Source of the DNA: Methylocapsa sp. S129
GTDB taxonomy: Bacteria; Pseudomonadota; Alphaproteobacteria; Rhizobiales; Beijerinckiaceae
Direction: 5' to 3'
Assembly: GCF_009765995.1 (NCBI RefSeq)
Contig: NZ_LMUI01000048.1
Span: 397,144 to 461,143, forward strand
Length of the DNA: 64,000 nucleotides
This document shows, one piece after another, positions 1-64,000 of this stretch; within the stretch, counting starts at the first letter, position 1, and each line of letters starts with the position of its first letter. The notes beneath the pieces are model-generated. The model was given only the letters and a program-made list of their open reading frames with translations, searched no databases and had not been told where the DNA came from. Made by a program: the position numbers and the translations under genes.

Positions 1-750
1 ACGATCACGCTCAACCGTCCCGAGAAAAAAAACCCTCTGACTTTCGAGAGCTACGCCGAGCTGCGCGATCTCTTCCGCGATCTCGCTTACGCCAACGATG
101 TGCGCGCGATCGTGTTGACGGGCGCGGGCGATAATTTCTGCTCGGGCGGCGACGTCTTTGAAATCATTGAGCCCCTCACCAAAATGGCGATGCCCGACCT
201 CCTCGCCTTCACGAGGATGACCGGCGATGTCGTGAAAGCGATGCGCCGCTGCCCGCAGCCCATCATCGCCGCGGTCGACGGCATTTGCGCGGGCGCCGGC
301 GCGATCATGGCGATGGCCTCGGACCTGCGGCTGGCGACGCCCGAGGCGAAGACCGCATTCCTGTTCACCCGCGTCGGCCTCGCCGGCGCCGATATGGGCG
401 CCTGCGGCATCCTGCCCAGAATCATCGGCCAGGGCCGCGCCGCCGAGCTTCTGTTCACCGGTCGCGCCATGTCGGCCGAGGAGGGCCATCGCTGGGGCTT
501 TTTCAACGCTGTGCACGCGCGCGCCGACCTGTTGAAGGAGGCGGGAAACCTCGCCCGCTCGCTCGCCGACGGCCCCTATTTCGCCCATGGCATGACGAAG
601 ACGATGCTCAACCAGGAATGGGCGATGGGGCTCGACGAAATCATCGAATCGGAAGCGCAGGCGCAGGCGATCTGTATGGCGACGCAGGATTTCCGCCGCG
701 CTTTCGAGGCCTTCGCCGCCAAGCGCCGGCCCGAATTTCAGGGCGATTGA
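1..750 (+). CDS. Enoyl-CoA hydratase/isomerase family protein (5' end outside window)
   Basis: The frame is open from base 1, so the gene starts upstream; 249 residues are visible. Crotonase-fold marks are present: the oxyanion segment DNFCSGGD and the second turn [17 protein letters not shown]. The loop that usually carries the second catalytic Glu reads [15 protein letters not shown], so the classical Glu is not obvious and simple hydratase activity is uncertain. It lies 9 bp before an acyl-CoA dehydrogenase and heads the kynurenine gene run. I infer a role in degrading an aromatic CoA thioester such as 2-aminobenzoyl-CoA made from anthranilate; substrate not provable here. Confidence 0.88.
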
Positions 751-759
751 AGGAACGAC

Positions 760-1989
760 ATGAGCGCGCCAAAAGCAGGAATGGGGCCCGACCGCTCTTC
801 GCTCGCCTGGCCCTTTTTCGACGAGGGCCACCGCGCCTTCGCGCGCCAGACCGATGCCTGGCTCGCAACGGCGCCGTTCGAGGGCGTCGATCACCATGAC
901 GCGGACGCCGCCTGCCGGCGCCTTGCGCCGATGCTGGGCGCGGCGGGCTTGCTCAAGCATGTCGCGCCCGGCGCTTATGGCGGCGCGCGCGAGGAGATCG
1001 ATTCGCGCACGCTTTGCCTGGCGCGCGAGACGCTCGCCTGGCATGACGGCCTCGCCGATTTTTCCTTCGCCATGCAAGGGCTTGGCTCGGGCGCCATCAG
1101 TCTCGCCGGCTCCGAGGCGCTGAAAACCCGCATCCTGCCGGAGGTCGCCAAGGGCCGGCTCATCACGGCCTTCGCGCTTTCCGAGCCCGACGCGGGTTCG
1201 GACGTCGCCGCCATGGCGTGCCGCGCGACGCTGGACGGCGATCATTATGTGCTCGACGGCGAAAAGACCTGGATTTCCAACGGCGGCATCGCCGATGTCT
1301 ATACGGTTTTCGCGCGCACCGGCGAGGCGCCGGGCACGCGCGGCATATCCGCCTTCGTGGTCTCAGCCGATACGCCGGGCTTCGAAATCGCCGAGCGCAT
1401 CGAGGTGATTGCGCCTCATCCTTTGGCGCGGATCCGCTTTCGCAACTGCCGCGTGCCGATGGGCAACCGGCTGGGCGAGGCGGGCGAGGGCTTCAAGATC
1501 GCGATGCGCACGCTCGATATTTTCCGCCCTTCCGTCGCCGCGGCGGCGCTTGGCTTCGCCCGCCGCGCCATGGATGAGGCGCTCGCGCATGTGCGCAGCC
1601 GGCGGATGTTCGGCGGGACGCTCGCCGATCTCCAGCTCACCCAGGCCAAGCTCGGCGATATGGCGACGATGATCGACGCGGCCGCGCTCCTCACCTATCG
1701 CGCCGCCTGGCGGCGCGACGTGCAGAAGCTGCCGGCGACGCGCGAGGCGGCGATGGCCAAGATGACGGCGACCGAAAACGCCCAATGGGTGATCGACCAG
1801 GCGGTGCAATTGTTTGGCGGGCGCGGCGTGCGCAGCGGCGAGATGATAGAGCGGCTCTATCGAGAAATCCGCGCTCTGCGAATCTACGAAGGCGCCACCG
1901 AAGTGCAGAAGCTGATCGTCGCCAGGGAGATTTTGAAGGACGACATTCGAGTCTCGCAAGACCGGAATTACGGAGCGCCTCATGCATGA
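760..1989 (+). CDS. Acyl-CoA dehydrogenase
   Basis: A 409-residue flavoprotein of normal family length that oxidises an acyl-CoA thioester at the alpha-beta bond, passing electrons to ETF. The FAD/substrate signature [14 protein letters not shown] is near residues 130-143, followed by [12 protein letters not shown]. The C-terminal segment [19 protein letters not shown] ends in IYEGATEVQ, where Glu377 (approximate) is the expected catalytic base. The start has a GGAACGAC-like ribosome site 9 bp after the enoyl-CoA hydratase stop. The stop overlaps the next gene by 8 bp, so the three genes are one operon. The exact acyl-CoA is unknown; neighbours suggest an aromatic-derived one. Confidence 0.93.
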
Positions 1990-2377
1990 AATCCTTCAGC
2001 CTGAAGGCTGGGCGAAGCCGGTCGGCTATTCCAACGGAATTGTGGCGCGCGGGCGTATCGTTTTCACCGGCGGCCAGATTGGCTGGAATGCGCAATGCGC
2101 GTTCGAGTCGGATGACCTCGTCGATCAGATCGGTCAGACATTGGCCAATATCGTCGCCATTCTCGAAGAGGCGGGCGCGGGCCCCGAACATATCACATCG
2201 ATGACCTGGTATCTGACGGATATTGTCGAATATCGCGCCGTTCTTAAACGCATGGGCCCGGTCTATCGCGATGTGATGGGGCGGCATTTTCCGCCGATGG
2301 CGGTGGTTCAGGTGACGGGATTGGTCGAGCCGCGCGCCAAGGTCGAAATCCAGGCGACGGCCGTCATTCCTGACTGA
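1982..2377 (+). CDS. RidA family protein (enamine/imine deaminase)
   Basis: A 131-residue protein of the RidA/YjgF/UK114 family. It shows the family features FTGGQIGWN near the N-terminus, [13 protein letters not shown] in the middle and the C-terminal [22 protein letters not shown] with the conserved substrate-binding Arg. Such proteins hydrolyse reactive enamines/imines released by PLP and flavin enzymes. The start overlaps the acyl-CoA dehydrogenase stop by 8 bp. Its position before kynureninase fits either imine damage control or hydrolysis of an aminated ring-opening product; the latter is inference. Confidence 0.9.
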
Positions 2378-2422
2378 TCGCAAAAGGCTGAAAGTCTTGA
2401 CGAATCCTGACGGGAGCCCCTC

Positions 2423-3673
2423 ATGACTGATTCCGCAGCGCCCGTTTCGCGGGCCGCCTGCGTCGTGCGCGACGCGGATGATCCGCTGCGCGCCCTGCGC
2501 GATCGTTTCATCCTTCCCGACGGCCTGATCTATCTCGACGGCAATTCGCTGGGGCCGATGCCGCGCGCCGCAGGCGCCGCTTTCGCGCGAACGATCGAAG
2601 AGGAATGGGCGCGCGACCTCATCAAAAGCTGGAACAGCGCCGGCTGGTTCGACCTGCCCTCCAAGCTCGGCGACCGGCTGGGCGTTCTGATCGGCGCAGC
2701 GCCGGGGCAAACCCTTGTTTGCGACACGACTTCCATCAATCTTTACAAAGCGATCCACGCTGCGATCGGCCTGCGGCCCGGGCGCGATGTCATCGTCGCC
2801 GAAGCGGGCTCCTTTCCCACCGACCTCTATGTTGTCGAGGGCGCGATGGCCTCCGCGGGTCGGCCGATGCAGCGGCGCCTGATCGGGCACGACGGGCCGA
2901 TCGAGGCTTTGCTCGACGACAGGGTCGCGGCCGTCGTGCTCTCGCATGTGGACTATCGCAGCGGCCGGTTGCTCGACGTCGCGGACATTACGCGCAAGGT
3001 CCATGCGGCGGGTGCGCTGGTCATTTGGGACCTTTGCCATTCCGCCGGCGTCATTGAATTCGCCTTCGATGCGGAAAATATCGATTTCGCCGTCGGCTGC
3101 ACGTACAAATATCTGAATGGCGGCCCGGGATCGCCGGCCTTCATTGGCGTCGCGCATCGACTTCAGGCGCAGGCGCGCAATCCGCTTTCGGGCTGGTGGG
3201 GCCATGCCGCGCCTTTTGCTTTCGATCGGGATTTCAGGCCGGATTCTGGCATCCGTCGCTTTCTGTGCGGAACGCAACCGATCCTTTCAATGCGCGGCGT
3301 CGAATCCTCTCTCGACGCGCTTGACGGCGTCGACGTCTCGGCCTTGCGCCGTAAGAGTCTCGCCCTGACCGAACTCTTCATGGCCCGCGTCGCCGCGCTT
3401 TTGCCCGATCTCGAAATCGTCACGCCGCGCGAGGCGTCGCTTCGCGGCAGCCAGGTCGCGATCGCTTTCGACAAAGGCTATCCCGTGGTGCAGGCGATGA
3501 TCGAACGCGGCGTGATCGGCGACTTCCGGGCGCCCGACATCATGCGGTTCGGCTTTGCGCCGGCCTATCTGCGCTTCGCGGATGTTTGGGACGCGGCCGA
3601 GATTCTTGACGATTGTATTGGCGCCGAAGTCTGGCGCGATCCCCGCTATAGTCAGCGACACGCCGTCACCTGA
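2423..3673 (+). CDS. kynU: Kynureninase
   Basis: A 416-residue PLP enzyme that cleaves L-kynurenine to anthranilate and L-alanine. The N-terminal YLDGNSLGPMPRA and the PLP-lysine segment CTYKYLNGGPGSPAF (Lys about 229) are diagnostic of kynureninase within the fold-type I aminotransferases. WDLCHSAG supplies the Asp contacting the PLP ring nitrogen, and GWWGHAAPF is also a family segment. Length is normal. The gene sits 45 bp after ridA and 43 bp before tryptophan 2,3-dioxygenase, so the cluster covers tryptophan to anthranilate. Confidence 0.96.
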   Translation: MTDSAAPVSRAACVVRDADDPLRALRDRFILPDGLIYLDGNSLGPMPRAAGAAFARTIEEEWARDLIKSWNSAGWFDLPSKLGDRLGVLIGAAPGQTLVCDTTSINLYKAIHAAIGLRPGRDVIVAEAGSFPTDLYVVEGAMASAGRPMQRRLIGHDGPIEALLDDRVAAVVLSHVDYRSGRLLDVADITRKVHAAGALVIWDLCHSAGVIEFAFDAENIDFAVGCTYKYLNGGPGSPAFIGVAHRLQAQARNPLSGWWGHAAPFAFDRDFRPDSGIRRFLCGTQPILSMRGVESSLDALDGVDVSALRRKSLALTELFMARVAALLPDLEIVTPREASLRGSQVAIAFDKGYPVVQAMIERGVIGDFRAPDIMRFGFAPAYLRFADVWDAAEILDDCIGAEVWRDPRYSQRHAVT

Positions 3674-3716
3674 GCGATAGCCAGAGCATCCCATTCCACC
3701 AGCGAGCGACCCTAAC

Positions 3717-4556
3717 ATGACCGAAACTCCCTTCGACCCATCCGAAGATGGCGCGACGATGAGTTTCAATGGACGTATGTCGTACAGCGGCTATCTCCGT
3801 CTGGACAAGCTCCTCGATGCGCAAGAGCCGCTATCGTCGGCTCATGACGAATTGCTGTTCATCATCCAGCATCAGACTTCCGAACTCTGGATAAAGCTCG
3901 CCATCCACGAGTTGAACGCGGCCTGTCAGCGGATCGCCGATGACGATCTGCGCGCCGCTTTCAAAATGCTGTCGCGCGTCTCGCGCATTTTCGAGCAGTT
4001 GAACTCGGCCTGGGACGTGCTGCGCACCATGACTCCGAGCGAATATACCCATTTTCGCGAAGCGCTCGGGCAATCCTCGGGGTTTCAGTCTTATCAATAT
4101 CGCATGGTCGAATATCTCGCCGGCAACAAGAACGCCGCGATGATGCGTCCGCACGAACATGAAAGCGCGTTGCTGACCCGGCTGGAGGCTGTCCGTCAGG
4201 CGCCGAGCCTCTATGATCTGACGATACGGACGCTGCATCGACGCGGTTTTGCGATTGACGCAACAATCCTCGATCGCGATGTCGCGGCGACGCATGTCGC
4301 CAATGATAGCGTGCGCGCGGCCTGGGCGTCGGTCTATCGCGATCCCGCGCGCTTCTGGGAACTCTATGAACTCGCAGAGAAGCTGGTCGACTTCGAGGAT
4401 TATTTTCGCCGATGGCGCTTCAATCATGTGACCACCGTGGAGCGGGTGATCGGCTTCAAGCGCGGCACGGGCGGCACGTCGGGCGTTTCCTATCTGCGTC
4501 GGATGCTCGATGTGGTTCTGTTTCCCGAACTATGGCAAGTGAGGACGGAGCTATGA
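3717..4556 (+). CDS. kynA: Tryptophan 2,3-dioxygenase
   Basis: A 279-residue haem dioxygenase opening the indole ring of L-tryptophan to N-formylkynurenine. The hallmark segments are present: [31 protein letters not shown] (catalytic His and substrate contacts) and [20 protein letters not shown] with the proximal haem His, followed by [16 protein letters not shown]. Length matches bacterial TDOs. Start chosen at the ATG after AGCGAGCGACC; an in-frame ATG lies 14 codons in (MSFNGR) and could be used instead. First enzyme of the local kynurenine route. Confidence 0.96.
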
Positions 4557-4578
4557 TCGCCAATGCCGGGCTCTTCCC

Positions 4579-5409
4579 ATGACAGCCTATCCAATTTCTG
4601 ACTGGGACAACGCTTACGCCAATTCGCCCTACATCGCCGAGGGGTCGGCTTATCCCGCGCGATGGGTCGAACGCGCCCGCATCTTTCGAGAGGCTTTGAC
4701 GAGTGCTGGCCGGGCGAGAATCGATCTTTCCTATGGTTCGGCTCCGCGCAACAAGCTGGATCTTTTTTATCCCAAGGGTCGATGCGAGGGATTGGCCGTA
4801 TTCATTCACGGCGGTTTCTGGAAGGCGTTTGACAAATCTTCATGGTCGCATCTGGCCAATGGCGCATTGTGCTCGAACTATGCTGTCGCCATTCCTTCCC
4901 ATACGCTTTGCCCTGATGTGCGGATTTCGCAGATCGCCAGAGAAGTCGCCGCTGCGATCGAATATGCCGCAAACGAAGTTGAAGGGGGACTTGCGCTTTG
5001 CGGTCATTCGGCCGGCGGCCATCTGGTCACCCGAATGATTTGTCAGGCTTCGCCTCTCAGCGATCAAACGGCCTCCAGAATCGTGAGAACGGTCTCCATC
5101 GCCGGCCTCCACGATCTGAGGCCGTTGATGGCGACCAAAATGAATGATGCGCTCGGCATTGACGCGGAGGAGGCGAGACTGGAGAGCCCTGTCCTGCTGG
5201 CGCCGCGGGCGCGTCAGACGGTCACCTGTTGGGTTGGCGCCGATGAGCGTCCCGAGTTCATTCGCCAAAACCGCATCCTGGCGGATATGTGGAGCGGCTT
5301 TGATGCGACGATGGCGGTTAGGGAAGAACCGGACCGGCATCATTACAACGTTATCGATGGCTTGATGGAGCCGGATCATCCGCTGACGCAGGCGCTACTT
5401 GCGCGCTGA
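4579..5409 (+). CDS. Alpha/beta-hydrolase, probable N-formylkynurenine formamidase
   Basis: A 276-residue serine hydrolase of the BD-FAE/carboxylesterase-like group. It shows the oxyanion motif HGGFWK (His about 77) and nucleophile elbow GHSAGGH (Ser about 144); a late His (RHHYNVIDGL) can complete the triad. It follows kynA by 22 bp, which is where a formamidase is needed to hydrolyse N-formylkynurenine to kynurenine. No metal-dependent KynB-type cyclase is visible in the window. The role is therefore inferred from context and from animal-type arylformamidases, which have this fold. The stop overlaps a possible downstream ATG (TGATG). Confidence 0.82.
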   Translation: MTAYPISDWDNAYANSPYIAEGSAYPARWVERARIFREALTSAGRARIDLSYGSAPRNKLDLFYPKGRCEGLAVFIHGGFWKAFDKSSWSHLANGALCSNYAVAIPSHTLCPDVRISQIAREVAAAIEYAANEVEGGLALCGHSAGGHLVTRMICQASPLSDQTASRIVRTVSIAGLHDLRPLMATKMNDALGIDAEEARLESPVLLAPRARQTVTCWVGADERPEFIRQNRILADMWSGFDATMAVREEPDRHHYNVIDGLMEPDHPLTQALLAR

Positions 5410-5489
5410 TGGGTGGGACGCCGCGCTTGGCGCTCATCGGCGGCGCGGAATGCGACTGTATGAAGGATGCTGTATCGGGAGACGAGGAG

Positions 5490-6191
5490 ATGCCGATCAA
5501 GGAACGGGTTCTCATAACCGGCGCCGCAGCGGGGATCGGGCGCGCCGCGGCCGACCGATGCCGCGCCGAAGGATATGAAGTGGTTGGCGTCGACCGCGAC
5601 GGAGACGGCATTCGCGCCGACCTGTCGCTTCCCGATGCGACCGCGGCGGCGCTGGAGGAAGCGTTGCGGGGCGGTCCGATCACCAGGTTGGTCAATAATG
5701 TCGGCATCGTCCGTCCGGGGCCGGTCGAGGAGCAGGGCTTCGACGATCTCGAGATTGCAGTCTCGCTGAACATCCGCTGCGCCATCCAATGCCTTCAGGC
5801 CCTGTTGCCCGGGATGAAGGCGGCGCGCTTCGGGCGTGTCGTCAACATTTCATCGCGCGCAGCGCTCGGCAAGGAGCGGCGCACGGTCTATGCCGCCACC
5901 AAGTCAGCCTTGATCGGCATGGCCAAAGTCTGGGCGCTGGAGCTTGGCGGTCACGGGATCACCGCGAATGCGATTGGTCCAGGCCCGATCCGCACCGAGC
6001 TTTTCGATCAGGCCAATCCGCCAGGCCCGCGCACCCAGGCGATCATCGACGCCATCCCCGTGCGTCGCGTCGGCACGCCGGACGATGTCGCGAATGCGGT
6101 CGCCTTCCTGCTCGACGCGCGCAGCGGTTTCATCACCGGCCAGACGCTTTATGTGTGCGGTGGTATGACGGTCGGCGCGTCGGGCAGTTGA
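5490..6191 (+). CDS. SDR family oxidoreductase
   Basis: A 233-residue classical short-chain dehydrogenase/reductase. It has the nucleotide-binding ITGAAAGIG at the N-terminus, NNVG after beta-4, the catalytic Ser in VNISSRA, and YAATK (Tyr about 134, Lys about 138). The frame extends to an ATG at 5409 coupled to the hydrolase stop, but the ATG at 5490 is preferred because it has GGGAG at proper spacing and directly opens the Rossmann strand. Substrate unknown; the short length and the C-terminal GQTLYVCGG are typical of FabG-like members. Confidence 0.86.
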   Translation: MPIKERVLITGAAAGIGRAAADRCRAEGYEVVGVDRDGDGIRADLSLPDATAAALEEALRGGPITRLVNNVGIVRPGPVEEQGFDDLEIAVSLNIRCAIQCLQALLPGMKAARFGRVVNISSRAALGKERRTVYAATKSALIGMAKVWALELGGHGITANAIGPGPIRTELFDQANPPGPRTQAIIDAIPVRRVGTPDDVANAVAFLLDARSGFITGQTLYVCGGMTVGASGS

Positions 6192-6290
6192 AATGAGCCA
6201 ACAACCATCAAGTGGAGTCCGCGCGATGCCGGCGGCGGCTTCCAGGGCGAGCCGATATAGGCGCGCTGACTGGGCAGAGAGAGGAAAGTC

Positions 6291-7013
6291 ATGGCGTTGG
6301 ACGACTTGAAAGCGTTGGTGTTCGATGTCTTTGGCACTATGGTGGACTGGCGCGGCGGCGTGGCGCGGGAAGCCGCGCCCTTTCTGGCGCGACAGGGTAG
6401 GGGCGATGTCGATCCCGCGCTGTTCGCCGATGCGTGGCGTCGGCTTTATTCGCCCGCGATGGAAGAGGTGCGTTCCGGCAGGCGTCCCTTTACGAGACTG
6501 GATGTGCTGCATCGCGAGAACCTTGAAGCCATTCTGCCTGAGTTCGGTCTCGATCCCGCGCAGGTGGCGGCGGCGGAATTGGATGAATTGACTCTGGCCT
6601 GGCACAGGCTCGATCCGTGGGCCGATGTCGTGGCGGGGCTGGCGCGGCTGAAGTCACGCTATATCATCGCGCCACTCTCCAACGGCAATATTGTCTTGAT
6701 GCTGAACCTGGCCAAGCGCGCCGGGCTGCCCTGGGATGCGATCCTTGGCGCCGAGGTGTCGCGCGCTTACAAGCCGACGCCGGAAGCCTATCTGCGCACC
6801 GTCGAAGTTCTGGCGATGCGGCCGGAAGAGGTATGCCTCGTCGCGGCGCATAATGGCGATCTCGCCGCGGCGCGGAAATGCGGTCTTCGAACGGCCTTCG
6901 TGCCGCGGCCGACCGAGCATGGCGCGGGCCAGACCTCGGATCTGGCGCCGGACCAAGATTGGGATGTCACGGCCAGGGATTTTGGGGAACTGGCGGGAAA
7001 GCTGGGTCTATAG
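6291..7013 (+). CDS. HAD-superfamily hydrolase, haloacid dehalogenase type II
   Basis: A 240-residue HAD hydrolase. Motif I is LVFDVFGTMVDW with nucleophile Asp12, motif II is PLSNGN, and the late motif is YKPTPEAYLRT with the conserved Lys followed by VAAHNGDLAAARKCG. The FGTMVDW form and SNGN match (S)-2-haloacid dehalogenases (type II) and related phosphatases. AGAGAGGAAAG precedes the ATG. It is 100 bp after the SDR gene and 112 bp before an MFS carrier. Dehalogenation is family knowledge only; a housekeeping phosphatase is equally possible. Confidence 0.85.
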   Translation: MALDDLKALVFDVFGTMVDWRGGVAREAAPFLARQGRGDVDPALFADAWRRLYSPAMEEVRSGRRPFTRLDVLHRENLEAILPEFGLDPAQVAAAELDELTLAWHRLDPWADVVAGLARLKSRYIIAPLSNGNIVLMLNLAKRAGLPWDAILGAEVSRAYKPTPEAYLRTVEVLAMRPEEVCLVAAHNGDLAAARKCGLRTAFVPRPTEHGAGQTSDLAPDQDWDVTARDFGELAGKLGL

Positions 7014-7124
7014 AAGAAGCGGGACGGACCGCCACGCGCGGCCTTCGCGAACTGACTGCAATCGCGCTATTGTCGCAGGCAGGATTCGAATCGACCGAAT
7101 CGCGAATGCGCGCGGAAAAAAGAG

Positions 7125-8429
7125 ATGGCGGAAACCCCTGGGACGACGGCCCTGGCAGGCGGCGGAGCGGCGCAGGCGAGCGTCGGCGTCGGCCGCATCG
7201 TCCTGGCCAGCCTCGTTGGCACGACGATCGAGTTTTATGATTTCTACATCTACGGCACTGCCGCCGCGCTGGTGATCGGCCAGACTTTCTTTCCGCAATC
7301 AGCGCCCGGATCGCAAGCGCTCAACGCCTTCCTGACTTTCGGCATCGCTTTCCTTGCCCGCCCTGTCGGATCGGTCCTGTTCGGGCATTTCGGCGACCGG
7401 ATCGGACGCAAGTCGACGCTTGTCGCCTCGATGCTCGTCATGGGCCTGTCGACGACGCTGATCGGCATCCTGCCGGGCTATGCGCAAGCCGGAGTTCTGG
7501 CGCCTTGGCTATTGTGCCTGCTGCGGTTTGGCCAGGGCGTCGGGCTTGGCGGTGAATGGGGCGGCGCCGCTTTGCTCGCTACCGAGAATGCGCCCCGTGG
7601 CCGCCGCGCCTGGTTCGGCATGTTTCCCCAGCTTGGACCGCCGCTCGGGTTCTTTATGGCCAATGGCCTGTTCCTGGCGCTTCTCCTCGGCCTCGGCGAA
7701 GAATCCTTTGTCGCCTGGGCGTGGCGCATTCCTTTCCTGATCAGCGCCGTCCTTGTGGCGATCGGGCTGTATCTGCGCACATCGATCAGCGAAACCCCGG
7801 CATTCCGTGAAACCCTGGCGCGCAACGAACGCGTCAGAGTTCCGTTGCTTGACGTGTTGGCCGATCATTGGCTGCCGCTGATCCAGGGTTCGCTATCGAT
7901 CGTCGTCTGCTACGCATTGTTCTACATATCGACGGTTTTCGCGCTGGGCTACGGCGTGAACGTGCAGCACATTCCCCGCACAAATTTTCTGGGCATGCTC
8001 TGCGTCGCTGTGCTGTTCATGGCGGCGGCGACGCCGCTCTCGGCGGCGCTCGCCGACAGGTTCGGCCGTCGACCGGTATTGCTTGGCGCCAGCGTTCTGG
8101 CCGCGCTCGTGGGCTTTGCATTGCCGAGCCTTCTGAGCGGCGGCGCGATGGAGACGCTTCTGTTCTTGTCGCTCGCCCTTGGCGCGATGGGCCTGACCTT
8201 CGCGCCGCTCGGCGCCCTGTTGCCGGAGCTCTTCCCGACGGCGGTCGCTTATACCGGCGCCTCAAGCGCGTATAATCTGGGCGGCATTCTCGGCGCTTCG
8301 CTCGCGCCGTACCTCGCCCAATTGCTGCTGGAGCGCGGCGGCCTGCCCTGGGTCGGCGATTACCTCATTCTCGCCGCGACGATCAGTTTCCTCAGCGTGC
8401 TGAGCATGAAGGAAACGAGGAAGGCTTAA
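7125..8429 (+). CDS. MFS transporter, metabolite:H+ symporter type
   Basis: A 434-residue inner-membrane carrier with about 12 hydrophobic segments. The first helix begins SLVGTTIEFYDFYIYGTAAAL, the signature of the MHS family (ShiA/KgtP/ProP-like). The loop 2-3 motif GHFGDRIGRKSTL and its repeat LADRFGRRPVLLG in the second half are clear. MHS carriers move organic acids, shikimate, betaine or aromatic acids with protons. Lies at the end of the first plus-strand gene group and converges on the mutarotase gene with a 21-bp gap. The solute is not predictable. Confidence 0.9.
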   Translation: MAETPGTTALAGGGAAQASVGVGRIVLASLVGTTIEFYDFYIYGTAAALVIGQTFFPQSAPGSQALNAFLTFGIAFLARPVGSVLFGHFGDRIGRKSTLVASMLVMGLSTTLIGILPGYAQAGVLAPWLLCLLRFGQGVGLGGEWGGAALLATENAPRGRRAWFGMFPQLGPPLGFFMANGLFLALLLGLGEESFVAWAWRIPFLISAVLVAIGLYLRTSISETPAFRETLARNERVRVPLLDVLADHWLPLIQGSLSIVVCYALFYISTVFALGYGVNVQHIPRTNFLGMLCVAVLFMAAATPLSAALADRFGRRPVLLGASVLAALVGFALPSLLSGGAMETLLFLSLALGAMGLTFAPLGALLPELFPTAVAYTGASSAYNLGGILGASLAPYLAQLLLERGGLPWVGDYLILAATISFLSVLSMKETRKA

Positions 8430-8450
8430 TCAGGCGCCGCGGACGCCAAC

Positions 8451-8780
8451 TCACGGATGATGGAATATCTCTTGCGTGCTCGCCCACCACTCGCCCTCCG
8501 CGCGTGTTTCGAGGGGCTCCTGGCACGGGTCAGTGAGCGCCCACCATGCGCGGGTGACCGGATCGGCCGCCATTTTGCGTGCATCCGCCGCGAAATCCTC
8601 GCCATGATATTCCCAATAGGCGAACAGGAGGTTTTCCGGCTCGCGCAGGAAAATCGAGAAATTACGGATGTTGCACGCGCTGATCGTGGCGAGCACGCCG
8701 GGCCAAGCCGCCGCATGCAGAGCTTTATATTCCGCCGCTTTTTCCGGGCGAAGCCGATTGCAGAGACCCATTCGCCGCAT
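8451..8780 (-). CDS. L-rhamnose mutarotase family protein
   Basis: A 109-residue protein of the RhaM/DUF718 family, which interconverts alpha and beta anomers of L-rhamnose and related 6-deoxy sugars. The family opening R-x-G-L-C-N-R-L-R-P-E-K and catalytic His22 in YKALHAAAWP are present. Later family residues include NFSIFL, YWEYHGEDF and the C-terminal Trp-Trp of GEWWASTQEIFHHP. Downstream of the enolase-superfamily dehydratase on the same strand, 46 bp apart, so probably the same sugar/sugar-acid operon. Confidence 0.88.
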   Translation of the reverse strand: MRRMGLCNRLRPEKAAEYKALHAAAWPGVLATISACNIRNFSIFLREPENLLFAYWEYHGEDFAADARKMAADPVTRAWWALTDPCQEPLETRAEGEWWASTQEIFHHP

Positions 8781-8826
8781 GGCGGCGCTCCCTTTCTGTT
8801 GTGATCACGCGAAAGCGTCGATCTAT

Positions 8827-9942
8827 TCAGTCTTTCTTGCCAACGTTCCGCAGGCTGCCTTCAAGCGTCAAACGCTCGATGGCTTCGAAATCCCATTCTA
8901 TGCCGAGCCCCGGCGAAGCGCTCGGCATCGCAAAGCCGTCGCGAATCGCCATGCGCTCGGCGGTGATGTCGTCGAGCTGAGGAATATATTCGAGCCAGCG
9001 CGCGTTCGGCGCGGCGCAGCACAAAGCGACATGCAGCTCCATCAGAAAATGCGGGCAAACGGGAATGTTAAACGTCTCGGCAAGATGCGCGACCTTCAGC
9101 CATGGCGTCACGCCGCCGATGCGCGCGACATCGACCTGCACGATCGAACATGCGCCGCGCTGCAGGTATTCGCGAAAATGCAGCGGGCTGTAGAGGCTCT
9201 CGCCGATCGCTATCGGAATCGACGTGCCGCGCGACAGCCGGACATGGCCGTCAAGATCGTCGGCGGGCAGCGGTTCCTCGAACCAGCCGATATCGGCGGG
9301 TTCATAAAGCCTCGCACGCCGGATCGCCTCGTCCACCGTGAAGGCTTGATTGGCGTCGGTGAAAATCTCGAAGGCCGGCCCGACGGCCGATCGAACCGCC
9401 GCCAGCCGCTCGACATCTTCGCTTGCGGGCCGGCCGACCTTGATCTTGGATCCACCGAAACCGGCGGCCTTCGCTTGCAGCGCATCGGCGACCAGCGCCT
9501 CTGTCGGCAGATGAAGCCAGCCGCCCTCGGTGGTGTAGAGGCGGATTTCTTCCCGCGCGCCGCCCGCCATCACATGCAGCGGCAGCCCTGCCTTGCGGCA
9601 ACGCAAATCCCAAAGCGCCGTATCGATCGCCGCGAGCGCGAGCGAGGTGATGGCGCCGACGCTGGTCGCATGCGTGAGGAACAACAGATCGCGCCAAATC
9701 TGCTCCACCATGCCGGCGTCGCGTCCGATCAGCGTGGGCGCCAGCGTCCGGCTCAGCAATTCTACGACGGAATGGCCGCCAGCGCCGATCGTATAGCTAT
9801 AGCCCGTACCGACAGCGCCATCCGAATCGGTGACGCGCACGATCGGCGTTTCCTGGCTGATGAACGACTGGATCGCATCGACGCGTTTCACCTTGGGTTT
9901 CAGATCCACCATGCGGATTTCGACCCGCTCTATCGTCGCCAT
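8827..9942 (-). CDS. Mandelate racemase/muconate lactonizing enzyme family protein (acid-sugar dehydratase-like)
   Basis: A 371-residue enolase-superfamily member with an N-terminal capping domain and C-terminal barrel. The barrel shows a KIKVG lysine motif at the end of strand 2, the metal ligands FTDANQ (Asp), WFEEPLP (Glu) and IAIGESL (Glu), and CPHFLMELHVAL near the end, consistent with the His-containing edge of the MR group. Such enzymes mostly dehydrate aldonic/aldaric acids. Neighbours (rhamnose mutarotase family, GntR, ribose-type ABC importer) suggest a sugar acid. The ribosome site GGGAGG precedes the ATG. Confidence 0.88.
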   Translation of the reverse strand: MATIERVEIRMVDLKPKVKRVDAIQSFISQETPIVRVTDSDGAVGTGYSYTIGAGGHSVVELLSRTLAPTLIGRDAGMVEQIWRDLLFLTHATSVGAITSLALAAIDTALWDLRCRKAGLPLHVMAGGAREEIRLYTTEGGWLHLPTEALVADALQAKAAGFGGSKIKVGRPASEDVERLAAVRSAVGPAFEIFTDANQAFTVDEAIRRARLYEPADIGWFEEPLPADDLDGHVRLSRGTSIPIAIGESLYSPLHFREYLQRGACSIVQVDVARIGGVTPWLKVAHLAETFNIPVCPHFLMELHVALCCAAPNARWLEYIPQLDDITAERMAIRDGFAMPSASPGLGIEWDFEAIERLTLEGSLRNVGKKD

Positions 9943-10007
9943 GAATCCCTCCCGATCTTGCCATTCCTAGATTTGGCATAAGCCGACTCGCCGGTTTGGC
10001 GGCACTT

Positions 10008-10742
10008 TTAGTCGACGAAATATTTTTCGTGCTTTCCGATCAGCGTTTCCAGCATCGTCGGCGCCTGTTCGAGATGATATTCGAGCCGCGCGAGTGCGCC
10101 TTCGCAATCGCTTGCATCGAGGGCGTCGAGAATGGCGCCGTGTTCGGCAATGACTTTCGGCAGACGGCCCTGTACGGCGGAAAGCCGATGGACGCGATCG
10201 ACGCGCGCCTTCATGGTCTGGATCGTGCTCCACACGCCTTCCAGCTCCGCCGCTACACAAAACGATCGGTGAAAAGTTTCGTCGAGCGCGTGAAAATCAT
10301 CGAAATCCTCAGCGCCGAGCGCCGCCGCTTGCCGGTCGACGATATAGCGCGCCCTTGAACTATGGAGCGCGCTCCACGATGCGGCGGCGCGGCGCAGCAC
10401 CGCGAGTTCGAGCGCTTTGCGGCTGAAATGATTTTCCCTCACGGCGCTGAGCTTGATCGGCGCGACGAAACTGCCTTTCTGCGGGAAGACCTCAATCAGC
10501 TCGTCTTCAACCAGACGGATGATGGCCTCACGCACCGGCGTTCGCGAAACGCCGATGTGACGGCAGATGCGATTCTCGCTGATCGAACTGCCGGGCGGAA
10601 GTTGCAACGAGACGATGGCCTTCTTGAGCGCCTCGTAGACCTGGGCGCTGACCTGTCGGCGCGGATCAAATTTTATGTGCAACTGGAGCGCGGAATCGTC
10701 TTCGACTTCCGCCTCCGGTTCCGCTCCGATCTCAACCGGCAT
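10008..10742 (-). CDS. GntR family transcriptional regulator (FadR/FCD type)
   Basis: A 244-residue regulator. The N-terminal winged helix includes VSAQVYEALKKAIVSLQLPPG and the recognition region ISENRICRHIGVSRTPVREAI. The C-terminal helical FCD domain (about residues 90-230) carries a ligand/metal site, with DETFHRSF as a family segment. The frame opens 17 codons earlier, but the ATG at 10742 has GGGAG eight bases upstream and is preferred. It is divergent from the ABC importer gene, a typical local regulator for the sugar-acid genes on both sides. Confidence 0.9.
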   Translation of the reverse strand: MPVEIGAEPEAEVEDDSALQLHIKFDPRRQVSAQVYEALKKAIVSLQLPPGSSISENRICRHIGVSRTPVREAIIRLVEDELIEVFPQKGSFVAPIKLSAVRENHFSRKALELAVLRRAAASWSALHSSRARYIVDRQAAALGAEDFDDFHALDETFHRSFCVAAELEGVWSTIQTMKARVDRVHRLSAVQGRLPKVIAEHGAILDALDASDCEGALARLEYHLEQAPTMLETLIGKHEKYFVD

Positions 10743-10795
10743 CGCATCGTCTCCCGACTCTCGATCAAAGCATAAAGGCGTTGCGCATTTCATGC

Positions 10796-10814
10796 TTGTA
10801 TACTAGGGTACTAT
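10796..10814. promoter_or_regulatory. Candidate GntR operator in the divergent promoter region
   Basis: The AT-rich stretch TTGTATACTAGGGTACTAT stands out in GC-rich sequence between the GntR gene and the ABC importer. It contains TTGTATAC, the half-site style of FCD-type GntR proteins, and an imperfect inverted partner GTACTAT. Position suits control of both directions. No binding evidence. Confidence 0.4.
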
Positions 10815-10890
10815 GTGATCGCAAGGGGTCGCCCACGATTGCCGGCCGTCCTGTCAACGAACAGGCCGAGAGGAAACCAGGAGGATCAAG

Positions 10891-11928
10891 ATGTTACGCT
10901 CAGAATCCGTGTTGAAGATGTTTGCCGCCGCCGGTCTGGCGCTTGCGGGATGGGCGGCGCCCGCTGCGGCCGCCGACGCTACCAAGGTCGCTCTCGTCCC
11001 CGGCGGTCCGCATCCCTATTTTGCCGCCTGGGAGAAGGCCGGCCAGGATGCGATGAAGGATTTCAAGCTCGGCGCGGCCGACTATCGTGTGCCCCAGAAA
11101 TGGGAATTGAGCCAGCAGAATTCCCTTCTCGAGAGCTTGCTCAGCCAGGGCTACAACGCATTCCTCGTATTTCCCGGCGATCCGGTCGGCTCCAACAGCA
11201 CCGTCGCCGAGCTGACCGAAAATGGCGCGCCCGTCATCGCGACTGCGGGTTGCCTGAAAGAGCCGACGACCGCTCTGTTCTGCTTTGGCACCGACACCGG
11301 CAATTCGGCTTATCTCGGCACCAAGGAGCTCATCAAGGCGATGGGCGGCAAGGGCCGCATCGTCCACCTCACGGGATTCCTCGTCGACCCCAACACGCAA
11401 TTGCGCATCGACGCAGTGGAGAAGGCCGCCAAAGAGACCAATGGCGCGGTGAGCGTCGTTCAGGTGATCGCCGATATCGACGCGCCGGAGCCGGCAGAAG
11501 AGAAGATCAACGCCTATCTCGCCGCCCACGCCAATGACGTCGACGGCATCGTCACCACCGCCTGGGTTCCGGCTGTTGTGGCGTCCAACGCGCTGCGCAA
11601 GATCGGCGACAAGCGCATCAAAATGGTCGGCATCGATCATGACGAAGTCGTGCTGAAGGCGATCAAGGATGGCTATGTCAACGGCACGATGCTGCAGAAC
11701 CCTTACGGCCAGGGCTATATCGGCTCCTATGCGCTCGACCGCATCCGCAATGGTTGCAAGGTGAAGGCCGGCGCGCCGTTCAAGACGATCGCGCTGACCA
11801 ATCGCTTCATCGATTCGGGCACGGTCTATGCCGACAAGGACGCCGTCGACAATTACGTCGGCTCCATGCAGGCGATCACCAAGAAAATCTTTGCCGATTT
11901 CGCGAGCACCTATCTGACTTGCCCTTGA
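10891..11928 (+). CDS. Sugar ABC transporter substrate-binding protein (ribose type)
   Basis: A 345-residue periplasmic binding protein. The signal peptide is residues 1-27 (hydrophobic core FAAAGLALAGWAAPAAA, cleavage near AAA-AD). The mature part has the type I periplasmic-binding fold pattern: KVALVPGGPHPYF, then YNAFLVFPGDP, GRIVHLTGFLVDPNTQLR and IKMVGIDHDEVVLKAIKDG. GGAGGATCAAG precedes the ATG. It is followed by two permeases and a two-domain ATPase, making a full CUT2-type importer. The ligand is probably a sugar or sugar acid handled by the mutarotase and dehydratase across the divergent promoter. Confidence 0.92.
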   Translation: MLRSESVLKMFAAAGLALAGWAAPAAAADATKVALVPGGPHPYFAAWEKAGQDAMKDFKLGAADYRVPQKWELSQQNSLLESLLSQGYNAFLVFPGDPVGSNSTVAELTENGAPVIATAGCLKEPTTALFCFGTDTGNSAYLGTKELIKAMGGKGRIVHLTGFLVDPNTQLRIDAVEKAAKETNGAVSVVQVIADIDAPEPAEEKINAYLAAHANDVDGIVTTAWVPAVVASNALRKIGDKRIKMVGIDHDEVVLKAIKDGYVNGTMLQNPYGQGYIGSYALDRIRNGCKVKAGAPFKTIALTNRFIDSGTVYADKDAVDNYVGSMQAITKKIFADFASTYLTCP

Positions 11929-11959
11929 GAAGGTCGGATACGCGAAGCGTATGGACGAT

Positions 11960-11987
11960 CGCCAAGCCGGATCAGCCCGGCTTGGCG
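11960..11987 (+). terminator. Strong stem-loop between binding protein and permease genes
   Basis: The 11-bp perfect stem CGCCAAGCCGG / CCGGCTTGGCG has a 6-nt loop and lies 32 bp after the binding-protein stop. No U-tract follows directly, so it is more likely an RNA-stabilising or partial attenuator hairpin that raises binding-protein mRNA over permease mRNA than a full terminator. Confidence 0.6.
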
Positions 11988-12070
11988 CCGCAAAGTCTCT
12001 GCCTTTACGCGCTCCGCGATGGGCTTTTTTCCCGTCGCGGAGATCATTGCAGCCAAGCGAAGGATGTAGC

Positions 12071-13129
12071 ATGAACGCGCCAACTTCAGTCGAAGGCGCC
12101 GCAATGGCTGAGAGCGAACCGCCGGCCCGCGACGATGGCTTGTCGCAAAAGGGCGCGCCCGGATGGACGCGCTTCCTGCTCACCAATGAATTTGGTCTCG
12201 TCACGCTGATCGTCATCTTCGGCGCTGTCTTTGCGCTCGGCACGCCTGGCTTCAGCTCGCCATTCAATCTCTTCACGCTCGGCCGCACGATGGCGATCGA
12301 CATCATGATCGGCTTTTCAATGATGGTGGTGATTGTCACCGGCGGCCTCAATCTTTCGGTCGGCGCAATCGGCGTGTGCGTCGCGATTGGCTGCGGCTGG
12401 CTCCTTGAGGTCGCCGGAGCGCCCCTCGCCCTCGCCATTTTCGCCGCGCTCGCCTTGGGCGCCGCGCTCGGCGCCTTGAACGGCGTGCTGATCGTGCGTT
12501 CGGGCTTGCATAGCTTCATCATCACTTTGGCGACGATGAGCGTTTTCTTCGGCCTGATGCTGTTCCTGACTCACGCCAACGCCTACCGCCAAGTGCCGTT
12601 GGAGTTTTCCGCCTTCGGCAAGATGCGGTTCGCCGGCTATCTCTCGCCTTTGCTCCTCGTCAGCATCGCGATCGGTCTGCTCCTCGCCGGCCTTTATCGC
12701 TTCACCCCATTGGGTCGCGAAATGCTCGCGGCGGGCGCCAAGGCCGCGGCCGCTGAATTGTCGGGCGTACGCGTCGGCCGGACCATCGTGATCTGTCATG
12801 CGCTGTCGGGCGTGTTGGCGGGGATCGCGGCCGTCATGGTCGTGGCGCGCACCGGCGCCGCTATCCCCCAGATGGCGGGCAATCTCGGCCAGGATTGGCT
12901 GCTGCCGGCGTTTCTGGGGCCGGTGCTTGGCGGGACGCTGCTCGCCGGCGGACGCGCGTCGGTGCTCGGCACGTTTCTGGGCGCGGCGCTGGTCAGCGAG
13001 CTGACCAACGGCCTGCTGCAATTCCGCATCGGCGAATTCTGGGTGCAGACCTGGCTTGGCCTTCTTCTCCTGCTCGCCGTGCTGATGGATCTTGCGCGAC
13101 GTTCGTTCCTCGCCAGGCGCGGAGTTTGA
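12071..13129 (+). CDS. Sugar ABC transporter permease (RbsC type)
   Basis: A 352-residue membrane protein of the BPD_transp_2 family. A soluble N-terminal extension of about 40 residues is followed by about nine hydrophobic segments, including the typical MVVIVTGGLNLSVGAIG and FLGPVLGGTLLAGGRASVLGTFLG. The open frame runs further upstream to 11951, but the ATG at 12071 after GAAGGATGTAGC is the credible start. Partner of the adjacent permease gene, 4 bp apart. Confidence 0.9.
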   Translation: MNAPTSVEGAAMAESEPPARDDGLSQKGAPGWTRFLLTNEFGLVTLIVIFGAVFALGTPGFSSPFNLFTLGRTMAIDIMIGFSMMVVIVTGGLNLSVGAIGVCVAIGCGWLLEVAGAPLALAIFAALALGAALGALNGVLIVRSGLHSFIITLATMSVFFGLMLFLTHANAYRQVPLEFSAFGKMRFAGYLSPLLLVSIAIGLLLAGLYRFTPLGREMLAAGAKAAAAELSGVRVGRTIVICHALSGVLAGIAAVMVVARTGAAIPQMAGNLGQDWLLPAFLGPVLGGTLLAGGRASVLGTFLGAALVSELTNGLLQFRIGEFWVQTWLGLLLLLAVLMDLARRSFLARRGV

Positions 13130-13133
13130 TCCG

Positions 13134-14105
13134 ATGACGCCCGTGATATCGCGCCTTGCACGCACCGACTGGTTTGGCCCGCTCGCGGTCATCGTGTTCG
13201 CCACAATTATCGTGAGCGCGTTTGACCCTTCGTTCCTGTCGCCGTTCAACATCCAGATCCTGATGCTCGCGGTGGCCGTAAACTGCGTCATCGCCATGTC
13301 GCAGATGGTCATCATTGCGATCGGCCAGATGAATCTGGCGGTCGGCGCGATCGGCGGCCTCGCGGCGATCTCATTTGCGGGGATGATGCAGATATGGGGG
13401 CTGCCGCCGCTGCTGGCGGCGGCGGCCGCGCTCGCCCTCGGAATCGTCGCCGGTCTCGCCAACGGCCTGCTTATCTCGGCGACAGGCATTTCGGCGTTCA
13501 TCATCACGCTTGCGAGTCTGTCGATCTTCAAGGGCGCCAATCTGGGCATCACGCGCGCGCAACCTTTTTACGGCGTGCCTGAAAGCGTCAAGGCCTTCGG
13601 CAATACGACGATAGCCGGCCCGATTCCCTGGCTGGCGCTGCCTGCGGCCCTGGTCATCGCGGCGATGTGGTATCTGCTCTACCGCCAGCGCATCGGGCGT
13701 TACATCCTCGCCGTTGGCGGCAACCAGAGCGCCGCCGAATTGTCCGGCATATCGGTCCCGAGCGCCGTGCTCTGGGCGCATGCGATGTCCGGCTTCCTCG
13801 CCGCGCTTGCGGGCGTGTTGCTGGTCGCGCGCCTTCAACTCGGCGAGCCGACCATCGGCGATGACTGGCTGATCCTGTCCTTCGCCGCCCCCGTCATCGG
13901 CGGCGCTGTCCTTTCCGGCGGCCATGTCAGCGTATTCGGCACCTTGTTTGGCGTGGTGATCGTCGCGATCATCACGCAGGCGCTGGTGATTTTCCGGATT
14001 GATCCTTTCTTCGTTCAGGTCGTGCTCGGCCTGCTGATCCTCTGGGCGGTCGGCGTCAACCGGTTGCGCGAAGTCCGGATGCAACGCACGTTGAAGAGGG
14101 CCTGA
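13134..14105 (+). CDS. Sugar ABC transporter permease (RbsC type), second subunit
   Basis: A 323-residue membrane protein homologous to the preceding permease. It has the same landmark segments: MVIIAIGQMNLAVGAIGGLAA, TGISAFIITLASLSIFKGANLG and SFAAPVIGGAVLSGGHVSVFGTLFG. The start at 13134 lies 4 bp after the upstream stop. Two different permeases imply a heterodimeric channel, as in AI-2 or rhamnose importers, rather than the RbsC homodimer. Ends 2 bp before the ATPase start. Confidence 0.9.
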   Translation: MTPVISRLARTDWFGPLAVIVFATIIVSAFDPSFLSPFNIQILMLAVAVNCVIAMSQMVIIAIGQMNLAVGAIGGLAAISFAGMMQIWGLPPLLAAAAALALGIVAGLANGLLISATGISAFIITLASLSIFKGANLGITRAQPFYGVPESVKAFGNTTIAGPIPWLALPAALVIAAMWYLLYRQRIGRYILAVGGNQSAAELSGISVPSAVLWAHAMSGFLAALAGVLLVARLQLGEPTIGDDWLILSFAAPVIGGAVLSGGHVSVFGTLFGVVIVAIITQALVIFRIDPFFVQVVLGLLILWAVGVNRLREVRMQRTLKRA

Positions 14106-14107
14106 TC

Positions 14108-15625
14108 TTGGACAATGTGGGATTTGAAGCGCGCGGCGTCCGAAAGACTTTTCCTGGCGTGCTCGCATTGCAGGACGTCGGCATCAAGCTGCGCGGCGGC
14201 TCGATCCACGCGCTGCTCGGCGAGAATGGCGCCGGCAAGTCGACGCTGATCAAGATCATCACCGGCGTGCATCGCCCGGATTCGGGCGAAATGCTCCTCA
14301 ATGGCGCTCCTGTTCGTTTCGAAGGGCCGCGCGAGGCGATCGCCGCGGGGATCGGCGTCGTGCATCAGGAGCGCAATCTGGTGCCGCGATTTTCGGTCGG
14401 CGAGAATATTCTCCTCGAACGGCTCGGCGGCGGTTTGTTGCGCCCCATCGACTATGCGGCGATCCATGCGGAAGCGCGACGTTGGCTCGACGTCCTCGAA
14501 CTCGACCTCGATCCGCGCACGCCGGTCTCACAGCTCAATGTCGCCAAGATGCAACTCGTCGAGATCGCCAAGGCGTTGTCGCTGCGCTCGCGCGTTCTCC
14601 TGCTGGACGAACCGACCGCCTCTCTCACCCCGCATGAATCGCTGGTCCTGTTCGGCCTGCTGCGCAAGCTGCGCGACGAAGGCGTCGGCATCCTTTTTGT
14701 CAGCCACAAACTTGAGGAGGTGCAGGCGATTTGCGACGAGGTCACGGTGCTGCGCGACGGCCGCAACGCGTGCGAAAGCCGGTCGATGGCGGGGCTGGAG
14801 CGACAGGACCTCGTGCGCCTGATGATCGGGCGCAGCGAACAGATCCCGAATTGGACGCCGCGTGACCGCGGCGCCGCCGAGCCGATGCTGGAACTGCGCG
14901 ACGTTTCGACTTCGCTCGGCCACAAAGCCGTGGACCTCACCGTGCGGCGCGGCGAGATCGTCGGCCTCTACGGTCTCGTCGGCGCGGGCCGGACGGAGCT
15001 CGCCAAATGTATCCTCGGCCTCCATGCGATCACGCAGGGCGCAATCGTCGTGGCCGGTAGGCCTGAGCGCATCGCCGACGTCGCCGACGCCGTTCACCGC
15101 TGCAAGATCGGCTACATCAGCGAGGACCGCAAGCAGGAGGGGCTCGTCCTCACCCATTCGGTGCTGCAAAACGCCGGGATCACCGTATGGCGGGGACTTG
15201 CGAACCGCTTGCGGCTGCTCGGCGACCGCACCGTCCGCTCCCATGTTTTGCCTTTCATCCGCAAGCTCGAAGTGCGCACGCCATCGCTCGCCCAGACGGT
15301 CAGCAATCTGTCAGGCGGCAATCAGCAGAAGATCAGCGTCGCCAAATGGCTCGCCGCCGGCGCGCGTATTCTGATCGTCGACGAACCCACGGTCGGCATC
15401 GACATCAAGACGAAAGCCTATATCCACGAGTTGTTGCGCCAGCTTGCGGATGAAGGAACGGCGATCCTCCTGATTACGAGCGACATGCCCGAGATCATCA
15501 CGCTCGCCGATCGAATTGTCGTGATGGATGATTATCGGATCAAAGGCGACATCATCAACGACCGGAGCTACGCGCCGATGAGCGAGCGGATCATGCATCT
15601 TATCCATGACCGCGATGCGGCCTGA
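14108..15625 (+). CDS. Sugar ABC transporter ATP-binding protein with two nucleotide-binding domains
   Basis: A 505-residue RbsA/XylG-type ATPase. Domain 1 has Walker A GENGAGKSTLIK (about residues 38-49) and Walker B VLLLDEPTASL. Its signature is degenerate (VSQLNVAKMQLVEIAKAL), as usual for this family. Domain 2 has a degenerate Walker A (GLVGAGRTELAK), the signature LSGGNQQKISVAKWL and Walker B ILIVDEPTVGID. The start is TTG at 14108; GTG at 14117 is an alternative. It completes the importer; the following 330 bp hold no gene. Confidence 0.92.
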   Translation: MDNVGFEARGVRKTFPGVLALQDVGIKLRGGSIHALLGENGAGKSTLIKIITGVHRPDSGEMLLNGAPVRFEGPREAIAAGIGVVHQERNLVPRFSVGENILLERLGGGLLRPIDYAAIHAEARRWLDVLELDLDPRTPVSQLNVAKMQLVEIAKALSLRSRVLLLDEPTASLTPHESLVLFGLLRKLRDEGVGILFVSHKLEEVQAICDEVTVLRDGRNACESRSMAGLERQDLVRLMIGRSEQIPNWTPRDRGAAEPMLELRDVSTSLGHKAVDLTVRRGEIVGLYGLVGAGRTELAKCILGLHAITQGAIVVAGRPERIADVADAVHRCKIGYISEDRKQEGLVLTHSVLQNAGITVWRGLANRLRLLGDRTVRSHVLPFIRKLEVRTPSLAQTVSNLSGGNQQKISVAKWLAAGARILIVDEPTVGIDIKTKAYIHELLRQLADEGTAILLITSDMPEIITLADRIVVMDDYRIKGDIINDRSYAPMSERIMHLIHDRDAA

Positions 15626-15971
15626 CGCCGCTGCGCGTTGCGAGCGTCGCGGGCGGTTCCGAACGGCAAAATAATCTGATCAGACGCGCATGATCGCGCG
15701 GGACGCGCTCCGATCTCGCCGTCGCCCTGCGTCGCTTCCTTGCCAGGCGAAGTCCGGTCGCCTGGGGTTGGGCAACACGAATCCGTGATCGGCCCCAGGA
15801 TAGAAGCCGGGGCATGCGGCCCGGGCAGACCTATGAAGGCGCTGGACCAATCGCGACGCGCGCGCTTAGATGGGGCGGTCTGGATGTTCCAAACCCTTGA
15901 CCGCTCGCCAGTTCGCGCACGGCGAGCCGTTGGCGACATGCGGGCGATAGAAGCTCCAGATGACGGGGAGA
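15626..15971. other. Intergenic stretch, no feature recognised
   Basis: About 345 bp between the sugar ABC ATPase and the peptide ABC binding protein. Open frames here are short, lack ribosome sites and resemble no family. It must hold the promoter of the next operon, but no convincing -35/-10 pair or operator could be picked out. Confidence 0.5.
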
Positions 15972-17591
15972 ATGAAGATGAGGTTGTCGCTCAAGGCGAA
16001 GAGGCTTGCTCTTGCCGCGCTTGGCGCCGCCGCGGCGATCGTCTGGCCGGCGCTTGCGCCGGACGCCGGGGCGAAGACTTTGCGTTTCGCCTTCCAGGGC
16101 GAATTGAAGTCCGTCGACCCCTATCAGATCAATGAGAGCTTCAGCCTGAGCGTCAATGAATCGGTCTATGAAGGGCTCGTTCGGCGCGGACCCGACATGA
16201 AAATCCAGCCCTGCCTCGCCGAAAGCTGGGAACTGCTCGATCCGCTGCACTGGCGCTTCCATCTGCGCAAAGGCGTGAAATTCCACGAAGGCCAGGACTT
16301 CACGGCGGACGACGTTGTTTTCTCCGCGGCGCGCGTTCGCGGCGCGGGCTCCGACTTGAAGGGGCGCATTCCGGCCGACGCCGACGTCGTCAAAGTCGAC
16401 GATTATACGGTCGACGTCATCCTCAAGGCGCCGAACCCGCTGCTGATCAACGAATGGGAGAGTTGGGGCATCTTTTCCAAGAAATGGTCGGAAGAACACG
16501 GGGCGATGGACGCGACGGCGATGAACGCCACGACGCCGCCCTATGCCGCGCTGCACGCCAACGGCACCGGCCCCTTCATTCTAGTCAGCCATGAGCCGGG
16601 CGTGAAGACCGTCTGGAAGACCAATCCGAACTGGTGGGATAAGCCCAGGCACAATCTCGACGAGGTGGTCTTCACGCCGATCGCCAATAATGCAACGCGA
16701 GTCGCGGCGCTCTTGTCGGGCGAGATCGACTGGATGGATCCGGTGCCGCTCAACGACCAGGCGCGCGTCAACGCCAATCCGGACACCCAGGTCCTGGCGG
16801 GTCCCGAGATCCGCACCATTTTTCTCGGCATGGACCAGTTTCGCGACGAGCTTGGCCATTCTAACGTCAAGGGTAAGAATCCCTTCAAGGACGTGCGGGT
16901 GCGCAAGGCCTTCTATCAGGCGATCGACGAGGATGCGATCAACCAGAAGGTCATGCGCGGACAGGCGGCGCCGTCGGCTCTAATGATCGCGCCCTCGATC
17001 TACGCCGAAGCAAAGGATTTCAAACGCATCCCCTTCGATCCGCAGGCTTCGAAAAAGCTGCTCGCCGATGCTGGCTATCCCGATGGCTTCGAAGTGCAGA
17101 TGGATTGCCCGAACGACCGCTACGTCAATGACGAGCAGATCTGCCAGGCGGTCGTGGGAATGCTCGCGCGTGTCGGCGTCAAGGTGAACCTGAACGCCGA
17201 GCCAAAGTCGAAGTTCTTCGCCGCGATCACAGCGGCGGGTGGTTATGATTCGTCTTTCTATCTCCTGGGCTGGACGCCGACGACGCTCGAGAGCTTCAAC
17301 GTGTTCCAGTACATCATCGGCTGTCGCGACCAGAAGACCAATTGGGGCGGCAACAATGTCGGCGACTATTGCAACCCCAAAGTCGATGCGCTTGCGAAAT
17401 CGGCCTTGCAGGAGATGGACGAGAAGAAGCGCGACGATATCTACAAGCAGGCCTGGCAGATTTCGCTGTTCGACGATGTCGGCTACATCCCTCTGCATCA
17501 GCAGGCGCTGGCCTGGGGAGTGTCGCGCAAGACGCATGTGATCCAGCGCCCCGACAATTATTACATCTTCGCCTGGGTCACCATGGATTGA
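15972..17591 (+). CDS. Peptide/nickel-type ABC transporter substrate-binding protein
   Basis: A roughly 539-residue SBP_bac_5 (DppA/OppA-like) protein. A signal peptide covers about residues 1-35 (LALAALGAAAAIVWPALAPDAGA). It is followed by the family opening LRFAFQGELKSVDPYQINESFSLSVNESVYEGLVRR and the hallmark WRFHLRKGVKFHEGQDFTADDVVFS. GGGGAG precedes clustered ATGs at 15972 and 15978; either may be used, while the upstream ATG at 15960 lacks a site. It heads a full five-component importer with two permeases and two ATPases, followed by an M20 peptidase. Confidence 0.92.
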   Translation: MKMRLSLKAKRLALAALGAAAAIVWPALAPDAGAKTLRFAFQGELKSVDPYQINESFSLSVNESVYEGLVRRGPDMKIQPCLAESWELLDPLHWRFHLRKGVKFHEGQDFTADDVVFSAARVRGAGSDLKGRIPADADVVKVDDYTVDVILKAPNPLLINEWESWGIFSKKWSEEHGAMDATAMNATTPPYAALHANGTGPFILVSHEPGVKTVWKTNPNWWDKPRHNLDEVVFTPIANNATRVAALLSGEIDWMDPVPLNDQARVNANPDTQVLAGPEIRTIFLGMDQFRDELGHSNVKGKNPFKDVRVRKAFYQAIDEDAINQKVMRGQAAPSALMIAPSIYAEAKDFKRIPFDPQASKKLLADAGYPDGFEVQMDCPNDRYVNDEQICQAVVGMLARVGVKVNLNAEPKSKFFAAITAAGGYDSSFYLLGWTPTTLESFNVFQYIIGCRDQKTNWGGNNVGDYCNPKVDALAKSALQEMDEKKRDDIYKQAWQISLFDDVGYIPLHQQALAWGVSRKTHVIQRPDNYYIFAWVTMD

Positions 17592-17612
17592 ACCCTTGGG
17601 CGGACGTTCCTC

Positions 17613-18599
17613 ATGATCGCGTTCATTATCCGCCGGCTGCTTGCATCTTTAGGCGTGCTGATCGCAGTCGGGCTGATCGCCTTCGTGATGTTTCGCTATG
17701 TCGGCGATCCCGTGAATCAGATGGTTGGGATCGAGACTCCAGCGGCCGAGCGCGAGGCGTTGCGCCAGCAGCTTGGCCTCAATGAGCCGGTGATTGTTCA
17801 GGCTTCGCGCTTCCTGCTCAACGCTGCGCGCTTCGATTTTGGCATATCCTATCAATTCAGGCAGCCGGTCTCCGTCATGATCGGCGCGCGCCTGCCGGCG
17901 ACGCTTGAGCTCGCGATCGTCGCCTCGATCCTCTCCCTGCTGGCCGGCGTTCCGCTCGGCGTCTATTCCGCCCTGCGGCGCGACAGCGCGCTCGCCAAGC
18001 TGTTCCAGGCGCTGTCGCTCGTCGGCATCTCCCTGCCGACTTTCCTGACGGGCATCCTGCTCATCTATCTCTTCTCGGTCACCCTGGGTTGGCTGCCGTC
18101 CTTTGGCCGCGGCGCGGTCGTGCCTATCGGCTCTTGGTGGACGACGGGACTGCTCACAATGTCCGGGTTGAAATCGCTCATCATGCCGGCGATCACGCTG
18201 GCTCTCTTCCAGATGACGCTGATCATGCGCCTGGTGCGCGCTGAAATGCTGGAGGTCTTGCGCGCCGATTATATCCGCTTCGCGCGCGCGCGCGGGCTGT
18301 CCGAGCGCGCTGTTCATTTCCACCATGCTCTGAAAAACACGCTTGTCCCGGTGATGACCGTCGTCGGCCTGCAACTTGGCTCGATCGTCGCCTTCTCCAT
18401 CATCACCGAGACGGTGTTCGCGTGGCCGGGCATGGGTCAGCTCTTCCTGCAGTCGATTCAGAATGTCGACATCCCCATCATGGCGGCTTATCTCCTGTTC
18501 ATCGCCTTCCTGTTCGTGATCATCAATCTTGTCGTCGACCTTCTCTACGTGATCGTTGACCCGCGCCTTCGCGCCGCCGTTCATGGAGCGTCGGGTTGA
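17613..18599 (+). CDS. Peptide-type ABC transporter permease (DppB family)
   Basis: A 328-residue inner-membrane permease with six hydrophobic segments. The N-terminal MIAFIIRRLLASLGVLIAVGLIAFVMFRYVGDP is typical of DppB, and the coupling-helix EAA motif reads ADYIRFARARGLSERAVHFHHALKNTLVPVMTVVGLQLG. It begins 21 bp after the binding-protein stop and ends 1 bp before the DppC-type gene, so the order is dppA-B-C-D-F-like. Confidence 0.93.
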   Translation: MIAFIIRRLLASLGVLIAVGLIAFVMFRYVGDPVNQMVGIETPAAEREALRQQLGLNEPVIVQASRFLLNAARFDFGISYQFRQPVSVMIGARLPATLELAIVASILSLLAGVPLGVYSALRRDSALAKLFQALSLVGISLPTFLTGILLIYLFSVTLGWLPSFGRGAVVPIGSWWTTGLLTMSGLKSLIMPAITLALFQMTLIMRLVRAEMLEVLRADYIRFARARGLSERAVHFHHALKNTLVPVMTVVGLQLGSIVAFSIITETVFAWPGMGQLFLQSIQNVDIPIMAAYLLFIAFLFVIINLVVDLLYVIVDPRLRAAVHGASG

Positions 18600-18600
18600 G

Positions 18601-19557
18601 ATGAGCAAACCCGCCGTCGAACCATCGACCATAGAGAGCGCGCCGCGCTCCTTCATCGGACGCCTCGCAGACAACGATCTCGTCGCGAGCTTTCTTTCCT
18701 CGAAAATAACGGTCGCGGCGGGATTGATCACCCTGATCTTGCTGCTGGCGGCGGTATTCGCGCCATTGATCGCGCCGACCAATCCGTTCAACCCCGCCAC
18801 CAATTTCCTCATCGATTCGCTCACGCCGCCGCGCTTCGCCGCCGGCGGCGATCCGCGCTTTCTGCTCGGGACGGACGATCAGGGTCGCGACATGTGGTCA
18901 GCGATCCTCTATGGGCTTCGGGTCTCGCTGCTGATCGGAATCTTCAGCGTGCTGTTCGGCGGGGCGATCGGCATCACGCTCGGCCTGATCGCCGGCTACA
19001 CCGGGGGGTGGATCGACGCCATCATCATGCGCATCGCCGATGTGCAGCTCACCTTCCCAGCGATTCTGATCGCGTTGCTGCTCGACGGCGTCGCGCAAGC
19101 TTTGTTGAAGAATTCGAATCGGGAAGGAACCGCATTCGGCGTTCTCGTCGTCTCGATAGGGCTTTCGTTCTGGGTGCAATATGCGCGCACCGTGCGCGGC
19201 TCCACCATGGTGGAAAAGAATCGCGATTATGTTCAGGCGGCGCGTCTCGTTGGCTTGTCGCCCGCGCGCATCCTCGTCCGACATATCTTGCCCAATGTGA
19301 TGGGACCGGTGTTGGTGATCGCGACGATCAACCTCGCTCTCGCCATCATCACCGAAGCGACCTTGTCATTCCTTGGCGTCGGCCTGCCGCCGACCCAACC
19401 CTCGCTTGGAACTTTGATTCGCATCGGCCAGAATTTCCTGTTCTCAGGCGAGTGGTGGATCGTGACCTTTCCCAGCCTCACGCTGGCGATCCTGGTCCTC
19501 GCCGTGAACCTTCTGGGCGACTGGTTGCGCGATGCGCTGAATCCAAGGCTGAAATGA
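18601..19557 (+). CDS. Peptide-type ABC transporter permease (DppC family)
   Basis: A 318-residue permease. A cytosolic N-terminal tail precedes a first transmembrane helix (VAAGLITLILLLAAVFAPLIAP). The periplasmic loop contains the DppC hallmark FLLGTDDQGRDMWSAILYGLRVSLLIG, and the coupling segment is RDYVQAARLVGLSPARILVRHILPNVMGPVLV. Start chosen at ATG 18601, one base after the dppB-like stop; an upstream in-frame ATG at 18556 lies inside that gene. The stop overlaps the ATPase start (ATGA). Confidence 0.93.
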   Translation: MSKPAVEPSTIESAPRSFIGRLADNDLVASFLSSKITVAAGLITLILLLAAVFAPLIAPTNPFNPATNFLIDSLTPPRFAAGGDPRFLLGTDDQGRDMWSAILYGLRVSLLIGIFSVLFGGAIGITLGLIAGYTGGWIDAIIMRIADVQLTFPAILIALLLDGVAQALLKNSNREGTAFGVLVVSIGLSFWVQYARTVRGSTMVEKNRDYVQAARLVGLSPARILVRHILPNVMGPVLVIATINLALAIITEATLSFLGVGLPPTQPSLGTLIRIGQNFLFSGEWWIVTFPSLTLAILVLAVNLLGDWLRDALNPRLK

Positions 19558-20555
19558 CGAACCCGCTCCTCTCTGTCCGCGATCTGCGCGTTGAATTCGC
19601 CACGCGGCGAGGGCCGCTTGTCGCGCTCGACGGCGTATCTCTGGACATCGCGGCCGGCGAGATACTCGGAATCGTCGGAGAATCGGGCGCCGGCAAATCG
19701 CTCACCGGGCTCGCCATCATCGGCCTCCTCGATCCGCCAGGCCATATTGCGGGTGGAGAAATCAGGCTCGACGGGCGGCGCATCGACAATTTGCCGGCGG
19801 CCGAAATGCGCAAGCTGCGCGGACGCCGCATCGGCATGATCTTCCAAGATCCTTTGACCAGCCTCAATCCGCTGCTCCGCATCGGCGACCATCTGGTCGA
19901 GACGATTCTGGCGCATAGCGCGCTGACGCCGAAGCAGGCGCGCGAACGGGCGATCGCTCTGCTCAGCGAGGTCGGCATTCCCGCGCCCGAGAAACGCATC
20001 GACGGCTATCCGCATGAATTCTCTGGCGGCATGCGGCAGCGCGTCGTCATCGCCTTGGCGTTGTGCGGCGAGCCCGCTCTCGTCATTGCCGACGAACCGA
20101 CGACCGCGCTTGACGTTTCGGTGCAGGCGCAAATCATTGCGGTTCTGAAGAAGCTGACGCGCGTACACGGCGCCGCGGTGATGCTGATCACCCACGATAT
20201 GGGCGTGATCGCCGAAACGGCTGACCGGGTGGCCGTGATGTATGCTGGCCGCATCGTCGAGATCGGCAAGGTCAGCGAAGTCGTGCGGGCGCCGCTCCAC
20301 CCCTACGCCAGGGGGTTGATGGCCGCGATTCCGACGCTAGAAGGCCGCGTTGCGCGCCTCGCGCAGATCCCCGGCGCGATGCCGCGGCTTTCGGCGATCC
20401 CGCGCGGCTGCGCCTTCAGCCCTCGCTGTCCAGAAGCCTTCGACCGCTGCCGGGTCGAACGCCCGCCGCTCCTGACGGTAGGCGACAGAAGCGCCGCGTG
20501 CTGGCTTTACGATCGCGGCCACGCGCCGGCCATGACGACGGAGATCGTGTCGTGA
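19554..20555 (+). CDS. Peptide-type ABC transporter ATP-binding protein (DppD family)
   Basis: A 333-residue ATPase starting at an ATGA overlap with the permease. Walker A is GESGAGKSLTGLAI, the Q-loop is FQDPLTSLNP, the signature is FSGGMRQRVVIALAL, and Walker B is LVIADEPTTALDVSVQAQI. The C-terminal oligopeptide-transporter extension is AIPRGCAFSPRCPEAFDRCRVERPPL, whose cysteines usually hold an Fe-S cluster. The stop overlaps a GTG that opens a coupled micro-ORF. The open frame extends far upstream, but that part is a shadow of the permease. Confidence 0.93.
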   Translation: MTNPLLSVRDLRVEFATRRGPLVALDGVSLDIAAGEILGIVGESGAGKSLTGLAIIGLLDPPGHIAGGEIRLDGRRIDNLPAAEMRKLRGRRIGMIFQDPLTSLNPLLRIGDHLVETILAHSALTPKQARERAIALLSEVGIPAPEKRIDGYPHEFSGGMRQRVVIALALCGEPALVIADEPTTALDVSVQAQIIAVLKKLTRVHGAAVMLITHDMGVIAETADRVAVMYAGRIVEIGKVSEVVRAPLHPYARGLMAAIPTLEGRVARLAQIPGAMPRLSAIPRGCAFSPRCPEAFDRCRVERPPLLTVGDRSAACWLYDRGHAPAMTTEIVS

Positions 20556-20662
20556 CAAACCGGACTCCTTGGGCGGTTCTCTGGCCGATCGCTTGGGCGC
20601 TCATCCCCCTGTCGCTTGGCGGCGAAGCGAGGGGCAGGCCGTTTGCGGAGGCGCCCGGATGA
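20552..20662 (+). CDS. Coupled 36-residue hydrophobic micro-ORF between two ABC ATPase genes
   Basis: A GTG start inside the DppD-type stop (GTGA) opens a 36-codon frame whose TGA overlaps the ATG of the next ATPase (ATGA). The predicted peptide starts VTNRTPWAVLWPIAWALIP and continues with about 17 mostly hydrophobic residues, then a polar tail ending FAEAPG, so a single membrane helix is possible. I recognise no family. The perfect 4-bp overlaps on both sides suggest translational coupling. The alternative is a vestigial spacer or erosion product of the DppF start region. Confidence 0.45.
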   Translation: MTNRTPWAVLWPIAWALIPLSLGGEARGRPFAEAPG

Positions 20663-21678
20663 GCGCCGCCTTGCAACTTGTTTCGGTGCGCGGCCTCAAA
20701 CGCGTCTTCGATGTGTCGAGACCCTGGATCTCGCGTTTCATCGATCGCGAGCCGCGCCGCCTCCTGAGGGCGGTCGATGGCGTCGATTTCACGATCGAGC
20801 GCGGCCAGACGTTCGGCATCGTCGGCGAATCGGGTTCCGGCAAGTCGACGCTGGCGCGGATGGTGGTTGGCCTGCTGCGGCCGAGCGCTGGGCAGGTGTT
20901 GATCGAAGGCGTCGACATGGCGGCGACCAGCGATCCGGCGGCGCGGCGCGAGGTGCGGCGACGGATGCAGATGATCTTTCAGGACCCGTACGCCTCGCTC
21001 AATCCGCGCTGGCGTATCGGCGACGTCATCGCCGAGCCGCTTGTCGCGTTTGGCCTTGGAGCGGCTCAGGCGAGCGGCTCCGAAAAGACGCTTGATAAGG
21101 CCGGAATCGTTGCGCGCGTCGATGATTTGCTGCGCCTTGTCGGCCTCGACCCCTCCGACAAGCGTAGATATCCGCATGAGTTCTCCGGCGGCCAGCGCCA
21201 GCGTATCGCGATCGCGCGCGCGATCGCCGCCAATCCGGACTTCATTGTCTGCGACGAACCGACCTCGGCGCTCGATGTCTCGATCCAGGCGCAAATCCTC
21301 AATCTGATGCGCGATCTGCAGGAGACGCTCGGCCTGACCTATCTCCTGATCACCCATAATCTTGCCGTGTTGCGCCATATGGCGACGCGCGTGGGCGTCA
21401 TGTATCTGGGCCGGCTCGTCGAGATTGCGCCGACCGAGGAATTGTTCGCGCACCCGCGCCATCCCTATACCCGCATGCTGCTCGACGCAGTCCCCGACCT
21501 TGCGATGAGCGGGCGCGCCCGCACGCCGGTCGGCGGAGAGACGCCGAATCCGATCGACCCGCCGCCCGGCTGCCCCTTCCACCCGCGATGCCCCAGAGCG
21601 ATCGACCGTTGCAGGATTGAGGCGCCGATCTTGAGAGACAATGTCGCTTGCCATCTCCCTTTGAGCGATTCGAAATGA
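20659..21678 (+). CDS. Peptide-type ABC transporter ATP-binding protein (DppF family)
   Basis: A 339-residue ATPase. Walker A is GESGSGKSTLARMVVGL, the Q-loop is FQDPYASLNPRW, the signature is FSGGQRQRIAIARAIA, and Walker B is FIVCDEPTSALDVSIQAQI. The C-terminal Cys-rich extension is PPGCPFHPRCPRAIDRC. Start at ATG 20659 overlapping the micro-ORF stop; an in-frame GTG/ATG further upstream would lie in that ORF's region. A segment near residue 135 (GLGAAQASGSEKTLDKAG) is an insert relative to typical DppF. Last gene of the importer operon. Confidence 0.92.
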   Translation: MSAALQLVSVRGLKRVFDVSRPWISRFIDREPRRLLRAVDGVDFTIERGQTFGIVGESGSGKSTLARMVVGLLRPSAGQVLIEGVDMAATSDPAARREVRRRMQMIFQDPYASLNPRWRIGDVIAEPLVAFGLGAAQASGSEKTLDKAGIVARVDDLLRLVGLDPSDKRRYPHEFSGGQRQRIAIARAIAANPDFIVCDEPTSALDVSIQAQILNLMRDLQETLGLTYLLITHNLAVLRHMATRVGVMYLGRLVEIAPTEELFAHPRHPYTRMLLDAVPDLAMSGRARTPVGGETPNPIDPPPGCPFHPRCPRAIDRCRIEAPILRDNVACHLPLSDSK

Positions 21679-21736
21679 CCGGATCGATTTTGATTGACCT
21701 CTACGCGAATGCTTTGAGCGCCATTGGAGCTGTCTG

Positions 21737-22897
21737 ATGAAGAATCGTTTTGATGCGGAAGACGTCGATGCCGCCGCGATGCTGGCTGAATTGCGTCATT
21801 GGGTCGAACTGGAGACGCCGACTTTAGATGCGGCAAGGGTCAACCGTCTCGTGGACCATGTGGCGACGCTTGCTCAAAGTTTTGGGCTCGTCGTCGAGCG
21901 GCTGGCGGGGCGCGACAGGCTTGGCGATGCATTGATCGTCCGCTCCGCGCCGCCTGGGCCGCGTGAAGAGAAAGGCGCGTTGATCCTCGCCCATCTCGAT
22001 ACGGTGCATCCGGTCGGCACGCTCGCCGATGAACTGCCCTGGCGCGAAGCGGGGGAGCGCATCTATGGTCCGGGCATTTACGACATGAAGGCGGGCGCCT
22101 TGATGGCGCTTTACGCATTGAAAATGGCCGCCCAGCAGCCGGGGCCGGACTTCCTGCCGACGACGATTGTTTTTGCACCGGATGAGGAAACAGGCAGCGT
22201 AACATCGAAAGACATGATCGTGCGCGAAGCGGAGCAGGCCAAATTCGTTCTTGTTGTCGAGCCTGCCCGGGACGGCGGCAAGATCGTGACCGCCCGTAAG
22301 GGCGTCGGCGTATTCGATATCCACGTCAAGGGCAGGCCCTCTCACGCGGGGTCGAAGCCGCTCGAAGGGCGCAGCGCGATCAAGGAAGCGGCGCGCATCG
22401 TGCTGGCTCTTGACGCGCTCAATGATCCGGCGCGCGGCGTGACCGTCACGACGGGTACGATTCGCGGCGGAAGCGCGAGAAATGTCGTGCCCGAACATTG
22501 CGCGCTGCAAGTCGACTTTCGGATTGCCGATATGATCGGCGCCGATGAGATTGTAAAAGCGATCAGGGCGATCGGCTCTTCCGATCCCGATATCAAGGTC
22601 GAGATTATCGGCGGCCTCAATCGTCCGCCTTTCGTTCAGAGCGAGCGCAGTAAAAAGCTGTTCGATCATACGGCGCGTCTTGGCGCGGCGCTCGGCCTGA
22701 CGGTGGAGGGCGTCTTCACCGGGGGCGGCTCTGACGGCAATTTCACCGCGGCGGCGGATCTCCCGACCCTCGACGGCCTCGGCGCGGATGGCGCCGGAGC
22801 CCATACGCACGAGGAATATATTCTGAAGGCGTCGGTACCGGTCAGAACGGCGCTCATAGCGAATATTCTCGACACCGCCCGGGCTGTCGCCCTCTAG
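21737..22897 (+). CDS. M20 family metallopeptidase (glutamate carboxypeptidase-like)
   Basis: A 386-residue zinc hydrolase of the CPG2/M20A type. The first zinc His lies in LILAHLDTVHPVG, the bridging Asp in GPGIYDMKAGALMALYAL, the catalytic Glu in FAPDEETGS, and the dimerisation domain begins KGRPSHAGSKPLEGRSAI with the conserved His. No signal peptide, so cytosolic. It follows the peptide ABC importer by 58 bp, suggesting the importer brings in a peptide or N-acyl amino acid hydrolysed here. Confidence 0.92.
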   Translation: MKNRFDAEDVDAAAMLAELRHWVELETPTLDAARVNRLVDHVATLAQSFGLVVERLAGRDRLGDALIVRSAPPGPREEKGALILAHLDTVHPVGTLADELPWREAGERIYGPGIYDMKAGALMALYALKMAAQQPGPDFLPTTIVFAPDEETGSVTSKDMIVREAEQAKFVLVVEPARDGGKIVTARKGVGVFDIHVKGRPSHAGSKPLEGRSAIKEAARIVLALDALNDPARGVTVTTGTIRGGSARNVVPEHCALQVDFRIADMIGADEIVKAIRAIGSSDPDIKVEIIGGLNRPPFVQSERSKKLFDHTARLGAALGLTVEGVFTGGGSDGNFTAAADLPTLDGLGADGAGAHTHEEYILKASVPVRTALIANILDTARAVAL

Positions 22898-22946
22898 CCT
22901 CGGGCGGTCGCCCTTTCTTTTGTCTCGCTCCAATGACGGAGATTGC

Positions 22947-23717
22947 ATGATGAAGATTCCGACAAACCGATTCCGCCAAGCGCTGTTGGAGGGCCGGTCG
23001 CAGATTGGTCTTTGGTGCAGCCTGCCGAGCGCCTATGCGGCGGAAGTCGTCGCGGGCTCCGGCTTCGACTGGCTGCTGCTCGACACCGAACATTCGCCCA
23101 GCGACGTCATCATGGTGCTGGCGCAGCTTCAGGCGATCTCGGCCTATGACGTGTCGGCGATCGTGCGCCCGGCCAGCAACGACACCGTGCTCATCAAGCG
23201 CTATCTCGACATCGGCGCGCAAACGCTTCTCATCCCCTTTGTGCAATCGGCCGAGGAAGCGGCCAGCGCGGTCGCCGCGATGCGCTATGCGCCGGAGGGG
23301 GTGCGGGGCGTCGCCGCTTTGACGCGCGCGACTCGTTTCGGCCGGGTGGAAGGCTACGCGAAGCGGGCCGCCGAAGAACTGTGCCTGCTCGTGCAGGTCG
23401 AGACGCAACAGGCGCTCGACGCGCTGGAGGCGATCGCTGCCGTCGAGGGCGTGGACGGAATCTTCATCGGGCCCGGCGACCTTGCGGCGAGCCTCGGCTA
23501 TGCGGGCGCGCCCGATCATCCCAAGGTGGTCGCCGCCATCGAGGATGCGGTGCGGCGCGTGCGCGCCGCAGGCAAGCCGGCCGGCATTCTCACGGGCGAC
23601 CTGGCCTTCGCCCGGCGCTGCATTGAACTTGGCACCAGCTTCACGGCCGTCGGCGCCGATGTCGGCGTCCTGGCGCGCGGGACGGAGAAGCTGGCCGCGC
23701 AATTTCGCAACGGATAA
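22947..23717 (+). CDS. HpcH/HpaI family aldolase
   Basis: A 256-residue class II pyruvate aldolase-like protein. Typical segments are GLWCSLPSAYAAEVVAGSGFDWLLLDTEHSPSD, VETQQALDALEAIAAVEGVDGIFIGPGDLAASLG (metal-binding Glu and Asp) and the C-terminal FTAVGADVGVLARG. Such enzymes cleave 2-keto-3-deoxy acids or related 4-hydroxy-2-oxoacids to pyruvate plus aldehyde. Start at ATG 22947 (second ATG directly after) following ACGGAG. With the peptidase it forms the tail of the plus-strand operon. Confidence 0.9.
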   Translation: MMKIPTNRFRQALLEGRSQIGLWCSLPSAYAAEVVAGSGFDWLLLDTEHSPSDVIMVLAQLQAISAYDVSAIVRPASNDTVLIKRYLDIGAQTLLIPFVQSAEEAASAVAAMRYAPEGVRGVAALTRATRFGRVEGYAKRAAEELCLLVQVETQQALDALEAIAAVEGVDGIFIGPGDLAASLGYAGAPDHPKVVAAIEDAVRRVRAAGKPAGILTGDLAFARRCIELGTSFTAVGADVGVLARGTEKLAAQFRNG

Positions 23718-23742
23718 TTCGCCTGGAATTTGGTCAACGCGG

Positions 23743-24795
23743 CTACAACCGCTGGGTCGATTGGGCGTCGAAAAGATGGACGGAGCCGAGGTCGGGCGTC
23801 ACTCGGATCGTCTCGCCCGGCTTGGTTTCGACGCGTTGGCGAAACACCCCGGAAATCGGTTGATTGCCGAGCCTGCCTTGCACTTGTGTTTCCGATCCGG
23901 TCGGCTCGACAAGATCGACGGTGAACGGCAGGCCAGACTCTTCTATGATCAGATGCTCAGGCCGGATTCCGTAAATCGCCGCTCTTCCCAGATTCTCCGC
24001 CGATTTGGCGGCGAGCGGCAAGATGAGGTCGTCTGAAGTTTTGAACCCTTCCGCGCAGATCGTCCCGACGATAAAGTTCATCGCAGGCGAGCCGATAAAA
24101 CCCGCGACGAAAAGATTGGCGGGGCGATCGTAAAGCGCCAGCGGCGCGCCGATTTGCTCGATCTTGCCGCCATTCATGACCACGATTTGATCCGCCATGG
24201 TCATGGCCTCGATCTGGTCGTGGGTTACGTAGACCGTCGTGGTTCCCAATCGCTGGTGCAGCGACTTAATCTCGGCGCGCATCTGTACGCGCAACTTGGC
24301 GTCGAGATTGGAAAGCGGCTCGTCGAACAGGAATACCGAAGGGTCCCGCACGATCGCGCGCCCCATTGCGACGCGTTGGCGCTGGCCGCCCGAGAGTTGC
24401 CGGGGATAACGCGCGAGCAGATCCTGCAGGCCCAGAATATCGGCGGCGCGCGCGACCTTGCTCTCGATCTCTCCTTTCGGCGTACTCTTGAGCTTAAGGG
24501 AAAACGCCATATTTTGCTCGACGGTCATGTGCGGATAGAGCGCATAGGATTGGAACACCATGGCGATGTCCCGCTCCTTTGGCGCCATTCCGTTGACGAC
24601 TTTTGAGCCGATCTTGATTTCTCCGCCGGTGATGTGCTCGAGGCCTGCGATCATCCGCAGCAGAGTCGACTTCCCACAACCGGAAGGCCCCACCAATATG
24701 ACGAAGGCGCCGTCGGGGATGAAAATCGACACCCCATGCAGCGCCGCCACCGGGCCGAAGGACTTCTTCACATTGTCGATTGACACAGACGCCAT
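23743..24795 (-). CDS. Carbohydrate ABC transporter ATP-binding protein (UgpC/MalK type), no adjacent permeases
   Basis: A 350-residue CUT1-type ATPase. Walker A is GPSGCGKSTLLRM, the Q-loop is FQSYALYPHMTV, the signature is LSGGQRQRVAMGRAIVRDP, Walker B is VFLFDEPLSNLDAKLR, and the C-terminal TOBE/MalK domain includes YGIRPEHLII. It stands alone: no permease or binding protein is adjacent. The CUT1 importer at 40.7-43.9 kb in this window lacks an ATPase, so this protein may serve it (inference). Upstream on the same strand lies a pqqA gene 335 bp away. Confidence 0.93.
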   Translation of the reverse strand: MASVSIDNVKKSFGPVAALHGVSIFIPDGAFVILVGPSGCGKSTLLRMIAGLEHITGGEIKIGSKVVNGMAPKERDIAMVFQSYALYPHMTVEQNMAFSLKLKSTPKGEIESKVARAADILGLQDLLARYPRQLSGGQRQRVAMGRAIVRDPSVFLFDEPLSNLDAKLRVQMRAEIKSLHQRLGTTTVYVTHDQIEAMTMADQIVVMNGGKIEQIGAPLALYDRPANLFVAGFIGSPAMNFIVGTICAEGFKTSDDLILPLAAKSAENLGRAAIYGIRPEHLIIEESGLPFTVDLVEPTGSETQVQGRLGNQPISGVFRQRVETKPGETIRVTPDLGSVHLFDAQSTQRL

Positions 24796-25130
24796 GTTTT
24801 TTCCCGCGTTCGCTAAATCGTCTTGCCCGCCCGGCGCTATCGGAGCGCGCTCGCTGCCCCCAACGCCATGCAGGCCTTTGGGTAGCGCGCGTGACAGTCA
24901 GGGATGATGGACCTATGATTTGCTGTCGCGGATCAGCGAGGCGTTCAAAAGAAACAGGGGAGGCTGCGCACTCATCGCAGGGCTCAACTGAGACATGCTC
25001 CGCGCGCCTTCTTCTCAAGCCAATCTGCGACGGGCGTGGCGATTCCATTGCGGAAATCCGCCACTCGTCGCGGAGCCGGGAACGAGGAGGCATTATGCTC
25101 CGTCATTTCCGGTCGCGATATCCAAAACAA
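24796..25130. other. Intergenic stretch between pqqA copy and orphan ATPase, no feature recognised
   Basis: About 335 bp downstream of the minus-strand pqqA gene and upstream of the orphan ATPase. No frame with a credible ribosome site and no clear terminator were seen. It may hold the ATPase promoter. Confidence 0.5.
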
Positions 25131-25208
25131 TCATACTTTGGCGGAGGCGTAGCTCGTGACTTCCATGCCGATGCAAACTTCAACGATCAGCGGTGTCGTC
25201 CAGGACAT
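25131..25208 (-). CDS. pqqA: PQQ precursor peptide PqqA, orphan copy (minus strand)
   Basis: Read on the minus strand, 26 codons give a 25-residue peptide that begins MSWTTPLIVEVCIGM and ends EVTSYASAKV. It contains the PqqA core EVCIGMEVTSY, in which Glu16 and Tyr20 (E-x3-Y spacing) are the residues cross-linked to form PQQ. AAGGGAG lies six bases before the ATG. The peptide is 21 of 25 identical to the copy at 39303-39380, and the two share promoter layout. No pqqB, C, D or E genes occur in the window. It is divergent from the TRAP operon. The plus-strand open frame over it is a shadow. Confidence 0.88.
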   Translation of the reverse strand: MSWTTPLIVEVCIGMEVTSYASAKV

Positions 25209-25262
25209 GTTCCACTCCCTTGCTCTATTGGACCGGGAAGCCGCACTATTCCCATGGCGGCA

Positions 25263-25291
25263 CAATAGCATTGAAAGCGGGGTAGGGACAA
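25263..25291 (-). promoter_or_regulatory. Candidate promoter of the minus-strand pqqA
   Basis: On the minus strand TTGTCC (25291-25286) and CTATTG (25268-25263) are separated by 17 bp and lie about 54 bp before the pqqA ATG. The pqqA copy at 39303 has TTGTCC and CTATCT at nearly the same distances, and the shared word AATGCTAT covers both -10 regions. Conservation between the two otherwise unlike upstream regions is the main support. Confidence 0.5.
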
Positions 25292-25298
25292 GGAGGAT

Positions 25299-25315
25299 TT
25301 GTATGATAATCGTAT
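25299..25315 (+). promoter_or_regulatory. Candidate operator, TTGTATG family (site A)
   Basis: TTGTATGATAATCGTAT lies 7 bp upstream of the candidate -35 of the minus-strand pqqA and 167 bp before the TRAP binding-protein gene. It belongs to a set of four related 17-mers in the window (also at 30309, 36528 and 39201) with core TTGT-N3-RYRA, a style typical of FCD-type GntR proteins. It could act on both divergent units. Confidence 0.45.
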
Positions 25316-25481
25316 CTGATGGGGTTCTGCGTCAGAAATACGGTCCCTGCGCCAGCATGCAACTTGAAGCCAAATCCGAACTAAGGCCTCCGCTCCCTTA
25401 GTTGCCAAACAACCGCATGCCGCAGACAAAAGAGCCATTCTGGAAGCAAAGCGCCTATTCGCAATTTTTGGGAGGGGAGCA

Positions 25482-26558
25482 ATGTCGAGGTCACAGTCGA
25501 CGACGATCCAATCGGTTCTCGGTAGGCAATTTGGCAGGGCCGCTGTCTGCTTATTGGCTTTTTGCGCTTTGCTGATCGCGACGAGCGAGACGTCTGCGCT
25601 CGCGCAAGAAAAGACGATCAATCTGAGAGTCTCGCTTTGGGTTCCTCCCGCCCATCCCCTCGTGTCCGCCACGCAGGCCTGGGCGGCGGACATCGAGAAG
25701 GCGTCGGGCGGGACGATCAAGGCGACGATCTTTCCCTCGGAACAATTGGGCAAGGCGTTCGATCACTATGATATGGCGCGCGACGGCATCGCCGACGTCA
25801 CCTATGTAAATCCCGGCTATCAGCCAGGCCGGTTCCCGATCATCGCGGCTGGGCAGATTCCCTTCACGTTTGGCGACGGCAAGAAGGGCACGCTCGCGCT
25901 CGACGAATGGTATCGCAAATACGCGGCCATTGAGATGAAGGACACCAAACTGTGCTTCGCCTTCATTCACGATCCGGGCACGCTGCATGGCAAGAAGAAG
26001 ATCGAGCTTCCCTCCGATCTGGCTGGCGTGAAGGTGCGGCCCGCGCAGAGCACCATCGCGGAAATGGTCAAGCTGTTGGGTGGAACCAATGTTCAGGCCT
26101 CGGCGCCAGAGGCGCGGGATGCGATCGAGCGCGGCGTGGCGGACGAAATTACCTTCCCATGGGGGTCGATATTTCTGTTCGGCATCGACAAGGTCGTGAA
26201 ATTTCATATGGATGTTCCGCTCTACACGACGGTGTTCACCTACAGCGTCAATCTGGACACCTATAATTCGATGTCGCCGGCGCAAAAGAAGGTGTTTGAC
26301 GACCATTGCACGCCGGAATGGGCATCGAAGATTTCCGATTCCTGGACCGATTTCGAAGCCAATGGACGCGTCAAGATGAAGGCGCTTGCTGGTCACGAAG
26401 TTTACAAACTGACAGATGACCAACTGGCGCAATGGAAGAAGGCCGTGCAGCCCTTGCATGCGAGCTGGGCGGAGGCGGTGAAGAAAGCGGGCGGCGACCC
26501 CGCCGCGATCGAAGCCGATCTTGCGGCCACGATCACGAAATACGGCGCCGGGCTGTAG
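25482..26558 (+). CDS. TRAP transporter substrate-binding protein (DctP family)
   Basis: A 358-residue periplasmic protein. The signal peptide is near residues 12-42 (FGRAAVCLLAFCALLIATSETSALAQ). The mature part starts TINLRVSLWVPPAHPLVSATQAWAADIEKASGGTIKATIFPSEQLGKAFDHYDMARDGIAD, the standard DctP opening. GVKVRPAQSTIAEMVKLLGG holds the conserved Arg that pairs with substrate carboxylates. GGGAGGGGAGC precedes the ATG. It forms a complete TRAP system with the next two genes; the ligand is probably an organic or sugar acid. Confidence 0.93.
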   Translation: MSRSQSTTIQSVLGRQFGRAAVCLLAFCALLIATSETSALAQEKTINLRVSLWVPPAHPLVSATQAWAADIEKASGGTIKATIFPSEQLGKAFDHYDMARDGIADVTYVNPGYQPGRFPIIAAGQIPFTFGDGKKGTLALDEWYRKYAAIEMKDTKLCFAFIHDPGTLHGKKKIELPSDLAGVKVRPAQSTIAEMVKLLGGTNVQASAPEARDAIERGVADEITFPWGSIFLFGIDKVVKFHMDVPLYTTVFTYSVNLDTYNSMSPAQKKVFDDHCTPEWASKISDSWTDFEANGRVKMKALAGHEVYKLTDDQLAQWKKAVQPLHASWAEAVKKAGGDPAAIEADLAATITKYGAGL

Positions 26559-26629
26559 GGCGCCGGACTGATCGGCGTGGCGGCGTCCGCCTCGCCACGG
26601 TTCGCCAATCCATTCATTGTTGGTGTCTC

Positions 26630-27196
26630 ATGACCGCATTGCCGGATTTTTCGCTGGATGATTCGCTGGGGCCGCCGCCCGCGGCGCCCAGGAAAAATGT
26701 CATGGACCGCCTCATCGACCTGATCGAGATGATCGCGGCGGCGTTCGTCGGCATTGTCGCGCTGAACACGTTCGCCGCCATCGTCATGCGGAAGTTTTTC
26801 GCAGTGACGATTCCCGATTATTACGATTTCGGGCGGCTATTGCTCGGCATTCTTATTTTCTGGGGCATCGCCGCGACCAGCTATCGCGGATCGCACATCA
26901 CCGTCGATCTGGTATGGGCCAGCGCGCCGCCCCGATATCAGCGGTGGATCGATGTGTTCGCGACATCGGTGTTGCTGTTCGTGGTCACGGTGCAGACCGC
27001 CACATTATTCGACAAGGTGCTCGCCACCTATCGCGACAATATCCTGACCTATGATCTGCGCCTTCCCAACTGGCCGTTTTTTGCGATCGCCTGGGTCGGC
27101 GACGCTGCGGCGGTGTTCCTGATCGCAATCCGAACCTACCGGCTGATATTTCATCCGGAAGAGATTCACGACGCCAAGATCAAGACGACGGAGTAG
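26630..27196 (+). CDS. TRAP transporter small permease (DctQ family)
   Basis: A 188-residue membrane protein with four hydrophobic segments. After a polar N-terminus (LDDSLGPPPAAPRKN) it shows IDLIEMIAAAFVGIVALNTFAAIVMRK, the GRLLLGILIFWGIAATSYRGSHITVDLVW block typical of DctQ, and two more helices. The frame is open further upstream, but ATG 26630 is the first start after the dctP stop. It links to the large permease, which starts 5 bp after its stop. Confidence 0.9.
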   Translation: MTALPDFSLDDSLGPPPAAPRKNVMDRLIDLIEMIAAAFVGIVALNTFAAIVMRKFFAVTIPDYYDFGRLLLGILIFWGIAATSYRGSHITVDLVWASAPPRYQRWIDVFATSVLLFVVTVQTATLFDKVLATYRDNILTYDLRLPNWPFFAIAWVGDAAAVFLIAIRTYRLIFHPEEIHDAKIKTTE

Positions 27197-27201
27197 CGGC
27201 T

Positions 27202-28506
27202 GTGAGCAGCGAAATGGTCGCAGTCGTCGGCTTTGTGTGTCTTTTCGCCTTGATGCTGCTCCGCGTGCCCGTCGGCATGGCGATGGGACTGGTCGGCATT
27301 ACGGGATTTGGCTATCTCACCGGCTTTGCGCCCGCCATGAAGCTGGTCGGCCAGACAACCATGCGTACGGTCACCGACTATACGTTTGGCGTCATTCCGA
27401 TGTTCCTGCTGATGGGCGCGTTTGTGTCGGTCTCGGACATCAGCCGTGAGCTGTTCCGCGCCGCCAACACGTTCGTGGGGCACTGGCGCGGCGGCCTGGG
27501 CATTGCGACGATTGCGGCCTGCGGCGGCTTTGCCGCGATCTCTGGTTCGTCGGTTGCGACCGCCGCGACATTTTCCGCCGTCGCCTATCCCGAGATGCGT
27601 CGATTCAATTATCCGCAGTCCTTCGCCACCGGCGTGATCGCGGTCGGCGGCACGCTCGGCGCGATGCTGCCCCCATCGACGGTGCTTGCGGTTTACGGCA
27701 TCATCACCCAGCAGGACATTGGCCAACTTTTCATCGCCGGCATCCTTCCCGGCCTGTTGGCGATCGCGATGCACATGATCACCATCGCCATCATCGGCCA
27801 TGTCAGGCCCGGCTTCTTGCCGGCCGGCCCGCGCAGTTCGTGGACCGAGCGCGCCAAAGCCATCGGCGACGTCTGGTCGCCGGCGCTGCTGTTCCTGTTC
27901 GTGATCGGCGGCCTCTATGGCGGCCTGTTCATTCCGACGGAAGCCGGCGCGGTCGGCGCGGTCGGCGCCTTCGCGATCGGCGTGGCGCGCGGCAAATTGT
28001 CGGGCGCGGGAATCCTGCAGGCGCTCTTGCAGGCGACGCGAACGGCGGCCGCCGTCTTCACCGTATTGATCGGCGCCTTGTGCTTTGGCTATTTCCTCAC
28101 CATCACCCAGACGCCGCAGCACGTCACCCAGTTTCTGACAGGCCTGGGAATCGGATCCTATGGCGTGTTGGCGCTGATCCTGCTGATGTATCTCGTCCTT
28201 GGCTGCCTGATGGACGCCATGGCGATGATCATTCTCACCGTGCCGATCGTATTCCCCGTGGTGACGGCGCTCGGGTTCGACCCGGTTTGGTTCGGCGTCG
28301 TGATCGTGATGACGGTCGAACTGGGACTGATCCATCCGCCGATGGGAATGAACGTCTTCGTGATCAAAAGCGTGATCAAAGACGTGAGCATGTCCACGAT
28401 CTTCGTTGGCGTGCTGCCCTTCGTCGTGACGGACCTCATCCGCCTCGTCATCCTCGTCGCGTTTCCGGCGCTCGCCACTTGGCTGCCGCAACGGATGACC
28501 GGCTGA
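27202..28506 (+). CDS. TRAP transporter large permease (DctM family)
   Basis: A 434-residue, about 12-helix ion-coupled permease with a GTG start five bases after the dctQ stop. Family segments are LLRVPVGMAMGLVGITGFGYL, VIPMFLLMGAFVSVSDISRELFRAANTFVGHWRGGLGIATI, GAMLPPSTVLAVYGIITQQDIGQLFIAGILPG and the C-terminal IHPPMGMNVFVIKSVIKDVSM. It completes the first TRAP system. A 255-bp gap without recognised features follows before the VOC gene. Confidence 0.93.
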   Translation: MSSEMVAVVGFVCLFALMLLRVPVGMAMGLVGITGFGYLTGFAPAMKLVGQTTMRTVTDYTFGVIPMFLLMGAFVSVSDISRELFRAANTFVGHWRGGLGIATIAACGGFAAISGSSVATAATFSAVAYPEMRRFNYPQSFATGVIAVGGTLGAMLPPSTVLAVYGIITQQDIGQLFIAGILPGLLAIAMHMITIAIIGHVRPGFLPAGPRSSWTERAKAIGDVWSPALLFLFVIGGLYGGLFIPTEAGAVGAVGAFAIGVARGKLSGAGILQALLQATRTAAAVFTVLIGALCFGYFLTITQTPQHVTQFLTGLGIGSYGVLALILLMYLVLGCLMDAMAMIILTVPIVFPVVTALGFDPVWFGVVIVMTVELGLIHPPMGMNVFVIKSVIKDVSMSTIFVGVLPFVVTDLIRLVILVAFPALATWLPQRMTG

Positions 28507-28761
28507 GGCCGGCGTCGCTCTGCTTCATCTTTGGCCGCGAGAACAATAAGCGGCGGCCGTACGGCGTCATCTCGCCGCAATGTCGCGCTAGAGCGTGGAC
28601 TCATCTAGATGTTCAGGGAGGTCCGCTTGCGGGATAAAACCGACACCCTAAACTGATGACGTCACGCTCGCTTTTGAGAAATGCGCTTGGGCGACCCAAC
28701 TCAGAAGACAGCGGATGAGGATATAAGGCCACAATTTGACTTCAAAACGAAAGGACACGCA

Positions 28762-29235
28762 ATGGCGAAGAACACGATTTGCCTCTGGTACGACAAGGAC
28801 GCCGAGGCTGCCGCCCGCTTCTATGCCGAGACCTTTCCCGACAGCGCCGTGGGGGCCGTCTTCCGTGCGCCCGGCGAGTACCCATCCGGCAAGCAGGGCG
28901 ACGTGCTGATGGTCGAATTCACGGTTGCGGGCGTCGCTTGTCTCGGCCTCAACGGCGGTCCCGCGATCAAACATAACGAAGCCTTCTCGTTCCAGATCGC
29001 CACCGACGATCAGGATGAGACCGACCGCTATTGGAACGCTATCGTCGGCAATGGCGGTCAAGAGAGCGCCTGCGGCTGGTGCAAGGACAAGTGGGGCGTC
29101 TCCTGGCAAATCACGCCGCGCGTGCTGATGGAGGCGATGGCGATTGGCGGCGGTGAAGCCAAGCGCGCGTTTGATGCGATGATGGGCATGAAGAAGATCG
29201 ACGTCGCTGCGATCAAGGCGGCGCGGCGCGGCTGA
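28762..29235 (+). CDS. VOC family protein (PhnB/3-demethylubiquinone-methyltransferase-like fold)
   Basis: A 157-residue glyoxalase-fold protein of the PhnB-like group. It opens TICLWYDKDAEAAARFYAETFPDSAVG, has GDVLMVEFTVAGVACLGLNGGP and FSFQIATDDQDETDRYWNAIV, and ends WGVSWQITPRVLMEAM with the usual CGWCKDKWG. An AAAGGA ribosome site precedes ATG 28762; the longer frame from 28681 has none. Function unknown; members of this group are often stress or metabolite-binding proteins. Monocistronic. Confidence 0.88.
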   Translation: MAKNTICLWYDKDAEAAARFYAETFPDSAVGAVFRAPGEYPSGKQGDVLMVEFTVAGVACLGLNGGPAIKHNEAFSFQIATDDQDETDRYWNAIVGNGGQESACGWCKDKWGVSWQITPRVLMEAMAIGGGEAKRAFDAMMGMKKIDVAAIKAARRG

Positions 29236-29390
29236 CACTCCAATGTCGACCCATCAAGGATTTGCCGATCCTCGGCGTCAATCCATGCGATCTTTCCCAT
29301 GCTCCAGGGAACACGCTTGGGGAAGAGCAGACGCCCAGTTTTATCAGCGCACGCCCTCACGCCCGCGGCCGGAAGTTCGCATCTAACATT

Positions 29391-29792
29391 CTAAGCATGC
29401 GGGCTGTTTTGCGGCGTCCCGTGGAGACGCGTCGCGATGTACATGGACAGCATGCCGAGCAAGAAGCCTCCAAAAACATGCAAAACCGGATAGCCGGGCG
29501 TGGGGCCGTGGAGGAAATATCCGATCGCGAAGAGCGCTATCCACGCGACAAAGACGCCGATCACGTATCTGCCAAGCCGCGACCCTAAAAAGTGCGAAAT
29601 AAGGCTCATCGTCAGGTCCTTTCCTATCAGCATCCACAGGGCCGCCTTCGACGCCGCCGCGTCTTCGAGGTCGGCGAAGTTTTGCAGCATTTCCGCGCGA
29701 TGCCGTTGCAGGAACGCCGGCGGATAGAGTTCCAGCAGTCGCGCGTAGAGGCGAAACGACCGGGACTCCTTCTGCTGCGTCGGCCGAGTCAT
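29391..29792 (-). CDS. Small membrane protein cotranscribed with a PadR regulator
   Basis: A 133-residue protein starting 4 bp after the PadR stop. The N-terminal cytosolic half contains FRLYARLLELYPPAFLQRHRAEMLQNFADLEDAAASK, a helical segment resembling the permease-prefix domain of PadR-linked membrane proteins. Two hydrophobic helices (YVIGVFVAWIALFAIGYFL and VLHVFGGFLLGMLSMYIA) follow. The PadR pairing suggests a membrane-stress or export role, but no transporter gene is nearby. Function unknown. Confidence 0.75.
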   Translation of the reverse strand: MTRPTQQKESRSFRLYARLLELYPPAFLQRHRAEMLQNFADLEDAAASKAALWMLIGKDLTMSLISHFLGSRLGRYVIGVFVAWIALFAIGYFLHGPTPGYPVLHVFGGFLLGMLSMYIATRLHGTPQNSPHA

Positions 29793-29796
29793 GGCG

Positions 29797-30120
29797 TCAC
29801 GCGCTCCCAAGCTGGCGGCGCGCGACGAGGGCCACGCGCGACAGCCGCTCTGTTTCCGCGCGCAACGCGGTTTGGCCAAGCGCGGTGAGCCTGTAATAGA
29901 TGCGGCGTGAGTCTTGGGTGTCGCCCCTGGCGACTAGGCCCGCCTCGATCACGCGGTCGAGCGAGCCGTACAGCGTTCCCGGACCCATTTTCACTGTATC
30001 TCTCGAATCCGCCCTGACCTGCTGCATGATGTCGTAGCCGTGGCGCTCCTTGCCGAACAAGGCGAGCAGGATGTGGAAGACGGCGGGTGTCAGCGGCAGC
30101 GGCGGTTCCGACTTGCTCAT
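29797..30120 (-). CDS. PadR family transcriptional regulator
   Basis: A 107-residue winged-helix repressor. It has LTPAVFHILLALFGKERHGYDIMQQV (the PadR opening with the conserved HGY), KMGPGTLYGSLDRVIEAGLVARGD in the wing and RRIYYRLTALGQTALRAE at the end. Short PadR-s2 type. A perfect 19-bp palindrome lies 11 bp before its start, so autoregulation is likely. Operon with the small membrane protein downstream. Confidence 0.9.
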   Translation of the reverse strand: MSKSEPPLPLTPAVFHILLALFGKERHGYDIMQQVRADSRDTVKMGPGTLYGSLDRVIEAGLVARGDTQDSRRIYYRLTALGQTALRAETERLSRVALVARRQLGSA

Positions 30121-30130
30121 GCGGCCATCA

Positions 30131-30149
30131 TATATCCGTGACGGATATA
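30131..30149. promoter_or_regulatory. Perfect palindrome upstream of padR, probable PadR operator
   Basis: TATATCCGT-G-ACGGATATA is a perfect 9+1+9 inverted repeat 11 bp before the padR start codon. AT-rich palindromes of this sort are the usual PadR targets. It would overlap the padR promoter or leader. Confidence 0.75.
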
Positions 30150-30308
30150 GTCAATACGACGCGCCTTCACCATGAGCCCCATAATATCGCCTGTGGGCCA
30201 TCGCGACATATTGCGCCGCCGCAAGACCTCGGTCGCGTTGTGACCAAAGCGGACATGGACTTCGGAGCTGAACGCCACCGAGTTTATGGGCGGATGGCCT
30301 AGACAAAG

Positions 30309-30325
30309 TTGTGTGACAATACTAT
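30309..30325 (+). promoter_or_regulatory. Candidate operator, TTGT-N3-ACAA (site D)
   Basis: TTGTGTGACAATACTAT has a perfect TTGT-N3-ACAA dyad and matches site A (25299) at 13 of 17 positions. It lies 109 bp before the sorbosone-dehydrogenase-family gene, in the 313-bp padR/dehydrogenase intergenic region. That region otherwise shows only the PadR palindrome. Confidence 0.4.
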
Positions 30326-30433
30326 AAGCTGGTTAGCGCATCCATATCTGTCGAACGCCAAGGAGCTGTGCCCCGGGCGGCGGCGTGCGCGAACGAGGTC
30401 GTGGAATCTCGGCTGTGTTGGGAGGGACGTCAG

Positions 30434-31711
30434 ATGGTAGCAAAACTGAGCAGAATGATCAGCTTGGCGCTGGTTGGCGCGGGGGTGTTGAGCCTTGCCG
30501 CGTTGACGAGCGCAACGACCGTCAAGGCCCAGGACAAACCGCTTGGGCATTATAATGCGACGACGAAGGATTTCTGGTTGCATCCGCCCGATGATTGGTG
30601 GAGAGGCGACGAGACCGAAGCGCAGCGCGGCCTGGTGCCGGTTCCCGGTCAGCCGCTGCCAACGCCCGCCGCCGACCTCGAGAAGAACCTTGCCGCCATC
30701 AAGCTTCCGCCGGGGTTCAAGATCAGCGTATGGGCATCGAGCGTGCCGCAGGCGCGGCAGATGGCCTGGGGCGAGAAGGGTACGCTATTTGTCGGCACCT
30801 GGGACGCAGGCACGGTAAGCGCCGTCACCGAACAGGGCGGCAAGCGCACGGTTAAGTCGGTCATCAAAGGCCTGCGCATGGCCACGGGCGTGGCGTTCAC
30901 CAACCATACGCTCTACGTCGTCGACATCGACAAGGTCTATGCCTGGGAGAACCCGGAAGATCACCTCGACAATCTCGGGCCGGGCAAAGTCGTCTATGAC
31001 GATTTCCCGCCTTACACGCCGCACGGCTGGAAATATATAACCGTCGGTCAAAGCGGCGAATTGTACATCCCGGTCGGACCGCCGTGCAACGAATGCTTGC
31101 CGCCGAGCGGCACGGCGCAAGTGCGCCGGATCAATGCCGAAAATGGAAACGCCGAACTCTGGGCGATCGGCGTGCGCAACAGCGTTGGCGGCGCCATCGA
31201 TCCGCGCACAGGCAATCTGTGGTTCTCTGAAAATGCGCGCGACTGGCTTGGCGACGATATTCCAAGCGACAAGCTGAATCTCGTATCGAAGACGGGAGAG
31301 GATTTCGGCTATCCCTATTGCCACCAGGGCGACATTCTTGATCCTGTCTACGGCAAAGGGCATTCGTGCGCCGAGTTCAACCCGCCGATCGTCAAGCTTG
31401 GGCCGCATGTCGCGCCGCTCGGTATGAAGTTCTATACGGGCAACCAGTTCCCGTCCGAATATTCTGGCAATATTTTCATCGCCGAACATGGCTCGTGGAA
31501 CCGGCACCAGAAGAACGGCTACCGGATCGAGCGCGTGACGGTTAATCCGGACGGCACCAACGCCAGCCAGGAAGTGTTCGCTTCGGGGTTCACCGACGGC
31601 ACGAAGGTGCTGGGTCGTCCGACCGACGTCATCCTTGCGCCTGACGGCTCGCTGCTGATCGCGGACGATCAGGCCAGCGCCATCTATCAGATATCCTACA
31701 CCGGCAAATAA
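30434..31711 (+). CDS. PQQ-dependent sugar dehydrogenase (sorbosone dehydrogenase family)
   Basis: A 425-residue exported beta-propeller protein. The signal peptide is about residues 1-34 (LALVGAGVLSLAALTSATTVKAQ). Mature segments are IKLPPGFKISVWASSVPQARQMAWG, GTLFVGTW, MATGVAFTNHTLYVVD, QSGELYIPVGPPCNECLPP, WFSENARDWLGDDIPSDKLN and IAEHGSWNRHQKNGYRIERV, the pattern of soluble aldose/sorbosone dehydrogenases (GSDH fold). Cofactor assignment to PQQ is family knowledge. A cytochrome c gene follows and could take its electrons. The two pqqA copies in the window fit a PQQ demand. Confidence 0.87.
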   Translation: MVAKLSRMISLALVGAGVLSLAALTSATTVKAQDKPLGHYNATTKDFWLHPPDDWWRGDETEAQRGLVPVPGQPLPTPAADLEKNLAAIKLPPGFKISVWASSVPQARQMAWGEKGTLFVGTWDAGTVSAVTEQGGKRTVKSVIKGLRMATGVAFTNHTLYVVDIDKVYAWENPEDHLDNLGPGKVVYDDFPPYTPHGWKYITVGQSGELYIPVGPPCNECLPPSGTAQVRRINAENGNAELWAIGVRNSVGGAIDPRTGNLWFSENARDWLGDDIPSDKLNLVSKTGEDFGYPYCHQGDILDPVYGKGHSCAEFNPPIVKLGPHVAPLGMKFYTGNQFPSEYSGNIFIAEHGSWNRHQKNGYRIERVTVNPDGTNASQEVFASGFTDGTKVLGRPTDVILAPDGSLLIADDQASAIYQISYTGK

Positions 31712-31727
31712 CACCTGATCAAAAGCG

Positions 31728-31767
31728 CGCCTCGCCCTTCGGCTTGCCAAGGGCGGGGCGTTTTTTT
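31728..31767 (+). terminator. Rho-independent terminator after the sugar dehydrogenase gene
   Basis: The stem CGCCTCGCCCTT / AAGGGCGGGGCG (12 bp, one G-T pair) has a 9-nt loop and is followed by seven T. It lies 16 bp after the stop. Its position before the cytochrome c gene means the two may be separately expressed or linked by read-through. Confidence 0.88.
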
Positions 31768-31791
31768 CCGCAACGCTTCGGATGTTTCGAC

Positions 31792-32403
31792 ATGTCGAGA
31801 TTTGTGATCTCCCTTTGCGCCTTGGGCGCGGCTCTGGCGGTTGGCGCGGCGTCACGCGCCGAGGACGCGAAGCCAGGGGCCGACATAGCGCTCAAGGACA
31901 AGCTTGAAATCTGCTCGGGCTGTCATGGGCCGGCAGGCGTCTCGCAGATTGATGGCGTGCCCAATCTGGCCGGCGCTCCCGATCTCTTCACCGAGTGGCA
32001 ATTGGTCTATTTCCGCGGCGAGACGCGTATGAACGAGCAGATGACGCCGCAAGCCAAGGATCTCACCGATTCGGACATCCGGGACATGGGCGCCTATTTC
32101 TTGAGCTTGCCGGCGCCCGCGCCGACGGGCCCCGATAGCGATCCAGCCTTGACCCAGGCCGGCGCGAAACTCGCCAACGAGCGCCATTGCGCCCAATGCC
32201 ATACCGAGACATTCGCCGGTCAGGGCGAGGTGCCGCGCCTTGCGGGGCAGCGCGAAGAATTCATCGTCAAGGCGTTGCACGATTACCAGCATGGCGCGCG
32301 GCGGGGCCGCGGCAATGTCATCATGCCGGAGATCGCTTATTCCTTGAACGAAGACGACATCAAGGCGGTCGCTCATTTCATGTCGCGGCAGCCAGGAAAG
32401 TGA
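31792..32403 (+). CDS. Dihaem cytochrome c (c4-like)
   Basis: A 203-residue periplasmic protein. A signal peptide covers residues 1-23 (FVISLCALGAALAVGAASRA), followed by two haem-binding domains, CSGCH near residue 42 and CAQCH near residue 137. Distal Met ligands are likely in RMNEQMTP and NVIMPEIAY. Two-domain cytochromes of this size resemble c4. It follows the PQQ-type dehydrogenase and is a plausible electron acceptor for it. Start ATG 31792 directly opens the signal peptide; the longer frame from 31744 lies within the terminator tail. Confidence 0.92.
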   Translation: MSRFVISLCALGAALAVGAASRAEDAKPGADIALKDKLEICSGCHGPAGVSQIDGVPNLAGAPDLFTEWQLVYFRGETRMNEQMTPQAKDLTDSDIRDMGAYFLSLPAPAPTGPDSDPALTQAGAKLANERHCAQCHTETFAGQGEVPRLAGQREEFIVKALHDYQHGARRGRGNVIMPEIAYSLNEDDIKAVAHFMSRQPGK

Positions 32404-32488
32404 GCGCCGCGCAGACTGGCGCTCGCCCCGTCAGGCCGAGCGGCGAGCGCCGGCATGCCGACCTCGAAACATGCAGAGGGAGAACGCG

Positions 32489-32806
32489 ATGATCGTCGAT
32501 TTGCGCACCTATACGATGGTTCCCGGCCGCCTCAACGCCTGGCTGAAGCTTTATGAAGCGGAAGGCCTGCCGATCCACGTCCGGCATTTGGGCGAGCCGA
32601 TGGGGATTTTCACGACCGATGTCGGGGCTTTGAATCAGGTCGTGTTCTTCTGGCGCTTCGAGAGCCAGGCCGATCGCGAGCGGCGGCGCGGCGCTCTCGA
32701 AGCCGACCCCGACTGGGCGTCCTATCGCAAGAAGAGCGCTGAAGCTGGCAACGTTCAGCATCAAGAGAACAAGATCATCAAAGCGACAGCGTTCTCGCCG
32801 CTCTGA
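32489..32806 (+). CDS. NIPSNAP family protein
   Basis: A 105-residue single-domain NIPSNAP protein (dimeric alpha/beta-barrel superfamily). It opens MIVDLRTYTMVPGRLNAWLKLYEAEGLPIHVRHLG and continues VVFFWRFESQADRERRRGALEADPDW, both strong family segments. The ribosome site AGGGAG precedes ATG 32489. A two-domain NIPSNAP protein lies 4 kb away. Bacterial members have no firmly established reaction; they recur in catabolic operons, as here. Confidence 0.9.
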   Translation: MIVDLRTYTMVPGRLNAWLKLYEAEGLPIHVRHLGEPMGIFTTDVGALNQVVFFWRFESQADRERRRGALEADPDWASYRKKSAEAGNVQHQENKIIKATAFSPL

Positions 32807-32936
32807 CGCAGGGACGGCGGAGCCATGCGTGCGACCCGAAGCGGTCGCGGGTCGCCCAGCCAATGACGCCGCCGCGCGAACCTGACGCGCTCGGCCGCAT
32901 CCGCAATCATAAGAAAAGAGGGTGGGGGAGGTTCAC

Positions 32937-34529
32937 GTGTATCAGCAGGTCTACGATCCTGTCGCCGTTTCGCTTGGATGGACCTCGATCTTCGCCGCGA
33001 TTCCGCTGACGCTGATGTTCGTTATGCTCGGCGTGTTCAAACGTTCGCCGCAGCTATCGGCGCTGGTGTCGCTGGTTGTGTGCCTGGCGGTCGCGACCCT
33101 GGTCTATTCAATGCCTTTTGGCGTTGCGTTGAACAGCGGCGGCTATGGCGTCGCCTTTTCCATGATGACCATCGGTTGGATTCTCATCAATGCGATGTGG
33201 ATATACCATATCACGGTCAAGACGGGCCATTTCGCGATCCTGAGGGAAAGCTTCAGCCACATCAGCGACGATCTGCGGATTCAGGCCATTATCATCGCCT
33301 TCTGCTTTGGCGCCCTGATCGAGGCCGTGGCGGGGTCAGGCGTGCCGATTGCGATCTGCAGCGCCATGCTGGTCGCAATTGGCTTTAGTCCCGTCAAGGC
33401 CGCGGTCATGGCGCTGGTCGCCGATACCGCGCCCGTCGCCTTTGGCGCCCTCGCCACGCCGATTACCGTGCTCAACGGCCAGACCGATCTGCCCTACAAC
33501 GTCCTTGGCGCCATGGTCGGACGTCAATGCCCTTTCATCGCGGCGATCTTGCCCTTCATCCTGGTGTTCATCGTCGATGGCGCGCGCGGCTTGCGGATGA
33601 CGTGGCCGGCGGCACTGGCCGCTGGCCTATTCTTTGCGGTCACGCAATATGTCGTCTCGAATTTCTTTGCGGTGCAGATTACGGACGTCGTGGCCTCGCT
33701 AGTTTCGGCAGGCGCGCTTATCGCGCTGACGCGCGTTTGGCGGCCGAGCAACGTGTTGACCGTGCCGAATGAAAACGCCGGACCGGCGCCGAGCCGTCAA
33801 AACATGCTGCTCGCCTACGCGCCTTACATCTTCATCGTCATCGTTTTCTCATTGTCGCAGATACCGCCTATTGCGCGTCTCCTCAACTACGGCGTCTATA
33901 AGTTTCCATGGCCGGGTTTGGCTCTGACTCGGGCCGACGGCACTGCCGTCAATACGATGTTCACCGTCAACTATCTTCCGGTGTCGGGGACTCTTTTGCT
34001 GTTCTGCGGCGTCTTGACCATGATCGCGCTGCGTGTCCGGCCCGCAATGGCGTTGCGCGCCTTTGGCGCTGCTTTGGCGCAGGTGCGCTGGGCGCTGCCC
34101 ACGATTTTCATGATCCTCGCGATCGCTTACATCATGAATTGGTCGGGACAGACGACAACGCTTGGACGATTCCTCGCGGGCGCCGGCCCAGCTTATGCGT
34201 TGATCTCGCCCGTGATAGGCTGGATCGGCGTTGTGGTGACCGGTTCGGACGCTTCCACGAATGCGCTATTTGGACATCTCCAGGTGGAAGCGGCAAAAGC
34301 CACAGGCATCTCGCCTGTTCTTCTGGCCGCCACCAACACGACGGGCGGCGTGTTGGGAAAGATGCTTTCGCCGCAGAGCCTCGCCATCGGCGCGGCGGCC
34401 GTGGGAGTGATCGGGCGCGAAGGCGAGATTTTTCGCAGCGTATTCGGCTGGGCCGTGGCGCTGCTCGCAGGATTTTGCCTGTTCGTCTATCTGCAATCCA
34501 CGCCCATATTGGGCTGGATGATTCCATGA
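32937..34529 (+). CDS. L-lactate permease family transporter
   Basis: A 530-residue inner-membrane protein of the LctP family with 12-14 hydrophobic segments. It opens VAVSLGWTSIFAAIPLTLMFVMLGVFKRSP, has LIEAVAGSGVPIAICSAMLVAIGFSPVKAA, APVAFGALATPI, and the C-terminal TGSDASTNALFGHLQ with LLAATNTTGGVLGKMLSPQSLAI. GTG at 32937 is chosen because GGGGGAGG lies five bases upstream; GTG at 32922 is an alternative. LctP proteins import lactate, glycolate or related 2-hydroxyacids, fitting the 2-hydroxyacid dehydrogenase downstream. Confidence 0.93.
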   Translation: MYQQVYDPVAVSLGWTSIFAAIPLTLMFVMLGVFKRSPQLSALVSLVVCLAVATLVYSMPFGVALNSGGYGVAFSMMTIGWILINAMWIYHITVKTGHFAILRESFSHISDDLRIQAIIIAFCFGALIEAVAGSGVPIAICSAMLVAIGFSPVKAAVMALVADTAPVAFGALATPITVLNGQTDLPYNVLGAMVGRQCPFIAAILPFILVFIVDGARGLRMTWPAALAAGLFFAVTQYVVSNFFAVQITDVVASLVSAGALIALTRVWRPSNVLTVPNENAGPAPSRQNMLLAYAPYIFIVIVFSLSQIPPIARLLNYGVYKFPWPGLALTRADGTAVNTMFTVNYLPVSGTLLLFCGVLTMIALRVRPAMALRAFGAALAQVRWALPTIFMILAIAYIMNWSGQTTTLGRFLAGAGPAYALISPVIGWIGVVVTGSDASTNALFGHLQVEAAKATGISPVLLAATNTTGGVLGKMLSPQSLAIGAAAVGVIGREGEIFRSVFGWAVALLAGFCLFVYLQSTPILGWMIP

Positions 34530-34557
34530 ACCTGCCAGGCAAGAAGGGCGTTCCAAC

Positions 34558-35364
34558 GTGACCGATTATCGCAAGCTTTTCGATCTCACCGGCAAGACGG
34601 CCGTCGTGTTGGGCGCGGCTTCCGGCATAGGCAAGTCTTCGGCGGAGGCCTTGGCGGGGCTCGGCGCGCATGTCACATGCGCCGATCGCGACCGCGACCG
34701 CTGCCAGGCGACCGCCGCCGGCATCCGCGAGAGCGGCGGCAAGGCCGACGCGGCCGCATGCGACGCCGCAAGCGCCGTCGATGTGGCCGCGCTCGCCGAG
34801 TCGGTCAAAGCGAAGTTCCCGCGCATCGACATCGCGGTCACGACGCCGGGACTGAACATTCGCAAAACCATCCTTAACTATACCGAGGACGATCTCGACC
34901 GGGTCATCAACCTCAACATCAAGGGCACGGTGCATTTCTTCCGCGCTTTCGGGCGCATCATGGTTGATCAGCGAGGCGGCAGCCTGATCGCCTGCTCTTC
35001 GGTGCGGGCCGTCACCATTGAGCCAGGGCTCGCCGTCTACGGCTGCACCAAGGCGGCGATCGGCCTGCTGGTGAAAGGCTTCGCCTCCGAGGTCGGGAGC
35101 TTTGGCGTACGCGTCAACGCCATTGCGCCCAGCATCGCCGAGACCGCGCTGACCGAACCCTTCAAGCAGCGACCTGACATCCATAAGCTCTACGCCGCGC
35201 ATACGGTGTTCAACCGCTGGAGTTCGTCCGACGAAGTCGCCAGCGCAGTCGCCTTCCTCGCCTCGGATGCGGCAAGCTATGTCAGCGGCAGCACGCTATT
35301 CGTCGATGGGGGCTGGACCGCCATTGACGGGCCGCCCACGGGCCTCACGCAATTGACGAGGTGA
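34558..35364 (+). CDS. SDR family oxidoreductase
   Basis: A 268-residue classical SDR with a GTG start after AAGAAGGG, 28 bp from the permease. It has TGKTAVVLGAASGIGKSSAE (nucleotide site), ADRDRDR after beta-2 (NAD preference suggested by the Asp), TTPG in place of NNAG, the active-site Ser in IACSSVRA and YGCTKAA (Tyr, Lys). It ends SGSTLFVDGGWTAIDG. Probably oxidises a hydroxy acid or sugar brought in by the LctP-type permease; substrate unproven. Confidence 0.9.
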   Translation: MTDYRKLFDLTGKTAVVLGAASGIGKSSAEALAGLGAHVTCADRDRDRCQATAAGIRESGGKADAAACDAASAVDVAALAESVKAKFPRIDIAVTTPGLNIRKTILNYTEDDLDRVINLNIKGTVHFFRAFGRIMVDQRGGSLIACSSVRAVTIEPGLAVYGCTKAAIGLLVKGFASEVGSFGVRVNAIAPSIAETALTEPFKQRPDIHKLYAAHTVFNRWSSSDEVASAVAFLASDAASYVSGSTLFVDGGWTAIDGPPTGLTQLTR

Positions 35365-35541
35365 CAGTGGGGACGCGACAATCGCGCGAGCCGCGCGTAG
35401 CGCGGCGCCATTCAGAACCCGATCGGACCAAGCAACCATGATGGAACCGCCGGATTTGTCCCACCCGCTCACGTCGCTCGATCGCGGCGGCCGCCATTCC
35501 AAGGCTTGCGAACAAAGGTTCGCCGATATGCGAGCGCCCGC

Positions 35542-36465
35542 ATGAGCGCCCGTATCGTCTTCCTCGATTGCAACGATCAGTTGCGGCCGGTGTTCGACGC
35601 GGTCGCGCGCGCCGACGATCCGCCGATTCATGTGAATTCGACGCCGTTTGCGAGTGACGATCTGCCGCGCTTGCTTCACGGCTGCGACATCTGCATCGAC
35701 GACCATTCCTATATGCCGAGCGAAATCGTGGCGCGTTGCGGGGATTTGCGCCACATCGTGTTTCTCGGCACAGGGCCGCAGAGCTACATGGATGTCGAGG
35801 CTCTGCGTCGGCAGGGAGTCACAGTGCATGCGATCAAGGGTTATGGCGACACCGCGGTGGCGGAGCACGCCGTGGCGCTGATGTTCGCCTGCGCGCGCGA
35901 CCTTGCCCGCATGGACCGCAACATTCGCAGCGGCGCATGGCGCCCGCGCGAGGGCGTGCAGCTCAAGGGCAAACGCCTGGGGATCGTCGGCCTGGGCGGC
36001 ATCGGGGCGGAGATGGTGCGGATTGCGCGTGGAATCGGCATGGAGGTTTTGGCCTGGAACCGGACGCCTCGGCCGGATGTGGGGCCGCCGATGGCGATCG
36101 AGGATCTCCTGAAGACCGCTGATGTCGTGTCGCTGCATCTCGCCCTGAGCGAGGAGACAAAGGGTTTTCTTGACGGCGCGCGCCTGGCGATGATGAAACG
36201 CGGCGCCATCCTCATCAACACGGCGCGCGGGGCGCTGGTGGACGAGAAGGCGCTCGCAGATGCTTTGAACGATGGTCATATTGCACGCGCCGGGCTGGAC
36301 GTTTTCGCGCTTGAACCGCTGCGGGCCGATCATCCGCTCGCCAAGCTCGACAACGTCACATTGAGCGCGCATTCGGGCTTTCGCACCTACGAGGCTTCGG
36401 CGACGCTGCTCGGGCGTGCGCTCGACATCGTGCGGCGGCTGGCGGCGCAGCGCTCCAGCCCATGA
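35542..36465 (+). CDS. D-2-hydroxyacid dehydrogenase family protein
   Basis: A 307-residue NAD(P)-dependent enzyme. The Rossmann motif is GLGGIGAEMVRIARGIGMEVLAWNRT (about residues 150-175), NTARGALVDEKAL holds the catalytic Arg region, and the proton-relay His is in TLSAHSGFRTYEA instead of the commoner PHSAW form. Start ATG 35542, as the longer frame from 35506 has no ribosome site. It follows the lactate-permease/SDR pair after a 177-bp gap, and precedes the NIPSNAP gene. Likely reduces or oxidises a 2-oxo/2-hydroxy acid. Confidence 0.9.
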   Translation: MSARIVFLDCNDQLRPVFDAVARADDPPIHVNSTPFASDDLPRLLHGCDICIDDHSYMPSEIVARCGDLRHIVFLGTGPQSYMDVEALRRQGVTVHAIKGYGDTAVAEHAVALMFACARDLARMDRNIRSGAWRPREGVQLKGKRLGIVGLGGIGAEMVRIARGIGMEVLAWNRTPRPDVGPPMAIEDLLKTADVVSLHLALSEETKGFLDGARLAMMKRGAILINTARGALVDEKALADALNDGHIARAGLDVFALEPLRADHPLAKLDNVTLSAHSGFRTYEASATLLGRALDIVRRLAAQRSSP

Positions 36466-36527
36466 GGTTTGGACGCTCGCCCTGAACCGGAGACCTTGAC
36501 AAAGGCGCATCGTAACGGCATCCATTT

Positions 36528-36544
36528 ATGTGGTCATCATACAA
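36528..36544 (-). promoter_or_regulatory. Candidate operator, TTGTATG family (site B)
   Basis: Read on the minus strand, TTGTATGATGACCACAT lies 23 bp before the double-NIPSNAP start codon. It shares TTGTATG-R-T and the AYC/TAT-like tail with the sites at 25299 and 39201. It overlaps the region where the promoter should be, so repression is plausible. Confidence 0.42.
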
Positions 36545-36567
36545 CGCTTTGATGGGAGGCATTCCGC

Positions 36568-37209
36568 TTGCTTACGGCGTTCCGCGTCATCAGCGTGATA
36601 CCGCATCACTTCAACGCCTATCTTGACGCCTATGCGCGCGAGGGCTGGGCGATCGAGCGCGAGGCGCTCGGAGACTGCGCCGGCAGCTACATCGTCGAGA
36701 TCGGATCTCTGCAACGCGTGATCCAGATGTGGCGTCACACCGATGTCGCCGATCGGACGGATCGACGCGCGCGGCTTGCCGCCCATCCGGATTGGCGTGC
36801 TTTTCGCGCCGCTGTCGCGGGCATGATCAGAAGCGAGTCGGATCGATTGTTCCAACCGGCGCCGTTCATGCCGGTGAAGAATGTCGGCGAGGCCGCCGAT
36901 TTCGTCGAAATGCGCACGTACCAAGCGCATACGGGCGTGCTCGATGCATTTTTTAAGCTCTATGCCGCGGAAGGACTGCCCGTCCAGCTCAATCATCTTG
37001 GCAATTGCCTGGGCTATTTCCGCAGCCTGGACGGGCGTGTCGACGAAGTCGTCCATCTCTGGGGCTACGCCAGTCTCGACGATCGCATCAAACGCCGCAC
37101 GGCTTTGTTCGCCGATCCGCAGTTCAAGCAGTTTCTTGTCAAGGGCGTGCCGCATTTCGCGCGGCAGGAAAACATGATCCTGCGCCCCGCTCCCTTTTGG
37201 CGCGGATGA
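36568..37209 (+). CDS. NIPSNAP family protein with two tandem domains
   Basis: A 213-residue protein with a TTG start after GGGAGG. Domain 1 (about 1-100): FRVISVIPHHFNAYLDAYAREGWAIEREALG with MWRHTDVADRTDRRARLAAHPDW. Domain 2 (about 108-213): VEMRTYQAHTGVLDAFFKLYAAEGLPVQLNHLGNCLGYF with LWGYASLDDRIKRRTALFADPQF. Internal duplication of the domain is clear. Followed by an exported amidohydrolase. The biochemical role of bacterial NIPSNAP proteins is unsettled. Confidence 0.9.
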   Translation: MLTAFRVISVIPHHFNAYLDAYAREGWAIEREALGDCAGSYIVEIGSLQRVIQMWRHTDVADRTDRRARLAAHPDWRAFRAAVAGMIRSESDRLFQPAPFMPVKNVGEAADFVEMRTYQAHTGVLDAFFKLYAAEGLPVQLNHLGNCLGYFRSLDGRVDEVVHLWGYASLDDRIKRRTALFADPQFKQFLVKGVPHFARQENMILRPAPFWRG

Positions 37210-37233
37210 AATTGCTTGCGGACGAGAGACGCG

Positions 37234-38202
37234 ATGGAGAAAATCATGCAAGCGGAAGTGGATCGACGCACCTTGCTCAAGAGCGCCGCCTTGGCCGCGG
37301 CCGGCTCTGGCGGCGCCGGAGCCGCGGCGGCGCAGAGCGCGCAAAATTCAGCGGGAGCCGAGCGCCCCAAGACCACCGCCCCGGCAGGCGCGACCGACAG
37401 CCATATCCATATCTATGACAGCCGCTTTACCGCCGCATCGAACGCCGCGCTGCGGCCGCCGGACGCCAGCGTTGACGAATACCGCCTGTTGCAGCAGCGC
37501 CTCGGCGTCAGCCGTGTGGTGGTGGTCCAGCCCTCGACCTACGGGACTGACAATAGCTGTACGCTGGACGCCGTGGCGCAGTTCGGGCCAACGGTCGCGC
37601 GCGGCGTCGCTGTCGTCGACACGAGCGTCACGGACGCCGAACTCAGGCGGCTCGACGCTCACGGCGTGCGCGCCATCCGGTTCAATCTGGTGATGCGCGG
37701 GGGGACAACCACCGTCGACATGCTGGAGCCGCTGTCGAAACGCGTTCACGAGCTCGATTGGCACGTGCAGATCCACATGACCGCCGATCAGATCGCCCAG
37801 TCCGAGGATTTGTTTACGCGCCTGGCGTCGCCCCTTCTGTTCGATCACCGCGGCCGCATTCCGCCGGAGGCGGGCGTGCGCCATCCGGCCTATGCGGTTC
37901 TCCGCAAGCTGCTGGACGCCGGCCGCACCTGGGTGAAATTGTCGAGCGCCTATCAGGATTCGAAACTTGGACCGCCGACTTACGCGGACATTGCGCCGGT
38001 CGCCAAGGCTTTCGCGCAAGCCGCGCCAGAGCGAATGTTATGGGGCAGCGACTGGCCGCATCCGACCGAAAAGGCGGGCGACAAGCCCGACGACGCGATC
38101 CTGTTCGACCTTCTCGCCGACTGGACGCCGGAGCCTTCGGCGCGCCAGCGCATATTGGTGGACAATCCCGCCGAACTTTTCGGCTTTCCTGGTCGAGGCT
38201 AG
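37234..38202 (+). CDS. Tat-exported amidohydrolase family protein (PDC/lactonase-like)
   Basis: A 322-residue Amidohydro_2 member. The N-terminus has a twin-arginine signal, DRRTLLKSAALAAAG, ending near AAAQSAQ. The barrel starts ATDSHIHIYDSRF with the H-x-H metal motif. RFNLVMRGG, LLFDHRGRIPP (His), WVKLSSAYQDS and LWGSDWPHP (catalytic Asp) follow the pattern of 2-pyrone-4,6-dicarboxylate lactonase and relatives. Periplasmic location is unusual for this family, which is mostly cytosolic. Start ATG 37234. Converges on the GntR gene with a 4-bp stop overlap. Confidence 0.88.
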   Translation: MEKIMQAEVDRRTLLKSAALAAAGSGGAGAAAAQSAQNSAGAERPKTTAPAGATDSHIHIYDSRFTAASNAALRPPDASVDEYRLLQQRLGVSRVVVVQPSTYGTDNSCTLDAVAQFGPTVARGVAVVDTSVTDAELRRLDAHGVRAIRFNLVMRGGTTTVDMLEPLSKRVHELDWHVQIHMTADQIAQSEDLFTRLASPLLFDHRGRIPPEAGVRHPAYAVLRKLLDAGRTWVKLSSAYQDSKLGPPTYADIAPVAKAFAQAAPERMLWGSDWPHPTEKAGDKPDDAILFDLLADWTPEPSARQRILVDNPAELFGFPGRG

Positions 38203-38972
38203 AGGCTCGCGGCCTCGGCGGCGCGCGCGGCGATTTCCTGATACCGGTGCAGCGAGTTTGACAAGTGGCGTCGCGCGGCCTTGCGCGCCGCCGTTGGATT
38301 TTGCGCGGCGATCGCGTCGTAGATCGCGACATGCTCGGCCTGGATGCGATGCAGATATTGGCTGCGCTGTTTCTCGCTCTCCCTTTCCACGTTCAAAACC
38401 TGACGCGGGATGATGAAATTCCCGAGAAACTCGAGGAACTGCGGAAAGTAGCGGTTCCGTGACGAGCGAAAGATCGTCAGATGGAACTTGAAGTCGGCGT
38501 CGACGGCGTTGCCGCCGCTTTCAATTTCCGTTTCGATCGCGTCTAGGGCCGCCTTGATTTGCACCAGATCTTCGCTCGTGCGGCGCTCGGCGGAGAGGCT
38601 CGAAGCTTCGATCTCCAGGCTCATGCGCAGTTCGAGAATCTGCAGGACGTCGGCGCCTGATTTCAATTCATTCGGATCGATTCGGAACGGCCAGCGCTGC
38701 ACGTCGCTGGCGACAAAAGCGCCGAGCCCCTGCCGCGTGATGACGAGCCCGTCGGCCCGCAACGCCGCGACGGCCTCGCGCACGACGGTTCGGCTCACGC
38801 CGGTCGCCACCGACAATTCCTGTTCGGTCGGAAGACGCGACCCGGGGAGCAAACGTCCGCTCCTGATCTCGGCGGACAGCCGTTGGGCCAATTCCTGCGT
38901 TCGGTTGAGCGCGGGTCCGAGCGTGAGGGAAATATTTCTAGCCTTCTTCACAAGGGCGCACCGTCCATCCAA
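38199..38972 (-). CDS. GntR family transcriptional regulator (FCD type)
   Basis: A 257-residue regulator. The winged helix is RTQELAQRLSAEIRSGRLLPGSRLPTEQELSVATGVSRTVVREAVAALRADGLV (residues about 20-75). The FCD domain follows, with LELRMSLEIEASSLSAERR, DADFKFHLTIFRSSRNRYF and HVAIYDAIAAQNP. It is divergent from the pqqA copy at 39303, with site C in between. It is the best local candidate for binding the TTGTATG-type sites, but this is inference. Confidence 0.9.
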   Translation of the reverse strand: MDGRCALVKKARNISLTLGPALNRTQELAQRLSAEIRSGRLLPGSRLPTEQELSVATGVSRTVVREAVAALRADGLVITRQGLGAFVASDVQRWPFRIDPNELKSGADVLQILELRMSLEIEASSLSAERRTSEDLVQIKAALDAIETEIESGGNAVDADFKFHLTIFRSSRNRYFPQFLEFLGNFIIPRQVLNVERESEKQRSQYLHRIQAEHVAIYDAIAAQNPTAARKAARRHLSNSLHRYQEIAARAAEAASL

Positions 38973-39200
38973 AGAGCTTCGCTGACCGGTATTGCACGGA
39001 CCCGTCTTATTACAAGGGCCAATCGCCTAGTTTTCAACGACATTTGCGCCCCCCCATCGTCGCAGCCCAAATCCCTGTTCAGCGTTCAAGCGGGGTACGA
39101 CGGCGCTGACGCCGCGGCGCCCCGTTTGCCGCCAAATCATTTTTGCGACCGGGCGGGACCGCCGCAGCGTCGCCGACGACATCAGAAAGTATATCATAAC
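38973..39200. other. Divergent intergenic region between gntR and pqqA
   Basis: The gntR/pqqA gap spans 330 bp. This left part shows no gene. It contains AT-rich GTATATCATAA immediately before site C, which may extend the operator or serve the gntR promoter. Short frames here lack ribosome sites. Confidence 0.45.
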
Positions 39201-39217
39201 ATAAGGTCACCATACAA
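39201..39217 (-). promoter_or_regulatory. Candidate operator, TTGTATG family (site C)
   Basis: Read on the minus strand, TTGTATGGTGACCTTAT lies 5 bp upstream of the candidate -35 of the pqqA gene at 39303. Site A holds the same place at the other pqqA copy (7 bp upstream). The shared block extends into CATACAAATC on the pqqA sense strand in both loci. Confidence 0.47.
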
Positions 39218-39222
39218 ATCTC

Positions 39223-39250
39223 TTGTCCCCGGCCTCCGTGAATGCTATCT
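39223..39250 (+). promoter_or_regulatory. Candidate promoter of the plus-strand pqqA
   Basis: TTGTCC (39223-39228) and CTATCT (39245-39250) have a 16-bp spacer and lie about 52 bp before the pqqA ATG. The minus-strand copy has TTGTCC/CTATTG with 17 bp and 54 bp. AATGCTAT is common to both. Confidence 0.5.
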
Positions 39251-39302
39251 CTGCGCAGCGCGTTCGCCGGGCGATTCCGGCGTTTATGCAAGGGAGAGAA
39301 AT

Positions 39303-39380
39303 ATGTCCTGGACCACACCGACCGTTGTTGAAGTGTGTATCGGCATGGAGGTGACGAGTTATCAATCCGCCAAGATCTAA
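39303..39380 (+). CDS. pqqA: PQQ precursor peptide PqqA, orphan copy (plus strand)
   Basis: Twenty-six codons encode a 25-residue peptide starting MSWTTPTVVEVCIGM and ending EVTSYQSAKI. It contains the PqqA core GMEVTSY with Glu16 and Tyr20, the two residues fused into PQQ by PqqE and partners. AAGGGAGAG precedes the ATG by five bases. It differs from the copy at 25131-25208 at only four positions (T7V8, Q21, I25 versus L7I8, A21, V25). No pqqBCDE genes follow; the next gene is a 5-dehydro-4-deoxyglucarate dehydratase 283 bp away. The modifying enzymes must lie elsewhere in the genome. Confidence 0.92.
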   Translation: MSWTTPTVVEVCIGMEVTSYQSAKI

Positions 39381-39422
39381 CCCGCCATTTTCGCGCGGAC
39401 GCGGCGAATGGCGCTTCTCCAA

Positions 39423-39441
39423 TGGGCGAAGAGCGTTCGCC
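39423..39441 (+). terminator. Stem-loop downstream of pqqA
   Basis: GGGCGAA-GAGCG-TTCGCCC is a perfect 7-bp hairpin 42 bp after the pqqA stop. There is no T-run, so it may protect the short mRNA 3' end or act with Rho. Confidence 0.4.
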
Positions 39442-39663
39442 CGTCCGCGCCGTAGATTGGGCTCAGATTGAGTCTGTCTCCAAGCGACGAACCGCGCCTC
39501 GACAAAAGGCGGAGAAGGGGCCGTTTGCGCAGGACCGCGAGTCAATAAGCGCTTCCGCGCTCCAGGCGACGTTGAGCAAATCAAATAACAATCGCCCGGC
39601 CTCGGTCCCGAACGCCGTTCGAGACCGCCGGCTTAAGAACATGTCACGAGCAGAGATCATTTC

Positions 39664-40581
39664 ATGGTGAGTCAACACGAGCATTTAAAGGCGGTCGTCG
39701 GCGCCGGACTGCTGTCCTTTCCGGTCACGCATTTTACAGCGGCGGGAGCTTTCGATCCTGAAAACTATCGCCATCATGTCGCCGATCTCCTCGACCACGG
39801 GCCGGCTGCATTGTTCGCGGCCGGTGGAACGGGGGAATTCTTCTCGCTCGGTCTGGATGAATATGAAAGCGTCATTGCAGCCGCTGTCGAAGCCGCCGGC
39901 GGAAGAACGCCGGTCATCGCGGGCGTCGGCTACGGCACAACGCTGGCGATCGAGTTCGCGCGCCGCGCCGAGCGCGCGGGCGCCAACGGAATCTTGATGT
40001 TGCCTCCCTATCTCGTTCAGGTGGAGCAGGAAGGCCTGCGGCGGCACGTCGCCGCTTTATGCGGCGCCGTGGGCATCGGCGTGATCGTCTATCATCGCGA
40101 CAATTGCCTGTTCGAACTCGAGACCCTGCGCCTGCTCTGCGACGCCCATCCGAATTTGATCGGCTTCAAGGACGGCCATGGCAATGTCGAGCAATTGACG
40201 TGCATTCGCACCATTCTGGGCGATCGGTTGGTGTATGTCGGCGGAATGCCGACCGCCGAAGTCTACGCAAACGCCAATCACGGCATTGGAATCTCGACGT
40301 ATTCTTCGGCTGTGTTTAATTTCATTCCCGAATTTGCGATGCGCTTTCACGCCGCGGTTCAGGCGCAGGACAGCGCATTCACCAGCCAGGCGCTACGGCG
40401 CTTCTTTGTGCCTTACCTCGCCATCCGCAACCGGCGGCGCGGCTATGCCGTCAGCATCGTCAAGGCCGGCCTGCGCGTCGTCGGCCGTCCGGCCGGCCCG
40501 GTTCGCTCGCCCCTGGTCGATCTCACGCCCGAGGAGGAGGGGTTCCTCGCCGCTCTCGTTGAAAACACGACGCGGCAATAG
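39664..40581 (+). CDS. kdgD: 5-dehydro-4-deoxyglucarate dehydratase
   Basis: A 305-residue class I aldolase-fold enzyme converting 5-keto-4-deoxy-D-glucarate to 2-oxoglutarate semialdehyde, water and CO2 in glucarate/galactarate breakdown. It opens VVGAGLLSFPVTHFTAAGAFD, has GPAALFAAGGTGEFFSL (carboxylate site), Tyr143 in VIVYHRDN and the Schiff-base Lys169 in LIGFKDGHGNVEQ. KdgD differs from DapA and NanA in the GTGEFFSL segment. It precedes a carbohydrate ABC importer by 116 bp, so sugar-acid uptake and breakdown are linked. Confidence 0.92.
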   Translation: MVSQHEHLKAVVGAGLLSFPVTHFTAAGAFDPENYRHHVADLLDHGPAALFAAGGTGEFFSLGLDEYESVIAAAVEAAGGRTPVIAGVGYGTTLAIEFARRAERAGANGILMLPPYLVQVEQEGLRRHVAALCGAVGIGVIVYHRDNCLFELETLRLLCDAHPNLIGFKDGHGNVEQLTCIRTILGDRLVYVGGMPTAEVYANANHGIGISTYSSAVFNFIPEFAMRFHAAVQAQDSAFTSQALRRFFVPYLAIRNRRRGYAVSIVKAGLRVVGRPAGPVRSPLVDLTPEEEGFLAALVENTTRQ

Positions 40582-40697
40582 CGGCCTCGTCCGCCTTCCT
40601 TTCCGCCGGTTTTTGTGGTGCGAATGGCAAAATAACGATCGGCCAAAAGAAACGGCGCGATGAAGAAGCGCCGGCGCCGCGATCAAGGGAGGAATGC

Positions 40698-42014
40698 ATG
40701 AGCGACGTGACAAGACGGCAAATACTGAAGTCCGGCGCGATCGCCGTGGGGGCCGGCCTTCTCCAGAGTCGGACGGCGCTGGCGGATGCGACGTGGAGCG
40801 GCGGCGCCCCCGAGCCAAACGCTTCGATCCGAGTGCTGCGCTGGAAGCAGTTCATCCAGGCGGAATTTGACAGCTTTGTCGCCAATTCCAAAAAATTCAG
40901 CGAACAGACCGGCGTCAAGGTGCGCGTCGACGCGGAGAACTGGGACGACATCCGCCCGAAGGCCGCCGTCGCGGCTAATGTTGGGGCCGGCCCTGACATC
41001 ATCATGGGCACCAACGACGATCCTTTCAAGTTCTCGGAAAAGCTCCTGGACGTCACCGATCTCGCCGAATACCTCGGCGCAAAATATGGCGGCTGGTATC
41101 CGATCGCCCGAACCTACGGCATGCTTGGCAAGAAATGGATCGCCTTGCCGCAAGGCGCGACCGGCGGTTGCCTCAACTACCGCATCAGCACGATGCGCGC
41201 CGCCGGGTTCGAAGAGTTCCCCAGGGATCTCCCCGGCTATCTCAAGCTGTGCCAGGGGCTGAAAGCCGCGGGCAAACCGGCAGGTTTCGCCCTTGGTCAC
41301 GCCACCGGCGATGCGAACGGCTGGGTCCATTGGTGCCTATGGGCGCATGGCGGAAAAATGGTCGACGACAATAACAATGTCGTCATCGATTCGCCCGAAA
41401 CGGTCGCCGCCCTCGAATACGCCAAGCAGCTTTACGCGACCTATATCGACGGCGTTCTTTCATGGAATGATTCGAGCAACAACAAGGCGTTCCTCGCTGA
41501 TCAGATCAGCCTGACGTTCAACGGAATATCGATTTACACCGTCGCCAAGAATTCGCCCGAACCGGCGCTCAACGCGATAGCCGCCGACATGGATCACGCC
41601 AACATGCCGATCGGGCTGTCTGGCCACCCGACGGAACAGCAGAACATCCTCAACACCTATTCCTACGCCTATACGAAATATCCGAACGCCGTGCGCGAAT
41701 ATCTGCGCTTCATGTGGGAGAAGGCGCAGGTGGACTTCTGGGAGACCGCTTCGAACGGTTATGTCGCGCCGCCTTTGCCGGCCTGGAACGACAATCCGAT
41801 CTGGACGGCCGATCCTAAGACGACGCCGTTCCGCGATGTCTTGAAATACGCTCTCCCCGTCGGCTATTCAGGCACGCTCGGCCAGGCTTCGGCGGCGGTG
41901 ATGGGCGATTTCGTCTGCGTCGACATGTTCGCGGAAGCCTGTACGGGCGACCAGACTCCCAAGGCCGCCGCGCAGCGCGCCGCCGAACGCGCCAAGCGCT
42001 ACTACAAGAGTTGA
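40698..42014 (+). CDS. Carbohydrate ABC transporter substrate-binding protein (CUT1), Tat signal
   Basis: A 438-residue extracellular solute-binding protein family 1 member. The N-terminus VTRRQILKSGAIAVGAGLLQSRTALA is a twin-arginine signal, so it is exported folded. The mature protein shows NASIRVLRWKQFIQAEFDSFVANSKKFSEQTGVKVRVD and PDIIMGTNDDPFKFSEKLLDVTD. GGGAGG precedes the ATG. It is followed by two CUT1 permeases but no ATPase; a MalK/UgpC-type ATPase stands alone at 23743-24795. The ligand is likely a sugar or uronate-type acid given kdgD upstream. Confidence 0.92.
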   Translation: MSDVTRRQILKSGAIAVGAGLLQSRTALADATWSGGAPEPNASIRVLRWKQFIQAEFDSFVANSKKFSEQTGVKVRVDAENWDDIRPKAAVAANVGAGPDIIMGTNDDPFKFSEKLLDVTDLAEYLGAKYGGWYPIARTYGMLGKKWIALPQGATGGCLNYRISTMRAAGFEEFPRDLPGYLKLCQGLKAAGKPAGFALGHATGDANGWVHWCLWAHGGKMVDDNNNVVIDSPETVAALEYAKQLYATYIDGVLSWNDSSNNKAFLADQISLTFNGISIYTVAKNSPEPALNAIAADMDHANMPIGLSGHPTEQQNILNTYSYAYTKYPNAVREYLRFMWEKAQVDFWETASNGYVAPPLPAWNDNPIWTADPKTTPFRDVLKYALPVGYSGTLGQASAAVMGDFVCVDMFAEACTGDQTPKAAAQRAAERAKRYYKS

Positions 42015-42042
42015 TGAGAGCCAACAGAAGCGGAACGGCGCC

Positions 42043-42984
42043 ATGATGGGCGCGGACATCCGGCCAATCGCGGTTCGGCGCCGATGGATTGCGCGCCTGG
42101 CTGACGATCGCAATTTTCTCGGCCTCGTCTTCATGCTTCCGGCGGCCGCCATCCTGCTGGTGTTTCTCGCCTATCCCTTGGGCCTTGGATTCTGGCTAGG
42201 CCTCACGGACACGCCGATCGGCGCGCCCGGGCATTTCGTCGGCCTCGCCAATTTCGTCTCGCTCGCCCATGATTCCGTATTCTGGCTCGCCGTGTTCAAT
42301 ACGACCTTCTACACAGTGGTCGCCAGCATTCTGAAGTTCGCTCTCGGCCTCTATCTCGCCTTGCTGCTCAATCGGCGTTTGCCTTTCAAATCGCTGCTTC
42401 GCGCCATCGTGCTGCTGCCATTCGTCGTGCCGACCGTGCTCTCGGCCATCGCGTTCTGGTGGATCTACGATCCGCAATTCTCGATCGTCTCCTGGGCGCT
42501 GATCAAGTTCGGCCTCCTTCACCAATATATCGATTTTCTCGGCCAACCCTGGCATGCGCGTTGGGCGGTGATCGCGGCCAACGTATGGCGCGGCATTCCT
42601 TTCGTCGCCATCACACTGCTCGCCGGATTGCAGACAATCTCGCCTTCTCTTTACGAGGCGGCGACGCTCGATGGCGCCAGTTCCTGGCAGCGCTTCTATT
42701 ACATCACACTGCCGGTGCTCTCGCCAATCATCGCCGTGGTGATGACCTTTTCAGTGCTGCTGACCTTCACCGACTTTCAGCTCATCTACGCCATCACGCG
42801 CGGCGGCCCGATCAACGCCACCCATCTGATGGCCACGCTGTCGTTCGAGCGCGCCATCACCGGCGGTCATCTCGGCGAGGGCGCGGCGATCGCCGACGCC
42901 ATGGTGCCGTTCCTGCTCGCCGCCATCATGTTCAGTTATTTCGGACTACAGCGTCGACGCTGGCAACATGGATCACAGGACTAA
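42043..42984 (+). CDS. Carbohydrate ABC transporter permease (MalF/UgpA type)
   Basis: A 313-residue permease with six helices. It opens LGLVFMLPAAAILLVFLAYPLGLGFWLGLTDT, and has GLANFVSLAHDSVFWLAVFNTTFYTVVAS. The coupling EAA segment reads SPSLYEAATLDGASSWQRFYYITLPVLSP. It starts 28 bp after the binding-protein stop and is immediately followed by the second permease. Together they form the CUT1 channel. Confidence 0.93.
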   Translation: MMGADIRPIAVRRRWIARLADDRNFLGLVFMLPAAAILLVFLAYPLGLGFWLGLTDTPIGAPGHFVGLANFVSLAHDSVFWLAVFNTTFYTVVASILKFALGLYLALLLNRRLPFKSLLRAIVLLPFVVPTVLSAIAFWWIYDPQFSIVSWALIKFGLLHQYIDFLGQPWHARWAVIAANVWRGIPFVAITLLAGLQTISPSLYEAATLDGASSWQRFYYITLPVLSPIIAVVMTFSVLLTFTDFQLIYAITRGGPINATHLMATLSFERAITGGHLGEGAAIADAMVPFLLAAIMFSYFGLQRRRWQHGSQD

Positions 42985-42987
42985 ACC

Positions 42988-43860
42988 ATGGCCAGGCAAG
43001 GCGAACCGCAGGGAATGGACTATCTGGAGCGGCTGCCGCGCCGTGTGGTCACGCTGTACCTTCCGCTCGCCATCCTCGTCTTCGTGCTGCTCTTTCCCTT
43101 CTATTGGATGACCACGACGACCTTCAAACCGGACGAAGAACTCTATGACTATGCGCGCTTCAATCCGTTCTGGATCGTCCATCCGACCCTGTCGCATATC
43201 TATAAACTCCTGTTCGAGACGAGCTATCCGCAATGGTTGTTCAATACGATCTTTGTCACGGTGGCGTCGACGATCCTGTCGCTATTCTCGAGCGTCTGTG
43301 CGGCCTATGCGATCGAACGGCTGCGCTTCACAGGGGCGCGCTACGTCGGCCTCGCCATCTTCCTCGCCTATCTCGTGCCGCCGAGCATCCTGTTCATCCC
43401 GCTCGCCGCGATCATCTTCCAGCTCGGCCTCTATGACAGCGACTGGGCTTTGATCCTGACCTATCCGACGTTCCTCGTGCCGTTCTGCACCTGGCTGCTC
43501 ATGGGTTATTTCCGCACCATCCCCTATGAGCTGGAGGAATGCGCGCTGATCGACGGCGCCTCGCGACTGCAGGTTCTGTGGTGGATCACGCTGCCGCTCG
43601 CGGTGCCTGGCTTGATCTCGGCGGGCATCTTCGCCTTCACTTTGTCGTGGAACGAATTCATCTACGCGCTCACCTTCATTTCCTCCTCCGAGAACAAGAC
43701 AGTGTCCGTCGGCGCGATCACCGAACTCGTGGAGGGCGACGTTTATCATTGGGGTTCTCTGATGGCGGCGGCGCTATTTGGCTCCTTGCCGGTCGTGATC
43801 CTGTATTCGTTCTTCGTCGAATATTACGTATCGAGCCTGACCGGGGCGGTGAAGGAATAG
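42988..43860 (+). CDS. Carbohydrate ABC transporter permease (MalG/UgpE type)
   Basis: A 290-residue permease starting 3 bp after the previous stop. It has LPLAILVFVLLFPFYWMTTTTFKPDEELYD, the helix-rich centre SLFSSVCAAYAIERLRFTGARY, the coupling segment PYELEECALIDGASRLQVLWWITLPLAVPGL, and the C-terminal SLTGAVKE typical of MalG-like proteins. An in-frame ATG at 43015 is a possible shorter start. It ends the ATPase-less importer. Confidence 0.93.
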   Translation: MARQGEPQGMDYLERLPRRVVTLYLPLAILVFVLLFPFYWMTTTTFKPDEELYDYARFNPFWIVHPTLSHIYKLLFETSYPQWLFNTIFVTVASTILSLFSSVCAAYAIERLRFTGARYVGLAIFLAYLVPPSILFIPLAAIIFQLGLYDSDWALILTYPTFLVPFCTWLLMGYFRTIPYELEECALIDGASRLQVLWWITLPLAVPGLISAGIFAFTLSWNEFIYALTFISSSENKTVSVGAITELVEGDVYHWGSLMAAALFGSLPVVILYSFFVEYYVSSLTGAVKE

Positions 43861-43902
43861 TCGCTTGCCGCGGCCGATGAATGATCGATTGGGAGGCTGT
43901 CC

Positions 43903-44727
43903 ATGACGGTTGCCGATCTCGGACTTCGACGCTTCGTTACACTGATTGTCGCGCTGGGCGCCATGTGCTGCATCGCGGCGGCGCTCGCGCCAGCCCATGC
44001 TGCCGACAGAATCGGAATCGTGCTGATGCATGGCGAGCAGGGCGCGCCTGGCCGCGTTATCGATGGCCTGGCGCAGGCGATGGAGAAGGCCGGCTATCTC
44101 GTTGGCCGTCCGGATATGTGTTGGTCCGGCCGTCGCGCCTATGAGGCGCCGTTCGCTGATTGCCTGGCTGTCATCGATGAAGCGATCGTCAGGCTTAGGA
44201 ATCTCGGGGCGACGTCGATCGTGGTTGGCGGCTTCAGTCTCGGTGGCAATGCCGCCATCGCTTATGGGGCTGGTCACAGCGGATTGCTTGGGATCTTCGG
44301 TCTGGCGCCGGCGCATGATGCGCGCGAGGTCGCTCAAATCGCCGAAGTCGCTGATAGCATCGCGAGGGCGCACGAACTTGTCGCGAACGGCAATGGCGAC
44401 GAGACCGTTTCGTTCGCCGATATCGTGTTTGGCCCGACCGGCGCCTATACGACGGAAATTGCTACGACCTCTGCGATCTATCTGAGCTTCTTCGGCCCGG
44501 CTTCGTCCGCCAATATTCCCGACAATGCGCGCAAGCTTACGGCGCCGCTGCTGTGGGTGGCGGGCGCCGACGATCCAACGCAGCGCGGAGGTCCTGGCTA
44601 TGCCTTCGCAGGGGCTCCGGCCAATCCGCTCAACCGTTATGTCTCGGTCGCGGGCAACCACCTCAACACGCCAGACCAGGCGGCGGATTCCGTTCTGGCG
44701 TGGCTCAAGGATTTGTCGGCGAAGTGA
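43903..44727 (+). CDS. Exported alpha/beta-hydrolase-fold protein
   Basis: A 274-residue protein with a signal peptide (RFVTLIVALGAMCCIAAALAPAHA, cleavage near residue 34). The mature fold starts RIGIVLMHGEQGAPGRVIDGLAQAMEKAGYLV. The nucleophile elbow reads GGFSLGGNAAIAYGAGH (Ser). VAGADDPTQ gives an acid and VSVAGNHLNTPD a His. Periplasmic hydrolase of unknown substrate, 42 bp after the sugar importer and convergent with the TRAP permease, 9 bp apart. Confidence 0.85.
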   Translation: MTVADLGLRRFVTLIVALGAMCCIAAALAPAHAADRIGIVLMHGEQGAPGRVIDGLAQAMEKAGYLVGRPDMCWSGRRAYEAPFADCLAVIDEAIVRLRNLGATSIVVGGFSLGGNAAIAYGAGHSGLLGIFGLAPAHDAREVAQIAEVADSIARAHELVANGNGDETVSFADIVFGPTGAYTTEIATTSAIYLSFFGPASSANIPDNARKLTAPLLWVAGADDPTQRGGPGYAFAGAPANPLNRYVSVAGNHLNTPDQAADSVLAWLKDLSAK

Positions 44728-44736
44728 TCGCGGGAT

Positions 44737-46623
44737 TCAGCGCAGCCCGAACCGCCCGGGCAGCCAGAGGGAAAGCTCTGGCGCAAAGATCAGGAGCGCC
44801 AGTCCGACGATCAGAACGGCGAGATATTTCATCATCGGCCGCGCCACCTTTGTCGTCTCCGTGCCGGTGATGGCGCAGGTCGCATAGAGGCCAAGACCCA
44901 CCGGCGGCGAGAACAGGCCGAGCCCCATCGAGATCACCATCACAGTCCCGAACTGCAAGGGATGGATGCCGAGGCGCTGGGCGATCGGGGTCAGCAAGGG
45001 ACCCCAGATGATAAGGGCAGGGGCGCCTTCCAGCACCGAGCCGAAACCGATCATCAGCGCCGCCGCCGCCAAGAGATAGGCGCGCGCGCCATTGGCCTCT
45101 CCGAAGGCGGTCAATCCGTCGGAGAGGTAACGCGGTATCTGCTCGATGGTCAGGGCGAAGGAAAAGCTCGAAGCGGCGGCGACGATGAACAGGATGCCGC
45201 TCGCCATCGAGGCGGATCGGACAAACAGCCGCATCAGCGATCGCAGCGTCAATTCGCGAAACGCCAGCCCGCCGACCGCCAGAGCGTAGACCACGGCGAA
45301 AGCGGAAATCTCCGTGGAAGTCGCGACGCCCGACGTGACGCCGCGTCCGATAAGCGCGACCATCACCAAAGCGACGAGCGCGCCGCCGATCAGGCGCAGC
45401 AGCGGCGTGTGCGTGGTCAAAGCCTCGCTCGGATCGATGCGCTTGCCGTAGATCACCGCCACCGCCGCGAGCCCGGCGGCCAGCACCGCCGCCGGGACGA
45501 GGCCGGCGATGAACAGGCCGCCGATCGACACATTGGCGACGAAGCCGAAGATGATCATGTTGACACAAGGGGGAATCGTTTCGGCCATGATCGCCGAACT
45601 CGCCAGGAGGCCGGCCGCTTCATTGGGATCCTGTCCGGTCTTGCGCACGGCCGGCATGATGATGCCGCCCACCGCCGCGATATCGGCGAGCTTCGAACCG
45701 GAAATGCCGGAGAAGAACGCGGTGGCGACGATGATGATCAGATTCGTGCCGCCGCGCAGGCGTCCCATCAGGCGTAAGAGAAGCTCGATCAGGCGCGCAG
45801 ACATGCCGTTCGCCTCCATGGCGAGGCCGGCAAGAACGAAGAACGGCACGGCGAGCAGTACGAAATGGTCGCTTCCGGCCATCAATTGCTGGGAGTAGAT
45901 CGACATGGGCAGGCTCGGATCCGCCAGGAAGTAGAGAAGCGCCGAGAGAGCCAGGGCGAAAGCGATCGGCACGCCGATCGCGAGGCTGCCGAGGAAAGCA
46001 CTGCTCAGCAGCGCGAAAGGTGAGAGCGCCGCCGCCGGCATGACCTCGTTCCAACCCCAGACGGCCAATACGAGGGCGATTCCCGCGCCAAGCGTGATCC
46101 ACGCGGTTCGCGCAGGACCCGTCAAGGCGACGGCGATTGCGAGAATGGACATGATGAGCCCACCGGCCATGACCGGATAGATGAAAATCCATCCCGGCAT
46201 GCCGAATGGCGTCGTCTGGCCTTCCGTCTCGATCAAAAGATCGATGGAGGAAGCGAATATCGCGGCGGCGATCGCGGCGATGATCCATGCCGACAACTGA
46301 ACGAGGTAGGGACGCCAGCGCGCCGGAAACAGGCCGCGCGCCGCATCGATACCGGCGTGACCGCGACGTCCGACCATGCCGGCGGCGCCCAGGAACACTT
46401 GCGTCACCATCAGGGCGCGCGCCACCTCCTCGGCCCAATCGAGCGGCTGCTGCAGGAAGTAACGGCAGATGACGGAAGCGAATACGACCGCGACGTCGAC
46501 GGCGAGCACGAGCGCCGAGATATATTCGACGAGCGCAATCATGCCGGCGAGCCAACGCCCGGCCCAGCCGAAGGCGGCGAATGGCGGCAGCGGCGACTGC
46601 AGCGTTTCGAGGCTCGCGCTCAC
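44737..46623 (-). CDS. TRAP transporter fused permease (DctQ-DctM)
   Basis: A 628-residue membrane protein. Residues about 20-190 match DctQ (LVEYISALVLAVDVAVVFASVICRYFLQQPLDWAEEVARALMV). The rest, from about 200, matches DctM (SSAFLGSLAIGVPIAFALALSALLYFL, FVLLAVPFFVLAGLAMEANGMS, IPPCVNMIIFGFVANVSIGGLFIAG, SPPVGLGLYATCAITG). Fusion of the two permeases is seen in some TRAP families. GTG at 46623 with GGGGAG nine bases upstream is preferred; the longer frame from 46725 overlaps the binding-protein gene. The start lies 32 bp after the binding-protein stop. Confidence 0.9.
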   Translation of the reverse strand: MSASLETLQSPLPPFAAFGWAGRWLAGMIALVEYISALVLAVDVAVVFASVICRYFLQQPLDWAEEVARALMVTQVFLGAAGMVGRRGHAGIDAARGLFPARWRPYLVQLSAWIIAAIAAAIFASSIDLLIETEGQTTPFGMPGWIFIYPVMAGGLIMSILAIAVALTGPARTAWITLGAGIALVLAVWGWNEVMPAAALSPFALLSSAFLGSLAIGVPIAFALALSALLYFLADPSLPMSIYSQQLMAGSDHFVLLAVPFFVLAGLAMEANGMSARLIELLLRLMGRLRGGTNLIIIVATAFFSGISGSKLADIAAVGGIIMPAVRKTGQDPNEAAGLLASSAIMAETIPPCVNMIIFGFVANVSIGGLFIAGLVPAAVLAAGLAAVAVIYGKRIDPSEALTTHTPLLRLIGGALVALVMVALIGRGVTSGVATSTEISAFAVVYALAVGGLAFRELTLRSLMRLFVRSASMASGILFIVAAASSFSFALTIEQIPRYLSDGLTAFGEANGARAYLLAAAALMIGFGSVLEGAPALIIWGPLLTPIAQRLGIHPLQFGTVMVISMGLGLFSPPVGLGLYATCAITGTETTKVARPMMKYLAVLIVGLALLIFAPELSLWLPGRFGLR

Positions 46624-46654
46624 GCGGCTTCGCTCCCCAGACCGGCGCCCCCCG

Positions 46655-47686
46655 TCAGCCGCGCGCCGCGGCGATGGCGGCAAAGACCGGCTTTGTCGCG
46701 GGATGGCTCTCAGCGAAATCGGCATAGAGGCGCTTAGCCATCTCGTCCTGCATCGCGCGACGTTCTTCGGCCGGCATTGCGGCGAAGGCTACGCCGAAGC
46801 CTTTCAACTGCTCGATCTCGCTCTTCGTTTTCTCGAGCGCAACGGCGCGCTCCTCAGCGGTCGCGGCGAGCGCCGCTTTGGCGAACGCCGGCTTCAAATC
46901 GTCGGGGATTTTGGCGAGCGCGCGCTTGCCGATGAAGGCGCCCATGGGGCTGAACAAATGTTCGGTCAGAAAGCAGAATTTAGTGATCTCATAGAGCTTC
47001 AGGGAGAGACATGTGCCGGGGTCATGTTCAAACCCGTCCACCACGCCGGTCTGCAGCGCGGTGTAAAGCTCGTTCACGGGAATGGGCGTCGGGATCGCGC
47101 CCATCACCTTGAACGTTTCGATAAAGGCGGGCGCGGGCAATACGCGCAGCTTGACGTCCTTGAGATCGGCGAGACGCGCCGCCGGCTTCTTCGTGTAGAC
47201 GCTGCGCGCGCCGAAATGGAAGCCCCAGCCCAGCACGCCCACCCCGGTGCGGTCGGCAAGGATCTTCTCCAGCGCCTTGCCCGCTTCGCCATCCATCGCC
47301 TTGGCGACATGATCGTAGCTGTCGAACATATAGCCAAGGTCGAGCATGCCAAGTTCAGGCGCCACGGTCGCCCAGATCGAGGAGCCGGTGACCATCATGT
47401 CGGTCGAGCCGATCTTCACCTGTTCGACGACGTCGGCCTCCTTGCCGAGTTGACTATTGGGGAAATAGTCGAATTTGATGCGGTCGCCGACCGCGTTTTT
47501 CAGGTTCGCCGCGAATTTTGCGAACCAGAGGTAGTGAGCGGCGTTCTCGTCGATCGGATCGGAAGACGAGACGCGCAGCGTCACCTGCTGGTCCGCCGCC
47601 GCCGGGCGGGACAGAGCCCCGCCGCCGGCCAGGACAGCCGCCGAAGCGGCGAGCATTTGTCGGCGCGTCACGCTCGATGGCGACAT
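46655..47686 (-). CDS. TRAP transporter substrate-binding protein (DctP family), Tat signal
   Basis: A 343-residue binding protein. The twin-arginine signal is VTRRQMLAASAAVLAGGGALSRPAAA. The mature part has VTLRVSSSDPIDENAAHYLWFAKFAANLKNAVGDRIKFDYFPNSQLGKEADVVEQVKIGSTDMMV and LADLKDVKLRVLPAPAFIETFKVMGA with the carboxylate-binding Arg. GGGAGG precedes the ATG. It is divergent from an Idh/MocA dehydrogenase across a putative operator, suggesting uptake of a polyol or sugar acid. Confidence 0.93.
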   Translation of the reverse strand: MSPSSVTRRQMLAASAAVLAGGGALSRPAAADQQVTLRVSSSDPIDENAAHYLWFAKFAANLKNAVGDRIKFDYFPNSQLGKEADVVEQVKIGSTDMMVTGSSIWATVAPELGMLDLGYMFDSYDHVAKAMDGEAGKALEKILADRTGVGVLGWGFHFGARSVYTKKPAARLADLKDVKLRVLPAPAFIETFKVMGAIPTPIPVNELYTALQTGVVDGFEHDPGTCLSLKLYEITKFCFLTEHLFSPMGAFIGKRALAKIPDDLKPAFAKAALAATAEERAVALEKTKSEIEQLKGFGVAFAAMPAEERRAMQDEMAKRLYADFAESHPATKPVFAAIAAARG

Positions 47687-47748
47687 TTTTTCCTCCCATA
47701 TTCATGCGCCGTTTCGGCGTTCCTGCGTCGACGTCGTCTTGTCTATAA

Positions 47749-47769
47749 TCATGTTATACGGCAACATGA
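47749..47769. promoter_or_regulatory. Inverted repeat in the TRAP/dehydrogenase divergent promoter
   Basis: TCATGTT-ATACGGC-AACATGA is a perfect 7-bp inverted repeat with a 7-bp spacer, midway between the divergent TRAP and Idh/MocA genes. The form resembles GntR-family operators (TGTTATA...AACA). No dedicated regulator gene is adjacent. Confidence 0.55.
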
Positions 47770-47826
47770 CATCCTGGCAATCGCAACCAGGCCGCGCCGG
47801 TCAGCGCGCAGGCGGGAGACCCATTG

Positions 47827-48834
47827 ATGAATGTCTGCATGGTCGGCCACGGCATGATGGGGAAGTGGCATTCCGAAAATCTCAGGGCGATCGACGGCCG
47901 CCGGCATACGCTCGTCGGCGTGCAGCCGGATCAGACGGCCGCCTTCGCCGCCGCGCAAGGCTACCTCCATTGGACGACGGACTATGGCGCTGCGCTGAAC
48001 GATCCCGAAGTTGATATTGTCGTCATCGCCACGCCGAGCGAATTGCATGCGGAACAGGCCATCGCCGCGCTTGAACATGGCAAGCATGTGCTGGTCGAGA
48101 TCCCCATCGCGATGAATCTTGCCGACGCCGAACGCGTGGCGGCGACGGCGAAGCGGCACAAACGCATTCTCGGCCTCTGTCACCCCCGCCGCTTTGGCGC
48201 GGAGCGTGAGGCGTTGCGCCAGCGGGTCCATGCCGGGGCGGAGCGTGTCCGGCTGATCGACTGCCGTTTCTTCATCCATCGCCTGTCCAACACCGGCGCC
48301 ACAGGGCTGAGGCGCGATTGGACCGACAATTTATTGTGGCACCACGTCACGCATCTCGTCGATTTCGCCCTGTGGATGGCCGCCGGCGGCGATCTCGCCA
48401 AGGCCGATGACGAAATCCTCGCCGTTCATTCGTTGATGTCGCCCGTCGACGTCCGTACCGGCATTCCGATGGAGGTCGCGCTGATGATCGAGGCGGCGCA
48501 CGACTGTGCGATCGTCTGCACCGGCTCCTATTATTCGCGCGCCTGGATTTACGATCTCCTCGTCGTGACCGATCGCGACTCCTATCGTTTCGACGAACTC
48601 AAGGCGCTTCTGACGACGGGCGACGGCGAGATCGCAATGGCCGCGCAGCAAGAGGAATGCGCCATGGCGCTGCGCGACTTCGTGCAGGCTGCGCGTGAGG
48701 GGCGCGACTCCGCGGTCCCCGGCTGGTCGGTCTTGCCGACCATGCGCGTGCTCGAACGCGTCCAGCAGGATTGGGATCGGCGCCACGGGGCTCGCGCGCT
48801 GCCGGGGCGTCCTCTGCCTGGAGCCCGAGGCTGA
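47827..48834 (+). CDS. Gfo/Idh/MocA family oxidoreductase
   Basis: A 335-residue NAD(P)-dependent sugar/polyol dehydrogenase. The N-terminal Rossmann segment is MNVCMVGHGMMGKWHSENL. EVDIVVIATPSELHAEQAIAALEHGKHVLVEIPIAMNLADAERV has an EIP in place of the usual EKP, so the Lys often used in catalysis is replaced by Ile. The C-terminal domain has NLLWHHVTHLVDFALWMAAGG with two His. GGCGGGAGAC precedes the start. The Lys loss suggests altered chemistry or specificity. Confidence 0.9.
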   Translation: MNVCMVGHGMMGKWHSENLRAIDGRRHTLVGVQPDQTAAFAAAQGYLHWTTDYGAALNDPEVDIVVIATPSELHAEQAIAALEHGKHVLVEIPIAMNLADAERVAATAKRHKRILGLCHPRRFGAEREALRQRVHAGAERVRLIDCRFFIHRLSNTGATGLRRDWTDNLLWHHVTHLVDFALWMAAGGDLAKADDEILAVHSLMSPVDVRTGIPMEVALMIEAAHDCAIVCTGSYYSRAWIYDLLVVTDRDSYRFDELKALLTTGDGEIAMAAQQEECAMALRDFVQAAREGRDSAVPGWSVLPTMRVLERVQQDWDRRHGARALPGRPLPGARG

Positions 48835-48845
48835 AATCGCGCGAG

Positions 48846-49076
48846 CTAAAGCGGGTTGTACCCTGGCTTCTTGTAGAGTTTGTTCCACTGGCCGGCGATA
48901 TCAGGCTTGTAGACGCGTTCGACCCAATCGTTCGGCTCGACATCTTCGATGCTCACCGAGACCGCTGCCTCCGTGCAGTTTGCGCTGGCCATGACGGCTT
49001 TCGTGATTTCCTCGGCGATGCGCGCTTTTTGCGGCTCCGATCTGCCTGAAGACAATTTTACAATGACGTGGGGCAT
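48846..49076 (-). CDS. 4-oxalocrotonate tautomerase family protein
   Basis: A 76-residue small tautomerase. After Met removal Pro1 (MPHVIVKLSSGRSEPQKARIAE) is the expected catalytic base. The C-terminal WVERVYKPDIAGQWNKLYKKPGYNP resembles PptA/DUF1904-like members. The family isomerises enol/keto acids in aromatic degradation. It converges on the Idh/MocA gene with an 11-bp gap. The aldo/keto reductase upstream on the same strand is about 100 bp away, so cotranscription is possible. Confidence 0.9.
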   Translation of the reverse strand: MPHVIVKLSSGRSEPQKARIAEEITKAVMASANCTEAAVSVSIEDVEPNDWVERVYKPDIAGQWNKLYKKPGYNPL

Positions 49077-49179
49077 GCTTCTTCCTCAATAGGCCTGGCT
49101 GGTCGGCCTGAACAGGATTTCGTTGATGTCGGCGTCCTCCGGAAAGCTGGCGCCTCTGACCGACGCCGCCGGGCTGCGT

Positions 49180-50582
<1,403 letters not shown>

Positions 50583-50600
50583 GTGCGAACGCTCCCTGAT

Positions 50601-51617
50601 CTATGGACGCAGCAGCGTCTTGATCGCGCGGCGTTCGTCCATGGCGCGGTAGCCTTCCGCCACCTGGTCGAGGGGCAGCGTGAGATCGAAAACCTTGCCG
50701 GGGTTGATCTTCCTGTCCCACACCTGTTCGATAAGGTCGGGTAGGTAGCGGCGCACCGGTGCCGGGCCGCCGTGAAGGTGAACATGGGTAAAGAACAGCG
50801 CCTCGCCATTGATCTCGACGCCATGCGGAACGCCGACGTAACCCACGAAACCTCCGGGGCGGATGGAGCGGATCGCCTGCATCATCGCTTCCTGTGTGCC
50901 GACGCATTCCAGGACCGAATCAGCGCCAACTCCGTCGGTCATATCCTTGACGCGAGCCACGCCCTCCTCGCCGCGCTCGACGACGATGTCGGTCGCGCCG
51001 AAATCGCGCGCGAGCTTCTGCCGCGACTCGTGACGGCTCATCGCGATGATCCGCTCGGCGCCCATGAGCTTGGCGGAGAGCACGCCGAGCAGGCCGACTG
51101 CCCCGTCGCCGACGACGGCGACGGTTGCGCCCGGCTTTACATTCGCCGCATCGGCGGCGAACCAGCCAGTGCCCATCACATCCGAGATCGCCAACAGGCT
51201 CGGGATCAGATCGTCGGACGGAATCCCCGGCGTGGCGACGAGCGTACCGTCGGCCATAGGGACGCGGAGCAGCGGCGCCTGCGCCCCGCCTACGAATTCC
51301 CTGTTCTGACAGGAGGTCTGATAGCCCAGGCGGCAGTGCGGACAGGTATTGTCGGAGGCGAAGAACGAGCCGATGACGAACTGCCCCGGCTTGACCGACT
51401 TGACCGCGCTGCCGACCTCCTCGACGATTCCGCAATATTCATGTCCCATCGGCGTCGGTCCGGGAGTCGCTTGCAGGCCGCGGTAGGGCCACAGGTCCGA
51501 CCCGCAGACGCAGGTCGCCGAGATCCGGATGACGGCATCCGTCGGCGCGAGAATTTTGGGGGCTTCGCGCTCCTCGAAACGCACATCGCCTGGGCCGTAG
51601 AGAACAGTTCCTCGCAT
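50601..51617 (-). CDS. Zinc-dependent alcohol dehydrogenase family protein
   Basis: A 338-residue MDR-type dehydrogenase. The catalytic zinc ligands are in CVCGSDLWPYRG and GHEYCGIVEEVG. The structural-zinc loop is DNTCPHCRLGYQTSC, which has Cys-x2-Cys spacing but fewer cysteines than the classical four. The Rossmann motif is VAVVGDGAVGLLGVLSAKLMGAERII. The start ATG 51617 follows AAGGAGCTCACCC. Same cluster as DUF2255 and SDR. Confidence 0.92.
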   Translation of the reverse strand: MRGTVLYGPGDVRFEEREAPKILAPTDAVIRISATCVCGSDLWPYRGLQATPGPTPMGHEYCGIVEEVGSAVKSVKPGQFVIGSFFASDNTCPHCRLGYQTSCQNREFVGGAQAPLLRVPMADGTLVATPGIPSDDLIPSLLAISDVMGTGWFAADAANVKPGATVAVVGDGAVGLLGVLSAKLMGAERIIAMSRHESRQKLARDFGATDIVVERGEEGVARVKDMTDGVGADSVLECVGTQEAMMQAIRSIRPGGFVGYVGVPHGVEINGEALFFTHVHLHGGPAPVRRYLPDLIEQVWDRKINPGKVFDLTLPLDQVAEGYRAMDERRAIKTLLRP

Positions 51618-51688
51618 GGGTGAGCTCCTTGCTTTGACGGCGCCTGTCACAAAGTATCGGCGAACACGCCTCGCTCTTTTCTCGTCGT

Positions 51689-52450
51689 TCAGCGGACGGT
51701 GTAGCCGCCATCCACCGGAAGTGCGTGACCGATCACGAAGCTTGCGTCAGGGCTGCAAAGCCAAAGAACCGCCGCGGCGATCTCCTCGGGACGGCCAAGC
51801 CGCCCGATCGGCACATCCTTCATCATTTCCTTCATGGCTTCGGATTGACTGACCAGCATGCCGGCGACCATCGGCGTATCGATGATCCCGGGGCATACCG
51901 CGTTGATGCGGATATTCCGCGGGGCATATTCAAGCGCGGCGCTCCTGGTCAGTCCGATCACGCCATGCTTGGAGGCGTGATAGGCCGCCCGGCTGGGCAG
52001 CCCCACGAGACCACCCAGCGAAGAGCAGTTGACGATCGCACCGCTCCCTTGCTCGCGCATGTGACGGAGTTCGTGCTTCATGCACGCCCACACGCCGCGC
52101 AGGTTGATCGCGTTCACGCGATCAAATTCCTCGGCGGCCTCGTCGGCCATGTCGCTCGGGGGAGCCTGCACGCCGGCATTGTTGAACGCCGCGTCCAGCC
52201 GTCCGAAGGTGGCGACGGTCTGCTGGACCATGATCGCCGCCTCAGCCTCATCGGCGACGTCGCAGCGGATGCCAATCGCCTTATGGCCAACAGCCGCCAA
52301 GTCCTCCGCGGCGGAGCGAACAGCAGTCTCATTGACATCCGCGAGCGCGACGGCGGCGCCCGCTTCTGCGAAGGCCTTAGCCGTCGCCAGGCCCATGCCA
52401 GAAGCGGCGCCGGTGACGAGGGCGACTTTGTTATCAAAAGATAAGTTCAC
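51689..52450 (-). CDS. SDR family oxidoreductase (glucose 1-dehydrogenase-like)
   Basis: A 253-residue classical SDR. It has NKVALVTGAASGMGLATAKAFAEAG, ADVNETA after beta-2, NNAG, NCSSLGGLVGLPSRAAYHASKHGVIGLTRSAALEYAPRNIRIN (Ser, Tyr, Lys) and IGHALPVDGGYTVR. GTG at 52450 with AAGAGG eight bases upstream is chosen over ATGs at 52474 and 52468, which lack sites. The substrate is not predictable. Confidence 0.9.
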   Translation of the reverse strand: MNLSFDNKVALVTGAASGMGLATAKAFAEAGAAVALADVNETAVRSAAEDLAAVGHKAIGIRCDVADEAEAAIMVQQTVATFGRLDAAFNNAGVQAPPSDMADEAAEEFDRVNAINLRGVWACMKHELRHMREQGSGAIVNCSSLGGLVGLPSRAAYHASKHGVIGLTRSAALEYAPRNIRINAVCPGIIDTPMVAGMLVSQSEAMKEMMKDVPIGRLGRPEEIAAAVLWLCSPDASFVIGHALPVDGGYTVR

Positions 52451-52483
52451 AACGAATTCCTCTTGCATCGCCAAGACGCGAGC

Positions 52484-52879
52484 TTATTTGCGGTACTGCT
52501 CGTCGGTGACGTGCTCCAGCCAGTCGACGGGCGAACCGTTCAGCTTCTCCTGGATCGCGATATGGCTCATGGCTGTGGTCGCCGCGGCCCCGTGCCAGTG
52601 CTTCTCGCCCGGCTCAAACCAGACGACGTCGCCGGGCCGGATTTCCTCGATGGGGCCGCCCTCGCGCTGCACCCGGCCACAGCCGCTCGTCACGATCAGC
52701 GTTTGGCCGAGCGGATGGGTATGCCAGGCCGTGCGGGCGCCCGGCTCGAAAGTGACGAGCGCGCCGGCGACGCGGGCAGGGTCGGGCGGGCTGAACAGCG
52801 GGTCGATGCGGACCGCGCCCGTAAACCAGTCGGCCGGTCCCTTGCCGGAAGGCTGAAAGCCTGGTCGCTTGATCTCCAT
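52484..52879 (-). CDS. Cupin domain-containing protein
   Basis: A 131-residue single-domain cupin. Motif 1 reads [25 protein letters not shown] (two His) and motif 2 is [27 protein letters not shown] (His), so a metal site is likely. This form (RIDPLFSPP start) matches the carboxymuconolactone-decarboxylase-associated cupins, often found with AKR/ADH genes under LysR control. First gene of the minus-strand redox cluster, divergent from the LysR gene. Confidence 0.9.
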
Positions 52880-53030
52880 CGTCCGTCTCCATCGTTCGCC
52901 ATGGGTCCAGGGTCGCCTCGCCCTGCTGAGGGCGCCGGGCGGTCCGTGGCTGTCGGTGAAGTATTTAAAGGGTGTGTCTGTCCAGGATTAGGCGTTAAAG
53001 TCCGAATGGACCTATAAGTTGAGCTTCTGA

Positions 53031-53948
53031 ATGCCCCGCGCCGATCTCAACGATATCGCAGCTTTTCTCGCAGTGGCTCGCGAGCGCAGCTTCACACGCG
53101 CCGCCGCGCAGCTCGGCGTCTCGCAATCGGCGCTGAGCCAGACCGTTCGCGGGCTCGAGGCGCGGCTCGGCATCCGGCTGCTGACCCGCACAACACGCAG
53201 CGTCGCGCCGACCGAAGCCGGGGAGCGGTTGATCCGCGCCGCCGGGCCGCGCCTTGAGGAGGTCGACGCGGAACTGGCCGCACTGAGCGCGCTGCGCGAC
53301 AAGCCTTCCGGCACGATCCGCATCACGATGCACGACCACGCTCTAAAAACAGTCCTCTGGCCTGCCCTGGAGAAGCTTCTGCCGGATTACCCGGATATCA
53401 AAGTGGAGGCCATCATCGACTACGGCCTGACCGACATCGTCGCGGGGCGCTACGACGCCGGCATTCGCGCCGGCGAGATGGTGGCGCAGGACATGGTCGC
53501 CGTGCGCATCGGGCCGGACCTGCGCTGGGCGGTCGTCGGCGCGCCGTCCTATTTCGCCAAACGGGCAATGCCGAAGATTCCGCAAGACCTGACCGGCCAT
53601 ATCTGCGTCAACCTGCGCCTGCCGACCCATGGCGGGCTCTATGCCTGGGAATTCGAGAAAGGCGGCCGCGAGCTGAGGGTGAGGGTCGAGGGGCAACTCG
53701 TGTTTAACGGAAGCGCCCCCATACTCGACGCTGCATTGGCGGGGTTCGGCCTCGCCTATCTGCCCGAGGACAGCGTGAAGACGCATCTCGCGGAGGGGAG
53801 GCTCATCCGCGCGCTCGCCGATTGGTGTCCGCCCTATCCCGGCTACCACCTCTACTATCCAAGCCGTCGCCAGCCCACGCCCGCCTTCGCTTTGCTGGTC
53901 AATGCGCTGCGCTACCGAGACGCCCCGCGGACCGTGCGGAAGTCTTGA
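53031..53948 (+). CDS. LysR family transcriptional regulator
   Basis: A 305-residue LTTR. The N-terminal HTH is DLNDIAAFLAVARERSFTRAAAQLGVSQSALSQTVRGLEARLGIRLLTRTTRSVAPTEAG, followed by the effector-binding domain with YDAGIRAGEMVAQDMVAVRIG. It is divergent from the cupin-SDR-ADH-DUF2255-AKR genes across 151 bp, so it is their likely regulator. The intergenic region contains AT-rich GTATTTAAAG but no clear T-N11-A box could be fixed. Confidence 0.93.
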   Translation: MPRADLNDIAAFLAVARERSFTRAAAQLGVSQSALSQTVRGLEARLGIRLLTRTTRSVAPTEAGERLIRAAGPRLEEVDAELAALSALRDKPSGTIRITMHDHALKTVLWPALEKLLPDYPDIKVEAIIDYGLTDIVAGRYDAGIRAGEMVAQDMVAVRIGPDLRWAVVGAPSYFAKRAMPKIPQDLTGHICVNLRLPTHGGLYAWEFEKGGRELRVRVEGQLVFNGSAPILDAALAGFGLAYLPEDSVKTHLAEGRLIRALADWCPPYPGYHLYYPSRRQPTPAFALLVNALRYRDAPRTVRKS

Positions 53949-53999
53949 TATCTGCACGGCCCTTGAGCCGCTTCCCGCTCGATGAGCGCCGGATCGTCG

Positions 54000-54236
54000 T
54001 CATCGCTGCAGGCGCCGTTGCCCTTTGCGCCATCGCCAACTGATCCAGACGCTGAGAAACATGCAAAACGCGCCGCCGCCCATAAAGATTTCATAGAGCC
54101 AGAAGCTTTGCCCTCCCGTCTCAGGCTTCCCCGCGAATTGTACGACGACGCCAGCCAGTATCAGGACAGCGCCGACCAGCAAAAGCGCCGTTGCGCCGAG
54201 CGGAAGCAGGTTTTTCATGACAGGGCTATTGCGCAT
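54000..54236 (-). CDS. Small two-helix membrane protein
   Basis: A 78-residue protein with two hydrophobic segments (LLPLGATALLLVGAVLILAGVVVQFAG and FWLYEIFMGGGAFCMFLSVWISW) joined by a short polar loop, ending in a basic tail (RWRKGQRRLQR). ATG 54236 has GGGAG seven bases upstream; a longer frame from 54269 lacks a site. No family recognised. Monocistronic, facing away from the LysR gene's 3' end. Confidence 0.65.
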   Translation of the reverse strand: MRNSPVMKNLLPLGATALLLVGAVLILAGVVVQFAGKPETGGQSFWLYEIFMGGGAFCMFLSVWISWRWRKGQRRLQR

Positions 54237-54416
54237 GATGTTGCTCCCGGCGCTTGTGGCCGCGGCCAAGCAGCGGCGAGGACATGAACTGGATCAGATG
54301 GCAGCTTTGTGGCGCCCCGCCTCTCTCAGAAATAGCCAATTTTCGACCGAGAGTCTGTGCGTCATCATTCTTGATATTGGGCGCCGCACCAAGCTCTCGA
54401 ATGGCGCCTTTGCGCG

Positions 54417-54992
54417 TCAGCCGATCCCTGGGCTGGACGCGGAGAGATCGCGCACTTTACGGAAGGCTTGCGCGAGATGGTCGCCCAGACCGCTCGAACC
54501 GTCGTCGAACCAACACGCGACGGCGTGGCCGAGCGCGGCCATCCCCATCTGGGCCGCGAGCATCGCCGCGTGATCGGGAACGCCTCGCTCGCGTAGCGCC
54601 GACGCTAACCCCGCGATCAACGATCTGGTTTTGGCAAGCGCACGTTCCTGAAGCGCCGGGCTTCTCTCGATGAGGCGATGCCGAGGCTCGGCGAAGGAGC
54701 GGTTCTCAACGAAAAGCCGCTCCGCCGCCTCGAAGGCGCGGAACAACGCGTCCCAGGGGCCAAGCTCGGCCGGCGCCTCACGCAGGGCGCTGTTCAGGAT
54801 GTCGCTGAGCGCCGTCTCGCCGTCAAACAGCACCTCCCGCTTGTCGGCGAAGTGACGGAAAAAGGTGCGTTCCGTGACCCCTGCTTTCGCGGCGATCTCG
54901 GCGGCTGTGGTCAGCTCATAGCCACGTTCTCCGAACAGTTCCAAGGCCGCCTGCTGAAGACGGCGGCGCACTTTCTCTCCGCTTCGAGGCAT
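54417..54992 (-). CDS. TetR family transcriptional regulator
   Basis: About 191 residues. The N-terminal HTH is LQQAALELFGERGYELTTAAEIAAKAGVTERTFFRHFADKREVLFD. The C-terminal part is an all-helical ligand domain. The frame reaches an ATG at 55031 that lies inside a large palindrome; ATG 54992 (or 55004) is more credible. It is divergent from a quinone-oxidoreductase-like gene, with the palindrome in between. Confidence 0.88.
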   Translation of the reverse strand: MPRSGEKVRRRLQQAALELFGERGYELTTAAEIAAKAGVTERTFFRHFADKREVLFDGETALSDILNSALREAPAELGPWDALFRAFEAAERLFVENRSFAEPRHRLIERSPALQERALAKTRSLIAGLASALRERGVPDHAAMLAAQMGMAALGHAVACWFDDGSSGLGDHLAQAFRKVRDLSASSPGIG

Positions 54993-55016
54993 GGATCGAA
55001 CCATCCGAATGTTATT

Positions 55017-55054
55017 GTCAGTGACTGACATTATCTGTTATGTCAGTCACTGAC
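55017..55054. promoter_or_regulatory. 15-bp perfect inverted repeat, probable TetR operator
   Basis: GTCAGTGACTGACAT and its exact complement ATGTCAGTCACTGAC flank an 8-bp spacer (TATCTGTT). Each arm is itself a near palindrome (GTCAGTGACTGAC), so two dimers could bind. Located between the divergent tetR and oxidoreductase genes, the classic place for a TetR operator. Confidence 0.85.
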
Positions 55055-55134
55055 TGATCCTAGCCGCGCGGCTTGGATTGCACAACCGCCAACAGGCATT
55101 CGCGCCCACGAGGCGACCAGCCAGGAGAACCACG

Positions 55135-56094
55135 ATGGCCGATCAAGCTTCCGCCACCATGAAAACACTTCAGGTCCGTAGCTATGGCGAACCCGCAGAC
55201 GTGCTGCATCTGGAAGAAGTCGCCATTCCCAGCCCAAAGGCGGACCGCATCCGCGTGAGGGTGCATGCGTGCGCGCTCAACCCGGCCGATTGGGCTGTAT
55301 GCAAAGGCTTCTTGGCCGTGCCTCCGCCGCGCGGGATAGGGTTCGACGTGTCGGGAGCCGTTGACGCAATCGGCGAGGGCGTCACAGGCGTCAATATCGG
55401 CGACCTCGTTTTCGGCGTCCCCGATTATAGGGGCTATCCGACCGCCGGGGCGTCGGAGTTTGCGATCCTCGCCGTCTGGCTGCCCGTCCCAAAGGGTCTC
55501 GATCTCGTCGAAGCCGCAGCATTGCCGATGGCCGTCGAAACGGCCACGCGCAGTCTCGATCTTCTCGGACTCGCCGCGGGCCAAACGATTATGATCAATG
55601 GTGGGGGGACGATGACCGGGTTCGCGGCCGTGCAGATCGCACTGTTGCGCGGCGCCCATGTGATCGCCAGCGCAGGCGAAACGTTCGCCGGCCGCTTGCG
55701 CGATCTCGGGGCCAAGGTGACGCCCTACGGCGATGGAATGGTCGAGCGGGTTCGCGCGATCGCGGGTGGAGCGCCCGATTTTGCTCTGCACACGGCGCAG
55801 GTCACGGGCGCGCTGCCCGATCTCATTAAAATCGTGGACGGCGATCCTCGCCGTGTGATGAGCTTTGCCGATTTTGACCAGGATGGTCTCGGCGTCCGCA
55901 CCACAGGGCGGGAGAAGGGCCTGGTTCCTCGCTATGACGTGCTCGGTCGTTACGCGCAGCTTGCCGCTGAAGGCCGGTTTACGATACCGATCGCCCGGAC
56001 CTTCGTTCTGGAGGATTGGCGCGAGGCGCTCGACCTCAGCCAGAACAAGCGGGCTCACGGCAAGCTCGTGCTTTTGCTCGACCGCGCCGCCTGA
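55135..56094 (+). CDS. NADP-dependent oxidoreductase (quinone oxidoreductase-like MDR)
   Basis: A 319-residue zinc-free medium-chain reductase. It opens MKTLQVRSYGEPADVLHLEEVAIPSP, has GFDVSGAVDAIGEGVTGVNIGDLVFGVP, and the nucleotide site is INGGGTMTGFAAVQIALLRGAHVIASAG, a variant of AxxGxVG. There are no catalytic zinc cysteines. Start ATG 55135 follows CCAGGAGAACC. Probably controlled by the divergent TetR protein; such genes answer reactive electrophiles or quinones. The 3' end overlaps the convergent DUF559 gene by 59 bp. Confidence 0.9.
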   Translation: MADQASATMKTLQVRSYGEPADVLHLEEVAIPSPKADRIRVRVHACALNPADWAVCKGFLAVPPPRGIGFDVSGAVDAIGEGVTGVNIGDLVFGVPDYRGYPTAGASEFAILAVWLPVPKGLDLVEAAALPMAVETATRSLDLLGLAAGQTIMINGGGTMTGFAAVQIALLRGAHVIASAGETFAGRLRDLGAKVTPYGDGMVERVRAIAGGAPDFALHTAQVTGALPDLIKIVDGDPRRVMSFADFDQDGLGVRTTGREKGLVPRYDVLGRYAQLAAEGRFTIPIARTFVLEDWREALDLSQNKRAHGKLVLLLDRAA

Positions 56095-56683
56095 CGGGAA
56101 TGGGGGCTTTCGCGCTCCCATGCCTGAAGGCCGCCGGCCCACTTACAAGCTGAGTGATCGGTCTTGCTTTGCAAAAGCCTTGCAGACCGTGCAGAACCGC
56201 GGCGGGCGGCCAGATCTCCCGCACGGCTGTCCGGTTGAGTTTTCTGACACGGCGGCGCTTATTCCCTCCCCCTTGTGGGGGAGGGTTAGGGAGGGGGCTC
56301 GCGCCGCCCTCGGAAGTATCGTCCTGCAGGCGCGGCCTCAGTTCAATCAGCTTCAATCGAATGGTTTCCAGCACGCCGTCGATATTGTGAAAAATCTCGT
56401 CATTGGTAAACCGAAGAACGCTGTAGCCTTGCGAACCCACCGCCGCGGCGCGTAGCATATCGCGCGCGCGTTCCGCGTCGCTCGAATGCGTGGCGCCGTC
56501 GACTTCTATGACGAGCCGCGCCTCGTGGCATGCGAAGTCCACGACGAAGCCCTTGAGGATAACCTGACGCCGAAATCTGAAACCGCCGATCTGTTGGCGT
56601 CTGACGCCATTCCATAAGCGATGTTCGGCGCTGGTCGCATTTGTCCTGAGTCTGCGCGCAATCAGTTTTAACCGGTGAGGCAT
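56036..56683 (-). CDS. DUF559 domain (Vsr-like endonuclease fold) protein with repeat-derived tail
   Basis: A 215-residue frame. Residues 1-115 form a DUF559 domain: ARRLRTNATSAEHRLWNGVRRQQIGGFRFRRQ, then VVDFACHEARLVIEVDGATH (the D...E-x-D nuclease core) and YSVLRFTNDEIFHNIDGVLETI. From about residue 120 the frame reads through a GC-rich palindrome (SPLPNPPPQGGG) and into the antisense of the oxidoreductase gene, so the last 80-90 residues are probably read-through after loss of the native stop. Role unknown; related proteins accompany repeats and mobile DNA. Confidence 0.78.
   Translation of the reverse strand: MPHRLKLIARRLRTNATSAEHRLWNGVRRQQIGGFRFRRQVILKGFVVDFACHEARLVIEVDGATHSSDAERARDMLRAAAVGSQGYSVLRFTNDEIFHNIDGVLETIRLKLIELRPRLQDDTSEGGASPLPNPPPQGGGNKRRRVRKLNRTAVREIWPPAAVLHGLQGFCKARPITQLVSGPAAFRHGSAKAPIPVRRRGRAKARACREPACSG
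56222..56238 (-). repeat. 17-bp dispersed repeat, copy 1
   Basis: On the minus strand it reads TCAACCGGACAGCCGTG. Two further copies (plus strand) lie at 56826-56842 (identical) and 58914-58931 (one extra A). All three sit in the gene-poor repeat zone beside palindromes. This copy is in the 3' part of the DUF559 frame. Confidence 0.7.
56264..56297 (+). repeat. GC-rich palindromic repeat, copy 1
   Basis: The hairpin CCCTCCCCC-TTGT-GGGGGAGGG is followed by TTAGGGAGGGGG. An inverted copy lies at 56691-56727, so the two flank the DUF559 domain. Short C/G-rich hairpins of this form are common intergenic repeats in alphaproteobacteria. Confidence 0.8.
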
Positions 56684-56690
56684 GCGCGAC

Positions 56691-56727
56691 CCCCCTCCCT
56701 AACCCTCCCCCACAAGGGGGGAGGGGA
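56691..56727 (-). repeat. GC-rich palindromic repeat, copy 2 (inverted)
   Basis: Reverse complement of the repeat at 56264-56297, with one extra base in the C-run. It begins 8 bp before the DUF559 start codon. The pair forms an inverted repeat about 430 bp apart around the gene. Confidence 0.8.
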
Positions 56728-56825
56728 TTCCAGCGCTCTAAATCCTATCGCGCGAATCTGCGTCCGTTGAGCGCCATTCGTCCCATTCGCGCCATCTCTT
56801 GTCCTTCCGAGCTACGCCAATTTCC

Positions 56826-56842
56826 TCAACCGGACAGCCGTG
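56826..56842 (+). repeat. 17-bp dispersed repeat, copy 2
   Basis: TCAACCGGACAGCCGTG, identical to copy 1 in opposite orientation. It lies in the roughly 300-bp gene-free stretch between the DUF559 gene and the secreted-protein gene; nothing else was recognised there besides the GC-rich palindrome. Confidence 0.7.
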
Positions 56843-56979
56843 GGTCTCCAACTGGTTCATTCTGGTCGCAGAATGGGGCTCGGCGCCACGACGCTCGGGC
56901 GCCGCTGGGACGGCCTCTGCCTCCAACATTTGGTTGAAGCGTTGGTCGCGCCGCGGCCATGCGCTTGTCTTGGCTGGCG

Positions 56980-57483
56980 CTATTGCGGCTCGTTGCCGAT
57001 CGGCGGAGCACAAGGTTTTATCGGCAAGGACCCTGTCCATTTATTGTAATGGATGCAGACCTCAACCGTCATCTTGTCGGATGCGTCGTCCCCGGTCCAA
57101 GCGGCGCGCATGTCGTACCAATAGTGCTGGTGGCAATAGTCGCCCGGACCGCCGTGGACGGCGACATTGACGGCGCCAAAGCCGCGCGTCGCCATATCGT
57201 AGACTGACGTAAATAACTCGCCTCCCGTGATGACGTCACCGTCCGGGATGTCTTGAATTGACAGGGCCTCCAATTCTGGATTGGCGCCGCGTCCAGCTTT
57301 GTAAACATGCGTTCCATCCGGCTTGCACCTCGGCGAATCCGCCGTGCAAAGCAGTATTTCTACGAGATAGCCCGGCTGGTCGACTCCCGGGGAAGCGGGA
57401 CACGGTTCGTGCGCCTGGCCACGATGGATTGCGCCCAGCGAAAAGAGCGCCGCGGCGAGAAGGATGCGCCACTTCGTGTTCAT
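56980..57483 (-). CDS. Secreted Cys-rich protein of unknown function
   Basis: A 167-residue protein starting at ATG 57483 after AAGGATCGGCAA. A signal peptide covers residues 1-25 (WRILLAAALFSLGAIHRGQAHA-like, cleavage near AHE). The mature part has six cysteines (HEPCP, LLCTAD, PRCKP, DYCHQHYWYD, EVCIHY, KPCAPP), enough for three disulfides, and a His/aromatic cluster CHQHYWYD. GDVITGGELFTSVYDM is another distinctive segment. No family recognised. Confidence 0.75.
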   Translation of the reverse strand: MNTKWRILLAAALFSLGAIHRGQAHEPCPASPGVDQPGYLVEILLCTADSPRCKPDGTHVYKAGRGANPELEALSIQDIPDGDVITGGELFTSVYDMATRGFGAVNVAVHGGPGDYCHQHYWYDMRAAWTGDDASDKMTVEVCIHYNKWTGSLPIKPCAPPIGNEPQ

Positions 57484-57653
57484 TTGCCGATCCTTGCCCA
57501 ATCGATCGCATGAAATGCGCGCGCGACTATGGCGGAGTTCGTGGGTCCGCCTCGCCGATCTGCGAATGATCCAGAGGGGATGCCGACTCAGAATCTGAAA
57601 ACTTTTGATCGAAATAGTCGAGGATGATCCATTGTTTCGCATGGCGGAGCGTG
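57484..57653. other. Intergenic region, left of the cloverleaf element
   Basis: The 344-bp gap between the two exported-protein genes holds the 94-bp cloverleaf palindrome described separately. The rest, including this part with the presumed promoter of the secreted-protein gene, shows nothing recognisable. Confidence 0.5.
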
Positions 57654-57747
57654 TTTCACCTCAGAAGGTTGGTCAAGTGCGCGCGAAAGCGCGCCGCCTC
57701 CGGCGGTCGCCCGCAGGGCGACACTTGACCAACCTTCTGAGGTGAAA
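57654..57747. repeat. Perfect 94-bp cloverleaf palindrome
   Basis: A 26-bp perfect stem (57654-57679 with 57722-57747; inner end GGTTGGTCAAGTG / CACTTGACCAACC) encloses three perfect hairpins that abut with no unpaired base between them. Hairpin 1 is CGCGC-GAAA-GCGCG (57680-57693), hairpin 2 is CCGCC-TCC-GGCGG (57694-57706), and hairpin 3 is TCGCCC-GCA-GGGCGA (57707-57721). The only unpaired bases are the three loops (4, 3 and 3 nt). No T-run follows on either strand, so it is not an ordinary terminator. It lies between two minus-strand genes. Confidence 0.9.
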
Positions 57748-57827
57748 AAAATGCCTCCATGCGAACAATGGCTCAATAACGAAACTGTCCCCGATATCAG
57801 TTCGATTCAATCAATTCTCATCTCGCT

Positions 57828-58478
57828 CTATACCTTCTCCAGCTTCAACCGGATGGCGTAACGCAGATCGCCTCCGGCGCTTTTGGGCACCAATTCGTCG
57901 ATATCCAGCGCTCTTGGCCCAATCATCGGGAACGGATCGAAGACAAAGCCGGCGACCAGCGGCGTCGGCCCGCTGGCTTTGGCGTAGGCGACCGCCGTCA
58001 ACACCACCGGATGCCCGCCGCCGACCAGGATGAGCGGGTCGCCATTCGACACCGCGTCGATCAGCGCGTTTTGGTCGAATTTGCCTCCCGGCGCGTCGGA
58101 ATCGAATATGGGTTCAGCGGAAACGCCGAACGCGACGCCGTCATCGTCCTTCCAGGCGCGCGCCAGCGGCCTAATGGCGGAGGAACTCGAATCCAACGCC
58201 ACCTTATCGACGTCCCCATAGGCTTCCTGGGCGATGCGCGGCTGCTGGACCACGTGCCCATAGGTGGCGAAGACAACGGCGACGCAGGCGATCCAGATGG
58301 CGGCTGGGTCATGCCGCGCGTGATAGGTCTCCTGATAGGCGTCATGAACGTCGATGAAGGTCTTGCACAATTCGCCGCCGTGCTTCGGGTCGGCGATGCA
58401 ACGCACATTGGCGCGCGCCATAGTCGCGACAACCAGCGGCGCCAGCGCCCCGACGAGAAAGTGACGTCTCGTGCGCAT
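57828..58478 (-). CDS. Tat-exported protein with possible papain-like peptidase fold
   Basis: A 216-residue protein. The twin-arginine signal is TRRHFLVGALAPLVVATMARA. The mature part carries CIADPKHGGELCKTFIDVHDAY, CVAVVFATYGHVVQQPRIAQEAYGD (a Cys followed by a helix, as in papain-like folds), NGDPLILVGGGHPVVLTAVAYAK (His) and FVFDPFPMIGPR (Asp/aromatic). The Cys...GGGHPVVLTAV...DP order resembles C39-like peptidases and their relatives. Start ATG 58478 after GGGAGGATGCAGGAC. Peptidase activity is a hypothesis. Confidence 0.72.
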   Translation of the reverse strand: MRTRRHFLVGALAPLVVATMARANVRCIADPKHGGELCKTFIDVHDAYQETYHARHDPAAIWIACVAVVFATYGHVVQQPRIAQEAYGDVDKVALDSSSSAIRPLARAWKDDDGVAFGVSAEPIFDSDAPGGKFDQNALIDAVSNGDPLILVGGGHPVVLTAVAYAKASGPTPLVAGFVFDPFPMIGPRALDIDELVPKSAGGDLRYAIRLKLEKV

Positions 58479-58725
58479 GTCCTGCATCCTCCCGGGATAT
58501 TGCTGTAACTTCACATGTTACCATACAACCTGGCGTGGTCGGGTGCAAGCGAGCCGTTTCAGGCCGCGGGCCGGAAACCGCGGCGCGACGGCCGGCTTGT
58601 GGAGCGCTCAGGCATTCGCGTCGTCGGCAAACGATTGGAAATGCGGGCGATCGCAAGGACCGGCACCGGGGCGGACATGGATTCGCGCTAACGGTTGAGG
58701 TGGCGCGAATGCCATCGTCGTGCTC

Positions 58726-58773
58726 GCCGTCAAGGGCAAGCCGCTTCGCGGGCGCTACGCGCCCCTTGACGGC
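58726..58773. repeat. Multi-hairpin palindrome, GTCAAGG stem
   Basis: The outer stem GCCGTCAAGGG / CCCTTGACGGC (11 bp) encloses CAAG, hairpin CCGC-TTC-GCGG and hairpin GCGC-TAC-GCGC. The layout (GTCAAG...CTTGAC stem with abutting GC-rich mini-hairpins) matches the larger cloverleaf at 57654 on a smaller scale. Confidence 0.75.
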
Positions 58774-58869
58774 TGCGCACACCAAAGCGACATGGATAGG
58801 AATTGCCGCGCCGACGAGACGCAGTCACCCCGCAGGGGCCGTAACGAAGTGAAGGAGCGGCGCAGCCGC

Positions 58870-58917
58870 TTGACGGCGCCTCGGCGGCGTGGCGCTCTCC
58901 CAAGCGCCCCGCGTCAA
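58870..58917. repeat. Multi-hairpin palindrome, TTGACG stem
   Basis: The outer stem TTGACG / CGTCAA encloses a CGCC-TC-GGCG hairpin and GGCGCT-CTCCCA-AGCGCC. It is a weaker third member of the group; the stem words are the same (TTGAC/GTCAA) but in inverted order. It runs directly into the third 17-bp dispersed repeat. Confidence 0.55.
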
Positions 58918-58931
58918 ACCGGACAGCCGTG
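58914..58931 (+). repeat. 17-bp dispersed repeat, copy 3
   Basis: TCAAACCGGACAGCCGTG differs from copies 1 and 2 by one inserted A. It overlaps the right arm of the preceding palindrome by four bases. Confidence 0.6.
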
Positions 58932-59071
58932 GGCTTATCCCGACCATGATGTCCACAGCTTGCATCATCATGAAATCCTGCGTTCTCCGTGCACGCTTGA
59001 GTTTCCCCGGACAGCGCTGCCTTGTGCGAGGGGCGGAAGCCCTCGCGCCCGGCCTAAGCGGGGCAGGCAGT

Positions 59072-59098
59072 ATATTCTTTCTGAAAAGAAGAATATAT
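59072..59098. repeat. AT-rich hairpin
   Basis: TATATTCTT / AAGAATATA is a perfect 9-bp inverted repeat with a 9-nt loop in a gene-free stretch. It could be an operator remnant or cruciform. No adjacent gene would clearly use it. Confidence 0.45.
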
Positions 59099-59440
59099 GA
59101 TAGTCTTCTCGTCTTGTTTTCCAAAAAGATGAGCGATGGAGAGGCCCGTCTTAAAGGCTCAAGTCCCTTCCGCCCGAAAGCCTGGTCAGCACGCGCGGGC
59201 GCGGTTTTGCGTCCGAAAATTTCGATGGGGAAGCCAAAACAGGGTCAAGCCTTTGATATCGCTCATTTCGCGGATGGAAATGCGCTTCCGCGCGCGTGAG
59301 AATCAAGGACTTAGAGGGTGTTTTGATGGACCGCGGTCGGTCATTCGAGGGTTCCGGCTATTCCCGGGCTATTCCCGCCAAGGTCTTTGCCGCCCTTGTG
59401 CGCCACGGACGGGACGTCGCCGAGCATCGGGCCGATGGAA

Positions 59441-60091
59441 TCAGGAAAGCGCGAGGCGCCGCCGCAGTTCGTCGACCTGCTCCGGCGTGAGGGGCCTGAT
59501 CGGCGAGCCGCGCAAGAGCAGGAAGAGCTTGGCGGTCTCCTCCAGCTCCTCGGTGGCGTATATCGCGTTTTCGAGACTGCTGCCGGCGACGACCGGGCCG
59601 TGATTGGCGAGCAGCACGGCATGATGTTCGCCGGCGAGTTTTTCCACCGCCGCCGCGAGGCTTTCGTCGCCAGGGGGATAATAGGGAACGAGCGGCAAGC
59701 GCCCGACGCGCATCACGTAATAGGCGGTGATCGGCGGCAGACAATTATGTTCGTCAATGCCGTGCAGGCAGGACACCGCCACCGAATGGGTGGAATGGAG
59801 ATGCACCACGGCCTCGCAGCTCGGCCTTTGCCGGTACATCACGCGATGGAGAAAAGCTTCCTTGGTGGGCTTGTCGCCGCCGACATGCTGACCTTGAGCG
59901 TCGATCTTGGACAGGCGCGCCGGATCGAGATCGCCGAGCGAGGCGTTGGTCGGCGTCATCAGCCAGCCGCCGTCGGGCAGGCTGACGGAAATATTGCCGG
60001 TCGACCCGAAAGTCAGGCCGCGTTGGAAGAGCGAGGCTCCGCAGGCGCAAATGCGTTCACGCAAGGCGGATTCGGTCGACGCCGGGTTCAT
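59441..60091 (-). CDS. otnC: 3-oxo-tetronate 4-phosphate decarboxylase (class II aldolase family)
   Basis: A 216-residue protein of the aldolase II/adducin family. It has FGSTGNISVSLPDGGWLMTPTNASLGDL (phosphate site), PSCEAVVHLHSTHSVAVSCL with the zinc His-x-His and a third His in HHAVLLANHGPVVAG. It decarboxylates 3-oxo-tetronate 4-phosphate to dihydroxyacetone phosphate. Start ATG 60091 overlaps the otnK stop (ATGA); the longer frame from 60106 lies inside otnK. Adjacent to otnK, as in threonate/erythronate operons. Confidence 0.92.
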   Translation of the reverse strand: MNPASTESALRERICACGASLFQRGLTFGSTGNISVSLPDGGWLMTPTNASLGDLDPARLSKIDAQGQHVGGDKPTKEAFLHRVMYRQRPSCEAVVHLHSTHSVAVSCLHGIDEHNCLPPITAYYVMRVGRLPLVPYYPPGDESLAAAVEKLAGEHHAVLLANHGPVVAGSSLENAIYATEELEETAKLFLLLRGSPIRPLTPEQVDELRRRLALS

Positions 60092-61356
60092 CGCAAATAT
60101 CTCCATGCCTTGAGAAAGAAGTCCGGCGCGCCGAAATTGCCCGATTTGAGGGCGAGAGCGACGTCCGGCCCGGACAGGCTGCGAGTCCAGGGCACGCCCG
60201 GGTCGATTTCGGGTCCGATCGACAAAGCCTTGACGCCGAGCGCGTTCACCACGGCGCCCGAAGTCTCGCCGCCCGCGACAAGGATGCGGGTGAAGCCGTG
60301 GGCCGGCAGCGCGGCGGCGACGGAGGCGAGAAGCTCTTCGACGATGCGGCCCGCATGGTCGCGGCCAAGCCTGTCCTGGACGAGGCGCACGCTATCGGGA
60401 TCGTCGCTCGAATAGACGAGCGGCGCGGCCTCGCCAGGTTGGCCATCGAGCCAATCGATCGCCTGCGCCGGCGTGAGGCGGCCCTCGGCGATGGCGATCG
60501 GGTCGATGCGGAAGGCCGGATTTCCCGCCTTGATTGCAACCTCGACCTGCCCTCTCGTCGCCGCCGAGCAGGAGCCCGCCAGGATGACGGCGCGGCCTTG
60601 CGGCGCCGCGATAGCGGGGGGAGGAGGCGTGAGGGCGCCGATCAAGCCAGCGTCGCAATAGGCGGCGGGCAGGCCGATCGCGACGCCTGAGCCGCCGGTC
60701 ACCAACGTTAGACTGGCCGCCGCGCCGCCGATGGCGCGCAGATGGGCGTCGGTCAGGGCGTCGACGATCGCGATGGCGCGGCCGGCCTTCTGTTCGCGCT
60801 CGAACGCGTGGGCGATGGCGGCGGGACCGGCGTCGACGTCGGCATAGGCGACATGGCCGACTTTGACGGCGGTCTGGCGCTGGAGGACGCGCCGCAGATC
60901 GGAATCGCGCATCGGCGTCAGCGGATGATCGCGCATGCCGCTCTCGTTCAGCGGCACGCCATTGACGAAGAGATGGCCCTGATAGATCGCGCGGCCGGTC
61001 GCCGGAAAGGCCGGGCAGGCGATGGTGAAGCGCGCTCCCAGCCGCTGCATCAGCGCCGCGGCGACCGGACCAATGTTGCCCTCATCGGTGGAATCAAACG
61101 TCGAACAGTATTTGAAAAAGAATCGCCTCGCGCCGGCGGCGAGCAGCCAGTCGGCCGCCGCCAGCGACTGGGCGACGGCCTCGGCTGCCGGAATCGTGCG
61201 CGACTTCAGCGCGACGACGACGGCGTCGGCTTCGGCCAGATCGAGATCGCCCGGCGGCAGGCTAGTCGTCTGCACCGTGCGCAGGCCCTCGCGGGACAGC
61301 ATCAGGGAGAGGTCGGTTGCGCCCGTCAGGTCGTCGGCAATGCATCCCAGCAGCAT
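60088..61356 (-). CDS. otnK: 3-oxo-tetronate kinase (four-carbon acid sugar kinase family)
   Basis: A 422-residue kinase of the DUF1537 group. The N-terminal domain opens GCIADDLTGATDLSLMLSREGLRTVQT and has FFFKYCSTFDSTDEGNIGPVA, the conserved substrate site. The C-terminal domain has ILVAGGETSGAVVNALGVKALSIGPEIDPGVPW with the nucleotide-binding glycines. It phosphorylates 3-oxo-tetronate at C4. Upstream of and overlapping otnC; lacI lies 23 bp before its start. Confidence 0.93.
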   Translation of the reverse strand: MLLGCIADDLTGATDLSLMLSREGLRTVQTTSLPPGDLDLAEADAVVVALKSRTIPAAEAVAQSLAAADWLLAAGARRFFFKYCSTFDSTDEGNIGPVAAALMQRLGARFTIACPAFPATGRAIYQGHLFVNGVPLNESGMRDHPLTPMRDSDLRRVLQRQTAVKVGHVAYADVDAGPAAIAHAFEREQKAGRAIAIVDALTDAHLRAIGGAAASLTLVTGGSGVAIGLPAAYCDAGLIGALTPPPPAIAAPQGRAVILAGSCSAATRGQVEVAIKAGNPAFRIDPIAIAEGRLTPAQAIDWLDGQPGEAAPLVYSSDDPDSVRLVQDRLGRDHAGRIVEELLASVAAALPAHGFTRILVAGGETSGAVVNALGVKALSIGPEIDPGVPWTRSLSGPDVALALKSGNFGAPDFFLKAWRYLR

Positions 61357-61379
61357 TCAATGATACCCTTGCAGTGAAG

Positions 61380-62399
61380 TCAGGCGGTGGCGCCTGGCAA
61401 AAGCGTGAAGCCCACGTCGGTGAGGCGCGGCACTTCGAGGCCGTCGAAGCGCGCGATCACCGCCAGCCCGGCGCGAAAGCCGATATCGAAGCGCGGCGTG
61501 AGGATCGTCGTGAGCGGTTGGGGCAAAGCCTGGCCCATGGCGAGGCCGTTGAAACCCACGATGGCGAGCTTATCGGGTATGGCGATCCCCTCAGCCATGC
61601 AATGGAAGACGCCGCCGATCGCCATGTCGTCGTTGGAGAAATAGACGGCGTCGATATCGCCGTGGGCGGTGAGAAGCTCGGCCAGCGCGCTGCGTCCTGA
61701 AGGGACGGAGGAGCGCCCCGGCGTGACGACCTCGCCGGCAAAGCTGGCTCCCGCTTCGCGAACGGTCGAGGTGAAAGTCTCCCGGCGCTTGCACGCGCGC
61801 AGATCGCGCGCCAGATCGTGGCCGATATAGCCAAAGCGTCGATAGCCGCGCGCCAACAGGAAGGCTGCTGTCTCGCGCCCCGCGCGCGCATGCGACATGC
61901 CAATGGCGATATCGATCGCCTCGCCGTCCGCATCCATCACTTCGACGATTGTGAGGCCGGCGTTGACCAGCATCTGGCGCGTGTCCGGCTCGTGCTCGCA
62001 GCCCGTGACGATGAGCGCGGCCGGTCGCCAGGAAAGCAGGGAGCGAACGAGTTCGCGCTCGGATTCCAGACGATAGTCCGTCACGCTGACGACGGCGCGG
62101 AAGCCCCGCTCGGAGATGGCGTCGTGCAATCCGCGCAGCACATCGGGAAACACGATATTGCCGAGCGAAGGGATGATAACCCCTATAAGGTCAGAGCCGG
62201 CGGAAGCGAGGGAGCCCGCGATGCGGTTGGGCACATAGCCGATCTTGCTAATGGCGGTTTGCACGCGTCGGCGCGTTTCCTCGGCGACGGAGCCCCTGGC
62301 GCGAATGACTCGCGAGACCGTGATTTCGCTGACGCCGGCTTCTTTGGCCACGTCGGCAAGCGTCAACGTCGATTGCCGGAATCCCCGCCGCGCTCTCAA
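61380..62399 (-). CDS. LacI family transcriptional regulator
   Basis: A 339-residue repressor. The HTH and hinge are LTLADVAKEAGVSEITVSRVIRARGSVAEETRRRVQTAISKIGYVPNRIAGSLAS, followed by a GntR/gluconate-type periplasmic-binding domain (LIGVIIPSLGNIVFPDVLRGLHDAI). It has a TTG start with AGGG upstream. It is the first gene of the minus-strand lacI-otnK-otnC unit and divergent from otnD, with a LacI-type site 90 bp upstream. Confidence 0.92.
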   Translation of the reverse strand: MRARRGFRQSTLTLADVAKEAGVSEITVSRVIRARGSVAEETRRRVQTAISKIGYVPNRIAGSLASAGSDLIGVIIPSLGNIVFPDVLRGLHDAISERGFRAVVSVTDYRLESERELVRSLLSWRPAALIVTGCEHEPDTRQMLVNAGLTIVEVMDADGEAIDIAIGMSHARAGRETAAFLLARGYRRFGYIGHDLARDLRACKRRETFTSTVREAGASFAGEVVTPGRSSVPSGRSALAELLTAHGDIDAVYFSNDDMAIGGVFHCMAEGIAIPDKLAIVGFNGLAMGQALPQPLTTILTPRFDIGFRAGLAVIARFDGLEVPRLTDVGFTLLPGATA

Positions 62400-62488
62400 A
62401 CGTGCATCCCCTATCGTGCCGCGCTACAGCGACAAATTTTCGCATCGCCGGCTTGACTATAACTGTCCTCCCATTGATATAGTGAAAA

Positions 62489-62502
62489 TGTTAGCGCTGT
62501 CA
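62489..62502. promoter_or_regulatory. Candidate LacI-family operator
   Basis: TGTTAGC-GCTGTCA is an imperfect palindrome with the central AGCGCT typical of LacI-family operators (consensus-like TGTTAGCGCTAACA). It follows the AT-rich GATATAGTGAAAA, which could contain a -10. Located between divergent lacI and otnD. Confidence 0.7.
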
Positions 62503-62586
62503 GAACATTCTCAAGCTCGGACGCGCTGCTTGGCATCGGTAGCGCCAATCAGTGAGGGCGTGTGCGATCCTTATCTCCCGCCGACG

Positions 62587-62736
62587 ATGATGGCCGGTTT
62601 GATCGGCGGCGACGTGTTCGTCGCGCTGCGCTCCACGATCCGGTCGGTCCTGCAGATACAGGATGCGGTGCGGCGGATCGTCTTCGGCCTCATCATTTTG
62701 GGAATGCCGCTGGCGCCGCTCGGGCGAAAAAGGTGA
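62587..62736 (+). pseudogene. Possible remnant of a sugar ABC permease C-terminus
   Basis: A frame ending 2 bp before the otnD start encodes about 49 residues: GGDVFVALRSTIRSVLQ, then IQDAVRRIVFGLIILGMPLAPLGRKR. The pattern (helix, IVFGLIILGM helix, terminal LGRKR) resembles the last helices of RbsC-type permeases. There is no start with a ribosome site and no rest of the gene. It could instead be a leader peptide or chance frame. Confidence 0.4.
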
Positions 62737-62737
62737 C

Positions 62738-63661
62738 ATGATGACGCCTAACGAATCTCTTGCCGGGAAGGCATCCGTTATCGGGCTGGGGTCGATGGGA
62801 TATGGCGTCGCCCAGTCGCTGGCCCGGGCGGGCTTCGCCGTCACCGGCTTCGACACGCGGGCCGACATCGTCTCCCGTTTCGCAACGGCGCATGGCGCCG
62901 GCGCCGCCTCGTTGTCCGCGGCCGCGGCGGATGCTGACGTGATCGTGATCGTCGTCGTCAATGCCGACCAGACCCGGCAGGCGCTGTTGGGGGAGGGCGG
63001 CGTACTGGAGGCGACGAAGCCTGGCGCTGTTATCGTCTCCTGCGCGACAATGGCGCCTGAGCGGGCGCGGGAGCTTGGAGCTGCGGTGGAGGCCGCCGGG
63101 CGGCTTTACGTCGATGCGCCGCTCAGCGGCGGCGCCGTCCGCGCGGCGGAAGGGGCGCTCACTATTCTGGCCTCCGGAGCGCCGGAAGCCATCGCGAAAG
63201 CGCGGCCGGCGCTCGACGCGATGGCGGCGAAGCTCTACATCCTCGGCGACGAGCCTGGCGTTGGCGCTTCGTTCAAGATCGTCAATCAATTGCTGGCGGG
63301 AGTCCACATCGCGGCGGCGTGCGAGGCGATCGTCTTCGCCAAACGCCTCGGTCTCGACATCGCCAAGGTCTACGAAGTGATCGCCGCTTCGGCCGGTAAT
63401 TCCTGGATGTTCGAGAATCGCGTGCCGCATATTCTGGAGGGCGATTATCAGCCGCGCAGCGCGGTCGATATCTTCGTCAAGGATCTCGGCATTATCGCCG
63501 ACATCTCGCGTTCGGAAAAGTTTGCGACGCCGATCGCTTCTTCGGCTCTGCAGATGTTCCTGATGACCGCCGCCGCCGGCATGGGAGGGGAAGACGACGC
63601 CTCGGTCGCTCGCCTCTACGCCCAGATCGTGGGCCTCGACCTGCCAGCGCCTAAGGCGTGA
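62738..63661 (+). CDS. otnD: L-threonate dehydrogenase-like (3-hydroxyisobutyrate dehydrogenase family)
   Basis: A 307-residue NAD-dependent dehydrogenase. The Rossmann segment is ASVIGLGSMGYGVAQSLARAGFAVTGFDTR, followed by YVDAPLSGGAVRAAEGALTILASG (substrate site), the catalytic Lys in ASFKIVNQLLAGVHIAA and NSWMFENRVPHILEGDY. These match LtnD/OtnD, which oxidises threonate or erythronate to the 2-oxo acid. Two ATGs (62738, 62741) follow AAAAAGGTGAC; the longer frame from 62663 is unlikely. It pairs with otnK-otnC across the divergent promoter. Confidence 0.88.
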   Translation: MMTPNESLAGKASVIGLGSMGYGVAQSLARAGFAVTGFDTRADIVSRFATAHGAGAASLSAAAADADVIVIVVVNADQTRQALLGEGGVLEATKPGAVIVSCATMAPERARELGAAVEAAGRLYVDAPLSGGAVRAAEGALTILASGAPEAIAKARPALDAMAAKLYILGDEPGVGASFKIVNQLLAGVHIAAACEAIVFAKRLGLDIAKVYEVIAASAGNSWMFENRVPHILEGDYQPRSAVDIFVKDLGIIADISRSEKFATPIASSALQMFLMTAAAGMGGEDDASVARLYAQIVGLDLPAPKA

Positions 63662-63832
63662 TCTAGCGAGAATCCTCGTCGTCTTCCGACTTGCCGCGCC
63701 CACAACTGGTATGTTACACACAATTGGTTAGGCCGTCGCCAGGATGCGCGTTCCGATCGTCGTCGGCGGCTGCCGCGCCGCGTGGCGTTCAGAGCCACGC
63801 GAGGATAACCGAATGTCTTGCTGAGAAACGCG

Positions 63833-64000
63833 ATGTCCGAGCTCCCCTCATTTCCCGGCGTAGAACTCGCCTTCATCGGCGCCCAACAGCCTTTCGTCCA
63901 GCAGGATCTCGAGCGCCGCTTCGTCGTGCATAAGGTCTATGCCGAGCCCGATCCCTTCGCCGCGCTCGCCAAAGTCGGCGACCGGATTCGCGGCGCGGTC
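63833..64000 (+). CDS. 2-hydroxyacid dehydrogenase N-terminus (3' end outside window)
   Basis: A frame open to the window end gives 56 residues starting MSELPSFPGVELAFIGAQQ, with RRFVVHKVYAEPDPFAALAKVGDRIRGAV. This matches the N-terminal catalytic lobe of glyoxylate/hydroxypyruvate reductase-like D-2-hydroxyacid dehydrogenases. It is 171 bp after otnD and may belong to acid-sugar metabolism. Confidence 0.7.
   Translation, partial: MSELPSFPGVELAFIGAQQPFVQQDLERRFVVHKVYAEPDPFAALAKVGDRIRGAV

Follow-up and report, generated by a model that had tools for sequence, protein, structure and literature searches.

Long palindromes in bacterial genomes tend to be deleted, and the locus studied here raises the question of what a long and perfect one is and what keeps it perfect. 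The window that we analysed is a 64-kb stretch of the genome of Methylocapsa sp. S129 (genome G000, 6.87 Mb in 62 contigs; window G000:C59:397144-461143). From direct reading of the sequence, positions 57654-57747 form a perfect stem of 26 bp closed on three perfect hairpins, with all unpaired bases in loops, i.e. 42 pairs and 10 loop bases for 94 bases. On the plus strand, the left arm of the stem (57654-57679), whose inner end is GTCAAGTG (class motif approximately GTCAAKGR), is followed by hairpin 1 (57680-57693; CGCGC-GAAA-GCGCG, 5 bp, loop GAAA), hairpin 2 (57694-57706; CCGCC-TCC-GGCGG, 5 bp, loop TCC), hairpin 3 (57707-57721; TCGCCC-GCA-GGGCGA, 6 bp, loop GCA) and the right arm of the stem (57722-57747). 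The predicted DNA fold of positions 57640-57760 is this same cloverleaf. Its energy is -50.8 kcal/mol, while 200 dinucleotide shuffles give -21.1 ± 2.9 and none does as well (z = -10.1). The sequence and its fold thus confirm the original prediction, which had described a perfect stem of 26 bp and three hairpins, unpaired only in their loops (GAAA, TCC and GCA). With a gap of at most 60 bases, no perfect arms in the window exceed these 26 bp, while 20 mononucleotide shuffles of it reached a maximum of 14. Imperfect pairing extends 18 bases farther out on each side, giving arms of 44 nt that are 86% complementary (57636-57679 and 57722-57765).

The cloverleaf lies at the centre of two further layers. 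The outer carrier repeat (module A, 57592-57830, plus strand) is an imperfect palindrome with the consensus TA-GAGCCTGATGA...TCATCTCGCTC-TA; the window copy has a degenerate TA on the left, and its right CTA (57828-57830) serves as the stop codon of a minus-strand ORF (57828-58514). The inner frame (module B) has a left arm at 57625-57653 (TGATCCATTGTTTCGCATGGCGGAGCGTG, plus strand), which contains AGCGTG, one side of an asymmetric internal loop, and a right arm at 57748-57778 (AAAATGCCTCCATGCGAACAATGGCTCAATA, plus strand), which contains the opposite side. From the outside inwards, one therefore reads module A (TAGAGCCTGATGACTTTTGATCGAA...TTCGATTCAATCAATTCTCATCTCGCTCTA), module B (GATCCATCGTTTCGCATGG...CCATGCGAACAATGGCTC), the stem and the three hairpins.

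We then searched the Methylocapsa genome for the whole element. The search returned five near-full matches (93-100% identity) and many partial ones; at E ≤ 10, 61 matches were obtained on both strands, and 26 when a query of 154 bases was used. Sixteen complete copies share the frame GGCGGAGCGTG-[TTTCAC...GTGAAA]-AAAATGCC, with GAGCGTT in one of them, and one truncated copy was extracted with them (C59:193395). At least eight further cloverleafs or relatives differ from these in frame and stem (C50:16497, C30:62447, C38:410648, C42:93259, C17:185189, C49:78685, C23:207460 and C59:308680). When 20 weaker places were folded and judged by eye, six proved to be long-stemmed cloverleafs or relatives, four were fragments of the outer repeat and the rest were neither. 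The original prediction had called for a search for other copies in this genome and in relatives; many were found, so the sequence is neither unique nor unconserved.

Module A is present on both sides of 12 of the 16 same-frame copies, as an imperfect palindrome of about 230 bp with the cloverleaf at its tip, and module B also occurs in other surroundings (L018, L019, L022 and the copy at C59:13868). At C27:293567 the frame is present and the cloverleaf absent, and at C6:28350 module B is absent as well. Nesting goes on inside the leaves of some copies other than the window one: a further double hairpin, AGGGCGTCGAAAGACGCCCGTC....GACGGGCTTT with variation, lies within one leaf at C17:637104, C59:308680 and C59:193395, and a different insert is found in the middle leaf at C23:207460 and C49:78704. 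Either insertion of the nested pieces or, for the shorter forms, deletion at short repeats could account for these differences. The ends of module A (TAGAGC..TGATGA / TCATCTCGCTCTA) make the element a short, non-coding, multi-copy sequence with terminal inverted repeats, as MITEs are; its left-end pattern, with at most three mismatches, gave 12 matches, part of which were followed outward in search of a longer element. The palindrome CGTCATTGCGAGCGGAGCGAAGCAATCCAG forms two long inverted pairs close to cloverleaf copies (L019: C59:193662 and C59:194387). In genomes G019 and G083, a long hairpin insert (around AGATAAGT.TACGCAATCTGCGTAAACTT) sits in the third leaf of one element each (L226 and L234), a further case of leaf nesting.

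Comparison of the 16 same-frame copies shows that the two arms of the stem change together. Between the seven copies of the TCAGAAGG type and the other nine, identity is 93.3% over 67 flanking bases and only 57.6-57.7% in each arm. This contrast is small or absent within groups (flank 0.955 vs. arms 0.956-0.967 in the TCAGAAGG type; 0.926 vs. 0.868-0.876 in the other nine). Nevertheless, 24 to 26 of the 26 stem pairs are intact in every copy, i.e. 410 of 416 pairs when pooled, with 6 unpaired positions and no G.T pair. About 25 unpaired positions would be expected at the flank rate (28/944), a crude expectation since the copies are related and the flanks possibly constrained. In an alignment of 23 cloverleafs (A2; 19 from G000 and four from genome records, with L020, whose core is the same as that of L019, and L023, L095, L109 and L110, which carry leaf inserts, left aside), hairpin 2 is the least variable leaf. 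In this alignment, 97.3% of 927 cells pair, against 35-45% in slid controls, over which the A2 structure is favoured because it was derived from the same sequences. Two-sided changes number 206, against 59.7 in shuffles, and one-sided changes 6. The number of further pair types (53 vs. 48.9 in shuffles, 41 of 500 of which reach this value) is one of five covariation measures and does not clearly exceed chance. G.T pairs are rare as well: over 81 distinct elements from 13 genomes, they make up 67 of 3210 predicted pairs (2.1%), against 12.1% in mononucleotide shuffles, which are free of structure. By genome, this proportion ranges from 0.9 to 5.7% (4.8% in G057).

The same behaviour is found in other genomes, with exceptions. 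In G118, 13 places with the frame GCATTTTC-[7 bases]-TTGTCAAGG show seven different sequences of the 7-base patch; 12 of these places are perfectly complementary and one has a single G.T (L272 and L273 being shown on both strands). In the GCGCCG..TGTCAAGG family of G010, five copies have arms that differ in sequence and are perfect in each, and a sixth copy (L242) has three mismatches. Another family (L236, L239, L245 and L246, from G010 and G006) shows in every member the same single G/G or C/C mismatch, whose side switches with the orientation. In G019, the outer stem is consistently imperfect, while paired variation is seen by eye in the inner GTCAAKGA box and in the leaves. Near-perfect pairing of the arms is therefore not a universal rule. 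In the G118 elements L263-L274, the variation of a brief outer segment (TTACTTTCC / GGAAAGTAA and variants) likewise looks paired by eye, with exceptions, across an internal loop that remains asymmetric.

Arms that have diverged between copies and are still paired point to a continuing correction at the DNA level. The rarity of G.T pairs argues in the same direction, since selection on an RNA fold would tolerate them, and the whole pattern suggests that one arm has served as the template of the other. The original prediction had attributed the perfection of the palindrome to recent formation or to strong selection; this choice appears too narrow, because the arms are far diverged between copies and nevertheless complementary. 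The asymmetric internal loop is kept in the outer frame. Arm correction, if real, thus ends at this loop, or selection opposes it there.

We also examined the orientation of the three-hairpin interior. Read along the frame, seven copies (L009-L013, L016 and L017) have the CGCGC leaf in first position and nine (L014, L015 and L018-L024) in last position, and both orientations occur with both stem groups. Template switching between the arms of an inverted repeat has been described as a process that makes the arms alike and flips the spacer (PMC8604942), and as one by which hairpin stems stay perfect through multi-base changes (PMC8794818). Both the homogenization of arms and the inversion of the spacer or loop are patterns seen in the cloverleaf family; these studies deal with yeast coding genes and RNA genes, whereas our observations run across a repeat family. 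We propose that a polymerase would switch template between the arms at replication, copying one arm onto the other and occasionally inverting the interior, which would account for the near-exact complementarity and for the two orientations. For a folded recombination site, also raised in the original prediction, nothing speaks directly, even though both orientations of the interior are found.

To follow the element beyond this strain, 120 genomes were searched with a covariance model of the cloverleaf class (R1), built from 23 sequences, 19 of them from G000, so that hits in G000 are found by construction. With 35 candidates scored per genome, stricter filters and both strands counted, copy numbers are lower bounds, and E-values are rough. 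At E ≤ 1e-4, matches were found in at least 15 of the 120 genomes (G000 included) and in 7 of 91 genera. The richest genomes have at least 33 (G000), 30 (G019), 23 (G118), 19 (G083), 16 (G010), 15 (G057) and 10 (G006) matches on both strands. Several R1 hits fall close to contig ends in G010, G057 and G118; short-read assemblies thus probably break at these palindromes, which would then be under-counted. In the window itself, a second, degenerate multi-hairpin palindrome (58806-58892, plus strand) is a weak match to the cloverleaf model (E = 0.0044) and is tentatively related to it. A further multi-hairpin palindrome at 58720-58780 matches more weakly still (E = 0.085). Both are possibly decayed relatives of the cloverleaf.

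A scan of named species genomes with one motif gave 64 stretches, of which eight pass a stem test (a TTGAC partner no more than 120 bases away and a stem score of at least 8), the other 56 being left aside. The eight come from a Hyphomicrobiales MAG (two contigs), an Alphaproteobacteria MAG, a Xanthobacteraceae MAG, two Rhodobacteraceae MAGs, a Myxococcales MAG and a contig labelled Paceibacterota, which may be mis-binned; stems are short or imperfect in three of them (L154, L139 and L153). A pattern scan of IMG/VR gave four stretches on putative viral contigs (L315, L316, L317 and L318), three of which fold to a full cloverleaf, the examined slice of the fourth stopping short of the far arm. 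L318 has a nested double hairpin resembling that of bacterial copies.

The ends of the element and the genes around it were then considered. By eye, TA is found at the left end of module A in 9 of 17 cases and at the right end in 12 of 17, for a TA frequency of 0.016 in the window. A neighbouring ORF, from a crude ORF calling, stops exactly at the end of module A at 13 of 34 ends (5 left and 8 right), and the terminal TA of the outer repeat often falls at a stop codon in this GC-rich genome. Moreover, 9 of the 16 G000 copies lie between convergent genes, against 4 of 27 window gaps of at least 60 nt (P = 0.00015); in G019, this is the case for 8 of the 13 classifiable copies (16 examined). Both the ends at stop codons and the convergent bias would follow from an insertion that targets TA and regenerates a stop codon on either side. 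The original prediction had proposed a search for a flanking target duplication. None was found beyond the terminal TA, which could equally belong to the terminal repeat, among 17 module A copies and 13 usable copies from G019 and G083 (19 tried, 6 dropped for a missing anchor); the best offset reaches a z of about 3 after choosing among many.

Presence and absence were compared between G019 and G083, which belong to the same genus. Between an fmt-like and a truA-like gene (86-88% DNA identity between the two genomes), G019 carries an element, whereas the corresponding stretch of G083 lacks one and consists of about 420 bases of other DNA. On the downstream side of truA, the element is full in G019, and in G083 the outer frame is present without the cloverleaf. 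Either gain or loss thus occurred at these sites. Neither of the two sites compared is a clean empty site, and a site that looks "empty" may just as well have lost the element by deletion at short direct repeats (GTG, CGAA). Around the window element (55050-60450), a comparison with 10 other genomes of the genus (27 candidates each) gave no match to the genes beside the element; the only matches were to repeats and to a DUF559 stretch. This stretch (56036-56683, minus strand) is a DUF559 endonuclease-like gene (Pfam E = 5.8e-36), at which a G-rich repeat, CCCTCCCTAACCCTCCCCC, is found in inverted copies (56684-56728 and 56261-56304). Similar stretches exist elsewhere in G000 (C59:197868 and C59:234388), and the gene with its inverted repeats looks like a small mobile unit.

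With a probability that we put at about 0.6, the window element is therefore one copy of a non-coding, nested MITE- or REP-like repeat, spread in trans by a transposase, whose arms are homogenized by template switching. In this reading, transposition would be the means of spread and template switching the means of upkeep. A trans-acting transposase spreading a non-autonomous element is what the copy number, the ends and the lack of coding sequence suggest. A mobile palindromic element moved in trans was also the part of the original prediction that fared best, given the many copies, the ends tending to TA and the presence or absence at two sites in two congeneric species.

No transposase carrying the module A ends was found in a search that covered the Y1 family. 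Y1 genes were matched six times in G000 and once each in G006, G005 and G118. Four of the eight genomes searched (G010, G019, G083 and G057), all rich in R1 matches, have none; G019 is a single contig and the three others are drafts. A Y1 transposase in the same genome is thus not required. Genes lying between neighbouring elements were considered as hidden transposases and rejected: in G019, a truA-like ORF and a downstream ORF of 114 aa that overlaps the second element; in G118, ORFs whose translations resemble apt and mtnP. In L019, no ORF of at least 120 aa separates two neighbouring elements. A REPIN or TIR family moved by the genome's own RAYT-type Y1 transposases would fit the six Y1 matches of G000 and the fact that one cloverleaf family adjoins sequence common to a Y1 locus: the DNA by Y1 locus L279 is about 85% identical to the flanks of palindrome L114, and 84% identical over 73 bases to the flank of cloverleaf L092. 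However, the Y1 loci L280, L281 and L282 of G000 are bounded by an inverted repeat close to ATTACGGTGACACGCCCGT, which differs from the ends of the window element, the GTAG tag is not consistent at the module A ends (1 of 17 left ends), and the four element-rich genomes mentioned above have no Y1 match. These features also separate the element from REPs and REPINs of the RAYT type, and we hold a mover of this kind to be very unlikely. L280-L282 themselves fit the description of TIRtrons in PMC3733652. Nearly as doubtful is a transfer by hairpin, in which an HUH-type nuclease would nick the asymmetric internal loop and the folded arm would prime the synthesis of the other. In the terminal repeats of parvoviruses, hairpin transfer gives perfect arms and flip/flop interiors, and the perfect inner arms, the interior found in both orientations and the asymmetric loop that separates inner and outer arms in several genera recall this scheme. 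However, no nuclease is linked to the element, Y1 being the HUH family searched and giving no hit in G010, G019, G083 and G057, and ordinary template switching accounts for the perfect arms and the two orientations. There is likewise only a slim chance that these are dispersed chromosomal elements rebuilt from one arm at each cycle in a parvovirus-like manner (nick at the asymmetric loop, self-primed synthesis, flip of the interior), with a hypervariable self-complementary patch that marks lineages.

The strongest alternative to a mobile repeat corrected by template switching is a role at transcript ends, as a bidirectional 3'-end stabilizer, Rho blocker or terminator whose arms are kept paired by selection on the RNA fold; we nevertheless consider it unlikely. 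The convergent bias in G000 and G019 and the strong paired covariation speak for it. In the window copy, however, the stem is not followed on either strand by the T tract of an intrinsic terminator (AAAATG on the plus strand, CACGC on the minus strand), and no family of Rfam 15 matches the 64-kb window at the gathering score. G.T pairs are rare, whereas RNA selection would tolerate them, and an insertion preference (TA-like ends at stop codons) could by itself explain the convergent bias. The original prediction had judged the layout to recall hairpin telomeres or recombination sites more than a terminator; the anatomy of the window copy agrees with it as to the terminator, while the 9 copies out of 16 between convergent genes weigh the other way. 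It had also named an assembly artefact as a possible undoing. Several R1 hits near contig ends in G057, G010 and G118 are indeed what an assembly disturbed by palindromes predicts, but independent copies with different stems are found in several assemblies, including the single contig of G019, and the window copy lies inside a contig of 520 kb. This internal position, together with the dispersion of the copies, also speaks against a viral hairpin telomere. A blastn search of window positions 57600-57800 (201 bases) against 50,697 phage records and against plasmids, carried out for a viral telomere or phage origin, gave no match at E = 0.01. The class does reach a few putative viral contigs, and a telomere role is unsupported. 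We regard artefact and telomere alike as scarcely credible.

Among known repeats, the bacterial MITEs RUP, NEMIS/Correia, ERIC and Nezha are likewise short, non-coding, repeated, mostly intergenic and bounded by inverted termini. RUP-type elements have a TA target and TA-bounded ends, and the ends of the cloverleaf carrier likewise tend to be TA. The cloverleaf element differs from these MITEs by its nesting, its cloverleaf tip and the coupled divergence of its arms, and no partner insertion sequence was found for it. REPINs and TIRtrons (RAYT, TIRYT) resemble it by their paired inverted units, and G000 has Y1 loci with terminal repeats, but the ends of the cloverleaf are different and the element is also present in genomes for which the search gave no Y1 gene. 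Mitochondrial double-hairpin elements and cyanobacterial small dispersed repeats are small hairpin elements that move or nest, smaller than the cloverleaf element; to our knowledge, neither a cloverleaf nor a coupled evolution of arms is known for them. CGTC REPs are palindromic and dispersed, and this type is common in alphaproteobacteria and without a known transposase, according to Di Nocera et al. (2013, PMC3733652). The outer frames of the cloverleaf element in relatives often start near CGTC or CGCC. However, Table 1 of that study gives stems of 8-9 bp and loops of 4-5 bases for CGTC REPs, whereas the cloverleaf class has stems of about 20-28 bp, two or three leaves and larger frames; with such stem and loop sizes, the element falls outside the CGTC-tagged REPs.

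A literature search of limited depth returned no description of such elements. The cloverleaf family appears to be a variant, not previously described, of repeated mobile-looking palindromes, and its record of arm copying is unusually valuable. The survival and perfection of long palindromes in bacteria is an open question that this family addresses, with dozens of natural replicates in which the arms differ between copies and seldom from each other, and in which the interior is found in two orientations. Template switching or hairpin-primed copying would thus be measurable in wild genomes. With their mutual nesting and their occurrence on putative viral contigs, these elements would be a tractable system in which to study small hairpin-based repeats that lack a known transposase.
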